Below are positions 1-64,000 of a stretch of DNA of 64,000 nucleotides, in pieces. The notes beneath the pieces were generated by a model, which searched no databases, was not told where the DNA came from, and saw nothing but the letters and a program-made list of their open reading frames with translations. Source of the DNA: Polytrichum commune (taxonomy: Eukaryota; Streptophyta; Polytrichopsida; Polytrichales; Polytrichaceae); the NCBI GenBank assembly GCA_950295325.1, contig OX485803.1, forward strand, positions 15,996,001-16,060,000, given 5' to 3'. The translations under genes were made by a program, and so were the position numbers. Position 1 is the first letter of the stretch, and each line of letters opens with the position of its first letter.

Positions 1-1532
1 CTGTGGCATATTATAAGTAGTGGTGCTTATTCCCAACCAGGAACCCATTGGCAAAATATAGGGTACCGGAATTTCAATCAGGTTGGGATTGAATTTCGAT
101 CAGGCCATACCAATAGTGCCATGACACATGTTCTAGTTTTGAGTACTAAAGTGAGGAGGAATGAGTGATTAAAGTGAACGGTCATGACAAACTCTAGACA
201 TTAGTAAAATGTTTTGACTTGAAAAATTCACAGTTTTTTCAATCTAAGGAATAAAATTACCCAAAAAAAATTGTAATCTTCTTAATTTCTATCTTCCTAC
301 ACAGGCAAAATTTATGCCGCCTTATACTTCTCCAGATCTGGCGCAGAACCTCTCAAGTGATCGGGTATGGGCGCATCTATTCTTACCTGGAGCACATGTT
401 TGGCAGGCAGATCTGAAGAACATGATTTCCACAAGTTTTAGATTTACGAGTGAAGCAAGGCACCCAACTTAAACTCCGCTAGGTTTTGACCAAATCTTCA
501 TACCATCAGTAACAAAAATGTTTATCAATGTCTGGAGAATTGATGTTGGCATTCCGGTGTTGAACCAAACTGCTAAAAAATTCCAGTTGAAACTAAATAA
601 CATTTGCTACGTATATGATGTTCCAGCACATGCAAATTTCAATCATAACCTGTCAAAGTGCATGCACCGAACTCATGATTTGTGTCAACTTTTTCCAACC
701 CAGTCATTTGCTTTATAGGCTTTATCCATGAGATGGGCACCCTCCGAACTTTGTGCACAACTTTGCAATAAACATGCAGGATGCTATATAACACACTCAA
801 GTGCAACCTGCCTACATGGTCCCACAATCTGAATGTATATCAACAAACTTGACAATTACAATTACCCAAAAACATCTGGGGTTTCAACTATGGCTTTAAG
901 ACTTTCTCATGTTTATCTAAACTCATCCATCATGGGTGAAGGGGCTCTAGTAAAAACAACTTTCTTATAAGCTTCAGTTGAGGCCCGTACAAGTCTCCGT
1001 TGAACAGAGTTGAAGTCTTTCAAGCCATTTTTAGAGTTAATCTATTTGAGTATATAAAATTTATGGGCTATAGATCGATTCCTTACTTTTCGTCTACCAT
1101 GACTATGAGTTCACGTAGACATCGCGTAGCTCGAGAATTTCAACAACAATCACATAACAACTATCCCGACACCTCTTTGAAAATTGTGCAAACTCAAAAA
1201 GCTTGCACTTCGCCCAAAAGGGCATTGATGATGGTATCATTCCTTATCTTAAGTTTGTGCCCAAGATACAATTCTACGTCAACATTTTGCACCGGCTTGT
1301 CTTGGTTTGCAAGGTATGCACAAAAATCCGGGTAGCACACTTTTTGTCTTATGGGGTTCAAACGTTAGACCGCCTTTTTAAACACAAATACGAACTCTCT
1401 CTACTACCTTCAACATATGTGAGTGACTAACTTACCCTCCCTTTCATATTATAACTTCCTACATCTTACCACTCCCATCCCTAAATTCTCACTACCCCAA
1501 TGGGTATCATGGCCTTGTGTAATACAGTCACC
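1..1532. other. Intergenic DNA, no supported gene
   Basis: AT-rich sequence with only short, unconvincing reading frames. The longest, at 1000-1335, codes for nothing I recognise and shows no splice or domain structure. It may contain decayed retroelement sequence, but I found no terminal repeats or protein motif to support that. Confidence 0.5.
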
Positions 1533-1540
1533 ATTGAAAG

Positions 1541-2099
1541 CCCGGGGGTGGACTCTTCATACCACGTACAAACTAACGTGAGTGTTAGAAGGGGTATTAT
1601 TATTTTAATTTGAGGTCTTAGTGTACATAATATACATAAAAGAAGAGGGAATTTTTTTTCATTAGTGTGTACATATAATAAGGCTATTGATTTTTTTGAA
1701 GTAAATGTAGATATACAAAAGGGGGCTCTAAGGCTTAGTTAAAAATTTCACCATAAATTTGGTAGTTTCATCCAATTCATGTTTTCATTCATTATTGTAA
1801 TATGGTAATAGTTCTCAATGACTAGCATGTCCATTTCCTCATTGGAAAGTAAAAGTGAGTGTGATATGTGATGAAGGCCTATTTAATTCATGATCTATAT
1901 TTTGTATATATAATGGAGGCGTTTATCACATTAAATTGAAAATCTTAGTATAAACACATGAGTCCATTTTCTAGCATGCACTTAGTACGTATACATTTGT
2001 TTTTCTATATAAACTTCTTGTGTATAGGGGGTTTCATTTTATAATGACCCATGCGCGTCTTCTAAGTTGAAGTTTCCAATGAAGATCTCACCCCCCGGG
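1541..2099. mobile_element. MITE, CYCGGGGGGT family, copy 1 (8-bp TSD)
   Basis: A 559-bp AT-rich segment bounded by inverted termini: CCCGGGGGTGGACT on the left and the complement of CCCGGGGGGTGAGAT on the right. It is flanked by a perfect 8-bp direct repeat, ATTGAAAG, at 1533-1540 and 2100-2107. No coding capacity is visible. The 8-bp target duplication fits the hAT superfamily, but the termini are not the usual CAGGG-type hAT ends. Two more copies with the same type of end and their own perfect 8-bp duplications lie at 35182-35451 and 51858-52619, which makes this a real family. Confidence 0.85.
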
Positions 2100-2107
2100 A
2101 TTGAAAG

Positions 2108-4250
2108 ATGGCAATAGCTTGCTAGTGAAGAGAACCTTCATTCATGCTTTCAAGAGTTGGTGTTTCTTTCTTTCTTTTCTTATGTTGCTTGTAATAGTCC
2201 CTATAAAAGGGTATCATACCTTTCCTCCCTTGTTTTATTCTTGAATCGCTCGTCAAACAGTCAACACAAAAGGATTAATCCATTCAAGAGTCTTTGGTAG
2301 AGGCTTAATCCATTCTTGCTTTGTCAAATACTGTGGCGAGGGTTTCAATTGGTGCAGCTGCATTTTGCAATTGAGTTTGAATTTATTTTTTCTTTGTATG
2401 TAGCTAGATTTAAGACATGGTACCCATCTGATCACTCAACCCACTTGGATATTCGATAGGCTCAATCTCAACAACCGCTCAGGCTAGTTGGAAATAAGAT
2501 CCAGAATAAAAACTCTATAATAAACACTTGTATGCAACCCCATTCTCTATCATAGAATTTTCAGGCAAAGATGTGTAGACATGAAAATTTCAGTAGTTGG
2601 TCGTACATCAGCTGGTGATTATAGGTTGAATGAGATTGTGACTGACTCTACACATTGAATCTAACCTTGCCCCATCAATCTAAAAACTAAGAGTAGAACC
2701 CAGACAATGTTAAATATTCTCTTTTGTGATGTGCATGAAGTATATTGGTTTCTCTCTTTCATACTACTTTTGAAACCATGACTAGGAGTGTGAGCATACA
2801 TGTGCAGTTGATTGGATATTTTGGCCCAATGACATTGGCTTCACAAAAATGACTCCATATGGACATCTTCACAACGCAGACATGAAGACAAGTCTATGTA
2901 GGAGGCTCCAACATCATATTGTCTCAATTGTATGAAAAGGTGCAAATATGCTGATGAAGTCATTTCTCATTCGAACTGTATGGTAGACCCATGCTTCATG
3001 GATTTGTGCAAGTGACGAGATGTTTGAGGTCTGTCAAGCAGCTCGACGAGTTAGCCTAAACTTGAATTGGATGGACACGCAAAAAATTTCAGCGTACACT
3101 CAAGGTGTTGAACTTCTTGTTGTAATGTCAGGAATGATAGCTTCAAATTCCAACCTTGTGCACAAAGAAAGGCTATCAAGAGAGCCTTCAACAATGCCCG
3201 AACATCTCATAGCCCTACTGCACCGGGCGGACTAGCGGCCCAGTTAGCCAATTTGTCCAATTCAGAGCCCCCGCAAGAGGGCGTGATGACTAGCCAGGGA
3301 GCATGGGACAAAGTCCCAAAAATGCTTCGGTTGGTTGGTTGCAAGGCACCCTCCCTTGCAACCAACCAGCAGGACCACCTGCTTGTTAGGTCCAATTGGC
3401 AGGTTTTTGAAACTTCTAATTAAAATTGAAATTGATTTGTAACTGATTTGATTTGGTTAGACAAGCAACCAACTCCCAGCCACTGCCCCTCCCAAGCAGT
3501 CGCTAAAGCAATGGCTGGTGCCCTACCACACCAAGCCAACCTAGCCAACGGCCTCCCCGCCCGAGGCCACCATCTAGCTAGCCCAACCAACCCCGGTGTG
3601 GCAAGGCTTTCATCGAAGTCGACATGAACACATGTCAAGTGTAAGACTCATAAGTCAAACGCACTTGCGGACCTCAAGACTTGACCCACATGCATGCGCA
3701 TGTGACTCCCAAACATTGTTAGAAGAAGTAGTGAGGCAAGGGACACACTCTCATGGCCTGGGACAATTTTAAGTACTCCAAATATTGCCACGCTCAACGC
3801 TTATGATGGTGTACCTTGTGTGCTAAAAACCATGTTTCTAGAAGCAAAAGCACAACAAATATTTCGTCGTGAATAGGAATGCAATTTGACCACCTCAATC
3901 AAATTCCCTTGGACAAGTTCTGAATTGTGTGAACTTTGAGTGCTGAAGTGTTTCTTTTGTCATGTGATGTTTCGAAAAGAAGCCCCATTGTATTTGTTAT
4001 AAGCAATGTAAACTTTTACCAAGTAAAGGTGCCAATACACTATGATGACCAAACAACCATTGTGACCTTCGTTGGGTAAAGACGTTGAGTAGAATCGTTA
4101 CTACAGCATTGCGTACACAAAACGCAATAGTTGACATAGCATCAAAATAATTTGAAAAGAGCATCAGTAAGAGAAACCTGATAAGAATTTGGGCAAGTTA
4201 GTTTAAGAGCCTCCACGGAGTCGCCGCTGTCAGGTCACCAAAGTTACTTA
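2108..4250. other. Intergenic DNA, no supported gene
   Basis: No exon-like coding stretch was recognised. A GC-richer patch at about 3230-3640 has small shadow frames on both strands. It contains a 15-bp-class hairpin (GGTTGGTTGCAAGG against its complement, about 3331-3368). The right part runs into the promoter of the LEA-like gene. Confidence 0.45.
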
Positions 4251-4322
4251 TTAGTGGGGAAGACGGTGAATCATGGGGCTGTGGAAAAGGAAAGAAAGGG
4301 GATTAGCCAATCCCAGGCAGCG

Positions 4323-4330
4323 CCACGTGG
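4323..4330. promoter_or_regulatory. ABRE / palindromic G-box (CCACGTGG)
   Basis: CCACGTGG is seen directly, about 100 bp upstream of a TATA-like element and 350 bp upstream of the LEA-like start codon. CACGTG G-boxes bound by ABI5/AREB-type bZIP factors are the established core of ABA- and dehydration-responsive promoters. An ABRE-like GCGTGG occurs near 4390. Confidence 0.7.
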
Positions 4331-4337
4331 AGCGCCA

Positions 4338-4345
4338 CATGCATG
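4338..4345. promoter_or_regulatory. RY element (CATGCATG)
   Basis: CATGCATG lies 8 bp downstream of the palindromic G-box. RY elements are the known binding site of B3-domain factors of the ABI3/VP1/LAFL group. RY plus ABRE is the classic configuration of seed- and desiccation-linked LEA promoters. In this window it is found only here. Confidence 0.6.
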
Positions 4346-4423
4346 CGTCCACGGCCTGCCAAGTGGCCGCTGGCGTCCAGCCTTCCGAGCGCGTGGTCCC
4401 CAAGCCCGTCCCCTCCGAAGCGC

Positions 4424-4430
4424 TTATAAT
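4424..4430 (+). promoter_or_regulatory. Probable TATA box of the LEA-like gene
   Basis: TTATAAT lies in a GC-rich context, followed by a pyrimidine-rich leader (about 4455-4560) and then the ATG at 4683. The inferred 5' UTR is about 200-230 nt. Position and context, not an experiment, support this call. Confidence 0.5.
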
Positions 4431-4682
4431 GCCCGTCGCGGCCATTGGGACTCTCATTCACATTCCATCGTCGCATTCTTATTTCCTCTTTTAATCTGTC
4501 CTCTCTTCCTTTCTCCCTTGTCCTCTTCTCCAAATCATCCGCCTCACCATTTCCATTCCACACGTTACCCGCCTGCTGGTGCTGCTGGTGGTGTTGTTAA
4601 CTACTAGAGCGATCTAGGTGTTTGTGTTTCATTGTGTTGTTTGTTGGGTGTTGATTTTTCTATCAAAAGTTCAAAAGTCACC

Positions 4683-4801
4683 ATGTCGAGCTACGACCAG
4701 GCCAAGGACTCTGCGGCACAGAAGGCCGAGCAGGCCAAGGGTGTGGGCCAGGAGAAGGCTGGACAGGCTCAAGATGCTACCAAGGTAACTTAAGTAAATC
4801 T

Positions 4802-4832
<31 letters not shown>

Positions 4833-5890
4833 CAGAGGCGGTTTGCCGACGTTAGGCCGCTGCGTAGCTCTAGACTTCTGTTTTTTTGGTCACTGTGCAG
4901 TAACGTACAGTGCAAGTATATTTGAAGAAAGATATAATTTTTCGGATTGCCTGTTCACAACTTGAAAAAATCTCATTTACTAAAGGATGTCTAAAGAGAG
5001 TGCTTCGGGAATAGCTAGGTGTGTGTAATTATCACACTGGAGTACTATTCTTCTGGTTTCTTGATTTGTTGTAGTCTCTTTAGGAAACTAATCTGATTTG
5101 ATCTTTTTGCCATGGAAAGTAGTTAGGTGTACAAAATCACCGCAAAACGTAGGCTGGGCCAAACTTAATTCTGGTTCTTTAATTTGTTGTAGTCACTCTT
5201 GGAAGCTAATCTTTTTAGTCTGATTTTTTAGAGGTGTACGAAAACCTCATAACGAGGACGCTTGATGTATTTTGGTCTCTTGACTTGTTTTAGTCTGTCT
5301 TGGAAGTTGAGCTGGTCTAATTTTTTGCGACGTTGCGATAGAGCGCTGCCGGAACTGCTCAGGACAAGGCCAACGAGGCTGGAAACTACGCGGGATCGAA
5401 GGCTCAGGACGCCAAGAGCGCTGCTTCGGACGCCAGTGGAGCTGCCAAGGAGAAGGCAGGCCAGACCGGTAATTTCCTAGGAGATAAGTGGGAGCAAACC
5501 AAGCAAGCAACTTCAGACGCTACTGGTACTGCTCAGGATAAAGCTTCCGGCGCTGCAGGGTACACTCAGGACAGGGCCGGCGATGCTACCAACTATGCCA
5601 AGGAAACCGCCAACAGCGCATCACAATTCGCTGCAGATAAGGCTACCCAGGCTAAGGAAGCTACCGGCAGCATTTTGCAACAGGTACAGAATACTCTGTT
5701 CAAACATCGGCGATTCTTAAACATTTGTATGTCTTGTGCTCTTGCTGCGGTCTTGTTGTAGTACAGGTTGTGGTATGGTGCGTCCGGTGTGTCTGATGGT
5801 TTTTTTGTTATTGTTGTCACCGTGCAGACTGGAGATGCTGTGGCCAATGCTTATCAATCCGTGAAGGACACCGTCACTCCCAAGCAGTAG
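4683..5890 (+). CDS. LEA-like (group 3/LEA_4-type) stress protein, 3 exons
   Basis: Exons 4683-4784, 5342-5683 and 5828-5890 join in frame to a 168-residue protein beginning MSSYDQAKDSAAQKAEQAKG. All junctions are GT-AG and phase 0. The protein is almost entirely A, K, Q, E, G, D, T and S. It has repeated 11-residue-type blocks (A-x-x-K-A-x-x-A/T-K-x-x), no cysteine, no signal peptide and no membrane segment. This is the hallmark of LEA_4/group 3 late embryogenesis abundant proteins. These are disordered in solution, become amphipathic helix on drying and protect proteins and membranes. The start follows CACC, matches a Kozak context and lies downstream of an ABRE and an RY element, consistent with ABA/desiccation control. 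Intron 1 holds a CT microsatellite (about 4801-4829). A poly(A)-like AATAAT lies at 6098. The exact LEA subgroup is uncertain. Confidence 0.88.
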
Positions 5891-6103
5891 ATGTATATGT
5901 AGATAATATAGATTACGGTGGAGGATGATAGATTTGAATACCGACGTTATTGCATACATCCACGTTTCATCAGCTGTGCTATGCACGCGAACAGCTTATC
6001 TATTGATTCGAAGTCGATAGGTTTTCCTGGTGTGGAGCTGTTAGAGTAGAGTTCTATATTTTGCGTTCATGTTTTGAACAAATTGTCATGCTGATTGAAT
6101 AAT

Positions 6104-7653
6104 ATCGGTTCATGTGCTATTCTTCTTCAATTACTGTTTTTATCCAATTTGATTATCCACTTTGCGTTTCTCATATTTGAAATATTTGCGGAGTATACAT
6201 AAGTGTATAGTAAATTGGAAAATAGAATTACTTGTGTACAACATAATAAATATGAGTGGAAGAGTTGTAACACTGAATGTTAATACACACTCGTTAATTA
6301 ATTTAAAGTGTAAGATGTCTATGTTTCATATACAAATCGGGTCTTATTGCAACGCTGATTCTGTATTACAATAATGATGTAGGACAATTAAGACTCTTTA
6401 TGTTGATTTCGACTAATTTACTGCAGCTATGTATGATAATTATGTACATGACATTTTGCCAACTATCTGAAGTATTTATCAAAAATTGTTAATGATGTTA
6501 CTTTCAAATCATTTGTTGTAGTCAACTAAGCTCCCAATCAATTGCACCCAATCTTATACAGACTACCACATATTATTGCGCAAACCAACGCTATCTATAA
6601 TAAGTGTGATATTTGAAGTCATATAGGAATTTTCTGGATGACACTTCTCATTAACAAGTGAAGAAATATTGTCATGGATGATGGATAAGTTCAAAACCCT
6701 ACCTTCTCTTGTCATCAACTTGTAATGAAATATTATCTTGGATTGAGATTTGAACGAAAAATCACTTGGTGACAGTTATTTCAATCTGTGAATGTATAAT
6801 TCCCCCAAAAAATTACGAAGAATTGACAAAATGGATGATGGATAAGTTCAAAACCCTACCTTCTCTTGTCATCAACTTGTAATGAAATATTATCTTGGAT
6901 TGAGATTTGGACGAAAAATCACTTGGTGACAGTTATTACAAATCTGTGAATGTATAATTCCCCAAAAAATTACGAAGTATTGACAAAATAATGTTGAGTT
7001 ACCATTTAGTGTTGGTGACAATACACCACAGATCACTTAGTATTCAGAAACACATTTAAAATGGTGTCACTAAATATCATATTTAGTGTCGTAGTTCATT
7101 CCAGTGCCACACAAGATGATAATCTAACATTTTGAAACGAATTTCTGATGTGAAGAAGCAACTCTGTTGTCAGCACTCTGTTGGTTTCGTTGCTGCTGTT
7201 ATTTTGGTTGGAAGTTCCTGGTACAAAACAGAACCTCAAAAAAGTACAAATCATAACTTTTGCAATGTAAATCTGATGTTTCTGTACGTCTATTAATATA
7301 CTCTAGTATTTGCATAGTATTCTCATAAGCTTATAGTAGATTGGCGACATTGAGATGGAAATCGCAGTTAACTGTCCTGGTGAGATTGCTTTACCAAGAC
7401 GTGGAGGAAATTGAAATAGCAATGCCATTTCTGGACGAACGACATGAATTGATCTATCCCTTGATAGCAGTTTGGGGCACATGAAGATGCTAGGCTCCCT
7501 CCCTATGTACAACCCAAATCTGACATGTTAAAACCGCTACCAAAGACTGGGTGATCTTGCATGCACCCTCATCTTGCTTTCATGAAGGAATAATGAGCAT
7601 AATCTGCAACTAAATTAGCCTACAAAAGGCCAATTCCTCTAATGTCATGGATG
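6104..7653. other. Intergenic DNA with a decayed repeat copy; TLK 3' flank
   Basis: No gene is seen. From about 6595 to 7075 the complement strand matches repeat family X (see 53822-54165), with a tandem internal duplication. The stretch 7100-7653 is the presumed 3' UTR and downstream region of the kinase gene. Confidence 0.5.
6595..7075 (-). repeat. Repeat family X, copy with internal 165-bp tandem duplication
   Basis: A block beginning near ATGGATGATGGATAAGTTCA occurs twice in a row (about 6670-6830 and 6831-6985), nearly identical over about 165 bp. In reverse orientation the block matches the repeats at 53822-54165 and 53100-53320 (shared text such as CATCACAAGTTGTTGACAAG). It ends in ACACTAAAT/ATTTAGTGT-type sequence near 7070-7090. 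Confidence 0.65.
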
Positions 7654-10600
7654 TCAAGGATTTTTCTTAACATAAGACAAGTATGGATTTTGAGCTGCAG
7701 TCAACACATCTGGCCTTTCTGATTGATCATATGTGAGACATCGCCGCATGAATTCCTGAAACACATGCCACTTTAGCTAAGCTTTTGAAGTAGAAAGTAT
7801 TATATCCAAAACCAGGATATCTATATCCATTTGGGTAAGAATATCACACTGACAGGTATGACATACTGCATCCAACATACTAGAGTTATCATTTAATTCA
7901 ACCAGAATTTTGGTTGGGAGCTGGTTGTTTAGCATCCAACACTCTCCATGTTTGCTAAGTTTCAATGCGTGCTTGAAGCATGTATGGAAGTTTGAACAAA
8001 GAACCATCTATATCAGTTTGTTGAGTGCCAAACTTATTTTAGCATCTTCAGCATGCCAAAATAATAAAATGCGTTTGGATCTTAGTGAATATATAGAATG
8101 GTCTGCATTCAAACCTCCACACCAACTCCAATAATGCACCAAAAATTTACCTTATGACAACTTGCAATATAACTCTAAGCATATTGGATTTCATATGGGC
8201 ACTTGAATGGCGATGTTGAAAGAAAATAAACTTGGATGATATATGAAGAGAATAATCGCAACTACACCAACTTGTAAGACAACCCTGGACATACTAGTCT
8301 AAATTGTCAAGCAATTTAGAATATAAATAGTCACAAATGTGCTGCAAATAACCAAGAAAGGCAACTCCTCAGTAGTGTACATACCTTTGCTTCCTGGGAT
8401 ACAGATGGTCGTGAAGGAAACTCCACCTTGCGGGCATTGATTATGGTGTCTTCACGCACTAATTGCTCTTGACATTGATTGTGCCCAAAAGGTCGCTTCC
8501 CATAGAGCATTTGGTAGTAAATAACCCCCACTGACCACACATCAACCTGCACCAGATTGCATTTACGTGAGCAAAAGGTCTCCTCCGATTTTAGAAAATG
8601 GTGGGTTGCACTAGAATGAATCAAAACATCAATAGTCAATCCATGCAAAAAGTACCTTGGAAGAGATTAATGGTATCTTGTTTAAGTCAAAACATTCAGG
8701 TGGTAAGTACCTGCGCAACCCACATGGAAGATATTAGCAATGTCTCATTGCGTCCTGCAATTAGAGAATATAATTTCATTCCATATGCAAGTGACAATTA
8801 TTAATACACTACAAATCAACAATTTCTTCTACACCTGGTTGTGGGTAATTAAGGGAACTTCATACTTACCAGTAGGTTCCTGCACCTTGAGACGTCAACT
8901 CCATGCCTTGAGACCCATACTCTTCCTCTACAATTTTGCTGAGACCGAAATCAGTAATTTTAGCCACCCCATCTGAATTGAACAGGATATTTGCAGGTTT
9001 TAAATCATAGTGTATGATACGTTGCGACTGCTTGTTCAACCTCACAAGCCCTGCAAAAATCTGAACCAGTATACTCCTTGCCTCCCTCTCTGGCAGTATG
9101 GGTGTTTCTTTCAATACAACATCCAAATCTTTACCTGCAAAAGCAGCTCTATGTTAACAAGTATCCAATAGGATTCAGCACCATATGAATATCTACCAGC
9201 CAAATGTGAAACTTATCATGGAAGAGTAACAAATCAAGAGGTCATTCTCAATATCTGCTACCTGTCATTTTGTTAAAGTATATCCTGGGTCCACCAAGCC
9301 AGTACAATATACATCTGATTTAGTGTGGGCCACACTATTCATGTTCAACCATGACAATGAACTTTAGACTAATTATTGTGGGCTAAATTATTTTTCTAGT
9401 AACACCTTGTCCTACTAATGTTTGTTATCATGGCAACATAAATATATTATGGATATGTATTAATGCAGTTCAGTACTATCATGTCATAACATTTAGTTAT
9501 AATATGACAAGAGGCTTCAGTAATTTGCAACAAGACAACACATCAATATTGAAGAGTTTAAAGATTAATGTGGCACATTCAATCTAACACCACAGTAAAT
9601 CAGATATTTAGTGTAGTACACTCCTGTGCTCTTACTGAGCTCTAAAGTTCAGTGTGGTTCAGAATAACTTTTGAGTGTGGCAAGGAAAGAAGCAATACCA
9701 CTGCAGTACTCGAGCACCGTACAAAACGTGTTGTGATCGATTTCAAAGATGTCCCATAGACGCACAATATGTCTGTGGATGAGACTCTTGTGGATGTCAT
9801 ACTCTCGAATGGCATGTCGCACATAGGTTTGTTTCTTCTCCTCACTCCACTGCTCATTCAGCCTATGCAGCTTGCAAGCGACGTATTTGTAGTCCACCAA
9901 ATCGTAAGCCTGTCCCATTCTTTCCGTTGCACCCTCTCAATCCTCCATTCCAAAAGTCCCTACTTGAGGTGGGTTACAATAACATTCAAAGGAAACTACA
10001 CGGTCAAGAAGAATTTTCGCTCTCACCCAGAGACATTTCCCTCATTGTAAACGTATACTCATTCCCCAATGAGTATGCGTTTACAATGCTTTTCAATATA
10101 TAGGTTTAGTAGGATATGGAATATTACGTGACGAAAACAACTTAAGATAGGATCTTGGCATTGAAGAGTTGTATTGGAAACTACTTGAGAGGTGATATAG
10201 TGTGAGGGGATATACCTTGAAAACCTCGCTGAAGCCACCTTTGCCAAGAAGGTTCAGAAGTGCATAACGCTTGTTAAGAATCGGAAAATGGTTAAAAGGA
10301 GATGCATCTTCATCTCGACAACGTTTCATCTCTCGAATCAAACATCTTTTCTCTTGCTCTAGCCTATCCCGGTGCTTTAATGCTGCTTCCTCTTCCTGGT
10401 GAAATAAGATGAAAGAAAAGAGATGAACACAACAAAGATGCATGATATTATTGTGTGTATCCCTCTTATGTACTGTAACTGGGCAATTATACTGCCATCT
10501 TGATATATCAAACGAGATGAAAGTTGCTATTTGATCCAACAGTTGACATTCTCCTATTGATCATGAAGTAGCGCAAATCATCAAATCGTGCCTATTTGGG

Positions 10601-13600
10601 GCACTATTGGAACAGATATCCACTGCATCGTAGAGAACACAATACCCATTTAAAAGAGCGTCCAACCCATCTCATGTATTTATTTCAGTATTTATTTGAG
10701 ATGTACAAGACCCAAATGGGTACAAATTCATTTCATGCTGCTGTTGATGTAGAGGATTCTTACCCGCTTCACACCAAGAAGACGAGATCGGTAAACCTCC
10801 TCCATAACCAACACATCTTCCTCTGACATTGCAGGATCCCCACTGCTACCGTCCACCACTGAAAATTACATATAGAAAATAATGTCCATACTCATATTAG
10901 TAACAATGAAATTTCTATGATTTTAACCACGTGAAAGCATCTGTGCTAAACCTTCAAAATTGGGGCAAGAAAGGGGGCACAAAGAACGCAGGGCTTCTTA
11001 CCAGATCGTTGCTTTTTAAGCTCCTTGCACCGCTTGTCAAGAGATGCCTTTTGCTCCATCAAAGACCTCTATATAGCATTACAGTAATTCCACATAAGTG
11101 TGTGTAATTAAAGAAAACACCAGAAACGGGCAAGACACAACTTATCTGCCGGATAGAATCGATGAGTGTCCTGGAGAAGCACTATACTCTATATCATTTT
11201 CTATAGAAAGCTCAGCTGAGAAAAAATGAAGTACATTGCCAACGTCAAAAAGATGTTTGTAAAACCGTTCCATGCCAATCATAAGTATCAGATACATGGA
11301 ACAGACCAACCAAATAAAATAAAAAGGTGCAGAAAACATGAGCACCCTGGAAAGAGGGCACATCAAGGAAATAACATAATGAAAAAGAAATAGAAGGGAT
11401 CAATAAGCTCTTGTACCAGTCGGGCTTGGATTTCTTTGAAGGCTTGCCCATCTTCCCAGACCTCTGATAGCACTGTCCTCGCCCTGGTCATGGTAGAAAT
11501 ACCAGTCTTCAGCCTATGCAAATGAAACTAACTCTAGAAGCACTAAGATAACTGCCACAATTCTGGCGAAAAACAATTTAATCCCTAAATTTACAGAACT
11601 TGAGAGGTAAGATGGCATGAATTTTTGTTTTGAGCAGAGATTTAAGGTTTACCAAATGATTAGTACAGATGTATGCAACAATATTGAAATGCTAAGTAAT
11701 TATCATTCATGCTTCCTGAACATTTCATCACAATCTTGCTTGCCGAAGTGGAAATTCTATTTTTGAGTTTACAATCTGTTTAGTAAAAAGTATGAAGGCA
11801 GCGAACACAAGTTCAAATCAATATAACTTCGTATCTTTAAGCAAACCTCATGATTCCAACGTTGCCAAGTCTATTGCAATCTTGATGAAGCCTGGTGCGG
11901 GATTCTTGACGTTCTACGGTGGCAACGTGCACTAGCAGGTCTGACACCACCTTTATCCTCTGCAATATTTAAACAAAGAATTCTCAAAAATCAGACTCAA
12001 AACTTTGTTCCTGAAATTGAGCAACTTAAGAGGAAGCTCAAGCAAAGGAATATAGCGATATGGAGGGATGATGGGGAAAAATTCAGACCTTCTCGGAAAA
12101 GACCATTCTCAACTGATAAGACCTTTATGGTTTCACTTATGGAAACAAGGACGAATTTCTTCTCATATGATATTTACCTTTTTCTCTCGTTGTTGCTCCT
12201 TATCCTCCAATTCTTTCTTTTCCTGTTGGACAATGATAAAATATGAAGCATCGATTAGGCCAAACCCAAAGAACCTGATATCACAAAGCAGAGCAATGCT
12301 TATTTCATGTGAGTAAATTCATTTAATTGATTTGTGTCTCAATAAGGATTACTATGGACAAAAAATGTACCTTCTCGAATCTCTTGATAGTATTGTGTGC
12401 ATTAGCAGCTTCTTGCTTAAATTTAACCAATTCTTCCTCCAGAGAAGAAGCCTTTGCTTGTAGACTAGTAATATCCTCCTGCTTTTATGACATAAAAGGC
12501 TTAGTACCTGGAAAGCCAAATAATTTTCTGCACGAGTTTCTAATCAACTTGACCATGTACAATATGCAACTGTAATTCGGTCTATGTACTCATCAAGGGT
12601 ACATGACAAACTCTTCTGTGAAGCATATACAAACATATATTTAGTTTCATGTCCGAGTTAATGAAATGTTCAGCTTGAAAACTGTGCAATGCCAGACCAA
12701 CTGATGATCAATCAGATATAGTGTACAAAGGAGCACATGGTTGTTTGATACTCACTTGTAATTGTGCTCTTCTTTGTTCCTCCTCTAACCGATCAGCATT
12801 GTGTTGTACATTCTGCAGCGAAATGTCACCATAATGGTACCTGTTAAGCTTGAATCCGCTGAACAAACTCGTCTCTCGTACTTGTCAACATTTACGTTTT
12901 TGGTTCTAAGCTCCATAACAGTGTTTATGTTCAAGTCAGAAATAACAACACCGTTGTGCACACATATAAACACACCTTTGTTTTGTAAGACCGCCCGTTA
13001 TTTGAATCATTCCCACGTTTTCTTTTCTGATTTAGTGAATTGTCCTGGCTGCTGATACTTAATCTCGGGTTAGGCTGTATCACGAAGTCCCCGCCATCCT
13101 GCAAAATGGCCACATCCTTCATTAACTCACTGCTTATAAAACAAAGGATAAATATCATAGCGTTGGGCGTACGTTAGGGACACAGTTCGGAAAGCTATCA
13201 TGAAAACTAGCAACACTAAAGACTGCACACCTGCCACCATCTTGTAGATGGGATACAATAAATTTGCACACTGCTATAAATCCAGATATTGGACTGGAAG
13301 GCACTTAATCCCGACCCATCCTTCCATCCATTCCTTTCAAACAATCCACTGAATTTTAACAGAGGTGTTCCACAGGTACTGAACTGATTATAAATGAGGT
13401 GATTCCAGTACTTGGAATAACCACCTCAAAGAGGCTTTAAAAGTTTGAAAAACTCTCCTTCATGAAGAGTATTTCGTCTAAATTTTTAATGACTACAAAT
13501 GTAAGGTTAATTTGAATGAGACGTATATGCATTTTATAAGTTAGCAACACAGGCTACCAGAAGCTTGGATTCTTCAGTTAATTAAAAAGATTCTTCAAAT

Positions 13601-14499
13601 ACTCTTAACTTTTGCCCCAAGTCTTAATGTAGTGTGAGGATGCAACTATGTAACTTGTTAGATGTCCTCCAAATACAACGAGCATCAGTTTGTTAGCCAA
13701 ATGGGTTGGACAACAATGGCCTACTCACAAAAGCCACCTAGAATTCAAGGGAAGTTGGTTATGCTGCACTCCTATACAATTGAGACATATGGGAAGTGTC
13801 ACTAAGTTTGACAAACAAATATTTATAGTTGTCTTATTCATTGCCTAACTTTGGTTACTTATCTTAAATGGACACCTATATCTCAGTGATGCATGGTTAG
13901 GTGTAAATCTAAATAGGCATCATGTGCTTAAAAGAGATCGGGAGTACATATTCAAAATATGTTAATTATTCTAGGCTCAATAGTCAACATTGTAATTGGG
14001 GAGACCTATATGGCCATTTAACTTACCTTCACTTTGACAAAGAATAAGATATTCATACAAGCTCCGAAAATTATGAGGAAAATGGCTAAGGGCACAATGA
14101 TTAGATTTGCTAATCATCTCACACTAATTCCCTGTTTCATATTCTATGAGAAGTGGGTGAGAGAAATGTGTCCCATTAAGGCCCACTTACCATAATATTA
14201 TCTATCATGCAGTGGCTATTTTGTGTTACAATGAAAGGAATCATCTACCAATAGTAGAGACGTTGACAATGTCTTACATCATTGTCGGAGTCACTCGAGG
14301 AAGTAATTACTGTGGTAGTCCTCCCACTGCAATTGATGAGCGTAACCGTTTTTGGGGCAGTAATCCATGGCGCTGGAACGGTCACAGGAGTAGACTTGCC
14401 AGCCATTCTGGATTCCAGCTTGGCCAGTTTGTCCGAGAGGCTAAAGTCCGGGGCGGAATTAGAATTGGACACCAGCTGCTGCAGCACCTCGTCATTCAT
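7654..14499 (-). CDS. TLK: Tousled-like serine/threonine kinase, 15 exons, complete
   Basis: Fifteen exons on the minus strand, listed high to low: 14499-14278, 13098-12976, 12812-12756, 12478-12371, 12222-12178, 11959-11847, 11513-11417, 11068-11002, 10858-10764, 10395-10216, 9909-9699, 9134-8870, 8710-8656, 8546-8385, 7755-7654. All introns are GT-AG. The total is 1902 bp, encoding 633 aa with no frame break. The N-terminus ([10 protein letters not shown]) matches the start of plant TOUSLED proteins. A basic, glutamate/lysine-rich coiled coil covers roughly residues 95-330. The kinase domain follows: glycine loop GKGGFSEVF (360-368), VACK lysine K382, catalytic HYDLKPAN (481-488, D483), DFG 501-503, then [18 protein letters not shown]. 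TLKs are nuclear kinases acting on the ASF1 histone chaperone and on chromatin assembly and silencing. Arabidopsis TSL is somewhat longer, about 690 aa. An in-frame upstream ATG at 14530-14532 would add 11 residues (MERRRTEEFAR); I chose 14499 by family similarity. Confidence 0.93.
9290..9620. repeat. Possible MITE in a TLK intron (TTTAGTGTGG / TTTAGTGTAG ends)
   Basis: Within the intron between kinase exons 11 and 12 (9135-9698), AT-rich sequence lies between ATTTAGTGTGGGCCACACTA near 9320 and ATATTTAGTGTAGTA near 9605. The same terminal words recur at 45840-46200 and 51430-51780, which suggests a dispersed element. Boundaries and target duplication are not resolved. Confidence 0.35.
13860..14190 (-). 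repeat. Repeat family Z copy in TLK intron 1
   Basis: Reverse-complemented, this part of the first TLK intron (13099-14277) matches the plus strand at about 45240-45620 and more weakly 42330-42570. Shared text includes CTCATAATTTTCGGAGCT and AGGTCTCCCCAATTA. It is a dispersed non-coding repeat, and no termini could be defined. Confidence 0.55.
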
Positions 14500-15977
14500 C
14501 CTTGCAAATTCTTCTGTCCTCCTTCTCTCCATGCAATACTGGCTATCAAGAAATCCAAAAGTGATCACCGACTTCCGAACCAGCTCCAACAAATATGCAA
14601 GATACCATCGATAATGTAAACCTCGGTGAAATTATGGTGGCAATGCATTTAGGCTATGGTAGCTAGGAGGCTTGTGGCTCTTCATCAGCGCTCCTAACCC
14701 TTTCTTGTCAGCAACTGGCACTAGCTGGTGCAATGTCTTCTACATAGAGGAGGCCATCAATACAATGTTCCGATTTGTTGATCAAACTGAGCTTTAATTG
14801 TGAAAAGCACGAGGCTCCAGGGCTGAAACCTCTCCGCAGAACACCAAAATCAAAGCCCTTGTTGCTTAGGGATTAGAAGTCGTTCTGCCAGAAAATTTCT
14901 CAACCCTGATTGTTTCGATTGGCATATATCTGAATCGGTGATGAACGGAAATGGCAATAAACGTCATATACCGAGGCATAAAATTACATTGCTATGAAAT
15001 GTAACCTATTCCTCATTCCCCTTGTACACACTTCAAAGCGTCTTATCTCCATACAGAAAAAAACCTAAACATTTTATGAACAATCCCTGATACACATGTT
15101 CACCGCATGCCATTCCTGTCAAATCCTCCTCCGAGACATTGACCAGGCTACCAAATACACCAAATCCATTCAAAAATCCTCCAAACTCCACCATTCTCTT
15201 CGCAAAAACAGTCAGAAGACAGATATGTGTTTCATCTGTGAAGCTCTACGCGATCCTAAGCAGTTGCGTGCATCGAAAGGCAACGACAATGGATCGAAAG
15301 GGAAGGCAACGTGATCCGTCAACTCTTGCACACGCTCCAGAACGACGCAGGATGGACTCTGCCTTCGCCTCCAAGGGCGGGAAGACAATCGTCAGTATCT
15401 TCGCATGACATACATCTGGTTACCTCGTCCATGTACTCATTCTGATGATAAGACTCCACATGTAGCTATCAGAGAGATCTTAGGGGCAAGGGCCAATTGG
15501 CCGTGAGGTTTCCCGCCATTCTGCCAAAAGGTAAGCTGGCCCTTCAGAGTCTTCATGTTCGCATGTTCCCCATGTTCTCATTTGTCCCAGTGCAGTGTTC
15601 ACCAAGTTCCCCTATATTCTTAGCCAGAATGCTTCTTCATTCATCCACTCGGCACCTTGTTCCAACGATTTCATCCTTCTGCCCCAAATTGTTCATTGTC
15701 CTCCTAAGCCTGGGTTGGCGTTTAGATAATAGGTGTATGGTTGGTATATATTTTAAATGGAAATCATCACCATTTGAATCCAAAACTAGGTATGTCATAG
15801 CATATTCAGTTGAGTCTATACACTAGGTGGGGCCGAGAATAATCCAAATTCTATTTGGAATTATATTATGTTTATTCTCACAGCATTGCATTGCATTGGC
15901 AAATTCAAAAACTCGGGCTGAGTAGTGTATAAATATTATTAGAATAGTAGCTAAATAATGTTATGGTTGTCCCAGTC
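14500..15977. other. Upstream region of TLK, no further supported gene
   Basis: Moderate GC content, presumably holding the TLK promoter and 5' UTR. A possible leader-intron acceptor (TTTCTTGATAG on the minus strand) precedes the upstream ATG at 14532. The frames at 15096-15408 and 15497-15826 have no recognisable domain or homologue, so I do not call them genes. Confidence 0.4.
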
Positions 15978-15980
15978 TTA

Positions 15981-16278
15981 GGGCCGGTTCACACGGGGTC
16001 CCAAATCTTAAGTCCCAAGTTACTTGATGTCAACATGGCAACACTTTTTGGAGGCAGGACTTGGGACAAATGTTGAGAGTTGGATCGAGCAAAAGCTAGA
16101 CGCAACTCGCAACATAAGTCTTGACAATTTTTGCACAAAATAATCAAGATCCAACTTAAATAAATACAAACCATGTTTTAAAGGCTTCTTGAGACTCAAA
16201 AGTTCGTACTTAGCCTCCATGCTGAGACTTGCTAACATAAGTGGGACTTGGGACTTGGGACCCCATGTGAACCAGCTC
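15981..16278. mobile_element. Tourist-like MITE (PIF/Harbinger type), GGTTCACAYGGGGTCCC ends
   Basis: A 298-bp element with ends GGGCCGGTTCACACGGGGTC and the complement of GAGCTGGTTCACATGGGGTC. It is flanked by TTA on the left (15978-15980) and TTG on the right (16279-16281), a TTA target duplication with one substitution. It has no coding capacity. The same termini bound the outer element at 42684-45226. Confidence 0.75.
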
Positions 16279-16699
16279 TTGACCCCTCATTTCCCAAGCA
16301 ACCCATTTATTGTTTATGGGTGATTTCTTCCCTACATAAACTCCGCCTAACTCATTCATCCACAATCAAAACAACTATAAACATCAAGCCAACATGGATA
16401 TCTACACATAGACACACGAGCCATGCAATTTGCAGATGATTAGAATGTGTAAAAATATGTCAAAGTGGGAAATGGAAATATTTATGTTGTGTGGGGAGCT
16501 CATGTGAGAGTGTTGACTCTAATTGGTAGTTGCCACTTTGATGCAAACTTCGCACGAACATCAAAGATGTTTATTTTGGCAAAAGTGAATTTTTCTAATG
16601 TTTATGAGGAGATGGTCCTTGTGCTCACACCAAGCATCCAATTTAACGTCTAGACACTCTCAAGATTTTAAGGAATTATTTGCGCATATGTGGTTAGAA

Positions 16700-18720
16700 A
16701 TATGGGACAGTGTGATTCTATTGAAGGAAGAGGCTAATGGCAGGGTGTGTGGGGGGTGGGGGGGGGGTCTTTTCTAGTATAAATCCTTCCTTGGTTTGCC
16801 ATGGGTATTGGCAAACAACACAAATGCATTCATTGGGGTGGTATGCAGGGTCTAAGCATAATGGGGCTTGTTGATGAAATGATTCTTGTTGTGAAGAGTG
16901 AATGACTTTGAAAATGACGGTCAGGTGCGTTGCTAGAACGTTGTCTTCATCAATTAGGCAGTCTAGGGGTGTAAAGTGTTGTTGCTAGAAGATTCTTCTG
17001 TGTTTTGTTTTGGGGTTTTTTTTGTTTTGTCAAGTATGGATCTATATAATTTTATTACTTTCATACAATTTTGGGACATTTGTAGATTGGTAATCATGCG
17101 GGCTTTTGTTTTGGCTATCTTAGATGTGTTTGCTATGTCATCCAAGCAAGTTTGGATTTCAATGGGTTTTGGGTGGTGGGTTTGTATGATGTATATTAGT
17201 GATGGCTTGTTATTCAGGTTTAAGATGCCAATTTGGAGGGGGGGGGGGGGAGTGTGGTAGTTTTAATTGGGTTGGCATTTACATGTGTACAAGGAGGACG
17301 GGGTTAAGAGGTTTGTTTTCAACTGTAATTATTTGGAGGTAGGGTGTAAGTTCGATACGAGTTGATAGTTTAATAATGTTATTGAGGAAGGCTATTGATT
17401 TTTGTATCACAGTGATAAGACCAGCCCTTGTGGGGGGCGTACCGTATGTATAGGTGTCTAAGGCATTTTAGGGCATCTATTATATAGTTGTATCATATTT
17501 TGTATGTTGCAAATTGCATGTCAGTTTGTTGTGTAGATTTGTTCTTCAAGATTTTGGTTTGTTGTATGAATATAAATTGCGTTGAGATGTCATTCACCAT
17601 GCATGGTGAGTTGGTGGACATCTTGTAGGCTTGTGGTTAGATGGCTACAATTCCAAGTAAGGCACGTGATAGGATTAAAGTATGTGTTTATCGTCGAGAC
17701 TTGCAGTGGGTTGGGAGTTTGTTGTGGTTTCTACAAAACCTTGACTTGGTTTTAATATTTTGAGTGCTTCTATTTGAAGGATGTCTTGTGGATAGGCTAT
17801 AATTATTTGGTGAAGCAATGTGAGGGAGGGAGTGTGTGTTGTTTGATATACTAATCTTGATATGGTCATAGAGATCTTGTGTGAGGTGTTATGGAATTGG
17901 GTCGTAATCGAGGGTTTGGTAGATAGGGCATTTAGTGTTGGTGGGAGGGCTTTGAATCTTTTAAGGACAGTAAGACTCCTTGTTGGGAATCCATTTTGAA
18001 GGGTTAGGTTGCATTGTTTAGAGGTTGGGCTAACGGTTATTATTAGTGTGTGTATATAAGGTGGGGTTTGTGGTACGTGTTGAGGAATAAGGACATGTTT
18101 TGATAGGTGGGGGAGTGTTGACATGTTAGGAGTTCTAATGGTAGGTTGTATAAAGGGAAAAAATGTATCAAAAAAATGGGTGTATTTGGGTTTCAATGTG
18201 GTTGAAATTGTGAAATCATATTGTGGGTGTCTTTACTTAAATGTTTCGGGCATGTCATGTAGGATGTGATGGGCGGGCCTTGAGTTTGGGGGGATGTCAC
18301 CATTCCATAGACTTTGGGCAAATGTATTCCATACATAGTGATAGATTTTCTTGCTTTTTGGGTTTTTAAAGTATGCATGTATAGAAATGTACATATGAAT
18401 TGTTTTGTGTTCTACCGTATATACTATGATATTTTTGAATTTATTGATAGGGGTAGGGATTTTTTTGTGTATGTGTGTGTAGTTAGCTTCTAAGTGGTGT
18501 AGTGAGGTGTGTGTGGTTGTTTTGGGGTGATGTAATTTGGTACAACTGTGGTAGATGAAAAATTTGATGTCATATTTTGTATTTGTGGGTTGTGTGTGCG
18601 TGCGTGCGTGTGTTTTTGTGTGTGTTGATTTTGTGTATATAGAAGGTGCTAGATAGTATGATTAGGAAGAGTACCGGTAGTCTAATCTAATACTTGAGGC
18701 AATAATACAAAGGGGGTTAG
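16700..18720 (-). mobile_element. Degenerate LINE (non-LTR retrotransposon), ORF1 and endonuclease start
   Basis: The minus strand is strikingly A/C-rich and G-poor for 2 kb. A 173-codon open frame (18196-17675) of no known domain is followed by the start of an AP-endonuclease-like region. ITCLTWNCSHLTTSLQDVHQ is readable at about 17675-17615, and in a shifted frame FIFIQQTKI near 17575. These correspond to the canonical LTWN and FLQETK motifs of LINE APE endonucleases; the catalytic glutamate appears as glutamine here. Several frameshifts and stops follow, so the copy is dead. The composition bias matches the LINE 3' part at 38560-41671, which suggests one family (inference). Confidence 0.6.
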
Positions 18721-19952
18721 ACAACTTTTTTTTTTTAAAAAACCTCATATAAAAACAAGTGGGTGCATCATGTGTTGCCAACCTATCATTACTAGTCCAA
18801 TTATTTTTAAGAAATTAATATGGGTGGACGTTAAATACCCCCTCACGAATTTTCGGGGTGACAAATCCGGATTGGGGAAACCTTCTAAATGTTTTTTTCA
18901 ACCCGACCGAAATATGTTGCCCATCCCGCCCAACTTCGAAAAAAAACATTGCCCTTGCATTCTTGAAGGCCACTTGACTACAAATCCCATATCGAGTGCA
19001 CTTCACCTTCAAGGTCTAAAATCCAATATATATGTGCACTTCCAATCAATAAATAAGCAATGTGATTGGGATTTCAATCCGCAAGTGAAACCATCAATGA
19101 AGCACGTAATTAAATTGGAGGTCAAAAACATTATAAAATCCTCATTAACATTAAAATTATCTTTGTCATTCTAATGATAGATTAGTGCAAGTGTTCATAA
19201 GATAACCAAAATGAAACAATGAAGATTAAATATAAAACACATAAAAATATTATTATATGAGAATCAATATTATTTTTTAGGTAATATAATATGAGGTATA
19301 AATAGATGGTATGTTATTTGGAATGAGACTTGTGGGGCAATATTATGGATGGGGTATACTAAAAAAATCATAAGTTTTTGACTATAGCCTATCTTGAATT
19401 ATTATAATATTTTATCCTCATCATATATTGTATTATATTTAAAATAATATGGTGTATATTAATTATTTTCAAATTATTTTAATAATAATAATACATTTAT
19501 TTTTTTAGTTCACCAATTTACCATAAGGTGATATATATTATTTTGACATATTACAAATATTCAAGCAATTACACCCGTGCAAAATAAATGAATTATGAAC
19601 AAAAAAAATGTCTATGACATCATGTCATAATTATATGTTGCACATGTTGATATCTTGCGATATTTATCAAAATAACCATGTGAAAGTCAAAGCCACATCA
19701 TGGCCTTGGAAACAACTCATGGGAGGTTCAAAAATAGGCTTAGAGCATCCAAGGCGCATCATTGCCCCTTGCCAACTAATTGATATTTACAAAGTAGCTA
19801 GTAGTTCACAATAGCTATGAGGGAGAAAATAGATCTTACGTGCTAACTTGAAGGCATTTCACTAAAGTAAGATCCATCCGAGCTTCTTGATGGACTCATC
19901 GGATTTTTGTTACCGGATGACTTTACTTGAGTGCCACGAACCCTGACCAATT
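18721..19952. other. AT-rich intergenic DNA, no supported gene
   Basis: A 134-codon frame at 18770-19174 (+) has no recognisable domain, cysteine pattern or neighbouring exons, so I do not call it. The stretch 19180-19560 is extremely AT-rich. Confidence 0.4.
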
Positions 19953-20305
19953 CTAAGTGTCATGCTCAATACTATTTGTAAACAACCGTGTAGTGTCACT
20001 AACACAAAATGTAAACCTGACATCATTTATCATTCCTTGAAAAAAATTTGAGCACTCATAGATTTACAATATATCAATTATTATCACTTACTAAGTGTTT
20101 TTTCATCCAAATTCCAATCATCCATGACAATATGTTGTTACATAAATGTTAGGATGCAAAATTTACCAAACTTTGTTTCAATAATCAATGAGTAAATTAA
20201 CTAAAGGTAAGTTGCAATAACAACATTGTACTTGTAAACTTATCCATAAGAAGTGTCATTAGAAAGTGACTTAAAATACCATATGACACTACATATAGTA
20301 TATAT
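19953..20305 (+). repeat. Repeat family X copy
   Basis: Same order of blocks as the copy at 53822-54165: CATGCTCAATACTA, then TTCCTTG, then ATCCATGACAATATG, then AAAATACCATATGACACTA. It is diverged, and no clean termini or TSD could be found. Confidence 0.55.
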
Positions 20306-20477
20306 TGTTGGTAGTCTCAAGTCTTTCTTCCAATTGGACCATCAAGTTGATATTGACCTCTATCTTAACAAAGGTCATTGCACTCCATTACTCTAAGAAA
20401 TTAGGTGTTTTGACACCATCTTGATGTACTCATAGTCCCATAACGGGGAGAACCGCACCACTACAGTAGTTACAAAT

Positions 20478-20680
20478 GAACTGGTTGAGATTGAGAAATG
20501 ACCAGTTCAAATTCAAGACTTCAGGAAGATTACCAATTCGTTTAGAGGAATTTTCAGAATATTCTCCAATTTAACAAAGAAAAACCAAAGATGTCAATGG
20601 TTAACCAATTGGTTTCTGGAACGGTAGGATCTCAACTGATTACGCCCAAAAATCTCCCTGGACACTGCTCTCTTTCATGG
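20478..20680 (+). repeat. Repeat family Y, single copy
   Basis: A single unit of the sequence that forms the 230-bp tandem array at 55905-57555: GGTTGAGATTGAGAAATGACC, then CAAGACTTCAGGAAGATTACC, then a CTCCCTGGACACTG end. Other single copies lie near 27348-27515 and 46205-46395. Confidence 0.6.
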
Positions 20681-21625
20681 ACCCATTTTGACTTTCAAAC
20701 TTAGCTGGGATCCTTCCTCCACGACTTGCACCTGTGGTGATCATCATTGTTGTATCCATGAATGCTCTTTCTTCAAACAACTATGTCATTCTTTGCCCAA
20801 CCATGTCAGTTGGACCTCTAGGAATCAATTGTGCTCCATTGCCCTAATTAGGTATGTTGAAATTGCTCGACCCCAATTGGAGGTCTTTTGTGAACACCAA
20901 GGCAAATTGTTGATGCCACTGATCTCCCCAAATCTTTTTACTGGTAATTCTAATGTGATTGGGAAAAAAACCATTCATCCATCTGTAACGAGAAAATACA
21001 ACATATTCATGATTCAGCACTGAAGGCACAGAAGGTTTGAGAAACATAAATTTGTTACCCTCCAGATTTCCACTTATGATCTTGGGAGGTTTTCATCCTT
21101 ACAGCAAAGTAGACATTTATGTAGCTTAAACAACACTTGAAAGAGTCCTCACGAACACTACTGCACTCTTTGGTAAGCACAACATCTCCTCAGCTGATCC
21201 AATCTTTGTTGGCTTCCAACCAGCCACATTTCAGCAAATCAGAACTTGTCTGGCATTTCCATGGCTAACACACAGATCAACTTCGCATCCTCTGTTGTAA
21301 ATCTCCCTGCCAACCAAAGATTTGGCTGTTCCATAATAGCCTCTGCCAGCGATTAATACTGGAGACTAGTAGAAAATTTGACAGACTGGAGGAATGACGC
21401 AAAGGTCAAAGAAATTGTTAAAACGCGTGGCTGAAACCAGTCAACTTTTATGCACTATCTGTACATTGTCAACTGCAATTGGATTATCTTGTTGATTGCT
21501 GCAGGATGACATCCTGATGATGCAAGATCTTTAATCCCCCACATTTCACAACAACATTTTTACAGAACCGAGCAGGTCAAAGTTTGAGGTTACAGATGTA
21601 TGAATGTTGAATCAGATCAAGAAAG
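20681..21625. other. Downstream region of GPN2, no supported gene
   Basis: A 111-codon frame (20688-21023, +) shows no known domain. The stretch is probably 3' UTR and intergenic sequence. Confidence 0.4.
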
Positions 21626-24600
21626 CTACATGGGTTCGCTATCATCACCCTCCATGTACTTCTCCTGCACTGCCATCGTCGTGCAAAGTCCATTGTCAAG
21701 GCTAACACAGTATTTGAAATTAGGTGTAACTCCATACAAACGCCAACAGCTGCATAAGACAAGAAAAAGCAGCATAGCATCCCCACCCTTGCTACATGTT
21801 CAACATAATTCATGGGGGCTAGCCAGATCATTGTTCTGGCCAAACCAATAACTTCCACACAGACATAATATAACAGCAGACAAGGAGGATATCTGTAATA
21901 GTCCCAGTTGAGTGGGGCTGCAGCAATTTTGTAAAACTCGTTGATATTGCTTTCGATCCCCTTGAAAACATATCCATTGCTTTTGTCAATGATCTTCAAG
22001 ATGTTCATTACACTCTCTTTGTCCTGGACTCAAGTCAATGATGCACTATTAGCACACAACTTTCCACAACTTAAAAGACATCTTCAAGAATGTCACAAAA
22101 GAGATAACATGAAGAAGTCTTGAAGACATGGATGAACAGGATATGTTGAGAGAACTGTGATTTCACTACCCATTGCTAGTAGCAATACCAATAGAGCATG
22201 CCCAGAACAATTACAAACAACATCTCTTCACATCCTACAGTTCAAAGTGTGTCCATTCATACCCATAGTCAGCAAAATTAGGACATCACAGTGTTTGTGT
22301 CACATTTATTCTCAAGCAGAAAAAGCCTATGATGGGAGAACTTTGGTAGATGTATTAAAAGCTAGCACTATGGATGTTGCTGGCCAGAAAGCAACCAAGG
22401 AATATGGATAATGCACCTGAATATTCAAAGTTGTAAAATTGACAAGACCATAGTCCTCCACGACCTCGCATAAGTTCATGGTCATCTTCCTGTCGACATG
22501 AAAGGCACCTTGAGAAACTTATGAACTGAATTTTGATGAATGACAAATGTAGAATCTTCATAGGACTCGAAATATCATCTGTGAATGACTCACATCCCTA
22601 TACCCATCCAGAGGATAATGAGCTTGTAGATTGGCTTCCATGCAAGGTTATAACTTGACATCCCAATCCCTTTACAAAAGTTAAAATCATACCTATATTT
22701 TGCAGCCCGAGGATCTTTGTTTAAATATTCTTGAAGATATGAAAGATCCTGTACATCGGTGTAGAAATCCAGATTGAAAGCTGTCATAAACAAACCCCAA
22801 TCAAATAATCAAATATATAATCATTAGATGTAGCAATAAATTTAGCATTATTCCATGTGCACTTGGCATAAAGACAGTGAGAGAATCCTGGTAGCCCAAT
22901 CAGAGGCGTCCACACAAGAGGGATGCGTTACCAATCACACATCTTGTAATGGTCATAACATATCAAATTCCTGATTATATGGAGGTGCCCTGAGTAAAAC
23001 TAGTGAACCTTTGTGCACACAATACGCAGTCAAACATCAAAGAATGAGTACAATGATGGGAGGTGTACCAAGCTTTCCATAACTTTCTATTAGATCGATC
23101 TTTGACAAGACATTGACATGGGGCAGCTCCAAGTGAAGCATGGTTGAAAGTGACATCAAAAGAGCTGACACATATTTCCCTGGGTCACTGCATAAATGAG
23201 CATCTACCAGATGCACTGCTGTGAGCTGCAAATAACAACGCAAATTTAATCAAAGATGGGACAACACAACTTTATACAACTGATGTCCCAATCTTGAAAC
23301 GCACAAAACATACAGTCAATGGAGCTAAGAATACTCACCTAACAGAACAGCATCACTAGCTTGGTCGAAATGACACATGATTGACTTCAGCTATTTCCAG
23401 GTTTGCGTTATTGTTTAGAGGTGATTTATCATGTGAAAAGAAAAATTCAGAAAGGAATGTAATATAAACTGCAGGGTTTCAGAATCAGACCCGAAAATGC
23501 CACTTATTGACCATCTCCAAAATCACGTTCTTGGCATTGGAATGAAGTGTGAAGAGCTCCACTTGGCCAGGGAAATCAAATAATAGATAATGGTCTGCTT
23601 GAACGCCCACAAATCTACGAGTTACAATTACTAGAATTACAGATTGTACATACTAGTGCCTCACTTTCATGTTTTTGTTGGAGCTCCAATTCATAGAATC
23701 AAAGAGCTCCAAAAGTGAAACCCTGTAGTGTATAAACATTCAAAAGCAACAGGCAGCACTACCAAATACTTCCTCATTACACACATTGCAAGAACATTGA
23801 ATGCCTTCACCAACAAATTTTTGGCAGACACAACAATCTCCTCAATGTGTATGTACATTGCATGAAGCTGTACCTTTAATTAGTGGTTTCAGCTTGGCAT
23901 GCAGCCAATCGATATTCTTCTCTAGATAGTCCATGCAATATACAAGCCCTGCATTCAGCCATTGCAAACAAAGCATTGTGGTTGATTATTTGTGTGCTGA
24001 GAGAAATAGTGACACATACTCAGAATTATTTCTCGCAAATATCTCCCAAAAAATCATTTGAAAATGAAACTGCAAGTCTAATGACATCTGCAATCTCTCA
24101 GATTGCATGAACTCCACCACAGTTGCAATTTATTCTTGATGCTCATACGAATTAGCAATTTAAAAAGGATCCAAGTGCTAAACAAGTACCTCCATTTGGT
24201 CCAAGACCATACTGAGACATAACATCCTCCAGCTTGATAAGCTCTTCAATGTTCACAGCACATTCATACCTAAGTGTGTCAAGGCACTAACTTCAAAACA
24301 ACAAAACAAGACACTACCTAGATGATGGATTTCCTAATCAAACATGCGTGTATCCAAGGCTGTATTAAGGTAGATAGAGACCAAATCAAAAGATACATTG
24401 TCAGGGCCTTGAGGCCAGAGGAATGGAAAGAGGCAGACCGTGGCTTCTACCAGTATCAAAATACAAATTTGACCTTACAAACGGAAAACAGATCTCCAGT
24501 TCAAAGTGTTACATATGAGGTAAATCTCAAGCTTGTGCAACTTAATACACAAATTTGACAATGAGCAGCTTATAAAATAGACTCAATTAAAAGAGGATAC

Positions 24601-25255
24601 GGGAGGCTATCGTTTGCTGGATCGAGATTTATGACTGCAGTCTTTCTGCACAGACCCACACCACCACTATCAGCCTTAGACCCTAAACCCTAAATCCTAA
24701 ATCCTGACTTTGCAACGAGCAGACAAAAGGCGCATTTGCACACAACCATCACGATGGTTGAGTTGTGGTTCGGGCCCACTTTCAACCACAACTACCAAAA
24801 AAAAAGAAAATCGTTTACAAACAACTACTCTTGTGGTTGAAATAGACCAAACAAATTAAACTACAACAATCAACCCACCATAAGCCCTAAACCCTGAAAC
24901 CTAACTTTGCAACCAGCAGACGGAGATGATCAACTAAGAAACACACTGCCCATCTTCATACAAATCACCAAATGAGAACACATTAACAACACCAAATACC
25001 AAAACACCATGACATTCACTACTAGGAGGAAGCTCCTTTATACTAATACAATCATCACATGTTTACACCGGTAAACACTTTACATTCGTCATGACGTGGA
25101 TCCTTTGTTAATTAAATTTCCTTCTGCTAAGTCTTTTTGGCATGTGTGAAGGGTAGCACAAACCTGCCAATTAATCGGAGAAACTGAGACATGCCATTGC
25201 AGTATGTCGTCTTCCCGGAGCCTGGAGGCCCGATCACTATCTGCCCGAACGGCAT
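21626..25255 (-). CDS. GPN2: GPN-loop GTPase 2, 10 exons, with an AT-AC last intron
   Basis: Exons, high to low: 25255-25164, 24645-24601, 24269-24190, 23948-23874, 23594-23491, 23225-23069, 22780-22693, 22489-22417, 22023-21893, 21680-21626. These give 900 bp, 299 aa, in frame throughout. The protein begins [20 protein letters not shown] with a P-loop at residues 9-17. NLDPAND follows, then the diagnostic GPN triplet (LGPNGG, 69-71). It then has DFPGQVELF (104-112), SKID (173-176, the NKxD equivalent) and a C-terminal AVQEKYM. The family is dimeric GTPases implicated in cytoplasmic assembly and nuclear import of RNA polymerase II; the Arabidopsis orthologue is QQT1, needed for early embryo division. 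The usual length is about 300 aa, so the gene looks intact. Intron 9 has non-canonical AT-AC ends (separate entry). Exon 5 uses a weak GTCTGA donor. Confidence 0.93.
21681..21892 (-). other. GPN2: U12-type AT-AC intron of GPN2
   Basis: This 212-nt intron starts, on the minus strand, with ATATCCTCC and ends TTTGCAC. No GT-AG choice gives the expected protein. Splicing ATATCC...GCAC joins DYY-R to TMAVQEKYM in frame, with exon phases that fit on both sides. A U12-style branch site CCTTGAC lies with its adenosine about 15 nt from the 3' end, within the short window typical of minor-spliceosome introns. Confidence 0.85.
24680..24922. repeat. GPN2: Telomere-like motif direct repeat in GPN2 intron 1
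   Basis: CCCTAAACCCTAAATCCTAA followed by CCTGACTTTGCAACGAGCAG at about 24688-24725 is repeated with variation at about 24886-24922, some 200 bp apart. A short hairpin (AGTTGTGGTT with AACCACAACT) lies between. The motif resembles a telo-box or interstitial telomere repeat, which in plants can be a regulatory element near the 5' end of genes. No function is shown here. Confidence 0.45.
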
Positions 25256-26897
25256 CTCTCCCGATACTCAAATCACCAACAAAGGTGGAGCGGAACGATC
25301 ACAATGATCCTAATTTTCTGGTGATCGCAACAAGTAAGTGCGGAAGCGAGTGAGCTTCAATTCAGCAATGCCTTTGGTCTATCCATAATCTTTGAACCCT
25401 AACCTAATTCACAATCACACCTCCTTCCTCGCTCGCTCCTTCCCAAATTGCGAGCTGATTGAATGACATTGACTTGAGCTTACCGTTTCTCGCTAGTCCA
25501 AATTCCTACAATCGGTCGTTCGCGCCAAACCTTCGAGAAACAAATACAATCGTCTCGTGACATCAATCCATTCCTTCGCCGACGAAGATTGTCGTTCTCG
25601 TTCCCAATGCTGAGCCTGCTTGACGATGGGCAAGCTTCAGGTCATCGTTGACCTGCCACGTGTCAGAGAGAAGACCGTAGATATGCAATATTCCGGGGTC
25701 AAATATGCAATATTCTCCCTCAAGCTACACTAATATGTGCAATTAGCTTGCCTCATTACCCATGCCTCATTACATTGGCCAAAATCAAATCAAAACGACT
25801 CATACTTTGTTTATAAAACCACATAGTAAACACTTCTTAAAAACACACTAATTCATGGTTTTTTAAAATTCATTGTGGTACTAAATATTTAAATAGTGTG
25901 GAATATCAATACATGAAAGCGGGGCAACATAATTGCACATATCAATGTACACGAGGTTCCCAATGTTTTCACCCTTAAGTCAATGTAGGGAGGGTGTGAA
26001 CATTTACATGGTTGTTGTATGGGGTTTAACATTTGTTGTTGAAGCATATCTGATTCAATGTGAACATGCTAATGAAAAAAATTAGGAGTAAATATATTCA
26101 AGCGAGCATTCGTTTCGGATCCTTCACCCTCCAAAACTATTGCAATATTTAACCTTGAATGTAGCTAAGCATCCTAGAATAAAATGAAAATAAATAAACG
26201 TCAATGATTTATATTTGCTTGCGATGTATGTTTAGCGCCTCTTACCCATGGGTTGTGTGGACATGGGGGGCATAAGTATTCTAAGGAATGCCAACCACCA
26301 CTAAAGCTTTACTAGAGGTTACAGTTGAAATGTGGTGTTTAGCAAAGCTTCATGTTGTTGACAACATCTTACCAATTTTTGAGTGAATAATTTATCAAAA
26401 AGTTCAGGTTGTAAGGTTGCATGGAAAATGTTGGATGAAGCCAAATTTGTTTGCATCCAATCATTTTGGGGGGTGTTTAACAAAGTTTCCTATGAGAACC
26501 CAAGGGTTTGTCCTTGTGAAATGATATTAAGTGCACTCTGGTTTTTTTAGGTTTGTTCAAAGTTTTCACCTTTAGAAAGGGGTAATATTCTTCAAGATCC
26601 CACAAATCCGTGACGCCTATTTTGGGATTGCATGTAGAATCACATCAACTCCATGATGAAGCAACATTTGTAATTAATTTATGCATGTGTCGACTCTTAT
26701 CTTACGACCTAAGCTAGTTTTATAAGAGGGGAAGAAGTGGTAGGGGTAGTATAGAGCATATAAAAATGCGTATAGAGCATGACAAATAGAATTGGTGACA
26801 CTAAATACAATAATTAGTGTAGCGGTCAAATTTCCCCGTTCGAAGCTCCAAGGTTATTTAATGACGGCATCCTTTATGCATCATCAACATGCCATAC
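25256..26897. other. GPN2 upstream region and intergenic DNA
   Basis: The region 25256-25620 has higher GC and CT-rich tracts and is probably promoter and 5' UTR of the minus-strand GPN2 gene. From 25700 to 26897 the sequence is AT-rich with no supported gene. Confidence 0.4.
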
Positions 26898-26900
26898 TTA

Positions 26901-27302
26901 AGGCGGGTTTAGACTTGGAGTCAAGGCTCAAAAATGGGTTGGGGTGAAGAGAGCTCCCAACCTTGTGGACTCTTTCCCTCTAGTTGAGGCCATTGCCATA
27001 GCTTTTATTTGTTTGTAGTAGTTTATTCTTTGAGCATTGAATAGGAGGGGAGAAATTCTAAATTTATTCCACTTTAATCATTATCCATAGAATAGTTCAT
27101 GAGTACGTTGGAACCTCTCATAACCCTCTCATAATTACAGCCTCCAAATGGCCCCAACCCCACCTAAATAGGTTTACACATGAAAGCAATGAATGGAGTT
27201 AGGTTACTTTCTTATTAATGGCCTTGGGGGCCAATTTGCATGCCACATGGGACATATTGGCCTTCGTTCAAAATGGCCTTGGCCCCAAGTCTAAACATGC
27301 CC
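26901..27302. mobile_element. PIF/Harbinger-like MITE, GGGCRKGTTTAGACTTGG ends, copy 1
   Basis: A 402-bp element. The left end AGGCGGGTTTAGACTTGG and right end CCAAGTCTAAACATGCCC are inverted. TTA flanks both sides (26898-26900 and 27303-27305), the 3-bp TWA target duplication of PIF/Harbinger elements. The first base is A where the other copy has G. A second, longer copy in inverted orientation is at 61330-61846. Confidence 0.85.
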
Positions 27303-27347
27303 TTAGGCAATAAACGGGGAAAATCCAACCCCTAGTTATAAACGAAC

Positions 27348-27515
27348 CGGTGGAAGTTCAAGAATTCAGGAAAATTACCCCATCATTGAAGAGGAATCTA
27401 TAGAATAGACCTTGAATAAATAGAGAAAATCTTAAATCTCACAACATGTAACCGGTTGGACTTGGAAACACGAGGATCTTGACCGATTACGTCCGAAAAC
27501 CTCCCCATGCATGAG
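27348..27515 (+). repeat. Repeat family Y, single copy
   Basis: Contains AACCGGTGGAAGTTCAAG, TCAGGAAAATTACC and ACATGTAACCGGTTGGAC followed by GAGGATCTTGACCGATTACG, all hallmarks of the array unit at 55905-57555. Confidence 0.65.
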
Positions 27516-28688
27516 ACCGTACTTACATAGATAGATGTCCCCCCGCCCTAATTTGCGCAACGGAAATCAAAGCCTTGCGATCGATTGGCCCAATCCAAAT
27601 ACCTCATCCCAAACTGGAAGGAGGATTAAAATATGAATAATTGTCAAATTAAAAATTAAACATTAAACTGATGAATCTGGGAAGATTCTACAGTTCAGCC
27701 CCCCCTTTCTCATCGGTCTCCGCCGCGGAGCCGAGCTCATGAATCTGCAATTCTGCTACTAAAGATGCAAATCCAACCCATCTGAGGAGCTCACTCAGGG
27801 AGTGGGGAAGGGTGACGAACGACAACAACATGAAGATGGTTATGGTGTTGAAGTGGTGGACAATGGACATACTTACATACAAGTAATAATAATAAGTATG
27901 CTTGTGGACAGGGAAAAGTGTTGCACTTTTTGCATCTCCGGCGTCGGGAGTGTTAAGGATGTGGGGAGGGTTGTGGGTCGTTGATTTCGGGGGTAACTGC
28001 AAGTTAGCGTGTCGGAGGGAGGAAAGTTGAGTTAAGCTTAATAAGTATCGTGCACACTCCTGCTGGTGACAAGGGAAAGGGAGTGACGATGCTGATGATG
28101 CTGATGGTGGAAGTTTATGTTGATGTTTCTGGGAGCATCCAACCGACCTAGCTTAGGCGGGGTTAGGTGGTAGGAGTAATAGGATGGCACCGGTGCTTGT
28201 TGTTGCGTAGCCGCGAAGAAATCCGTGCTGACTCAAGAAGTCTCTGGGTATAGCTTAGGCCTAGGTGAGGATGTATGTAAATGGTTGTTTTGAAAACCAT
28301 CTGTAAGTTTGCGGTTGGTCATCATTAGAAGTAGTGGTGCGGTGTAGGGAGAATTTCAATACTGTTGCTCTCACAAGCAAGCAACCGAGTGGAAACGGTT
28401 CGGTGTGCAGGTAATAGTAGGGTTATAGTGACACAGGCACGTTTCTCTTCTTGAATTTTGGAACCTGTTGAGATTCAGTGATGCATACGGGGTACGGGAG
28501 ACTGTGAGTAGTCTAGAAGGGGATTAGATTGGAAGTTTGAAAAGATTTTCGAACGCTCATCAAACAAGAATTCTCGTACACATACATACATATATACATA
28601 CGTGCATTGAGCGTTTGGAATTTGGAAAATAATCCTCAAGGAAAAAAAAGAAAAGAAAGACAGATCGCGAACGAAGAAGCTGGTGACC
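27516..28688. other. Upstream region of the PAO gene
   Basis: No independent gene is supported. A 104-codon minus-strand frame (28002-27688) has no recognisable domain. The last 130 bp are A-rich leader sequence immediately before the ATG at 28689. Confidence 0.4.
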
Positions 28689-31600
28689 ATGGCAGCTCTG
28701 TGTGCAGCAGCAACCCCCGCCTCCTCGCTTCTTCTTGGACACTCCTCCTCACCCTCACTAAGCCCGAAAAATTCTGCAGTTCAAGTTGCAATTAAGCATG
28801 CGTCCACGAGCTCCTCCTTTCTCCGGAACCCGCAGAGCAGCAGGCTTACTCTACAAAGGAGAAGGCAGCATGGGATGAAGATGAAAATGAAGATGGGTGC
28901 CATGGTGGCGACCATGGCGCCACCCCGGCCTCCCGTGGAGCCAGACACATCCGAGAGTGGAGAACCCGAGCCCAGCCTGGGCATGGAGGCGGTTCTGCGA
29001 ACGGATGGTGGGGAAGAGAGGAAGGAGGAAGAGGAAACGAGTGGGGATGCTTTTGTGTGGAGAGACCACTGGTACCCAATATCCTTGATTGAGGATTTGG
29101 ACCCCACTGTGCCCACCCCTTTCCAGCTCCTGGGTCGGGAGCTTGTGGTCTGGAAGGATCAGCAAGGCGAGTGGCGAGTTTTTGTGGATAAATGCCCTCA
29201 CCGCCTTGCTCCACTCTCTGTGAGTAGTCCACCTCATCCCTACCCATATCTGTGTTGCGCTCTTGTATTGTGTCGATTTTTCTTTGTCTTGTTAAAATTC
29301 TCCGTGCAAACATGTGCTCTCTCTACCTGCGCATGTGCTTTGCCCTTTTTAGTGACGCCCTGGATTGAAGGAACTTGTCCGCCCATTGTCTTTCTCCACA
29401 TAGGCAAAATGAATGTCCGTAATCCACCTCATCCCTACCATCTCTGTCCTGTGCTATTGGATTGTATCTATTTGCCTTTTCATGTCACGTTCCTCTGGAT
29501 TGAATGGACTTATTTTTTCAATGTCTGCTTTACTGTTTTAATTTACTGGATTGAATGAGGTTATCTGCCCATTTTCTGAGTCCGTTTCGGCAATATAAAT
29601 CTTTTTCAAATTTGAGACGTTCGATCACATAACCCGACCCATCCCTACTATCTCTGTGATTTGCTTTAGAATTGTGTTTATTTCTCTTTCTTGTCAGATT
29701 CCTCTGCAGCTGAACATTATTTTACAAATATGTGCTCTCTATTACTACTCATGTGCGTTGCTGTTTTAAGTGCCTGGATCAAAGGAATTTGACTGCCCAG
29801 TTTCTGACTCTGTTTGGGCAAAAGGAATATTCTCAGTATCTGAGATGATCATTCACGTAATCTACCTCACCCGTTCCATCTCTGGTTTGGGCTCTTGAAT
29901 TTTGTTCATTTCCCTAGTCAGATTCCTCTCCCGTCAAATATCTCACTACAATCCTGTGCTCTCTATCTACGCATGTGCCTTGCTGTTTTGAATGACTGGA
30001 TTGAATGAACTTGTCATTGTCATGTTGTCAAAGTTGGAGGCGATCCATCGATTTGTACACACTGTATCGTACTTGAAAACCTGGGAATTGCTGATACTAG
30101 TTGAAATCGTGTTAGGCTACACAACTACAGTTGGGCCTGAAGGTAATCTAAACGTGTAGAATTGACATAAGTTGTTGAGAATCTGAAGTATGCGCCCAAA
30201 TGTCGTCTCCAATTGGGGCGTCATTTTATCTCATAACATATTGAAGGATCTATACGAGATTGGGTCACCAGGACTCGGAAATTGGAGAGGAATAATTTAA
30301 TCTCTACGGATCTGCATGTCTCTGTAGCTTGGGTTCCTTAGCTGAACGCAGTTCTCTACAGGCCAGCCACAAACAGAGAAGGGTTGGCTTGTTGATGGAT
30401 GAGAAAAATCCATTAAGACAGGAGAGAGTGTAGAAACTAGGGTTTATCCTTTTTATGCCCATCAAATAATTACTGCAAGTTAGACACGAGGGCAACCCAA
30501 CTTGGTCCGAAGTTGGTTCCATGAGGTGGGATGGTAGGTCAGATGGGACTATGAAAATATAAAAAACGATTTTTAAAAGAACTGCAGATGTGGTTCCCAT
30601 GTGGTTTAGGGTATTGGGGGATATTGGACATGATGGATGTGTACATGAGCCCCAGTGCAACTCTTCTTTCCAAATACAGCTTTTCATATTACCCTCCAAA
30701 TGTATCTAAGAGTGTATAATTTGTCGCTACGTAAAGACCTACATCCTGTTTAGAAAGAGGACTTTGAGAGGAATCTAATGACACCATAAGTGCCTAACTC
30801 ATTTAACTTTTGGACCTCCAAAAGGAAACTGTTTTAAGAACCTACCATAAGGAACGTTTTCTTATTCAGGGGTCACTATCCAGACTCCCTAGCGCTTCAA
30901 AAAGAACTAGGAACTTATCTTAAGGGAGTCTGCTATTATCTTGTAATAAGACAATAAGTGCATGAGGCATGCTAGGGGGGGCATGAGATTTGCTAAAGGT
31001 TATTTCTTGTTGATGTCCAGGAAGGGAGACTGGATGAATCGGGTATGCTGCAGTGCTCTTACCATGGATGGTCATTTAAAGGGGATGGCAGTTGTGGTGC
31101 AATTCCACAGGCAGCCACCGAGGGACCAGAGGCTAAGGCCAAATTTTCTCCGCGGGCATGTGCGACAGCTTATCCTACTCTTGTTTCGCAAGGGTTGCTG
31201 TTTGTGTGGCCAGATGAGAAGGGCTGGGAAAAAGCCTCCAAGGCTTCACCCCCAATGTATGTAACCTCTTGCTTCAACTCTTCCAATCTGTAAAGTACTA
31301 GTTTCAGCCTGTGCCATCCTGGCTCATTGCACCTGTCCATATGAATTAATATAATGAACCATCCTGCACTGTCCACTCAATACGCCGCTGTTGAAAGCCG
31401 GCCATTTTGGTAAGGTTGAATGTCAACAGCCTCACCACCCATGTGCCCTTGCCGTTCAGCCTTTCCAAATGTATAGTAGATCTGTTCTGATTTTCACAGA
31501 TAGAAGAGTATTTGCACATGTCAGATTAGTTAGGTGACCTGGCAAGACTATAGATACGGGAAGGAACATGTTGTTGTTCAATGTCTGAGATATGTCTTCT

Positions 31601-34311
31601 TTTGCAGGTTACCTGCAGAGTTTAATGACCCAAGGTTCTCAACTGTGACAATACAGCGGGACTTGTACTATAGTTATGATACACTGATGGAGAATGTCTC
31701 GGACCCATCGCACATCGACTTTGCTCACCACAAAGTTACTGGGAGAAGGGATAGAGCTAAACCGTTGCCATTTAAGGTGCACAAAAGTGGGCCTTGGGGT
31801 TTTACAGGTGCCAACAATGACACTCCAACAATCACAACTGGATTCTACCCACCATGCTACTACTATAACAAGTAATGTTCAACTTATCACTGCATTATAG
31901 TTTCTGCAAGTTATTGTCATTAAGGGCTCGTTGTCAATATTAAATGCTTTTCAAGAACGTTTTTGCACGAGTGTTCGTATTAGTTGAGACGTTATTTCCT
32001 TGGAGTTGAACCTGGAAGCACAACGTTGAGAGGCTTGTGGCTACGGTTGCAGGATTGAACTTCCTGTCAAGCTACCTATTTTGGGTGACCAAAAATGGGA
32101 GATATTGATTTGTTCATTCAACATTCCTATGGCGCCGGGGAAAACGCGATCTATTGTGTGTAGTGCCCGCAACTTTTTCCAGTTTACCATGCCTGGGAAT
32201 GCCTGGTGGCAGGTAATTCTCATTCCTTGAACTTTCTTGCAAAGGGTTGAAACAATGCAATGAAGCAGTTCACCTGCACCTGACAAAAGGTCGTTTGACC
32301 ATCAGCTTGGTCGTGTGCACATTGAGCTTATTGAAATGTGTCATTTCATTATGGCCACGCATGTCATCATCACAATTTCTTGTTAAACGAGTCCTCAAAC
32401 AGACCTCTATGAGCTCCTTGCTAGTTTCTATGTCTGGAGTCATCGAAGATGTAAACAGCAGCCCTTGGGTTTGTTTGAGGTTTTTTTCTTAATGTCTCTT
32501 GGTTCGAATCATGGCACACTCGCTTAGGTTGTGCTTTTAGGTCTGCCATATGGGTATCATTATGCAGCTCATGTTGTTCCATCATGTTGAAGTTGTTTTG
32601 TTTATGTGACAAGGTTGGCTCTGGAAATTTAATGTGACATTTGAGTTATCTGTAAATCTCCTCAAAGAGAGACCAAACTAGGAGTTTGGTTCCTTTTGAG
32701 GGAAATTTCAAATTAAGAGCTCGGTAGAGCGTCTTGTACCTAAGACTAATCTTGGAAGTTAGATGAAACTCTTGGACCTCCTCTTTCATCCAAAAAACTT
32801 TGAGAGAATTTTAGGACCTAAGTAAAACATGGTCTGACCCATGGGACCAGCCACCTCAAATCCCAGCTCGGCTCAGCTCAAGGCAAGCTTGGCCCACTGA
32901 TCCAAGTATAACAGGCTAGAGAGCCGGTTTTGAATAGCCTGGCCCCACTCTTTAGCATATTACTTAGAACCTTAAGAAAACTTGGGTGGCATTATGCATA
33001 AGCTCTCAAACTTACTTACCTTTTAGCCAACTCACTTGGAGTTTGATCCAGAGACTTAACAGATACTTTTTTTGTCCCCCTAGTGCTATGGATAATTGTT
33101 GTGAACTCCTGTATTGACTCTGGGTGCTGAGTAATGCAATCTGTGTTGCTTTTGCAGCTTACACCTAGGTGGTTTGAGCACTGGACATCGAACTTAGTTT
33201 ATGATGGAGATATGATTGTATTGCAAGGCCAGGAAAAGGGCTTCCTAGCGCAGGGTGGTGACATCAATGCACAGTACAGCAAGTTCACTTTCACACCTAC
33301 ACAGGCAGACCGTTTTGTACTTGCATTTCGTAGCTGGTTGAAAAAGCATGGCAATGGCCAGCCTGAATGGTTTCCAGAAGCCAGAGTTGGACAACCTCCG
33401 CCCTCCACTGTTCTCTCCAAACGCGAGGTACCTGATTGTTTTTCCTTCAACAAAGTGCAGATATAGCTGTGACGTCTGTTTTGTGAGGAAGTTTGTACAT
33501 CCACTAGTCTGGGCCAATGCCGTCCTGGCATGTTGCACCCGTGCATATGAATTAATGCCTCGGACCATCCTTACATTGTCCGCTAAATAGGTTGCCATCC
33601 ACAACTGGCCGATTTGGAACTTGGAACTTCAACACCATTTGCCCTCACCGTTCCAAAGTTGCAAAATGTATACTAGTGGATAGTATGGGCCCGGGTGGAC
33701 CTGGCACGTTCTACCTGTGCCCATGAATTAATTTGCTGGATTGGGGCTGGATCATCCTTGCACCGTCTACTCAACATGCCGCCATTGTTTTTGGAACAGC
33801 GGTTGCGTGATTACATGTGACTACCGTCCAAGCTTCCAGAACATACAGTAGATAGCAGTGTTGTATTTGCTCATTCGAGTCATTGGTGCCCAAGTTGGAG
33901 TGTTGGTACTCCACTCGTCTAATTTGCAGATAGTTAGAGCGTGTTGCTTTCTAGGGATTGATCATGGTTCTTTTTTCCTTTTACTGTGCTATTTTCAGTG
34001 AGAGGTTGTAGCCCTTATTCATGCTATTGATTCGTGGAAACATAACAACTTTGCAGATGTTGGACCGGTTGGAGCAGCACACAATGAAGTGTTCATCATG
34101 CAGAAAAGCGCTGAAGGGGTTCCAGTTATGGCAAAAGATTTTGTGGGCAAGTACCATTGTGTTGGCAGCTGGTGCAGGTGTCCCCCCTGGTATGACTATA
34201 CGCGCACTCCTTGCGACGGGATCTGTGATCAGTGCTGCCTTGGCGTACACACTAAAGGAAGCCGAGAAGAATTTCATATTCAAGGACTATGTGCACTCGG
34301 AGATTGACTAG
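28689..34311 (+). CDS. PAO: Pheophorbide a oxygenase (chloroplast Rieske oxygenase), 6 exons
   Basis: Exons 28689-29219, 31021-31256, 31608-31871, 32053-32212, 33158-33427 and 34057-34311 join to 571 aa; all introns are GT-AG. The N-terminal 80 residues are Ser/Ala/Arg-rich and fit a chloroplast transit peptide. The Rieske [2Fe-2S] motif is C169-x-H171 and C189-SY-H192. The mononuclear iron site is in DPSHIDFAHH (288-297). CxxC at 499-502 is the redox pair shared by PAO, TIC55 and PTC52. Two C-terminal hydrophobic segments (about 512-526 and 531-548) anchor the protein in the membrane. The DPSHIDFAHHKVTGRRDRAK block is the PAO type rather than the TIC55/PTC52 type. PAO opens the pheophorbide a macrocycle in chlorophyll breakdown (ACD1/LLS1 in angiosperms). 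The start is the ATG in ACCATGG. A methionine/lysine run (MKMKMKM) near residue 63 is odd. Confidence 0.94.
29227..30015 (+). repeat. Four degenerate ~200-bp tandem repeats in PAO intron 1
   Basis: Units begin with CCACCTCATCCCTACC-like text at about 29229, 29424, 29633 and 29862. Each runs through TGTGCTCTCT..CATGTGC..TGGATTGAATG-type blocks. The first unit starts a few bases after the exon 1 donor site. Divergence between units is considerable. Confidence 0.65.
31298..31490 (+). repeat. Intronic repeat shared by PAO introns 2 and 5
   Basis: The block CCATCCTGGC..TTGCACC..CATATGAATTAAT..CCATCCT in intron 2 recurs twice in intron 5 (about 33503-33680 and 33681-33865). It ends with CCAAATGTATAGTAGAT-like text in each. 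It is non-coding. Confidence 0.55.
33503..33865 (+). repeat. Two further copies of the PAO intronic repeat (intron 5)
   Basis: Two consecutive, diverged units, each with a GCACC/CCTGTGCCCATGAATTAAT..ATCCTT..GTC.ACTCAA core, matching the copy in intron 2. Together they make up most of intron 5. Confidence 0.55.
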
Positions 34312-34730
34312 ATGATGTAGTGTATGTACTGGATGTGATGCTGTAGAAAGGACCTGTGTATAGACATTGTTTGTAAAGATTTAACGGAGAACATAGGAGA
34401 TGCCAGATTAGGCTGCCATTTTACCTACTGAAGAGTTGGGTTGTGAGCAAATATTAGTGCTTGGGATGCCGGTGCTGGATTCTGTATAACACAAGGAAAT
34501 AGAGTGCTCTTCAATGTTTGGGTGCCTTTCTCATACTTTGTGATTGAACTTTGGGATGCACGAAAATCAGGATGAGTCTGCTTGTACACAGGAAGCCAGA
34601 GTCATGAAGAGTTATGTAGTGCATTGGAACTTGATGTTGCTGTGCCTGAAATGAATGAGCTCTTTTGAATTATAAGTTACTATCCATCCTTAAAGGTTGA
34701 GAGAGATATTAAGCTGCGGAGCCCCCCCTA

Positions 34731-35560
34731 CTGTACAAATGCAGATGCTCCCAGGACCTTACCAAATTCTAAGAAGTGGACAACTGGTCTTCATTGGCTA
34801 TGGCTTTCATGACTTGAAGAAAGATGAGATACAATGAATGAGATAACCCTCAAACAAGATGTTTCTGTCAGATAAGTAACTTGAGTTTGTAGACGACACC
34901 GTAAGATTACATGCTGCAGAAGGTGTCCCAAAATTGAAACCATGAAATATTGCACTGCAATTCTTGTTGTGGAAGTAGTATGTTGAGGTTGGCAGGTTGG
35001 TGGGATAAGAGTGGCTCCATGCTGTACAATTGCAGAGACTCCCAGGACCAAGCCGATATCTAAGAGCTACAGAACTGGTCTTTCCTTGCTGTGGTTTGGA
35101 AACTTGAAGAAAGAAGAATTTCGATCAATCAGGTGACTTTCAAGCTATTTTTGTCCGATATGCCACTTGAGCTTGTAGATCCTCGGGGGGTTCACTGGCG
35201 AAAAATTGTAGAACAACGTGCGATAAAAAATAGTGTCTAATATATTCATTGTAGATAAATTTCGTAAAAAACTTACATATAATATAGGGGGTTTTAAAAT
35301 AGTGAAAAAGAATTACATGTAAAATACCATCACACCTTTATTTTGATAAATACCATACCTTATAATCTTTTCTGCAAGGTAAATAGCCCCCCAATAAATA
35401 GGTCCCGAACGCACGTGTATGCAAAATATAAGAGGGAGTGAACCCCCCGAGTGTAGATCACCAGGCTAGGCAACATACTGCAGAAAGTGCCCCCAGATTG
35501 ACAACATAGAATAATGCATCGAAGTTGTTGTTGTTGAACTTGTACACCTGAGATCGACAT
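34731..35560 (+). repeat. 291-bp tandem duplication downstream of PAO, second unit interrupted by a MITE
   Basis: Unit 1 starts at about 34731 and unit 2 at about 35022. Both contain CTCCCAGGACC, AACTGGTCTT, GAAGAAAGA and CTTGTAGA-like blocks. Unit 2 is split by the 270-bp MITE at 35182-35451. Unit 1 therefore shows what the unoccupied site looked like. Confidence 0.7.
35182..35451. mobile_element. MITE, CYCGGGGGGT family, copy 2 (8-bp TSD)
   Basis: A 270-bp element with near-perfect inverted ends CTCGGGGGGTTCACT and AGTGAACCCCCCGAG. A perfect 8-bp direct repeat TGTAGATC lies at 35174-35181 and 35452-35459. It is AT-rich and non-coding. It sits inside the second unit of a tandem duplication whose first unit lacks it, which confirms it as an insertion. 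Confidence 0.9.
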
Positions 35561-36005
35561 GTCGTATGGGGCGTGAGGATACATGGTGACCCAGAAGCAT
35601 GAAGTAAAATCAAAGAATACCAGAATGATGTGAAGAAGCCATGAAGAAGCCGGTAGTTATTGTGAAATGTAACCTGTCATAACACTCTCCATCCATGCAT
35701 CCCGGCCTGCACAATTCTTCAAGCATTAATTACTGATCAAGGAGGCTGTAGTATTTGCATTCAGAGCAGAGAGCCATATCTTATCCATCGGCTTGAAGGT
35801 GTTGTCTGTATTGGAGAACACAGATCAAAGGTAACACATGGAAGAAGGAATCCTATTCTAGTATCATGCCCCCTTGACTTTAGCTTAGCCTAAAAGTTAG
35901 CTCTAAAAACACGGCCTTCACACCATTGACACTATCTAGTCATGAGCCTAGTTGTCAAAGGACGAGGCATGGTTTAAAAGCGGAGATTGTAAGCCTCAAA
36001 CTCTT
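35561..36005. other. Flank of the long hairpin, no gene
   Basis: No supported coding sequence. At about 35974-36000, AAAGCGGAGATTGTAAGCCT nearly repeats the start of the right hairpin arm (36445-36465). Confidence 0.5.
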
Positions 36006-36873
36006 GAAGATCTCATCAATTGTGGCTCACGAAGGATTGTGCTTACACTCCACAGGTGAATCCCTGTGGATTGTTTGGGACCACCATGCACAATGGACGA
36101 CTCCCATACATAGAGAACATATTTCCAAAGTATTACAATGCACATGAAAGTTCACATCAATGATGCCAATAAAAGTGGTAATGTGAACATCCCTAGACAA
36201 ATGTCAATGTCTAGGGCTCCCTAATTTATGCACACATCTATCCAAATTGAGCATCAAACGTTGGATAGGTTTTGTCCCATCCCCAAATGCCTTACCACTT
36301 ATCTGTCTTACCATCGATTTTTGGTAATGGAACTCCTCGTGCCCTCATAACTAAGACTAATATTAATCAATCACAAGGGCCAATGGTGACAAAGTCTTGC
36401 CTCATCTCAAGGTTGAGGCTTAAAATCTCTAGGTTGGCGTTCAAAAGCGGAGATTTTAAGCCTCAACCTAGAGATGAGGCAAGACTTTGTCACCATTGGC
36501 CCTTGTGATTGGTTAATATTAGTCTTAGTTATGAGGGCACGAGGAGTTCCATTACCAAAAATCGATGGTAAGACAGATAAGTGGTAAGGCATTTGGGGAT
36601 GGGACAAAAACTATCCAACGTTTGATGCTCAATTTTGATAAATGTGTGCATAAATTAGGGAGCCCTAGACATTGACATTTGTCTAGGGATGTTCACATTA
36701 CCACTTTTATTGGCATCATTGATGTGAACTTTCATGTGCATTGTAATATTTTGGAAATATGTTCTCTATGTATGGGAGTCGTCCATTGTGCATGGTGGTC
36801 CCAAACAATCCACGGGGATTCACCCGTGGAGTGTATGCACAATCCTTCGTGAGTCACAATTGATGAGATCTTC
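36006..36873. repeat. Long inverted repeat: two 424-bp arms, 20-nt loop
   Basis: The left arm 36006-36429 and right arm 36450-36873 are reverse complements of exactly equal length, with scattered substitutions. The loop is 36430-36449. Short frames on both strands (36272-36508 + and 36607-36407 -) begin with the same residues, MSHPQMPYHLSVLP, simply because of the palindrome. No terminal TSD is evident. Transcription through it would give a long near-perfect double-stranded hairpin. Confidence 0.9.
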
Positions 36874-38559
36874 CATATTATAATTGATTATTTGCATGGC
36901 TTTATAAACATGTGTGGGTTCATTTGGGATGGTTGAGTTGTATTTTAAGAACCCTCAACGGGTACTCTCTCGTACCAACTTTTAATCATTACGTTCCCAT
37001 CACGTTCCCTACATTAAATTGAGCGGACCAATTGGCTCATTTTAGTTGATAAGGCCATCGTGTCATTCCTTGGTAGATAAAACAATGAACATGTGTGAAA
37101 GCGTTTTAAATAAAACTTACCCGAAAATCTATGGAGCAAGTTCTTGTAGGTGCACCTAGATAGCCAAGTGCCTCTGCTATAACCAAGAGAGCTTTACCCG
37201 GCTCTTAGGAAAGACTTTGGTTATTTGGTAATGTGATGTGGGGATGGGCCTTTAGTCAAATCAACATCCTACCCTTCAATCCTCCCTCCAACCCATATGG
37301 GTTAATCTATACTACTCCTCCCTCTCTTAAGTTGTATAGGGGAATGGTCATTGATGGGACAATTACGGTTTGTAGTTGTCCAACTAGCAACCATTCCCTT
37401 ACGTGGTCTATCCTTGGCGAGATATCTCCCTTGGACTTCCTCGGGCGTCATCTCAATGTCATCTTGCTTTGTCATAACTTAATTGCGTAAAAAGGGGAAC
37501 ATGTTGTTTCGGGGGTACTATCCAATGTGTAATGCACGTCCCCTGGAAAGCCCTATAATATTGAGTTAATGCAGATTCATGTTGATGAGTGACCTCTAAT
37601 TCCCACATCATGATTGATGACAATTAACAAATTGGTATATTTCTAAGGTAAGTGAACCTTATGTGGCCGAGGCTCTTCTTTATCCCATGTTTGAGTGGTA
37701 TATGGCTAAGGCTTGCATTTATCAACAAACACTACAAGAACATGTGTTACAAGGAAATTAGACTATGTGCTAAAAATATAGACACTATTTATACATTCAA
37801 CTATTAACAGATTTCCGGTAGGCCTAAGTAAAAACTTAATAAGAATGAGAACATTCACCTTAACCTCTTAGTACATTTGTAAATTTGTAGTACATTAGTA
37901 AAATTGGTACATTTTGCATCTTAGATTAGATTTCAAAATTTAAATCTATGATTTACATGAATTGAAATTACTACGCGTTGAGATAAAATGTCCATGGGTA
38001 GTTTCCAATTACCTTCAATATCCAAAATCGAAGAGGGGTTGAAATTCCCTACAATAGGGCCACACACCCCAAATGCAATTGAATTGGGTTCAACGAGGAT
38101 TGCCAACCATGAAGCCATTTTTTTCTTTCCAGTTTTGAGAGCAATTGATGTTAATATCAATCAACAACGGCACTTACCATCTTTGTGGGCCCTATTAAGG
38201 GCCATGCTCAAAGGAACCTTAAAGCTGATGTTAGTGGATTGCACAATCAAAACATATGTAGATAGAGGCCATGTTTGTGGGGTACATGGAGCCATTGCAC
38301 TCTCTACCCAAGTGGAGCTCTGCTACGCAAATCTTCGAGGAAAACGCAATAACATATGCGGCTAACAAAGAATAAGATAGAGTTTGGAGGAAAAAAAAAG
38401 GCACACCATACAAAAGTTGGGAGACCTACAACCATTATATGATGCAAGATTACACATCACCAGATTGCAACACAAGTGATACCCCCAAGCAACCCACCAA
38501 ACATCTGCAAGCCAACTTAAGGTGATCACATTGAGAAGATTGTAAGAATACAAATTTCA
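36874..38559. other. Intergenic DNA, no supported gene
   Basis: The longest frame is 125 codons at 37988-38365 (+). It has no motif I recognise and no splice-compatible neighbours, so I leave it as unsupported. The rest is AT-rich. Confidence 0.4.
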
Positions 38560-41500
38560 AAATAAGAAAGGATTCTTGCATCCATCCCAACATTACAAAA
38601 TGCAACTCAGTGTCTTGGACACTCCCTACCCTAATCCTACTTTACTTTACCCTAAACCTGCAAATCCTTTGTTTGCCTTCCCTTCCATAGCGCTCTAGAG
38701 CATATTTTGCTCCACTCCACCATCTTTAGCTATGATTGCTTGCCAATAACACTCTCACATCTTCAATACCAAAGTTCCTACATCTCCCACCCCCAACAGA
38801 TAACCACAACCATGGCGACACCTAGGAGAGTTTGTTGCGTGAGGAACCCCTCTGCAACAACAACCACCAACACTCGCCCCCGATAAGCAACCCCACATCA
38901 ACTCCTCCATTCCAACCACATCCAAGGCCATTCGAGGCATCAATTGCCCTCACATTCACTTCACACAAAGTTTCCATTCTCCAAATCACACAACTCAAAG
39001 TCCTTCTACTCCAACAAGGTGTGAGCACTCATGCCAACCCCTCATCCAAAGTAACTCACAACGCATACAAACCTCCACACAAAAACACACAATCGCCTTG
39101 ACAAAGCACACAAAACATTCCAATATAGAAGCTCCCCTTGAGCGTCCCATCTCTATCCCACTAAGCAGCCAAACCCTAAGACCCCCTAGCATCCACTCCA
39201 CACAGATTCCTCTCAAGAACCTCACCACCTCAAAAATCCGACCTCCATCCTCCACAAACTTCCACCAAATGCCCACACATGTAAACTTACCTCAAGCCAC
39301 CTTCACTAGATAGCACAGAGAGCCACATGGTCCAAGCTAACAACACCACTGAATTACAAGCAACTTCTCCTCAAGCCGCAAGCACAAAACCACACACAAA
39401 GGAAAACCACAAAATACTCCCATAGAAGATGCCATTACCATAGTCCACTTAGCATGCCAACAATAAAACAATCAAACCTACTCAACCACAGTTGTTACAA
39501 CAACACAAATGCAACGGCAATAACTAGAAACCCACAAAACACACATGGTTTGCCACAAAGTACGCCATTTGCCACACAAATTGCCATATGCTTCACACCA
39601 AACGCCCATGCTAACTACAACCTAGAACAACAACAACACCTAGTTTAAACTTACAATAATCACCCATCTAGGGTGCACATACGCCCCCCCCCCCCCCCCC
39701 CCAACAAATGCCTTGCTCCCACATATACACATAGAAATAAGAACAAGCAAGAAAAACTAACACAAATCAACAAATGTACCTAGAAATACCTACAATGACA
39801 AAATCATCCAAACATACAACAATTGCTTAAACCCCTACTACAATCCTCCCTCTTCCAACCCATACCACAAACAACAATGCTTAAATCAACGACAAAAACT
39901 GAAGCATATGATATTACATCCAAACAAACCACCTTAAGCCCCCGTCCATAATGGCCAACCTACAATAGCCAACACAAAACAACCCTCACCACAATTACAT
40001 GCGTACACAACCAAGACTCCCTACTCACTCACCACTCATGTGCAACAAAACTACATCAAACCATACAAGAAATCCACAATCTAATAATCTTCACACACAC
40101 CCCAACCTGCACAAATCAATCCTACAAATTAAGTCAATCCCTCAAAGAAATGGTTAAACTCACCACTCACAAAATTCCCCCTTGATACACCAATTACTAC
40201 ATCCACTCCTCCACTACCACAATAATTCTACAGACACAACCCCCACCCCCACCCCCAAATACAATCCCCTACAAAATATATCCATAGACGTATCCTTTAT
40301 ACCACAAGACAACAAAGGAAACATCAATGTAGCAAGGTCAAGCATCCACAACCCAATACGCAACATGCAACTAGTAGGAAGATTTTCATGATTCCAAAAC
40401 ATACTACATGCATAACTATACGCCATATGACTCACTCTAGCCAATACCAAGGACATCCCCCCATGACATCTACATCTTCACATATAGCTTAAATAACATA
40501 TGCCTCATAAACAACCACATTTGACGCCCGTCCAACTAACATAATCACCCCAACAAACTTCTCATCGCCTCCATAGTACACCTCATTACATGGACCCAAC
40601 ACAAAATTACAATACCAAAGTTAGCACACACTGAGGCGTCCTAGGTAATGAGGAAGTGGACACATTTGCAAATGAAAGAGCCTTCAAAGGCCTCATCTTC
40701 TTTGTCCCACACATACACATAGCACACACAATCCCTTGTAGACTAGCCCCCCCCCCCCAAACAAAATCTCATGGGCATGATTAGAAACTTGCAAACCTTC
40801 ATATAAAAAGGACACACAAATTTAACAATTAAAAATGCCCAAAAATACCAATACACTCATAAATGGATCACAAAAAACGAATTGACCCTAAACTATCCAA
40901 TCATTTCTAGAAAATCCCACACACCACACATCACATATGCACAAATAACACAAATAACACAAATCCTCAAATTTTGATTTGCCCAATATATGGGCAACCT
41001 TAGAAACAACCTATTTTGGCCCCAACTACACATAAATCCCAAGTGCACGCTATGCCACAAAAATGAGGAAGACACATTGCCGCACCTACTATGCGAAAAT
41101 AAATTCCTCAAATGACTGAGAATAGCAAGGTACAATGCCATTATACATCAATTAGCCAACTCCTCAAATCTTGCATCCACACCAAACACCTTACACTCAT
41201 CAACGCCGGTACACAAAACGACACACCTTGGATACTTTAGATGTACATCAACTCCTCAAAATGTTCATGTTTAGCCAAACTCAAACTCAGTTTTATATAC
41301 ATAAAACAAACTCCATTTGAACTCAAAGGACCCATAACCCTTGCACCCAACCTCTCAATACAAATCTTCAAATTCACATACACACACAACAAATGCATCA
41401 ACCAAGCCATCGAAACCAAACAAGTAAATACAACCCACTAATTGAAGCTATCAGAGCTCGAAGATGGATTGTTCACCCATTAAAAATAATAATGCTAGAG

Positions 41501-41671
41501 TCAGAGGAGCCATCCATAACAACAACCTGGAAAAACTTAAAATGTTGCACATACCCATGCCTTGCATAAAAATAAAAAATAAAAACGATGAAAAACATAC
41601 ATCACATTGCTATTAAATACCTCACATACCTTGTCCCAAACAAATAATAAATAAATAATAAATAAATAAAT
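38560..41671 (+). mobile_element. Degenerate LINE 3' part: RNase H and CCHC zinc finger, A/C-rich
   Basis: The plus strand is A/C-rich with little G for 3 kb and is full of frameshifts. Near the 3' end two LINE signatures are readable. An RNase H C-terminal motif, GVLGNEEVDTFANERAFKG, starts at 40635, just after a TGA that interrupts the expected histidine-x-glycine. A CxxC-x8-HxxC finger lies in CTLCHKNEEDTLPHLLC from 41044, typical of the zinc-binding tail of LINE ORF2 proteins. An (AATA)n-like tail at about 41643-41671 marks the probable 3' end. Homopolymer C runs at about 39681 and 40747 interrupt it. No intact reverse transcriptase motif was found. The copy is dead. Confidence 0.7.
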
Positions 41672-42683
41672 TCAAAAACAAAATTGAAGCCAAACAAACT
41701 CTTATTTTACCCTCCTAGGGGAAAACCACCTACCTAAATCACTGACACTTCTCTTAATACCAAACAGGTCCCATCTACCGTAAGGTAGGAAGTAAACCTT
41801 ACGTTGTTCCAAGGGGACTCTTGAACAACATAAGGCCAATAGGCTCAAATTCACGTTGTTTGTTCTTTCTTTTCTTGTAGGTGAAGTCACCCAAAATTGT
41901 TACCATCCTGATTTTGTCCTCTAGAAACGCATCCATTGCCAACATGTTTGAGTCCTAATTATGTCACTTACAAGTTCAAACAACCCGATTAGTTTATGAT
42001 GTTCTTCAACTCAAGAGGATGATGGATTTAGCGACACTTTGTGATTATAATATCATGTCGCTATGCTTCTCAACTTCAAAATTTCATGAGATAGTCGCTC
42101 TAGATTCATGAGTTGTGTTTTTCAAAATATTTGGACTCCTTGTGTATTTTTCTTAAAAATTGATTCCATGTTGATCCAGTATCTCCATAAATGCTCAATT
42201 GCTTAAAGTGTTGGAAATAGGTATCTCTACCATTTCTCTAGTGAATGTTCAATGAATTCGAAGGAGACATTTGGGGGGCATTTCGACCCTTGGTACCTTT
42301 TGAACTCATGGGGTGATTCCCATGAGTTAAGGTAGACATGAGTTATTTGGTTGTTTTTTTCCTTGCACCCGCTTCTTGTGGGATATGAAACACACAATCA
42401 ATGGGAGACGAATAACACATTCAAATCATGTCTGTAGCCATTTGCCTCATAATTTTTGGAGTTGATGTGAAAATCTTATCCATGATCAAAGTGAAGATTC
42501 TTGTGCTCATTGAATGTTCAAATAGGTTCTCTCATTGATTGTTGATCCTAGAATGGGTATGAGGAAATCAATGACACCGACCTTGATTTGGATTTGGTAA
42601 CCATCTCATACTAATCACATGTTTCATATCTTAGGACAAGTGGGCTAGCCAAAAAAGTAACCATTTAAGACCCATTTACATTA
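41672..42683. other. Non-coding DNA with part of repeat family Z
   Basis: No gene. The stretch 42330-42570 is a diverged direct copy of sequence at 45240-45470, and TLK intron 1 carries a further copy. Confidence 0.4.
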
Positions 42684-43480
42684 AGGTTGGTTCACATGGG
42701 GTCCCAAGTCCCACTCATATCATCAGGTCCCAACATGGAGGTGAAGTCCTAATCTTGAGCCTCGAGAGCCCATTAAAAGCATGGCTTATATCAAATTTTG
42801 TCAGATGTTGATTATTTTATGCCAATTCATTTCTTAGGACTTGTGGTGCGTGCAGACCCAACTTGCAATACAAGTCCCAAGCCTCACCTCCAAAAGGTGA
42901 TGCCATGAAGACATCCATGTAATACTTGGGAATTAGGATTTGGTAACTTCCCACTTCCATGCTCTCAATGGTTAAGATTGCATGGATCGACCGAAAATGA
43001 ATTGGGATTTAGGACTTAGGGGCGGTTTACACTATGGACCATGAATTTGGACCAGGGCTCTGCAAGGCAGTTGATTGGCTGTTGAAGTTCTCCCGGGACA
43101 ACTTCAATTTACACTAAGGAAAAAATGGCAGAGGGACCATGGAGGTCGAGGTCCCCAAAATATAATTTTTAAGGCCTAATAAATTCACCGACATGATCCA
43201 ACGGGTTTTGCAGTGAGAGAGGCAAGAGAGGTGGTATGGTAGGAAAAGGCAAGGGCCCATGTCAAAAAAAATACCATTTCAATAATTTTTTAATGAATCT
43301 ACCTTTTAAGCGCCTTAATTACACCATAGCCCATGAGACATACCAGCACTACCTTGCCCTACCCCTTAAACCGGCTCACACGTCTTTCACCAAACAACGC
43401 GGGACATCTAGAACTCAAGAATTCAAGTGCAGATTTGTTTTTTGGGTCTACCAAATGCAATGCTTGGAATTCTGAGTCTT

Positions 43481-43531
43481 GTAATATACCGTTGGAAAGG
43501 TCTTGAAAATACCTTTCCAACGGTATATTAC
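43481..43531. repeat. Perfect 21-bp stem hairpin
   Basis: GTAATATACCGTTGGAAAGG plus T at 43481-43501 is followed by a 9-nt spacer and its exact reverse complement at 43511-43531. It lies inside the PIF/Harbinger-like element. A role as a short-RNA precursor or a terminator-like structure is possible but unsupported. Confidence 0.8.
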
Positions 43532-43995
43532 ACACCCCAATATTTGTACAAAATGCAGTTGAAAAAAAAAAACAAAAATCTGTAGTGGTTTAGTGACTGT
43601 AGATCAGGGTAGTCAAAGGAAGTGCAATGGGAAATCTTCTAACATTAATTATCAAAGAATTGAAAATTAGTGTTGAGCAAGGTAGGGTGGTAAAAACATT
43701 AAATAGAATCAAACATTAAATATCCTATTTAGTGTAGTGACAACACAAGGTACATGTCACATGTAAATTACATTGAGCATGTACAAATTAAATTGCTCAT
43801 TTTATTTTATTTAAAAAAAATTGTTGTGAGAAGATTTGCAAGCCACATCTTCGACACATTTAACAAGAAGTGAAGACAAGTGAAGCCCAAGAGAAGACAA
43901 GGAATGATCAAACTTCATTTTTTTTTTCAAAATTGCCCTTTTTGGGCATGTATTAAAAAAATCAGCACCTTCACTTTTTGGTGTGTGGTCATTCC

Positions 43996-45036
43996 CAGGG
44001 TTAATTTTTGCACCCGTCACAGCCCGTCACATGTCAAATTTCCGTCGAATTTTACCACAACTCGTCACAAGACAGAAAAATGTAAAACTGAATCTGTCAA
44101 AAGACATAAAGCTTTTAAAATGCCCGTCAAATGACAGGACCCAGTCTGAGATGACCTGTCACAAATTTAACTTTACAAGTTCCCTACATTCATCTACTAA
44201 TCATCTTAAATTCCCAACAGGCATTCATTCATGCTAGGGCTCCCGTAAAGCACGATAGAAGCCGCCACGACAAGTTAAACATTGTTTCATAGACAACAGC
44301 TTATCAGCCTTATATGTTGAGGTTTGCTTCTCTCAGCTCGTCAAGTTGGGATCTGTTGAGTACCCGAGGTATGTTCTTATGCATTTTTCGTAGCGTATTT
44401 GCGGTTGCCATAATGTCCTGCAATGTTGTCTCTTTGAGAAGCTCGCACATCACTTAACGTAGAGCAGTAGACTCAGTGGAGGACCAATTGGCCCAATCTC
44501 ACAAGATTATGGCAGAAGGTGCTTGTAATACCATCGAGTATTGCAATATGCGAGAGGGGATTTTCAAAGCAAAATTTGGTGAAGAGTGCATTGCGTTCTC
44601 GACTTCGATTGAATACATTGAACGCGTTAATGCGCGTATCTCTATGTGGCATAGATGTGGGAGATATAGATTGGTTAGCTGTTATGCAAGAATGGAGAAA
44701 TATGCGAGATAGACGTATTCTAGCATTGGATTGAGTGATCCCAATTTTTTTGGGTTGAGGTTGTGGATAGTGGACATTTACATATAATTTTTTTTGATAT
44801 AAGAGTTTATTGGTATTTTAGTACAAGAATTTATGATGTATTGCAAAGGGACCTCATTCTTTGAATACATGTTGAAGTTTACTTTGTAAATGAGCATTAA
44901 ATAAATTCAACCCGTCAAATGATAATTTTGCCCGTCAAAAAACTGGTTTATATTGGATGAACCCGTCACAAAAACAGGTCAAGAAATTACAGCCCGTCAC
45001 AAGATAGATGGGACCCCTTGTCAAAAATTACCACTG
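43996..45036 (+). mobile_element. hAT transposon, internally deleted, 8-bp TSD
   Basis: A 1041-bp element with ends CAGGGTTAATTTTTG and CAAAAATTACCACTG. A perfect 8-bp TSD, GTCATTCC, lies at 43988-43995 and 45037-45044, the hAT signature. Subterminal CCCGTCA / TGACGGG repeats occur near both ends, as is usual for transposase binding sites. The interior keeps the last part of a transposase frame (44471-44734). It is the youngest layer of a three-level nest. Confidence 0.93.
44471..44734 (+). pseudogene. hAT transposase C-terminal (dimerisation) fragment
   Basis: The frame ending TGA at 44734 reads WPNLTRLWQKVLVIPSSIAI, then CERGFSKQNLVKSALRSRL and an LMRVS segment about ten residues on. This is the conserved hAT C-terminal dimerisation signature (CERGFS...N..K..LR.RL...L..LMR.S). 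A stop at 44468-44470 closes the frame upstream. The BED zinc finger and the catalytic DDE core are absent from the element, so only about 87 codons remain. Confidence 0.85.
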
Positions 45037-45239
45037 GTCATTCCTCTTGGTCCACATTCGGTTTACACCTAGTGAGGGGCCCAACGGCTTTGTAAATCAC
45101 TTTTTTAAGAACTCGGATCATGAAATGTAGACCATTAACTCGTACCGCGGAATAAGGCATCTTCCATGGGATGAGTTCATGGTCTATGGTGTAAACCGCC
45201 CCTTAGGACCCCATGTGAACTGGCCCTTAAGGTAGATGG

Positions 45240-45376
45240 GTCTTCAATGGTTAATTTTTTTCCCCAACTAGCTAACTTCTCCTAGGATATGAAACACATG
45301 GTGAGTACGACAAATCCAAATTTAGACCATAGTTGCTTTCCCCCCAATTTTCGGAGCTCATATCTATATCTATATC

Positions 45377-45409
<33 letters not shown>

Positions 45410-45620
45410 TTATATAAATTCAACATCAAATTGGAGATTTTTGTGCTCGTTAAAAGGTCGTCTAGGTCTCCCCAATTATGTTCACTATTGAATTTAAAAT
45501 GGTTATCACATTTTGAGTGTGCAATCCAACTCTTTGAAACACATGTCTTTTTGGTATCCATCATTGGAGCCACACCTAACGACATACCACTCAAATATAT
45601 GTGTCCTATTAAGAGAAGTG
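45240..45620 (+). repeat. Repeat family Z copy with (TATG)n microsatellite
   Basis: Homologous in reverse orientation to TLK intron 1 (13860-14190). A TATC/TATG tetranucleotide run at about 45361-45410 interrupts it. Confidence 0.55.
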
Positions 45621-45842
45621 ACCAAATTAGGCATAATAAATAAAAGTAACATTGGAGTTGTACTGATTATATTCCGATGTGAATTGAAGCCTGTTCCTCT
45701 CTACTGTGATCATGTTTGACCAAGCGTCACCATAGGAGTCCAAATTAGGCACATCTACCTCAGACACCACGAAGCTAGGCTAGCCTATTGAGTCTACACT
45801 ACAAAGATACGTTATGCAATGGACGGAGAGAACTGGCCACTA

Positions 45843-46200
45843 CACCAAATAATACTATTAGTGTGGGTGACAAATAAGCATCGAATTAATTAGTGTGGGC
45901 CACATTAATTTTCTAGTCAAAGTGGAATTAACGTCTTCCCGGGTCTTCCCTCAAGTCTTCATGGAGACTTCCAAGCAACACATTGAATATTAGTTATAGG
46001 ACAAAAGTAGCACAAAATAAAATATCGGCCCACACCAATTTTCTAGAGAAACAAAAAGTTTGGCCCATGCTAATTTCCTACTATAAATTTAGTGGGGGTT
46101 GAGAATTAGCGTGGCCCATAACAATTCTCATTATGAAAATTAACGTGGACTCCAAAACATTTATGTCGACCACGATAATAAGATTGTTTAGTGTAGTTAT
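45843..46200. mobile_element. MITE-like element, CACYAAAYAAT ends, probable TA site
   Basis: Left end CACCAAATAATACTATTAGTG and right end complementary to CACTAAACAATCTTATTA, both abutting TA. Internal text (TTGAATATTAGTTATAGGAC; CCCGGGTCTTCC) recurs in inverted orientation at about 51440-51775, supporting a dispersed family. Superfamily is uncertain (mariner/Stowaway-like or CACTA-derived). Confidence 0.5.
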
Positions 46201-46204
46201 AGAT

Positions 46205-46395
46205 GACTGGTTGAGTTTGAGAAATAACTGGTTGAAGTTCAAGACTCCAGGAAAAATGCCCATCATTTTAGAGGCATTTAGACAATGTGCCTCAAATTAA
46301 GAAAGAAAAATCGAAAGATGTCAACATGTAACGGGTTGGACTCGAAAACACTAAAGATTTTCAACCAATTATGCTCAACTCTCCCTGGACACTGA
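46205..46395 (+). repeat. Repeat family Y, single copy
   Basis: Contains GACTGGTTGAGTTTGAGAAA, AGTTCAAGACTCCAGG, CATGTAACGGGTTGGACTCG and CTCCCTGGACACTG, matching the array unit at 55905-57555. It directly abuts the MITE-like element on its left. Confidence 0.6.
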
Positions 46396-46831
46396 GGGAC
46401 TAATCACACCGACCACTTCTGGCATCATCCGTCAGCATCCCTGGCTGTAAGAGTGTGCAAAGTGGTGAGCCACAATATCTATTTCTCAACATCATAATCC
46501 CCAACAATTTCAGAGCTACAACTGGACAAAAAGTTTTGGTCTGATTGGGACCTAATACTCCCTTTGTCCCAAAATGATTGTCCTACCCCCATGAAATTTT
46601 ATATCCCAGAACGTTTGTTGGAATATAGAGCCATTGGAATAATGTTTATGTAGCTTGAATATAGAGCCATTGGAGTCTGGGTCCAACAAATTTGAAAACC
46701 AAACGAAACCGTACAATTTGACGTGCCGTAAAGGATTTCCCGCAAATCACAAGGGAACGCTCTCACGTGCTCCAGGGACCTGGAAATGCGGACTTGGAAT
46801 GCAGACCTGGGACCTAGCTCGACACCTCAAA

Positions 46832-46863
<32 letters not shown>

Positions 46864-46973
46864 CGCTTTCTATGTTGAGAGCGAACAATCTCCGCAATCC
46901 GTCACCAAGCGTTCTTTTACCGCAGCAGACAGCGGACACAACAAGTCGCGGCCAAGCAAGGCATCGAAGCGCT

Positions 46974-47893
46974 ATGACAATGAACGTCGACGAAGAGATC
47001 GAGCGCCTCAGGGCCGAAATCGAGCGTCTCGGCGCCAAGCAGCCCGATGGCTCCATCGTGGTCAGTACTCTCTCTGTCGCGCTGTCTCTCTCTCTCTCTC
47101 TCTCTCTGTCTTCCAATTTCTAACCAATGCTTACCCCCCTGCTTTCGTTTAGGTTCTGGACTGACGGGAGGTGCTCACATTGCCTGGCGCTTCTTTCGCT
47201 ACGGGGCGATGTGAATTGTATGTAGCTTTGAAGTTGGCCAGGCCCTACCGAGTTTCCTGGAGAATCGGTAGTGAAAACGGGGAATGCGAGACATCGGAAC
47301 AACGTCTGTTCCTCTTCTTGTATTGTTGGGATATATAGGGGACGAGGACTCTTGCTTTTTCTTATGCTTGTTTGCTATAGTACAGAGGGTTGAATTGATT
47401 TGAAATCAACATGGAGTTGGGGTTTATGTTCAGATGTGCGTATGTGTTGAGACATGTGTATGGGGTTTATGTATCATTTGGATGCTTGGCTTGTTTTCTT
47501 GCATCTGTGTGGTTGAAATTTGAATTAGATGGCAAGGCCTAATGTGGTGGGATGTATATGTATATGTTCAGACATGTAGTTGGAGTTTATGTAACATTTG
47601 GATGCTTGGTTTGATTTCTTCCATCCGTGTGGTTAAGATGTGAAGTAGATGGCAGAGCTTAATGTGGTGGGATTGGAGACATGCAGGTGAAGTTTGGAAC
47701 GTTGTTCAATGATGAAAGGTGTGCAAATATCTTCGAGGCACTTGTAGGCACATTGCGGGCAGCCAAGAAGAGGAAGATCGTCAAATTCGATTCAGAGATG
47801 CTCTTTCAAGGGGTGCACGACAATGTGGATGTTGTACTGTTGCCTAAAATAGTTGAACCTGTGGCCCAACCTGCTGTGGAGGCTGCACCGTGA
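46974..47893 (+). CDS. Costars family protein (ABRACL-like), 2 exons
   Basis: Exons 46974-47060 and 47687-47893 join (donor GTCAGT, acceptor ATGCAG) to 97 aa. A start at 46980 would give 95 aa and matches family N-termini (MNVDEEI). The N-terminus MNVDEEIERLRAEIERLG is followed by the hallmark FGTLFNDERCANIFEALVGT and then LRAAKKRKIV, FDSEMLFQGVHDNVDV. The single globular domain is the costars domain, also found at the C-terminus of actin-binding Rho activating protein. In Dictyostelium and animals the family influences actin organisation and cell motility; the plant role is not established. Full length for the family. CT microsatellites lie in the 5' leader (about 46831-46862) and just inside the intron (about 47083-47107). 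Confidence 0.92.
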
Positions 47894-49395
47894 CAACTCA
47901 CTAATTGTTGCACGTTGTGCTCTCCTTCGCATTTCCCTTCTCGCTTGAGGCAACTGAACAGAGAGGTCGGGTCACCCATTTTTTGATGAATCTCGTAGGG
48001 ATTGAGAAACTTACAATCTGGACTAAATCGAGTGTCCTTGTAGTAAGTAGTGCTGTTGATTTTGGACACCATTGAGACCCACACAGATCCTCCTGTGGTG
48101 ATTCCTGTGCACATACTCAAGTATTCGCCTCAATTTTGTAAAAAAAATCACTTCATATGTTCAAGTATGTCACTTCGTCACATGCTTGAAATCTTGTCCA
48201 CCAGGAAACAATAAAGAACTGGGTCAATTACAACGGCCCGTATACATATTGGCACACTTTGCTTATGTTTTGCATCCTCATGATGACTCCTCTGACTTAA
48301 TCCAACTTCAGATTTCAGCTAACTAGACAACAATCGCCTTACACTGCATTTGGGATGTTTATGAATAATTAACACTGAAAGTTTGATGTAGTCCTGTCTA
48401 GACTTTAAAAATAAATAAATTGCAGGGTTCTGTATTATCTCTCCTCGTTTCGAATTGTGTTGAAATTGAGGTCTAAGTACACATGCTGCACAACAATTTG
48501 CTTGAGTTTCTGGAGATGTAGACATGGATCCTTGATTGGAAACTGATGAAGTCACTGGGGATGTTGTCGGGTGGCTTCTTCCATGCATATTGTTGTGACC
48601 AGTTATTGTGGCACGGGTGATGTGTTTTCTGTTTTGTTCTAGTTTCTGGTTTTTTGATAGCTTTGACTGGAGTATGTAACTCTATAAGCTTTGGATTATC
48701 TATCTCTCTTGATTCTTATTTTGTGGTTTATTGGTTTTCTATATTTGTAAATGCTGTTTGAACCTTGATACATACAAAGGTATCTTACATTGTAATGAGT
48801 TGAACCAGTTGTCTTTTGGAGACCACCTAGAGAAACTCTGTCATAGGTAAATAGCTCACTCACTACATCTGAAATGAATCTTAAATCACAAGCAAAAAAT
48901 GCTCTAAAGTTGAGCTAGGAACCATCAAATTAGAGTTCCCAGGTCTGTGATCTTACTTAATTTGGAATTCCTCTTTGTGGTGACAGCATAACTGACAAAT
49001 GTGACATGATTTGTATTTTCTCCAGGCTGAACTAAATTGCCACTCTCTTCGCCACTAGGTTATCATTCTAAGTTGTGGAGATATTCTTCATACTCTTCAG
49101 GGTATGTATGGTTAGAACTGCACCAAATTACAAAGTGCACATAGCTCGGATCTACTACCAGAGAAGAGAACATGCTCCCTTGCTTAATAAATAGTGTTTT
49201 GCAAGAGGAGAAGAGCATAACATTACTGAGCGTTCAACTCTCGTTTTGTGTGTCCTCATGATATAATAGTCAGATGCTTGAAATCATGCTCAGGGAGACA
49301 CAAATTCAGATTGAACTCTCACCACCCCATTTTAATATTATGAGGGCTGATGTTGTTGAGTAATATATTATGGAAGCAAGACTTTGAACAATAAT
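47894..49395. other. Costars 3' flank, no further supported gene
   Basis: An AATAAA at 48210-48215 is a plausible poly(A) signal about 320 nt after the stop codon. Beyond it the sequence is AT-rich without recognisable exons. Confidence 0.45.
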
Positions 49396-50795
49396 TAGGG
49401 GTTGTCACACCTCTTTCTTCCCATTCTCGGAGAATGGAGAATGGAGATGTGGCACGCTCTCCTTGAATGGTGGAGGGCCCATTCTCGGAGAATGGAGAAA
49501 ACTTCTCCTCCACGGGTGAAGAATGGAGAATGGAGAAAACTTCTTGTGCGAAGGTTTTACTGTTTTTCACCTGGGGTCGCTTCTTTTTGTTGCGGTAGGG
49601 CTTTAGGGCCACTTTATACTAATAAGGCAACAATTAGGACGTTAATCACACACTTAAGATAAAAGTGAAACATTCAAGCATTTATCAAGCATGTAGTATG
49701 GCTTAGACTATAGGTTAGTCTAATAACGCATCAATTAGCTAAAATATGATAGCATTAGGTTAATAATACAATAATTGGGGTGCTAATCACACACTTAAGA
49801 TAAAAATGAAACATTGAAGTATTTAATCAAGCACATGGTATGGCTTAGGCTATGAGTTGGACTAATAAGGCAACGATTAGTATAAGTATGTTAGCAATAG
49901 GGTAATAACACAACAATTAAGACGCTAATCATACCCTTAAGATAAAAATGAAACATTCTAAGTTGTCTATCAAGAATTTGGCGTGCATTATTCAATGGGT
50001 TAGTCCACTAACACAATAATTAGGACAAACAACAATTAGGATGCTAATCACACACTTAAGATAGAAATGAAACATTTAAGCATTTAATAAAGCATATGGT
50101 ATGGATTAGGCTATGGATTAGTCTAATAAGTTAACAATTAGTGTAACTATGATAGCATTAGGCTAATAACACAACAATTAAGGTGCTAATTATGCACTTA
50201 AGACAAAAATAAAACATTTAAGCCGTTAATCAAGAATATGGTGTGCCTTCTAAACCACACCCATCGGTCAATCCATTGAACATGGTAGATAAATTTATAG
50301 GAGCATTTTGACGTTGGAATAGATTCAAAGGCCCCAATTTGATCTAGTGGGACCCAATTTCGATTCGCTAACCACAACCCTATAGATGTCATCCCCCATA
50401 GTATTAAGTGTCATGAAACTTAATTGTCGAGAACACCGGGCATTGACCACGGTAAGTTCTATGAAACTTAACCCTCAAGACCATTGGGCCCTAGAATCGG
50501 GCCTTGCCACTTTACATGTGACAAGGTTAGGCCCCAAAAAGTTCATAAAGTGGGGCCGGATTGAGGGCTTAATCGGGCCAGTGCTCCGGCCGCCTCAGGC
50601 CGTGTATAAAGCCGCCCTTAGTTGACCGGACTTCAAATCCAAGCATATGAATAGAGCACAAATTCTTACCACATGCAGGCGGCAATGGTAATTCCCATTC
50701 TCCATTCTCCATTCTCCATGGAGAAGCTGTCCTATTGGCTCCTCTTTTTCCTCATTTTCCATTCTCCATTCTCCGAGGAGGTGTGACAACCCCTA
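49396..50795. mobile_element. hAT-like non-autonomous element, TAGGGGTTGTCACACCTC ends
   Basis: An 18-bp perfect inverted repeat, TAGGGGTTGTCACACCTC, bounds 1400 bp. Subterminal CATTCTCC/GGAGAATGG words are repeated many times at both ends. No 8-bp duplication is seen; only TA is shared if the first two bases are assigned to the flank. The middle holds tandem units of about 120-145 bp (49640-50220). No transposase was recognised. TAGGGG-type ends suggest hAT, but superfamily is unproven. Confidence 0.7.
49640..50225 (+). repeat. Five ~120-145 bp tandem repeats inside a transposon
   Basis: GCTAATCACACACTTAAGAT or close variants recur at about 49640, 49781, 49925, 50043 and 50187. Each is followed by AAATGAAACATT..AAGCA..ATGGTATGGCTTAGGCTAT..CTAATAA. 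Divergence is moderate. Confidence 0.7.
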
Positions 50796-51439
50796 TTGTA
50801 ATTTGGTGCACTTCCAATGCCATAGACATTTTTTTATCCTTGCACTAGATTAGGAACTCTAGTTAGCAATTGCAAATCACAAATATTGTCATTTCAAGTT
50901 TCAAAATGGGCATTGAGATGCAAAAACTCATAAGAAGTCAAAGTGAAGCGTCTAGTTCTCTCTAAGTGAACAATGAACACATATGCCTTAACTATTTAAC
51001 TTAGTTGGTGATCCCCAAATTAGCGTCAAAGACCCCGAATTGATCTAGTGACATTAAGTTAGGATGTTTGAGCCATCAACAATGACTCACATGCTCTCCA
51101 AAACCTAATGGCACAATTTATTGTCATCTAACATTTGTCCAATAAAAATTTCAAAGTATCATCTAGAATACTATGCATTTAAGGAGTTCCAGCTCCTCCC
51201 ATAGGATGCCATGTGTTTGTATAGAATTAAAAGTTGCTCTTCTCGAGGACAATGCTCAAGTTCGTAGGTTTGGTGGAATGCTCTCAAGAATTTGATTGGT
51301 TTTCATCACATTACTCAGTAGCCCCAGGTTGTTCATGGGGCAAGGAACTTGTGTTGGAATACTTGAAAACCATCCCTAGTTTTTTTCCCCATAGATGAAA
51401 CTAAATTTGGGAGAGTTCACCGATTGGTCGCTTTGAAGA

Positions 51440-51775
51440 TTGGGCCTACAAATACAACTACATTGAATAGTCATAATATTATGGGCCACACTATTTTCAA
51501 CCCATGCTACATTTGTAGTTGAAAATTAGTGTGGGTGACGTTGATTGCGTTTTTGTAGAACTTTAGCATGGGTGATTATTTTATTTTTTTGCTACTCTTG
51601 TCCTATAACTAATATTCAATATGTTGGTCGAAAGTCTTCATGAAAACTTCGGGGAAGACCCGGGGTCTTGGACCCACATTAATGCCACCTTGACAAGAGA
51701 ATCAATGTGGTTCATGCTAATCATTTCCATGCTAATTTCACCCACATAGATAGGACTATTTAGTATACTTTTTTG
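51440..51775. mobile_element. MITE-like element related to 45843-46200, inverted
   Basis: Shares TGTCCTATAACTAATATTCAA and AGTGTGGGTGAC with the element at 45843-46200, in the opposite orientation. Ends are degraded, and no TSD was resolved. Confidence 0.45.
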
Positions 51776-51857
51776 AATGAGAATCGACTAGGAGAGCTTA
51801 AGCACACTAAATATGATATTTAGTGTGACCAATTCTAATTGTCTTGCTCAGTACTAA

Positions 51858-52619
51858 CTCGGGGGGTGCACCTTTCATTAAAACCTAGAATCACGTGTGT
51901 TCACTGCATACTCTAAAAACCCCCTATATACAAGTTATTTTTTGTGAAATGAAGTAATACACATACAATTGCAACAATAAATATACAAGTGACAATATGT
52001 ATACACAAAAAAAAATCCATTCATATATAGTCATTAACATAAGTATACAAATATACTTTTGAACAATAATCAACCCCTATAATATGTATAACAAAATATC
52101 CTAGCTTTCATCAGCAAAGTCGTTGAAAACTTTTTCATCTACCGGATGTAACTCATAAACATTTGATTCACCAATATATGTCATTGTAGCCAATGCAATT
52201 ATTGTCTCTAAGTCTACCATCAAATGATCAGTAAGATCATATGTCCACTTGTTGTTAGCCCCTTTTTGATACCAACATAAACCAATCTCCACGTTTGATG
52301 GACGGTCCATCAAGTCAATTGGATCCCTATACTCCACCCAACGATTACCAAACTTCCTCCGCATCCTATAAACTCTCCCAACAAACCAAAACTTATGAAA
52401 ACTTATCCAATATGAAAACTTATGATATGTAGTATAGTAACAGTACCATACAAGTACAATTATTGTATACTTTTTAAAGGCCTTCCATATATGTACGTAA
52501 TTATAAATTATAACATGTATACCATATGTATACGTAATACGGCAAGGTCCAAATCAATACCCCTCTTGTGCACTCACGTATACTCGTACATGTTTAGTAC
52601 ACGTACTGCACCCCCCGAG
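51858..52619. mobile_element. MITE-type element, CYCGGGGGGT family, copy 3 (8-bp TSD)
   Basis: A 762-bp element with ends CTCGGGGGGTGCACC and ACTGCACCCCCCGAG and a perfect 8-bp TSD, AGTACTAA, at 51850-51857 and 52620-52627. It is the longest copy and contains an 87-codon minus-strand frame (52364-52101) not seen in the shorter copies. The frame (RKFGNRWVEYRDPIDLMDRP...) is unidentified; it could be a transposase remnant or a captured fragment. Confidence 0.88.
52101..52364 (-). CDS. Unidentified 87-codon frame inside a transposable element
   Basis: The frame is moderately acidic and normal in amino-acid composition: MRRKFGNRWVEYRDPIDLMD at the start, HPVDEKVFNDFADES at the end. I do not recognise a domain. 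It lies wholly within the 762-bp CYCGGGGGGT element. It may be the last exon of the autonomous parent's protein or chance; no upstream exon is evident. Confidence 0.3.
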   Translation of the reverse strand: MRRKFGNRWVEYRDPIDLMDRPSNVEIGLCWYQKGANNKWTYDLTDHLMVDLETIIALATMTYIGESNVYELHPVDEKVFNDFADES

Positions 52620-52699
52620 AGTACTAATTGTAAACCGCGGTGCACTGTCATGAACACTAAATGCCATTTAGTCATTCCTTGTAAATTTTAGGGAGATTA

Positions 52700-53094
52700 G
52701 AGCATCCTCAGTCGGTCTAGGTAAAGCTCACTGCAAACCAAGACCTATCTTGCTTAAAATTGCTCAAAATTTAGAGGGAGTGCACCAAATCTTGCTTAAA
52801 AATGGACAGATCCTCCCACACTCCCTCTAAATGTCAAAAATTTGGAGGGAGTGTGGGAGGATCTTTCCATTTTAAAGCAAGATTTGGTGCACTCCCTCTA
52901 AAATTTGAAAATGTGGTGTTTTCAATGAGGGATTTCACCTACGTCAAATTTTTACAATTCTTTTTTCTTGAGAAATATCTCACGTTTATTTAGGTGTGCT
53001 TCTAATGATGGTAATTTTAGTTTCTAATTTTAGGTCAGTCAAAAGATAGGTTTTGGTTTGCAGTGAGCTTTACCTAGACCGACTGAGGATGCTC
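52700..53094. mobile_element. Tourist-like MITE with long internal hairpin (TTA TSD)
   Basis: A 395-bp element with ends GAGCATCCTCAGTCGGTCTA and the complement at 53075-53094. The TIR extends through GGTAAAGCTCACTGCAAACC, about 40 bp. TTA flanks it at 52697-52699 and 53095-53097. The middle is a further palindrome of about 70-bp arms (52760-52830 / 52840-52912). The whole element can fold into one stem. It has no coding capacity. Confidence 0.92.
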
Positions 53095-53339
53095 TTATAG
53101 ATTTACGGTGTTGTCACCTACCAAGTGATTTTTCATCAGAAAATTCAATCATCCATGATAATATTTCATCACAAGTTGTTGACAAGAGAAGGTATGGATT
53201 TGGCCATGGATGAACTCATCCATCATCCATGACAATATTTGTTCACTTATTCATATGAAGTGTCATCCAAAAAGTTACCACAGTGACATAAAATACCACA
53301 TGACATGAAATATCAAATTGAATTGTTGTGATCATGGGA

Positions 53340-53700
53340 GAAAGGGAATTATTGTATACAAGCTTATCTCTCATTCACCTAACATTGAATGCCTTCAAAC
53401 AATGTGCATTCCACATGTTACTATTTTTGGGTTGATTTGACACTCGAATAAGCTTTAAAAACTCCGAATTAATTTGACCCAAAGTGATTTGAGATGAATC
53501 AACAACAACAACTCTACATAAAAGAGAGTCACATTTTTAATGTCGGATGGATGAGAGGCACACCCGTACATGATAATTCCCTCCCTCCCTCCCTCCCTCT
53601 CCGTACTCGTGCTGTAAAAGGCAACTTGTCTCCAAGGTCATTTATCATTTCTTTCTTTCTTTCTTTACATATTGTAAAGTAAAATCTTCAAAGAAGCCAT
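53340..53700 (+). repeat. Repeat family W, uninterrupted copy
   Basis: Runs from GGGAATTATTGTA through AATGTGCATTCCACATGTTA, GACACTCGAATAAGC and GGATGGATGAGAGGCACACC to a CCCT microsatellite (about 53580-53600). The second copy (about 55110-55870) is collinear but split by the TA-flanked element at 55251-55677. Confidence 0.65.
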
Positions 53701-53821
53701 CATGTAAACAATTATGCATTACGGATGTGGGGATTCCTTATCAAAAGATGCCATGTGTTTGCATGCAATTGGATTTTGCACTCCACGAGGATAATGTGCC
53801 ACCTTACCTTACCTTCCCTTC

Positions 53822-54165
53822 TAATTGTCTTGCTCAATACTAATTGTAAACCATGGTGCACTATCACCAACACTAAATGCTAACCCAACCTTATTTGTCG
53901 TTCCTTGTAAATTTTGTGGGGATTATAGATTTGCATTGTCACAATTACTGTAGCTTACCATGTATTTTTCCATTCAAATTTCAATTGTCCATGACAATAT
54001 TTTATCACAAGTTGTTGACAAGAGAAGGTATGGTTTCAACCAATGGATGAACTCATCCATCATCCATGACAATATGTGTTCACTTATTCATAAGAAATGT
54101 CATCCAAAATGCTACCATAGGGACATAAAATACCATATGGCACTAAATATTATATTTAGTTGTAG
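53822..54165 (+). repeat. Repeat family X, uninterrupted reference copy
   Basis: From CTAATTGTCTTGCTCAATAC to ACATAAAATACCATATGGCA followed by CTAAATATTATATTTAG. It is collinear with 51797-53320, 19953-20305 and, inverted, 6595-7075. It probably derives from a non-autonomous DNA element, but TIRs and a TSD are not clear. Confidence 0.6.
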
Positions 54166-54504
54166 TAGTTTGTCACGTATCTCAACTGTTCATAAAAATA
54201 CAATAAAGTTTTACACTCGATATAGTAATTGCAAACTTTCAACGAAGTATATTATAAAAAAATTCACCCTCAATAAATACAATGTGATTGATTATAAGCT
54301 CGAACCATCGGACCATAGGAGAGAGACAAAAAAAAAATTTGTCTCCTCCCCCAGCTTCTTCTTATGCCAAAGGCACTACTTTTATTTTTTATATTTCCAA
54401 ATGTAGTAAAAGTCTTATATTCATAGTTATGGCTTTAATTCTACTATGAGTCTTCTATCCTTGGTTCCTCGAGAACCTTCTTCCATCTTTTGACTCAATC
54501 ACAT

Positions 54505-54855
54505 TCTTCCAGTTGGAATTGTCTAATTCCAACTTGATTTATTCATCCATTCTTCTAGTTGGAATGTCTGATTCCAACTCAATTCATCTTATCCATTGAA
54601 AGTTGTCTAACTCCAATGAATAACGTCCATCTGCTAGGAGTTGTCTAACTCCGATTCATATCTTCTATTCGGAGCCGTCCAACCCAAAGATCTTCTAGAG
54701 GGAGGTGTCTTACTCCAACGCAAAGATTTTTCCATCGGAAATTGTCTAACTCCCATGCACAAACTCTCCATGAGTTGTCTAGCCCTTCTGCACAATTCAT
54801 TCACGGGTTGACTAGCCCATTTCTTCCTCTGAAGTTGTCTGACTCCAATGACCAT
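54505..54855 (+). repeat. Degenerate short tandem repeats (GTTGTCTAACTCCAA-type)
   Basis: The word TTGTCTAACTCCAA or TTGGAATTGTCTAATTCCAA recurs about every 40-55 bp at least eight times, each followed by variable AT-rich spacer. It is non-coding. Confidence 0.6.
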
Positions 54856-54932
54856 CTACTCACATGCTAAATACATCAAAGTATGCTTAGTCGTCATTCT
54901 TCCCCAATCAAGCAATCAATCAATAAATCTCT

Positions 54933-55150
54933 TATTCAAAGTACCACTAGGGTACATCACATAGTCATTGGGAGAGAGGGAATTATTGTAAAGAAGCAAA
55001 CCTCTTATTCAAAGTACCACTAGGGTACATCACATAGTCATTGGGAGAGAGGGAATTATTGTAAAGAAGCAAACCTCTCATTCAAAGTACCACTAGGGTA
55101 CATCACATAGTCATGGAGAGAGAGGGAATTATCGTAAAGAAGCAAACCTC
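54933..55150 (+). repeat. Three 70-bp tandem repeats
   Basis: CTCTTATTCAAAGTACCACT...GAGGGAATTATTGTAAAGAAGC is repeated three times with almost no change. The last unit runs into repeat family W. Confidence 0.85.
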
Positions 55151-55250
55151 TCATTCATCCAACACAAAAGCCTTCCAACAATGTGCATTCCACATGTTAC
55201 TATTCTTTGGTTGATGTGACACTCGAATCAACTTTAAAGACCCCAAACTA

Positions 55251-55677
55251 AGGTAGAAATACCATACCCCGTTAACCACCCTCTAGCCGTGCACTGGACC
55301 GCCGTCATAATGGTGAAGTGCCATTTCTAAAACGGTTCATGGCTCGGCGGCAACGTCGATGCGTGTACACTTAGTGTAGCCAATGGGAGTCAAGTGTTAA
55401 TGTACTCCTGAGATAACCAATTGAGAAGATGTTCTGTATGGGAATGTAGATTACCATGTTCAGTGTAGGGAGACTCTAGTGAGCGAGTAGGGGGTTGGAC
55501 GACTTTCCACTTTGAGAAATTGTAACATTTTTTTGTATAGGGCAACAAAAATATGAAACAACTTGCATTCTTCACGAATCCTTCTCGTCTATCTTGAAAA
55601 ATTATCTCATGATTGTCAGACCAGATCTTGAATGCGAATGAATCACCTCATTTTCACGGGTTATGGTATTTCTACCT
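55251..55677. mobile_element. Mariner/Stowaway-like MITE with TA target site
   Basis: A 427-bp element with inverted ends AGGTAGAAATACCATACCCC and the complement of AGGTAGAAATACCATAACCC, flanked by TA at 55249-55250 and 55678-55679. It splits repeat family W; the intact W copy near 53470 shows the empty site with a single TA. It has no coding capacity. Confidence 0.85.
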
Positions 55678-55904
55678 TAGTTTCACCCAAGGTGATTTGA
55701 GAGGACTCAACAACAACCCCACATAATGGCGAGTGTCACGTTTTTAACATTGGATGGATGAGAGGTACGCCCGTACATGATAATTCCCTCCCTCCCTCCC
55801 TCCCTCCCCGTACTCATGCCTGCCTCCAAAGGCCATCTATCATTTTAATGTGTTTTTATTTTTTTCATTTAAAAATAAAACGTGAAATCTTTAAAGTGAA
55901 ATCT

Positions 55905-57555
55905 TGACTGATCTTTGCCAGAAAGTGTTCCAGGACACTGCTCGTGACGAGGGTTCAGTGAACGGGGAGAACTGGCCGCTAGTTGAGAACTAACCACCTG
56001 CTGAGGTTCATGATTTTACGAGAATTACCAATCGTTTTGGGAGAATCTATGGAATGTATATATACCTCAAATCAGTAAGGAAATACCGGAAGAGCACAGC
56101 ATGTAACCGGTTGGGCTGGGAGACGCACCACAAGGATCTTGACCGATTGTTGCCAGAAAGTGTTCCAGGACACTGCTCGTGACGAGGGTTCAGTGATGAG
56201 GGTTCAGTGAACGGAGAGAACTGGCCGCTAGTTGAGAAATTACCACCGGTTGCGGTTCAAAGGAAAATTACCAATCGTTTCTGGGGAATCTATGGAATTT
56301 GACTCAAATTAATAAAGAAATACCGAAAGAGCACAGCATGCGACCGGTTGGACTTGGCGACACGAGGATCTTGGTTGAATGTTGCCAGAAAGTGTTCCAG
56401 GACACTGCTCGTGACGAGGTTCAGTGATGAGGGTTCAGTGAATGGAGAGAACTGGCCGCTAGTTGAGAAATTTCCACCGGTTGCGGTTCAAAGGAAAATT
56501 ACCAATCGTTTCTGGGGAATCTATGGAATTTACCTCACATTAATAAAGAAATACTGGAAGAGCACAGCATGTAACCGGTTGGGCTGGGAGACACCACGAA
56601 GATCTTGGTTGAATGTTGCCAGAAAGTGTTCCAGGACACTGCTCGTGACGAGGGTTCAGTGAACGGGGAGGACTGGCCGCTAGTTGAGAGAAAATGACCG
56701 GTTGAGGTTCAAGGTTTTAGGAGAATTACCCATTGTTTATGGAGGATCTTACAGAATGTACCTTAAATTAGTGAAGAGAAACCGAAAGATTACAGCATGG
56801 AACCGGTTGGGAGTTGGAGACATGAGGATCTTTGACTGATTGTTGCCAAAAAGTGTTCCAGGAGGACACATTGCTTGTGATGAGGGTTCGATGAACGGGG
56901 AGAATCGACTGCTAGTTGAGAATAATGACCGGTGGAGGTTCTAGACTTCAGGACAATTACCAATCCTTTCCAAGGAATCCATGGAATCTACCTCAAATTA
57001 GTAAAGAAAAACCGAAAGATCACAACAGCATGTAACCCGGTTGGAGTTGGAAGCATGAGGATCTTGACTGATTTTGGCCAAAAAGCCTTCCAGGACACTG
57101 CTTGTGACGAGGGTTCAATGAATAGGGGAAATCGACCGCTAGTTGAGAAAGAATGACCGGTGGAGGTTCAAGACAGTCAGGAAAAAACTCCCGATTGTTT
57201 CCAAGGAATCCATGGAATCTACCTTAAATTAGTGAAGAAAACCGAAAGATTACAACAGCATGTAACCAGTTGGAGTTGGAAACACGAGGATCTTGACTGA
57301 TTTTGGCCAAGAAGCCTTCCAGGACACTGCTTGTGACGAGGGTTCAATGAATAGGGGAAATCGACTGCTAGTTGAGAAAGAATGACCGGTTGAGGTTGAA
57401 GACAGTCAGGAAAAAACTCCCGATTGTTTCCGAGGAATCCATGGAACATACCTCAAATTAGTGAAGAAAAACCGAAAGATCACAGCATGTCACCCGGTTG
57501 GAGTTGGAAACACAAGGATCTTGACCGATTCTGGCCGAAATGAAACTCCACCAAA
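55905..57555 (+). repeat. Tandem array of ~230-bp family Y units, about 7 copies
   Basis: The anchor GTTCCAGGACACTGC (or CTTCCAGG) occurs at 55927, 56162, 56394, 56628, 56855, 57087 and 57316, spacings 235, 232, 234, 227, 232 and 229 bp. Each unit contains ACCGGTTGG, ATCTTGACCGATT and AACTGGCCGCTAGTTGAGAA-like blocks. The first four and last three units form two subgroups. The array ends about 115 bp before the hAT element at 57673. Confidence 0.92.
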
Positions 57556-57672
57556 CACTCCGAGGGTTGAAACCAAAGTGCCCTAAAAACACTTGTTCTG
57601 GCTATTTGAAGGCTTCTGGTGCAATTCAGATGTCGGCCATTTGTGCTCTTCCAGATGTTGCATGATCATGCA

Positions 57673-58359
57673 CATGGCTGATTTTTCACAAAGTTTTTGC
57701 CCGTCCACGTCCAAAAACCTTGAATTGAAAGGCAAAAAAAAATGCAAACCGTCCCAAAACCGGTAATTTCTAAACCAACCCGTCCATGGAAAGGTTAAAG
57801 AAAAAACAACCCGTCCCAAAACCGGTTTGAAAATGAAAATATCCGTCCCGCAAGAGGTATAAATAAGTCTCTTACAATGTTGGTAAAAAATTAGGAAAAA
57901 AAAGAAAACCGAAAAACCGAAAGATGTTGACATGTGACTGGTTGCACTTGGAAACAATAGGATCTTGATAAATTATGCCTTCAATGTTCGTCAGTTATCT
58001 GTCTTTTGTTGTCGATTCTCATCTTTCCAGTCCACCCCATTCTAAATTTTGTGGTTGATGAATTAATGTTTGTAGGTGAATCAAGCACTTCAAGATTGAT
58101 ATTTTGATTGGGTATTAGTGGTTTGCTTGCATTATGCTTACATTCACATGTCATATATGACATAATGTAACTGATATTTGTACCATCTCTTTTTTTTGGA
58201 AAAAAAGTATTAAAAAAATGGTTATTTTAAGAAAACGTCCAAAGTGAATTTGACACGTCCAAAAACCGGTTCATTTTCTAAGAACCCGTCCACTGGAAAT
58301 GTTTTTTTTTATGAACATGTCCCTAGACATGTTAGGGACCTTGTGAAAAATCACCGCTG
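57673..58359 (-). mobile_element. Non-autonomous hAT element, copy 1 (8-bp TSD)
   Basis: A 687-bp element with ends CATGGCTGATTTTTCACAAA and the complement of CAGCGGTGATTTTTCACAAG. A perfect 8-bp TSD, ATCATGCA, lies at 57665-57672 and 58360-58367. Subterminal CCCGTCC/GGACGGG repeats with CCGGTT occur near both ends. A family Y-like block (GATGTTGACATGTGACTGGT and following) lies inside at about 57910-57980. An inverted relative is at 62050-62725. Confidence 0.92.
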
Positions 58360-58367
58360 ATCATGCA

Positions 58368-60980
58368 CTACAATAGACATGTAAAGGGTGAGTTTATGAT
58401 AAGGGTGCGGCATCTAGAACTGATAAAATAAAAAGAGTTTGCATCTGTTGGGGAGGATTGATAGCAGGAAATTTTTTTCCTTGTGAAGAAAAACATATTC
58501 GCACGAAAATGCAACCTTTTTCTTTTCTTTTCTTTCATGGATATGGAAATTGCTCCAAATTTCGAAGCACGAAAGTTTAGAGCAACACATGGTTCATCTA
58601 TAGGCTAACCCACAATTGCTCATCTATATGCTTAACCCTTGGCTACGACAATTATGAAAGAAAAACATCATTAACTCCGTTCGCCTAAAATCTATAGATC
58701 TCATCCATGTCAGCATTAAATGACCCTAGTGAGCGGTTAAATGGACTTGGTTACTTACAAGTGCCTCGTCCTTGCTACCTGGGTCCAAGACCAAAGAAAC
58801 CTCGCAATAAAGGTCAACCTATTCCCGACTAGTTATTGTAAGCAATGTAGCATTCAAGTGGTTTAGGTATGATGAGAGAGCAATTCCTTCATGTGGATAA
58901 GTAGAAATAAGAAGCAAGTCATAGTGATTTGTTTAATAAAATAATAAAACCATCATGAATTTTCTAAGTGGATATCCTTTTCGACCTATACTCGTGATAT
59001 ATAGGCTACTCTCTTTCTGATCACCGATCGGTTACAAAACTGAGAACGCTTGATTCCCGTAATTGATAACTGTGGCATTTGAATATGCTTGGAAACTAAA
59101 CCTACTCATCAACTTAGCCGTTGACATTTAGCTAAGTTGGATTTCAGCCATGACATGTCAACATGCAATGACTCGAGATTAATATTGTGCTCCACGGAAA
59201 TGGGTTGGCCTAAGCTGCAAAGATGGGGTGGTGGTTGGGAATGGGTTGGAGTTTTAGATTAGTAGAAGATTCAAAGAAACCAATGTATGGGAATGTCACC
59301 GTGACCTGGTAAATTTAATATAAGTAAGTTTAGGTCTTATAGAGGTGGTAATTGGAGACCTCACATAACTTCTGTATGATAATGGTAAGTAATGGTTTTT
59401 TAGTTTGTCCTTTCATTCAATCATAAAATCCTATATGATTCAATATGGGATTCCATATGCTATAATTCAATGATAATATGTAATTGATAAATCTTATATA
59501 TCACATGTATCCATCATCCTTTGGATACTCTTCACTATTCTTCTTACTTATTGAAATTTCAATGATAAGAGTTTTTTTTTTTAAATTTCTTTTTGGGTAA
59601 AATGTTTCCAAATCCCAATATTCAAAATTCAACCTAATTGTATGAATTCCAACTTCTCTCCAACCTCCCTCCATTACATGTAAATTAACGTACAGTTTTT
59701 TCTAGATCTCATTTCCCACTACCTGAGTTTTATACAATCAATGGTTGGGCGGAACCAGTGTTCAAAATTGAAGTCCTCATATGAGTTTCATTTTGAAGGG
59801 CTCTCAAATTTTAGCCGTTCAGTTGAAGAGCTCGTTCAAATCCAAGACGTCAATCTAAGATATAGAAATGAAACACAAAATTGATATTAAACTTGTGCAT
59901 GAATTATATCGTACATGTTTCCAACACAATGTGAAGAATTAAGAATCAACCATCTAACTCCAATTCTTGTAGTAACAATCGCCCTGCGCTTGTTGGTTCT
60001 TGTGGTAGGCAGACTATATCAAGGACTTCTAGTGACGTCTTAATTTTCAATGTTGGGGTTGCGTTTTGAAGGGTTGTTTTGAGAGAGGTATATTTTGAAG
60101 TGCCAACTCGCATTTGAAGAGCATTGAAGACTTCAATCTTGAACACTGGACGAAACACCAAGAAGCCTTCAACGTCGTCTATGATATGTTACCTTTTCCC
60201 CACATAAATAGGAACAAAGAAAGTAAACCACGACCACGACCACAAGGCTACAAACCACCCCCCCCCCCTCGCCCTTTTCCCTACATTGTGTAGAATGGCC
60301 AATAACATGGAGTCTCTCAAATCTATCTCTCTTTAAAAGGCCAAGGGGGTGTGTGGCTTCCATGTGCCGAGGAGGTGATGTGCCCCACCTACAAAGAGTC
60401 CGGCCCCAAAAGCCAATGACGTGTCGGCCTATGAGTGGTCCATCCCCCCTCCCCCCGGCCTTCCAATGTGTTTTTGATACGCAGATGTCTCACTTGGATT
60501 GCCACTCTTTCCACCTCAGCTTCAACATGAAAGAGGAAGGGGAAGGGGGAAGGGGGGGGGGGGGTAATAAGTAAGGAAACAAGCAAGTAAAGTATGCACA
60601 CTAATATCATTGCGTTTAGTGTAATATGGTTATTTATTGTCATGGTGGTATGTCAACTTTTGTTGGCTTTGTCTGTAGGACGGAGACTATGCATCAAGTT
60701 TTATGTTTCGAGAGCAAATTTCCTAACCACTTTGCGTTCACACTTGGACGTTACATGTTCCTATTATTGTTGGTCCAGTCTATTTAAGGTGGATGATGAA
60801 AGTTTGCATACCCGGACAACTAACCAACTACTTCATCTATTAGTTAACTAGTTGCCTTTCGTAACTATAGTTGTTCACGATTTGAACTGCCAAAAAATGT
60901 AGTTAACTATAGTTATATACATCTAGTTTACTATAGTTGTTCCCTAAAATGTATTGAAAAAAATATGATTGGTTATAGTT
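58368..60980. other. Intergenic DNA, no supported gene
   Basis: AT-rich with homopolymer C/G runs at about 60258 and 60558. The small frames at 60169-60643 overlap these low-complexity runs and are not credible genes. Confidence 0.45.
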
Positions 60981-60981
60981 T

Positions 60982-61193
60982 GTTATAGGTATAGTAAATA
61001 GCCATGGACTGGCATGAGCAAAGTATACAACTACACTTGTAGTCTTTCATAAGAAAGGACAGAGCCTTACGGTTCTACCGTTTTCTTGTTATAGGTATAG
61101 TAAATAGACATGGACTGGCATGAGCAAAGTATACAACTACACTTGTAGTCTTTCATAAGAAAGGACAGAGCCTCACGGTTCTACCATTTTCTT
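60982..61193 (+). repeat. 106-bp direct tandem duplication
   Basis: GTTATAGGTATAGTAAATAG through CTACCGTTTTCTT at 60982-61087 is repeated at 61088-61193 with three or four substitutions, indicating a recent duplication. Confidence 0.9.
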
Positions 61194-61329
61194 GTTATGA
61201 GTAAATTCAAAAATAAGTTCACGAGTACTTGTCATGGATGAATGCAATTCATTTGGATGAAACCCATACCGGTTATTGACATGAAGCCCAGTGGATTCTG
61301 CATCCGAATGAGTTACGTACATGAAATAA

Positions 61330-61846
61330 GGGCATGTTTAGACTTGGGGCCAAGGCCATTGTGATCGAAGGCCAATATGTCCCATATGGCATGCAAATGG
61401 GCCTCCAAGGCCATTAATAAGAAAGTAACCTAACTCCATTCATTGCTTTCATGTGTAAACCTATTTAGGTGGGGTTGGGGCCATTTGGAGGCTGCAATTA
61501 TGAGAGGGTTATCCACCTCAATGAACTATTCTATGGATAATGATTAAAGCATAATAAATTTAGAATTTCTCCCCTCCTATTCAATGCTAAAAGAATAAAC
61601 TACTACAAACAAATAAAAGCTCTGACAATGGCCTCAACTAGAGGGAAAGAGTCCACAAGGTTGGGAGCTCTCTTTTCCAAGGCTTGAGGCCATTGTCATG
61701 AAGAATAAAATAATTTATTTGTTAATTGGCCCCAACTCATGGTGTAAACTTGAAGAGGCGAGTTCTAGCCTCTCTACCAATGAGAGGAGTGGATTTCTTG
61801 CACCCCAGCCCATTTTTGAGCCCTAACTCCAAGTCTAAACCCGCCC
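61330..61846. mobile_element. PIF/Harbinger-like MITE, GGGCRKGTTTAGACTTGG ends, copy 2
   Basis: A 517-bp element with ends GGGCATGTTTAGACTTGG and CCAAGTCTAAACCCGCCC, flanked by TAA at 61327-61329 and 61847-61849. It is an inverted relative of 26901-27302 and shares long internal blocks with it, such as GGGGTTGGGGCCATTTGGAG. Confidence 0.88.
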
Positions 61847-62049
61847 TAATTATCATGGATGACTGAAAATTGGATGAGAAGTTCACTTCATTAGTGAGTG
61901 ATGGTTGTTGTAAATTTATGATGCCTAGGTTTTGTTTACAAAGAACGGCGTACAATGCCAGGGTACGTAACACTTCAGTGTTGGTGACACTAAAAAGAAT
62001 AGTTGGTGGAGTCTCATAATAGCCTAGGCAGGCTCACATGGCCTGGGGC

Positions 62050-62725
62050 CAGTGGTGATTTTTCACAAGGCAGCTTACATGTCCAGGGACATGTTCATTA
62101 AAAAAAAAGAAACATTTCCAGTGGACGGGTTCTTAGAAAATGAACCGGTTTTCGGACATGGCAAATTCACTTTGGACGGGTTCTTAAAATAACAATTCTT
62201 TTGATGATTTTTTTCCAAAAAAAAGAAATGGTACAAATATCAGTTACATCATGTCATATATGACATGTGAATATGAGCATAATGTAATCAAACCACTAAT
62301 ACCCTATCAAAATATCAATCTTGAAGTGCTTCATTCACCTGCATACATTAATTCATCAACCAGAACATTTAGAATGGGGTGTACTGGAAAGATGAGAATC
62401 GACAGCAAAAGACAAATAACTGACAAACATTGAAGGCATAATTTGTCAAGATCCTATTGTTTCCAAGTGTAACCAATCACATGTCGACATCTTTTGGTTT
62501 ATTTTTTTTGTTTTTTTTGTTTATTTTTCCTAATTTTTTACCAACATTGTAAGAGACTTATTTATACCTCTTGCGGGACGGGTATTTTCATTTTCAAACC
62601 GGTTTCGGGACGGGTTGTTTTTTCTTTAACCTTTCCTCGGACGGGTTGCAATTTTTTTTTGCCTTTCAATTCAAGGTTTTTGGACATGGACGGGCAAAAA
62701 CTTTGTGAAAAAAAAATCAGCCCTG
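62050..62725 (+). mobile_element. Non-autonomous hAT element, copy 2 (degenerate TSD)
   Basis: A 676-bp element with ends CAGTGGTGATTTTTCACAAG and the complement of CAGGGCTGATTTTT. Flanks CCTGGGGC (62042-62049) and CCCGGGGG (62726-62733) match at 6 of 8, consistent with an older insertion. The interior is homologous, inverted, to 57673-58359. The shared 60-codon frames starting MSYMTCE in both are repeat artefacts. Confidence 0.8.
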
Positions 62726-62733
62726 CCCGGGGG

Positions 62734-64000
62734 CCTTGCGGGCCAGACCTGTTTGGAGCCTCAGAAATGTGAGGCTTCAGGGCTCAAGTGTAAGTACTTG
62801 GCATAACCCTAACTGCAGCGTGTGGCATGCCAGCTGGGTAAATTATGCATGCCACGTGGGCCACTTGAGAGCTCCACTTGGACTTTCCTCTTGTGCCCCA
62901 AAGATACTTATGTGTGAGTTTTTTATGTGGGAGGGACATTCCGTGTGGAACACTGCATTCAGAAAAAGTGCAGTGTTTGTAGATATTTGTGTGGAACAAA
63001 TAGAGGAAAACTCGTGAATCGCTCAATACATGAACCCTTTAACCAAAATTAACCCTTTCATTGTCCCTCGGGTTTCATGTGAGATCTTTGAGCTTGCTTT
63101 ATGAAACATTTGTGAAACAAAATTGTTCACACAAAGTCGAAGAATACATCGTACAATTGGTCCTTCTATGTAAGGTCATGTATGTGCTGCGTGTAAGCCT
63201 TCGCAAAGCAAGAACTTAAGGACTCCTAGCAGTTCTAGCTAGGCAGGATGGTATTTTTCCGGCTCATCAAAGGTATTCATATGTGGATTACTGCCTATAA
63301 GAAGCTTTCACCTAATCCAGGTTCAAAGGACATTCTTAAAATGAAGATGACATTGGTTTGCTCAGATGTTTGGTAGATTTTCTTTATCTTCTAAAGATTT
63401 GTGACTTGTTTGAGAATGTGTGAAGGAATATGATCATGTGTGTAGAGTGTGAACAACATTTGTAACCGGAATTGAAAAATTGTCATTCAGGACGTCAATG
63501 TTGACTTTTTGTTGATGTCTTGCATCATGAGACTTGGTGATACACATACCCAATTTGAAACATGACTAATATGATCAATTTTTTCTTATGAATTTTTTAT
63601 TTTTTATTTTTTGAAAATTAATATGTAGATAATGTAATCAGTTTAATATATTTTACATTATTTGTGGATTATATATGCAAGAGCAAGTAGGTTCAAAGTT
63701 TTATTGGTAGATGGCCCAAAACTCCAATGTTAAGGTAGAATACACCTTTGAGAATAGCACGTGTTTCATGCACAAGACTTTAGGGTGTTGGGTCTAGGTG
63801 GAGCAATGGACTTACCATGTCATGAATTTAGGGTTCATCATAGGCAACATATTCCTCTACTGTTGCTTTGAATGCCAATGCGCAGCATGTGCCTAGGATG
63901 GGCACTCACAAATCCACATGCTATTTTGGGTGTCGAAAAGGATTACAAGTTCTGAGATCCCCTTAATGATTGCGAACCAAGAAGATTGTCATTTCAAGTT
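62734..64000. other. Right-hand end, no supported gene
   Basis: No exon-like sequence was recognised. A frame at 62736-63017 starts in GC-rich flank of the hAT element and has no known domain. Confidence 0.4.

Follow-up and report, generated by a model that had tools for sequence, protein, structure and literature searches.

A plant GPN2 gene that appears to carry two predicted U12-type introns, one of them with AT-AC ends

Which spliceosome removes the last intron of the GPN2 gene of Polytrichum commune, a stretch that appears to run from AT to AC? We addressed this in a 64-kb window (the whole stretch of contig OX485803.1 that was analyzed), in which the gene was inferred from the DNA sequence alone. 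Our reading, to which we give a probability of roughly 0.93, is that intron 9, the last of nine, is a putative U12-type AT-AC intron and that intron 2 of the same plant GPN2/QQT1 gene is a putative U12-type GT-AG intron.

Exon reconstruction placed the gene on the minus strand, from 25255 to 21626, with 10 exons that yield a 903-nt coding sequence with start codon and stop, encoding 300 residues. The reconstructed exons are as follows.

25164 to 25255, minus strand, exon 1 (start codon, P-loop)
24601 to 24645, minus strand, exon 2
24190 to 24269, minus strand, exon 3 (GPN motif)
23874 to 23948, minus strand, exon 4
23491 to 23597, minus strand, exon 5
23069 to 23225, minus strand, exon 6
22693 to 22780, minus strand, exon 7
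22417 to 22489, minus strand, exon 8
21893 to 22023, minus strand, exon 9, ending in NWDYY-AG
21626 to 21680, minus strand, exon 10 (C-terminal tail and stop)

The product has what defines a GPN-loop GTPase, an ATP_bind_1 domain with the P-loop (GPPGSGKT) and the Gly-Pro-Asn motif; the Pfam match to PF03029 (ATP_bind_1) covers residues 7 to 256 with an E value of 2.6e-79 and scores 266.9 bits, where the cut-off is 27. Solved GPN GTPases were included among its five PDB matches: one chain carrying the name GPN-loop GTPase 3 scored 191 bits, and those carrying the name GPN-loop GTPase 1 scored 101 and 77 bits. As none of the five bears the name GPN2, the assignment is provisional and depends on features that we take to be those of GPN2, namely, the QEKY tail and the region around YGKLAFNLD. 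The QEKYM tail is typical of GPN2 and is kept in other species. Elsewhere in the window, open reading frames of the Rieske/pheophorbide a oxygenase type were found at 28611 to 33463 on the plus strand (PF00355 and PF08417 above the cut-off, PF19112 just below it) and a protein kinase exon (PF00069) at 8334 to 8666 on the minus strand, near which the open reading frame at 10096 to 10560 had no Pfam match. Neither an Rfam scan at the gathering threshold nor a tRNA scan gave a match in the 64 kb.

The features of intron 9 were derived from motifs and reading frame (the intron), motif scans (5' splice site and branch site), and a junction scan (3' splice site).

21681 to 21892, minus strand, predicted U12-type AT-AC intron 9, 212 nt, phase 2
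21884 to 21892, minus strand, predicted U12-type 5' splice site ATATCCTCC
21695 to 21701, minus strand, predicted U12-type branch-site core CCTTGAC, with the branch A at 21696
21681 to 21682, minus strand, predicted AC 3' splice site, with a further in-frame AC ending at 21678

On the minus strand, the borders of this intron read ttacag|ATATCCTCCTTGTC ... TACTGTGTTAGCCTTGACAATGGACTTTGCAC|gacgat. With the U12 consensus forms taken from PMC2426677 and PMC5932401, ATATCCTCC agrees with the donor consensus RTATCCTYY at nine of nine positions and resembles the ATATCCTT form of U12 AT-AC 5' splice sites, with C instead of T at positions 8 and 9. Near the 3' end, AGCCTTGAC matches the branch-site consensus TTCCTTRAY at seven of nine positions with the CCTTGAC core intact, and its branch A lies 15 nt before the intron end, TTTGCAC|G at 21681. 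Removal of the intron in phase 2 would join AG|G into an arginine codon and continue in frame into the TMAVQEKYM tail. Both the AT-AC intron at 21681 to 21892 and the CCTTGAC motif about 15 nt from its end had been proposed in the initial annotation, and the full donor match, the AC end, the branch position and the predicted in-frame join bear them out. U12-type introns have no polypyrimidine tract ahead of the 3' end, but over the 20 nt that precede the terminal dinucleotide the pyrimidine fraction is 0.55 in intron 9 and a similar 0.45 to 0.60 in the seven U2-type introns of the gene, so that it does not discriminate between the two kinds.

The same annotation had overlooked a second U12-type candidate, found with the same kinds of evidence.

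24270 to 24600, minus strand, predicted U12-type GT-AG intron 2, 331 nt, phase 2
24592 to 24600, minus strand, predicted U12-type 5' splice site GTATCCTCT
24278 to 24284, minus strand, predicted U12-type branch-site core CCTTGAC

This intron (GTATCCTCT...CCTTGACACACTTAG) splits the coding sequence after SLP, within the GTPase domain. It combines a 5' splice site of the GTATCCTT type, identical to the U12 donor consensus at all nine positions, with a TTCCTTRAY-like branch site (TGCCTTGAC, eight of nine), whose core is the one found in intron 9 and whose branch A lies 9 nt before a 3' end that reads TGCCTTGACACACTTAG. The remaining seven of the nine introns look like U2-type introns; they agree with the U12 donor consensus at no more than 4 to 7 of 9 positions and have no CCTTRAY core 7 to 25 nt from their ends. 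With the looser branch match, introns 5, 6, and 8 reach seven of nine without the CCTT core, equaling intron 9, so that this score alone cannot separate it from them. Predicted pairing with the 5' end of U1 was -0.8 kcal/mol for intron 2 and -1.6 kcal/mol for intron 9, and from -4.1 to -7.0 kcal/mol for the seven others. The U12 reading of intron 9 is well supported by its splice-site and branch motifs, its frame, and its weak U1 pairing.

Motif frequency does not add to this case. RTATCCTYY occurs at 5 sites on the two strands of the window versus 4.34 expected, and CCTTRAY-N5-15-AS at 40 sites versus 39.79 expected; a combined donor, branch, and acceptor scan of the 64 kb returned two donors, both within GPN2, whereas 60 Markov resamples gave 1.85 on average. 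With counts at chance level, we rejected the motif scans as independent evidence. The other perfect RTATCCTYY sites, at 12471, 40290, and 58972 on the plus strand, have no CCTTRAY with a matching acceptor within 3 kb and are probably due to chance. What carries the support is the exact placement of the motifs at junctions fixed by the protein: both U12 motifs would fall at such a junction by chance with a probability of about 1e-6 per junction, a rough figure in which the window frequencies used include the sites of introns 2 and 9 themselves.

How strictly the protein fixes the junction was seen in a scan of in-frame, stop-free pairs of five dinucleotide classes, with the intron length set to 60 nt or more. 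It returned 138 pairs (13 GT-AG, 11 GC-AG, 57 AT-AC, 27 AT-AG, and 30 GT-AC), which makes the original statement that only this splice restores the tail too strong. A direct join of NWDYYR to (T)MAVQEKYM was given by just two of the 138 pairs, 21892/21681 and 21892/21678, the latter with one Thr fewer. Use of the AC at 21678, instead of or beside 21681, is compatible with a U12-type intron 9, and we consider it unlikely, if worth keeping in mind. The sequence CAC|GAC| forms a tandem acceptor that keeps the frame either way. AC dinucleotides sit 8, 15, and 18 nt past the branch A; the first would shift the frame, and the third, at 21678, is farther than the second from the optimal branch-to-end distance of 11 to 13 nt (PMC3584512).

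A conventional U2-type GT-AG intron in or near this stretch, which would add residues to the tail, seems highly improbable. The 13 in-frame, stop-free GT-AG pairs provide candidates such as 21845/21730 and 21874/21750, and U1 pairing of the GT at 21845 amounts to -3.9 kcal/mol, which is nevertheless weaker than at all seven U2-type donors. The AG at 21750 (minus strand), inside intron 9, is rich in pyrimidines (15 of 18 versus 8 to 12 at the gene's own acceptors), but the donors in frame with it are weak (-1.4 kcal/mol at 21937 and +1.1 kcal/mol at 21874). All 13 pairs bring foreign residues into the junction ahead of MAVQEKYM, and four of them lose NWDYY as well; the precise U12 motifs at a clean junction would be left unexplained. 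The GT at 21786, also inside intron 9, pairs with U1 at -8.7 kcal/mol but lacks an AG with which it would keep the frame. Because of the pyrimidine-rich AG at 21750 we also considered a twintron, in which a U2 intron would sit inside the U12-type intron 9; this was discarded for want of a strong GT donor in frame with that AG. The motifs, phase, and reading frame of intron 9 can be read directly from the DNA, and no good U2-type alternative is present for it.

The stretch might also be kept as coding sequence, with a hydrophobic C terminus as the normal form of GPN2. If retained, eight of the nine introns would run into an in-frame stop within 34 residues. Intron 9 alone contains none, and the frame of exon 9 stays open through it (21577 to 21894, minus strand) for 105 residues past NWDYY; the stop that closes this frame ends at 21577, farther downstream than the regular one at 21626. 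The intron-encoded part is hydrophobic (mean Kyte-Doolittle value of 1.10; best 19-residue stretch, 1.84). Dinucleotide shuffles of intron 9 were equally open in 10 of 1,000 cases (about 1%), none of the 10 being as hydrophobic, and the number of open introns expected over all nine was 0.045. Retention would replace the QEKYM tail typical of GPN2, and the 150-residue read-through open reading frame had no match in Pfam; we give this possibility almost no credence. Even the open hydrophobic frame as such is suggestive at most of some meaning. An extension of this idea, in which intron 9 would be a minor-spliceosome-controlled switch between two GPN2 C termini and retention would relocate or disable the protein, appears very doubtful. 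If it were true, active U12 splicing would give the QEKYM tail and its failure the hydrophobic 105-residue tail; the retained mRNA, with neither an early stop nor a downstream junction, would probably escape nonsense-mediated decay, and the gene, with a G-type branch site in each of its U12 introns, would report sensitively on minor-spliceosome activity. AT-AC introns of the U2 type are reported at 0.01% among the U2 introns of Arabidopsis (PMC7367187, Table 2), and excision of an AT-AC-ended intron 9 by the major (U2) spliceosome is hardly credible given the 9/9 U12 donor, the U12-like CCTTGAC core, and the weak U1 pairing of -1.6 kcal/mol.

For the preferred U12-type intron 9, the steps would be those established for its class. 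The U11/U12 di-snRNP would recognize ATATCCTCC and CCTTGAC, with U11 on the donor and U12 on the branch site, after which U4atac/U6atac.U5 would catalyze removal, and the minor spliceosome would join AG|G into the Arg that precedes the TMAVQEKYM tail. That the intron is actually spliced, and at the AC at 21681 in preference to 21678, we infer from these sequence features. Counting against it are the branch match of only seven of nine, the G as upstream purine, and the 15-nt branch distance. Both U12-type introns have G at this branch purine, where A splices better than G in plants (PMC5932401), and their branch distances of 9 nt (intron 2) and 15 nt (intron 9) fall outside the 11-to-13-nt optimum, 15 nt being within the 10-to-15-nt range given in PMC2426677. 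With such branch sites and distances, the two introns may splice slowly and could limit GPN2 output; PMC7367187 cites work in which the removal of U12 introns was not slow enough to matter. With one U12 intron close to where the coding sequence starts and the other directly before the last exon, each GPN2 mRNA would need two minor-splicing steps. A gene predictor that accepts no intron ends other than GT-AG would miss or distort the C-terminal exon.

A dependence on minor splicing has been described in Arabidopsis, where GPN2 is AT5G22370 (PMC6748027), the gene known as QQT1. In PMC5853960, Kwak et al. 2017 presented it as an indispensable U12-intron gene, with a splicing defect that scales with the severity of U11/U12-31K mutants, whose development was rescued by QQT1 expression; knockdown of qqt1 altered no U12 intron examined there. 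Splicing of QQT1 is also impaired in a U11-48K mutant (PMC4892727). The rescue indicates that minor splicing limits QQT1 in Arabidopsis, and by analogy minor-spliceosome activity may limit functional GPN2 output here, with removal of intron 9 presumably dependent on the U11, U12, U4atac, and U6atac snRNPs. A coupling of minor splicing to transcription capacity via GPN2, put forward in the initial annotation, is conjectural: it comes only from the role of the GPN family in the nuclear import of Pol II (PMC6748027), and the role that the QQT1 authors propose is in protein transport of the chloroplast rather than in the supply of Pol II (PMC5853960). Since QQT1 was already published as a U12-intron gene, this gene is a known target of the minor spliceosome, and our finding is sound but mostly expected, with low novelty.

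Literature searches for GPN2 with "minor intron" or "minor spliceosome" and for ATPBD1B with "intron" returned nothing, the papers pairing GPN2 with U12 appeared to be unrelated, and the "gpn" matches viewed in PMC13115098 were to the unrelated Gpnmb. GPN did not appear in a term search of the main text of PMC2846911, PMC2831892, PMC6717393, and PMC7367187, and no U12 position in Arabidopsis or human GPN2 was found in the main texts searched. A search for relatives of the protein in viral contigs, aimed at further plant or algal DNA, gave seven stretches that fit a pattern, none of them confirmed. U12 positions are poorly conserved between animals and plants according to a section heading of PMC7367187, whereas PMC2426677 counts 20 shared positions; in U12DB, only two Arabidopsis U12 introns, both belonging to other genes, have an orthologous U12 intron in human, which PMC2831892 judges an undercount. 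Intron positions across plants and animals would show if a double dependence of GPN2 goes back to a common ancestor and was later reduced in certain lineages.

Among known minor introns, the AT-AC subtype was called rare in the initial annotation, which agrees with the 4.8% from a transcriptome study quoted in PMC5932401 but not with the 26% of Arabidopsis U12 introns in IAOD (PMC7367187). Plant CBP20 likewise has, in land plants, an AT-AC U12 intron between a conserved core and a C-terminal part, but it is another gene, and nearly all of its U12 introns studied have A at the upstream branch purine, not G as here (PMC5932401). Sodium and calcium channel genes of mammals also have two U12 introns, but in an unrelated family (PMC2831892), and U12 introns clustered significantly within genes in every one of the 21 genomes tested (PMC7367187). 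For the GPN-loop GTPase family itself, a review gives 100% of genes with minor introns, although as a family count without intron positions (PMC6865273). The closest known system is QQT1, as far as can be judged the same member of the GPN family, with a U12 intron and a dependence on U11/U12-31K and U11-48K; the available excerpts of PMC5853960 speak of its U12 intron in the singular, without position or subtype, whereas the gene described here appears, from its sequence, to be a plant GPN2 with two predicted U12-type introns, intron 2 (GT-AG) and intron 9 (AT-AC).
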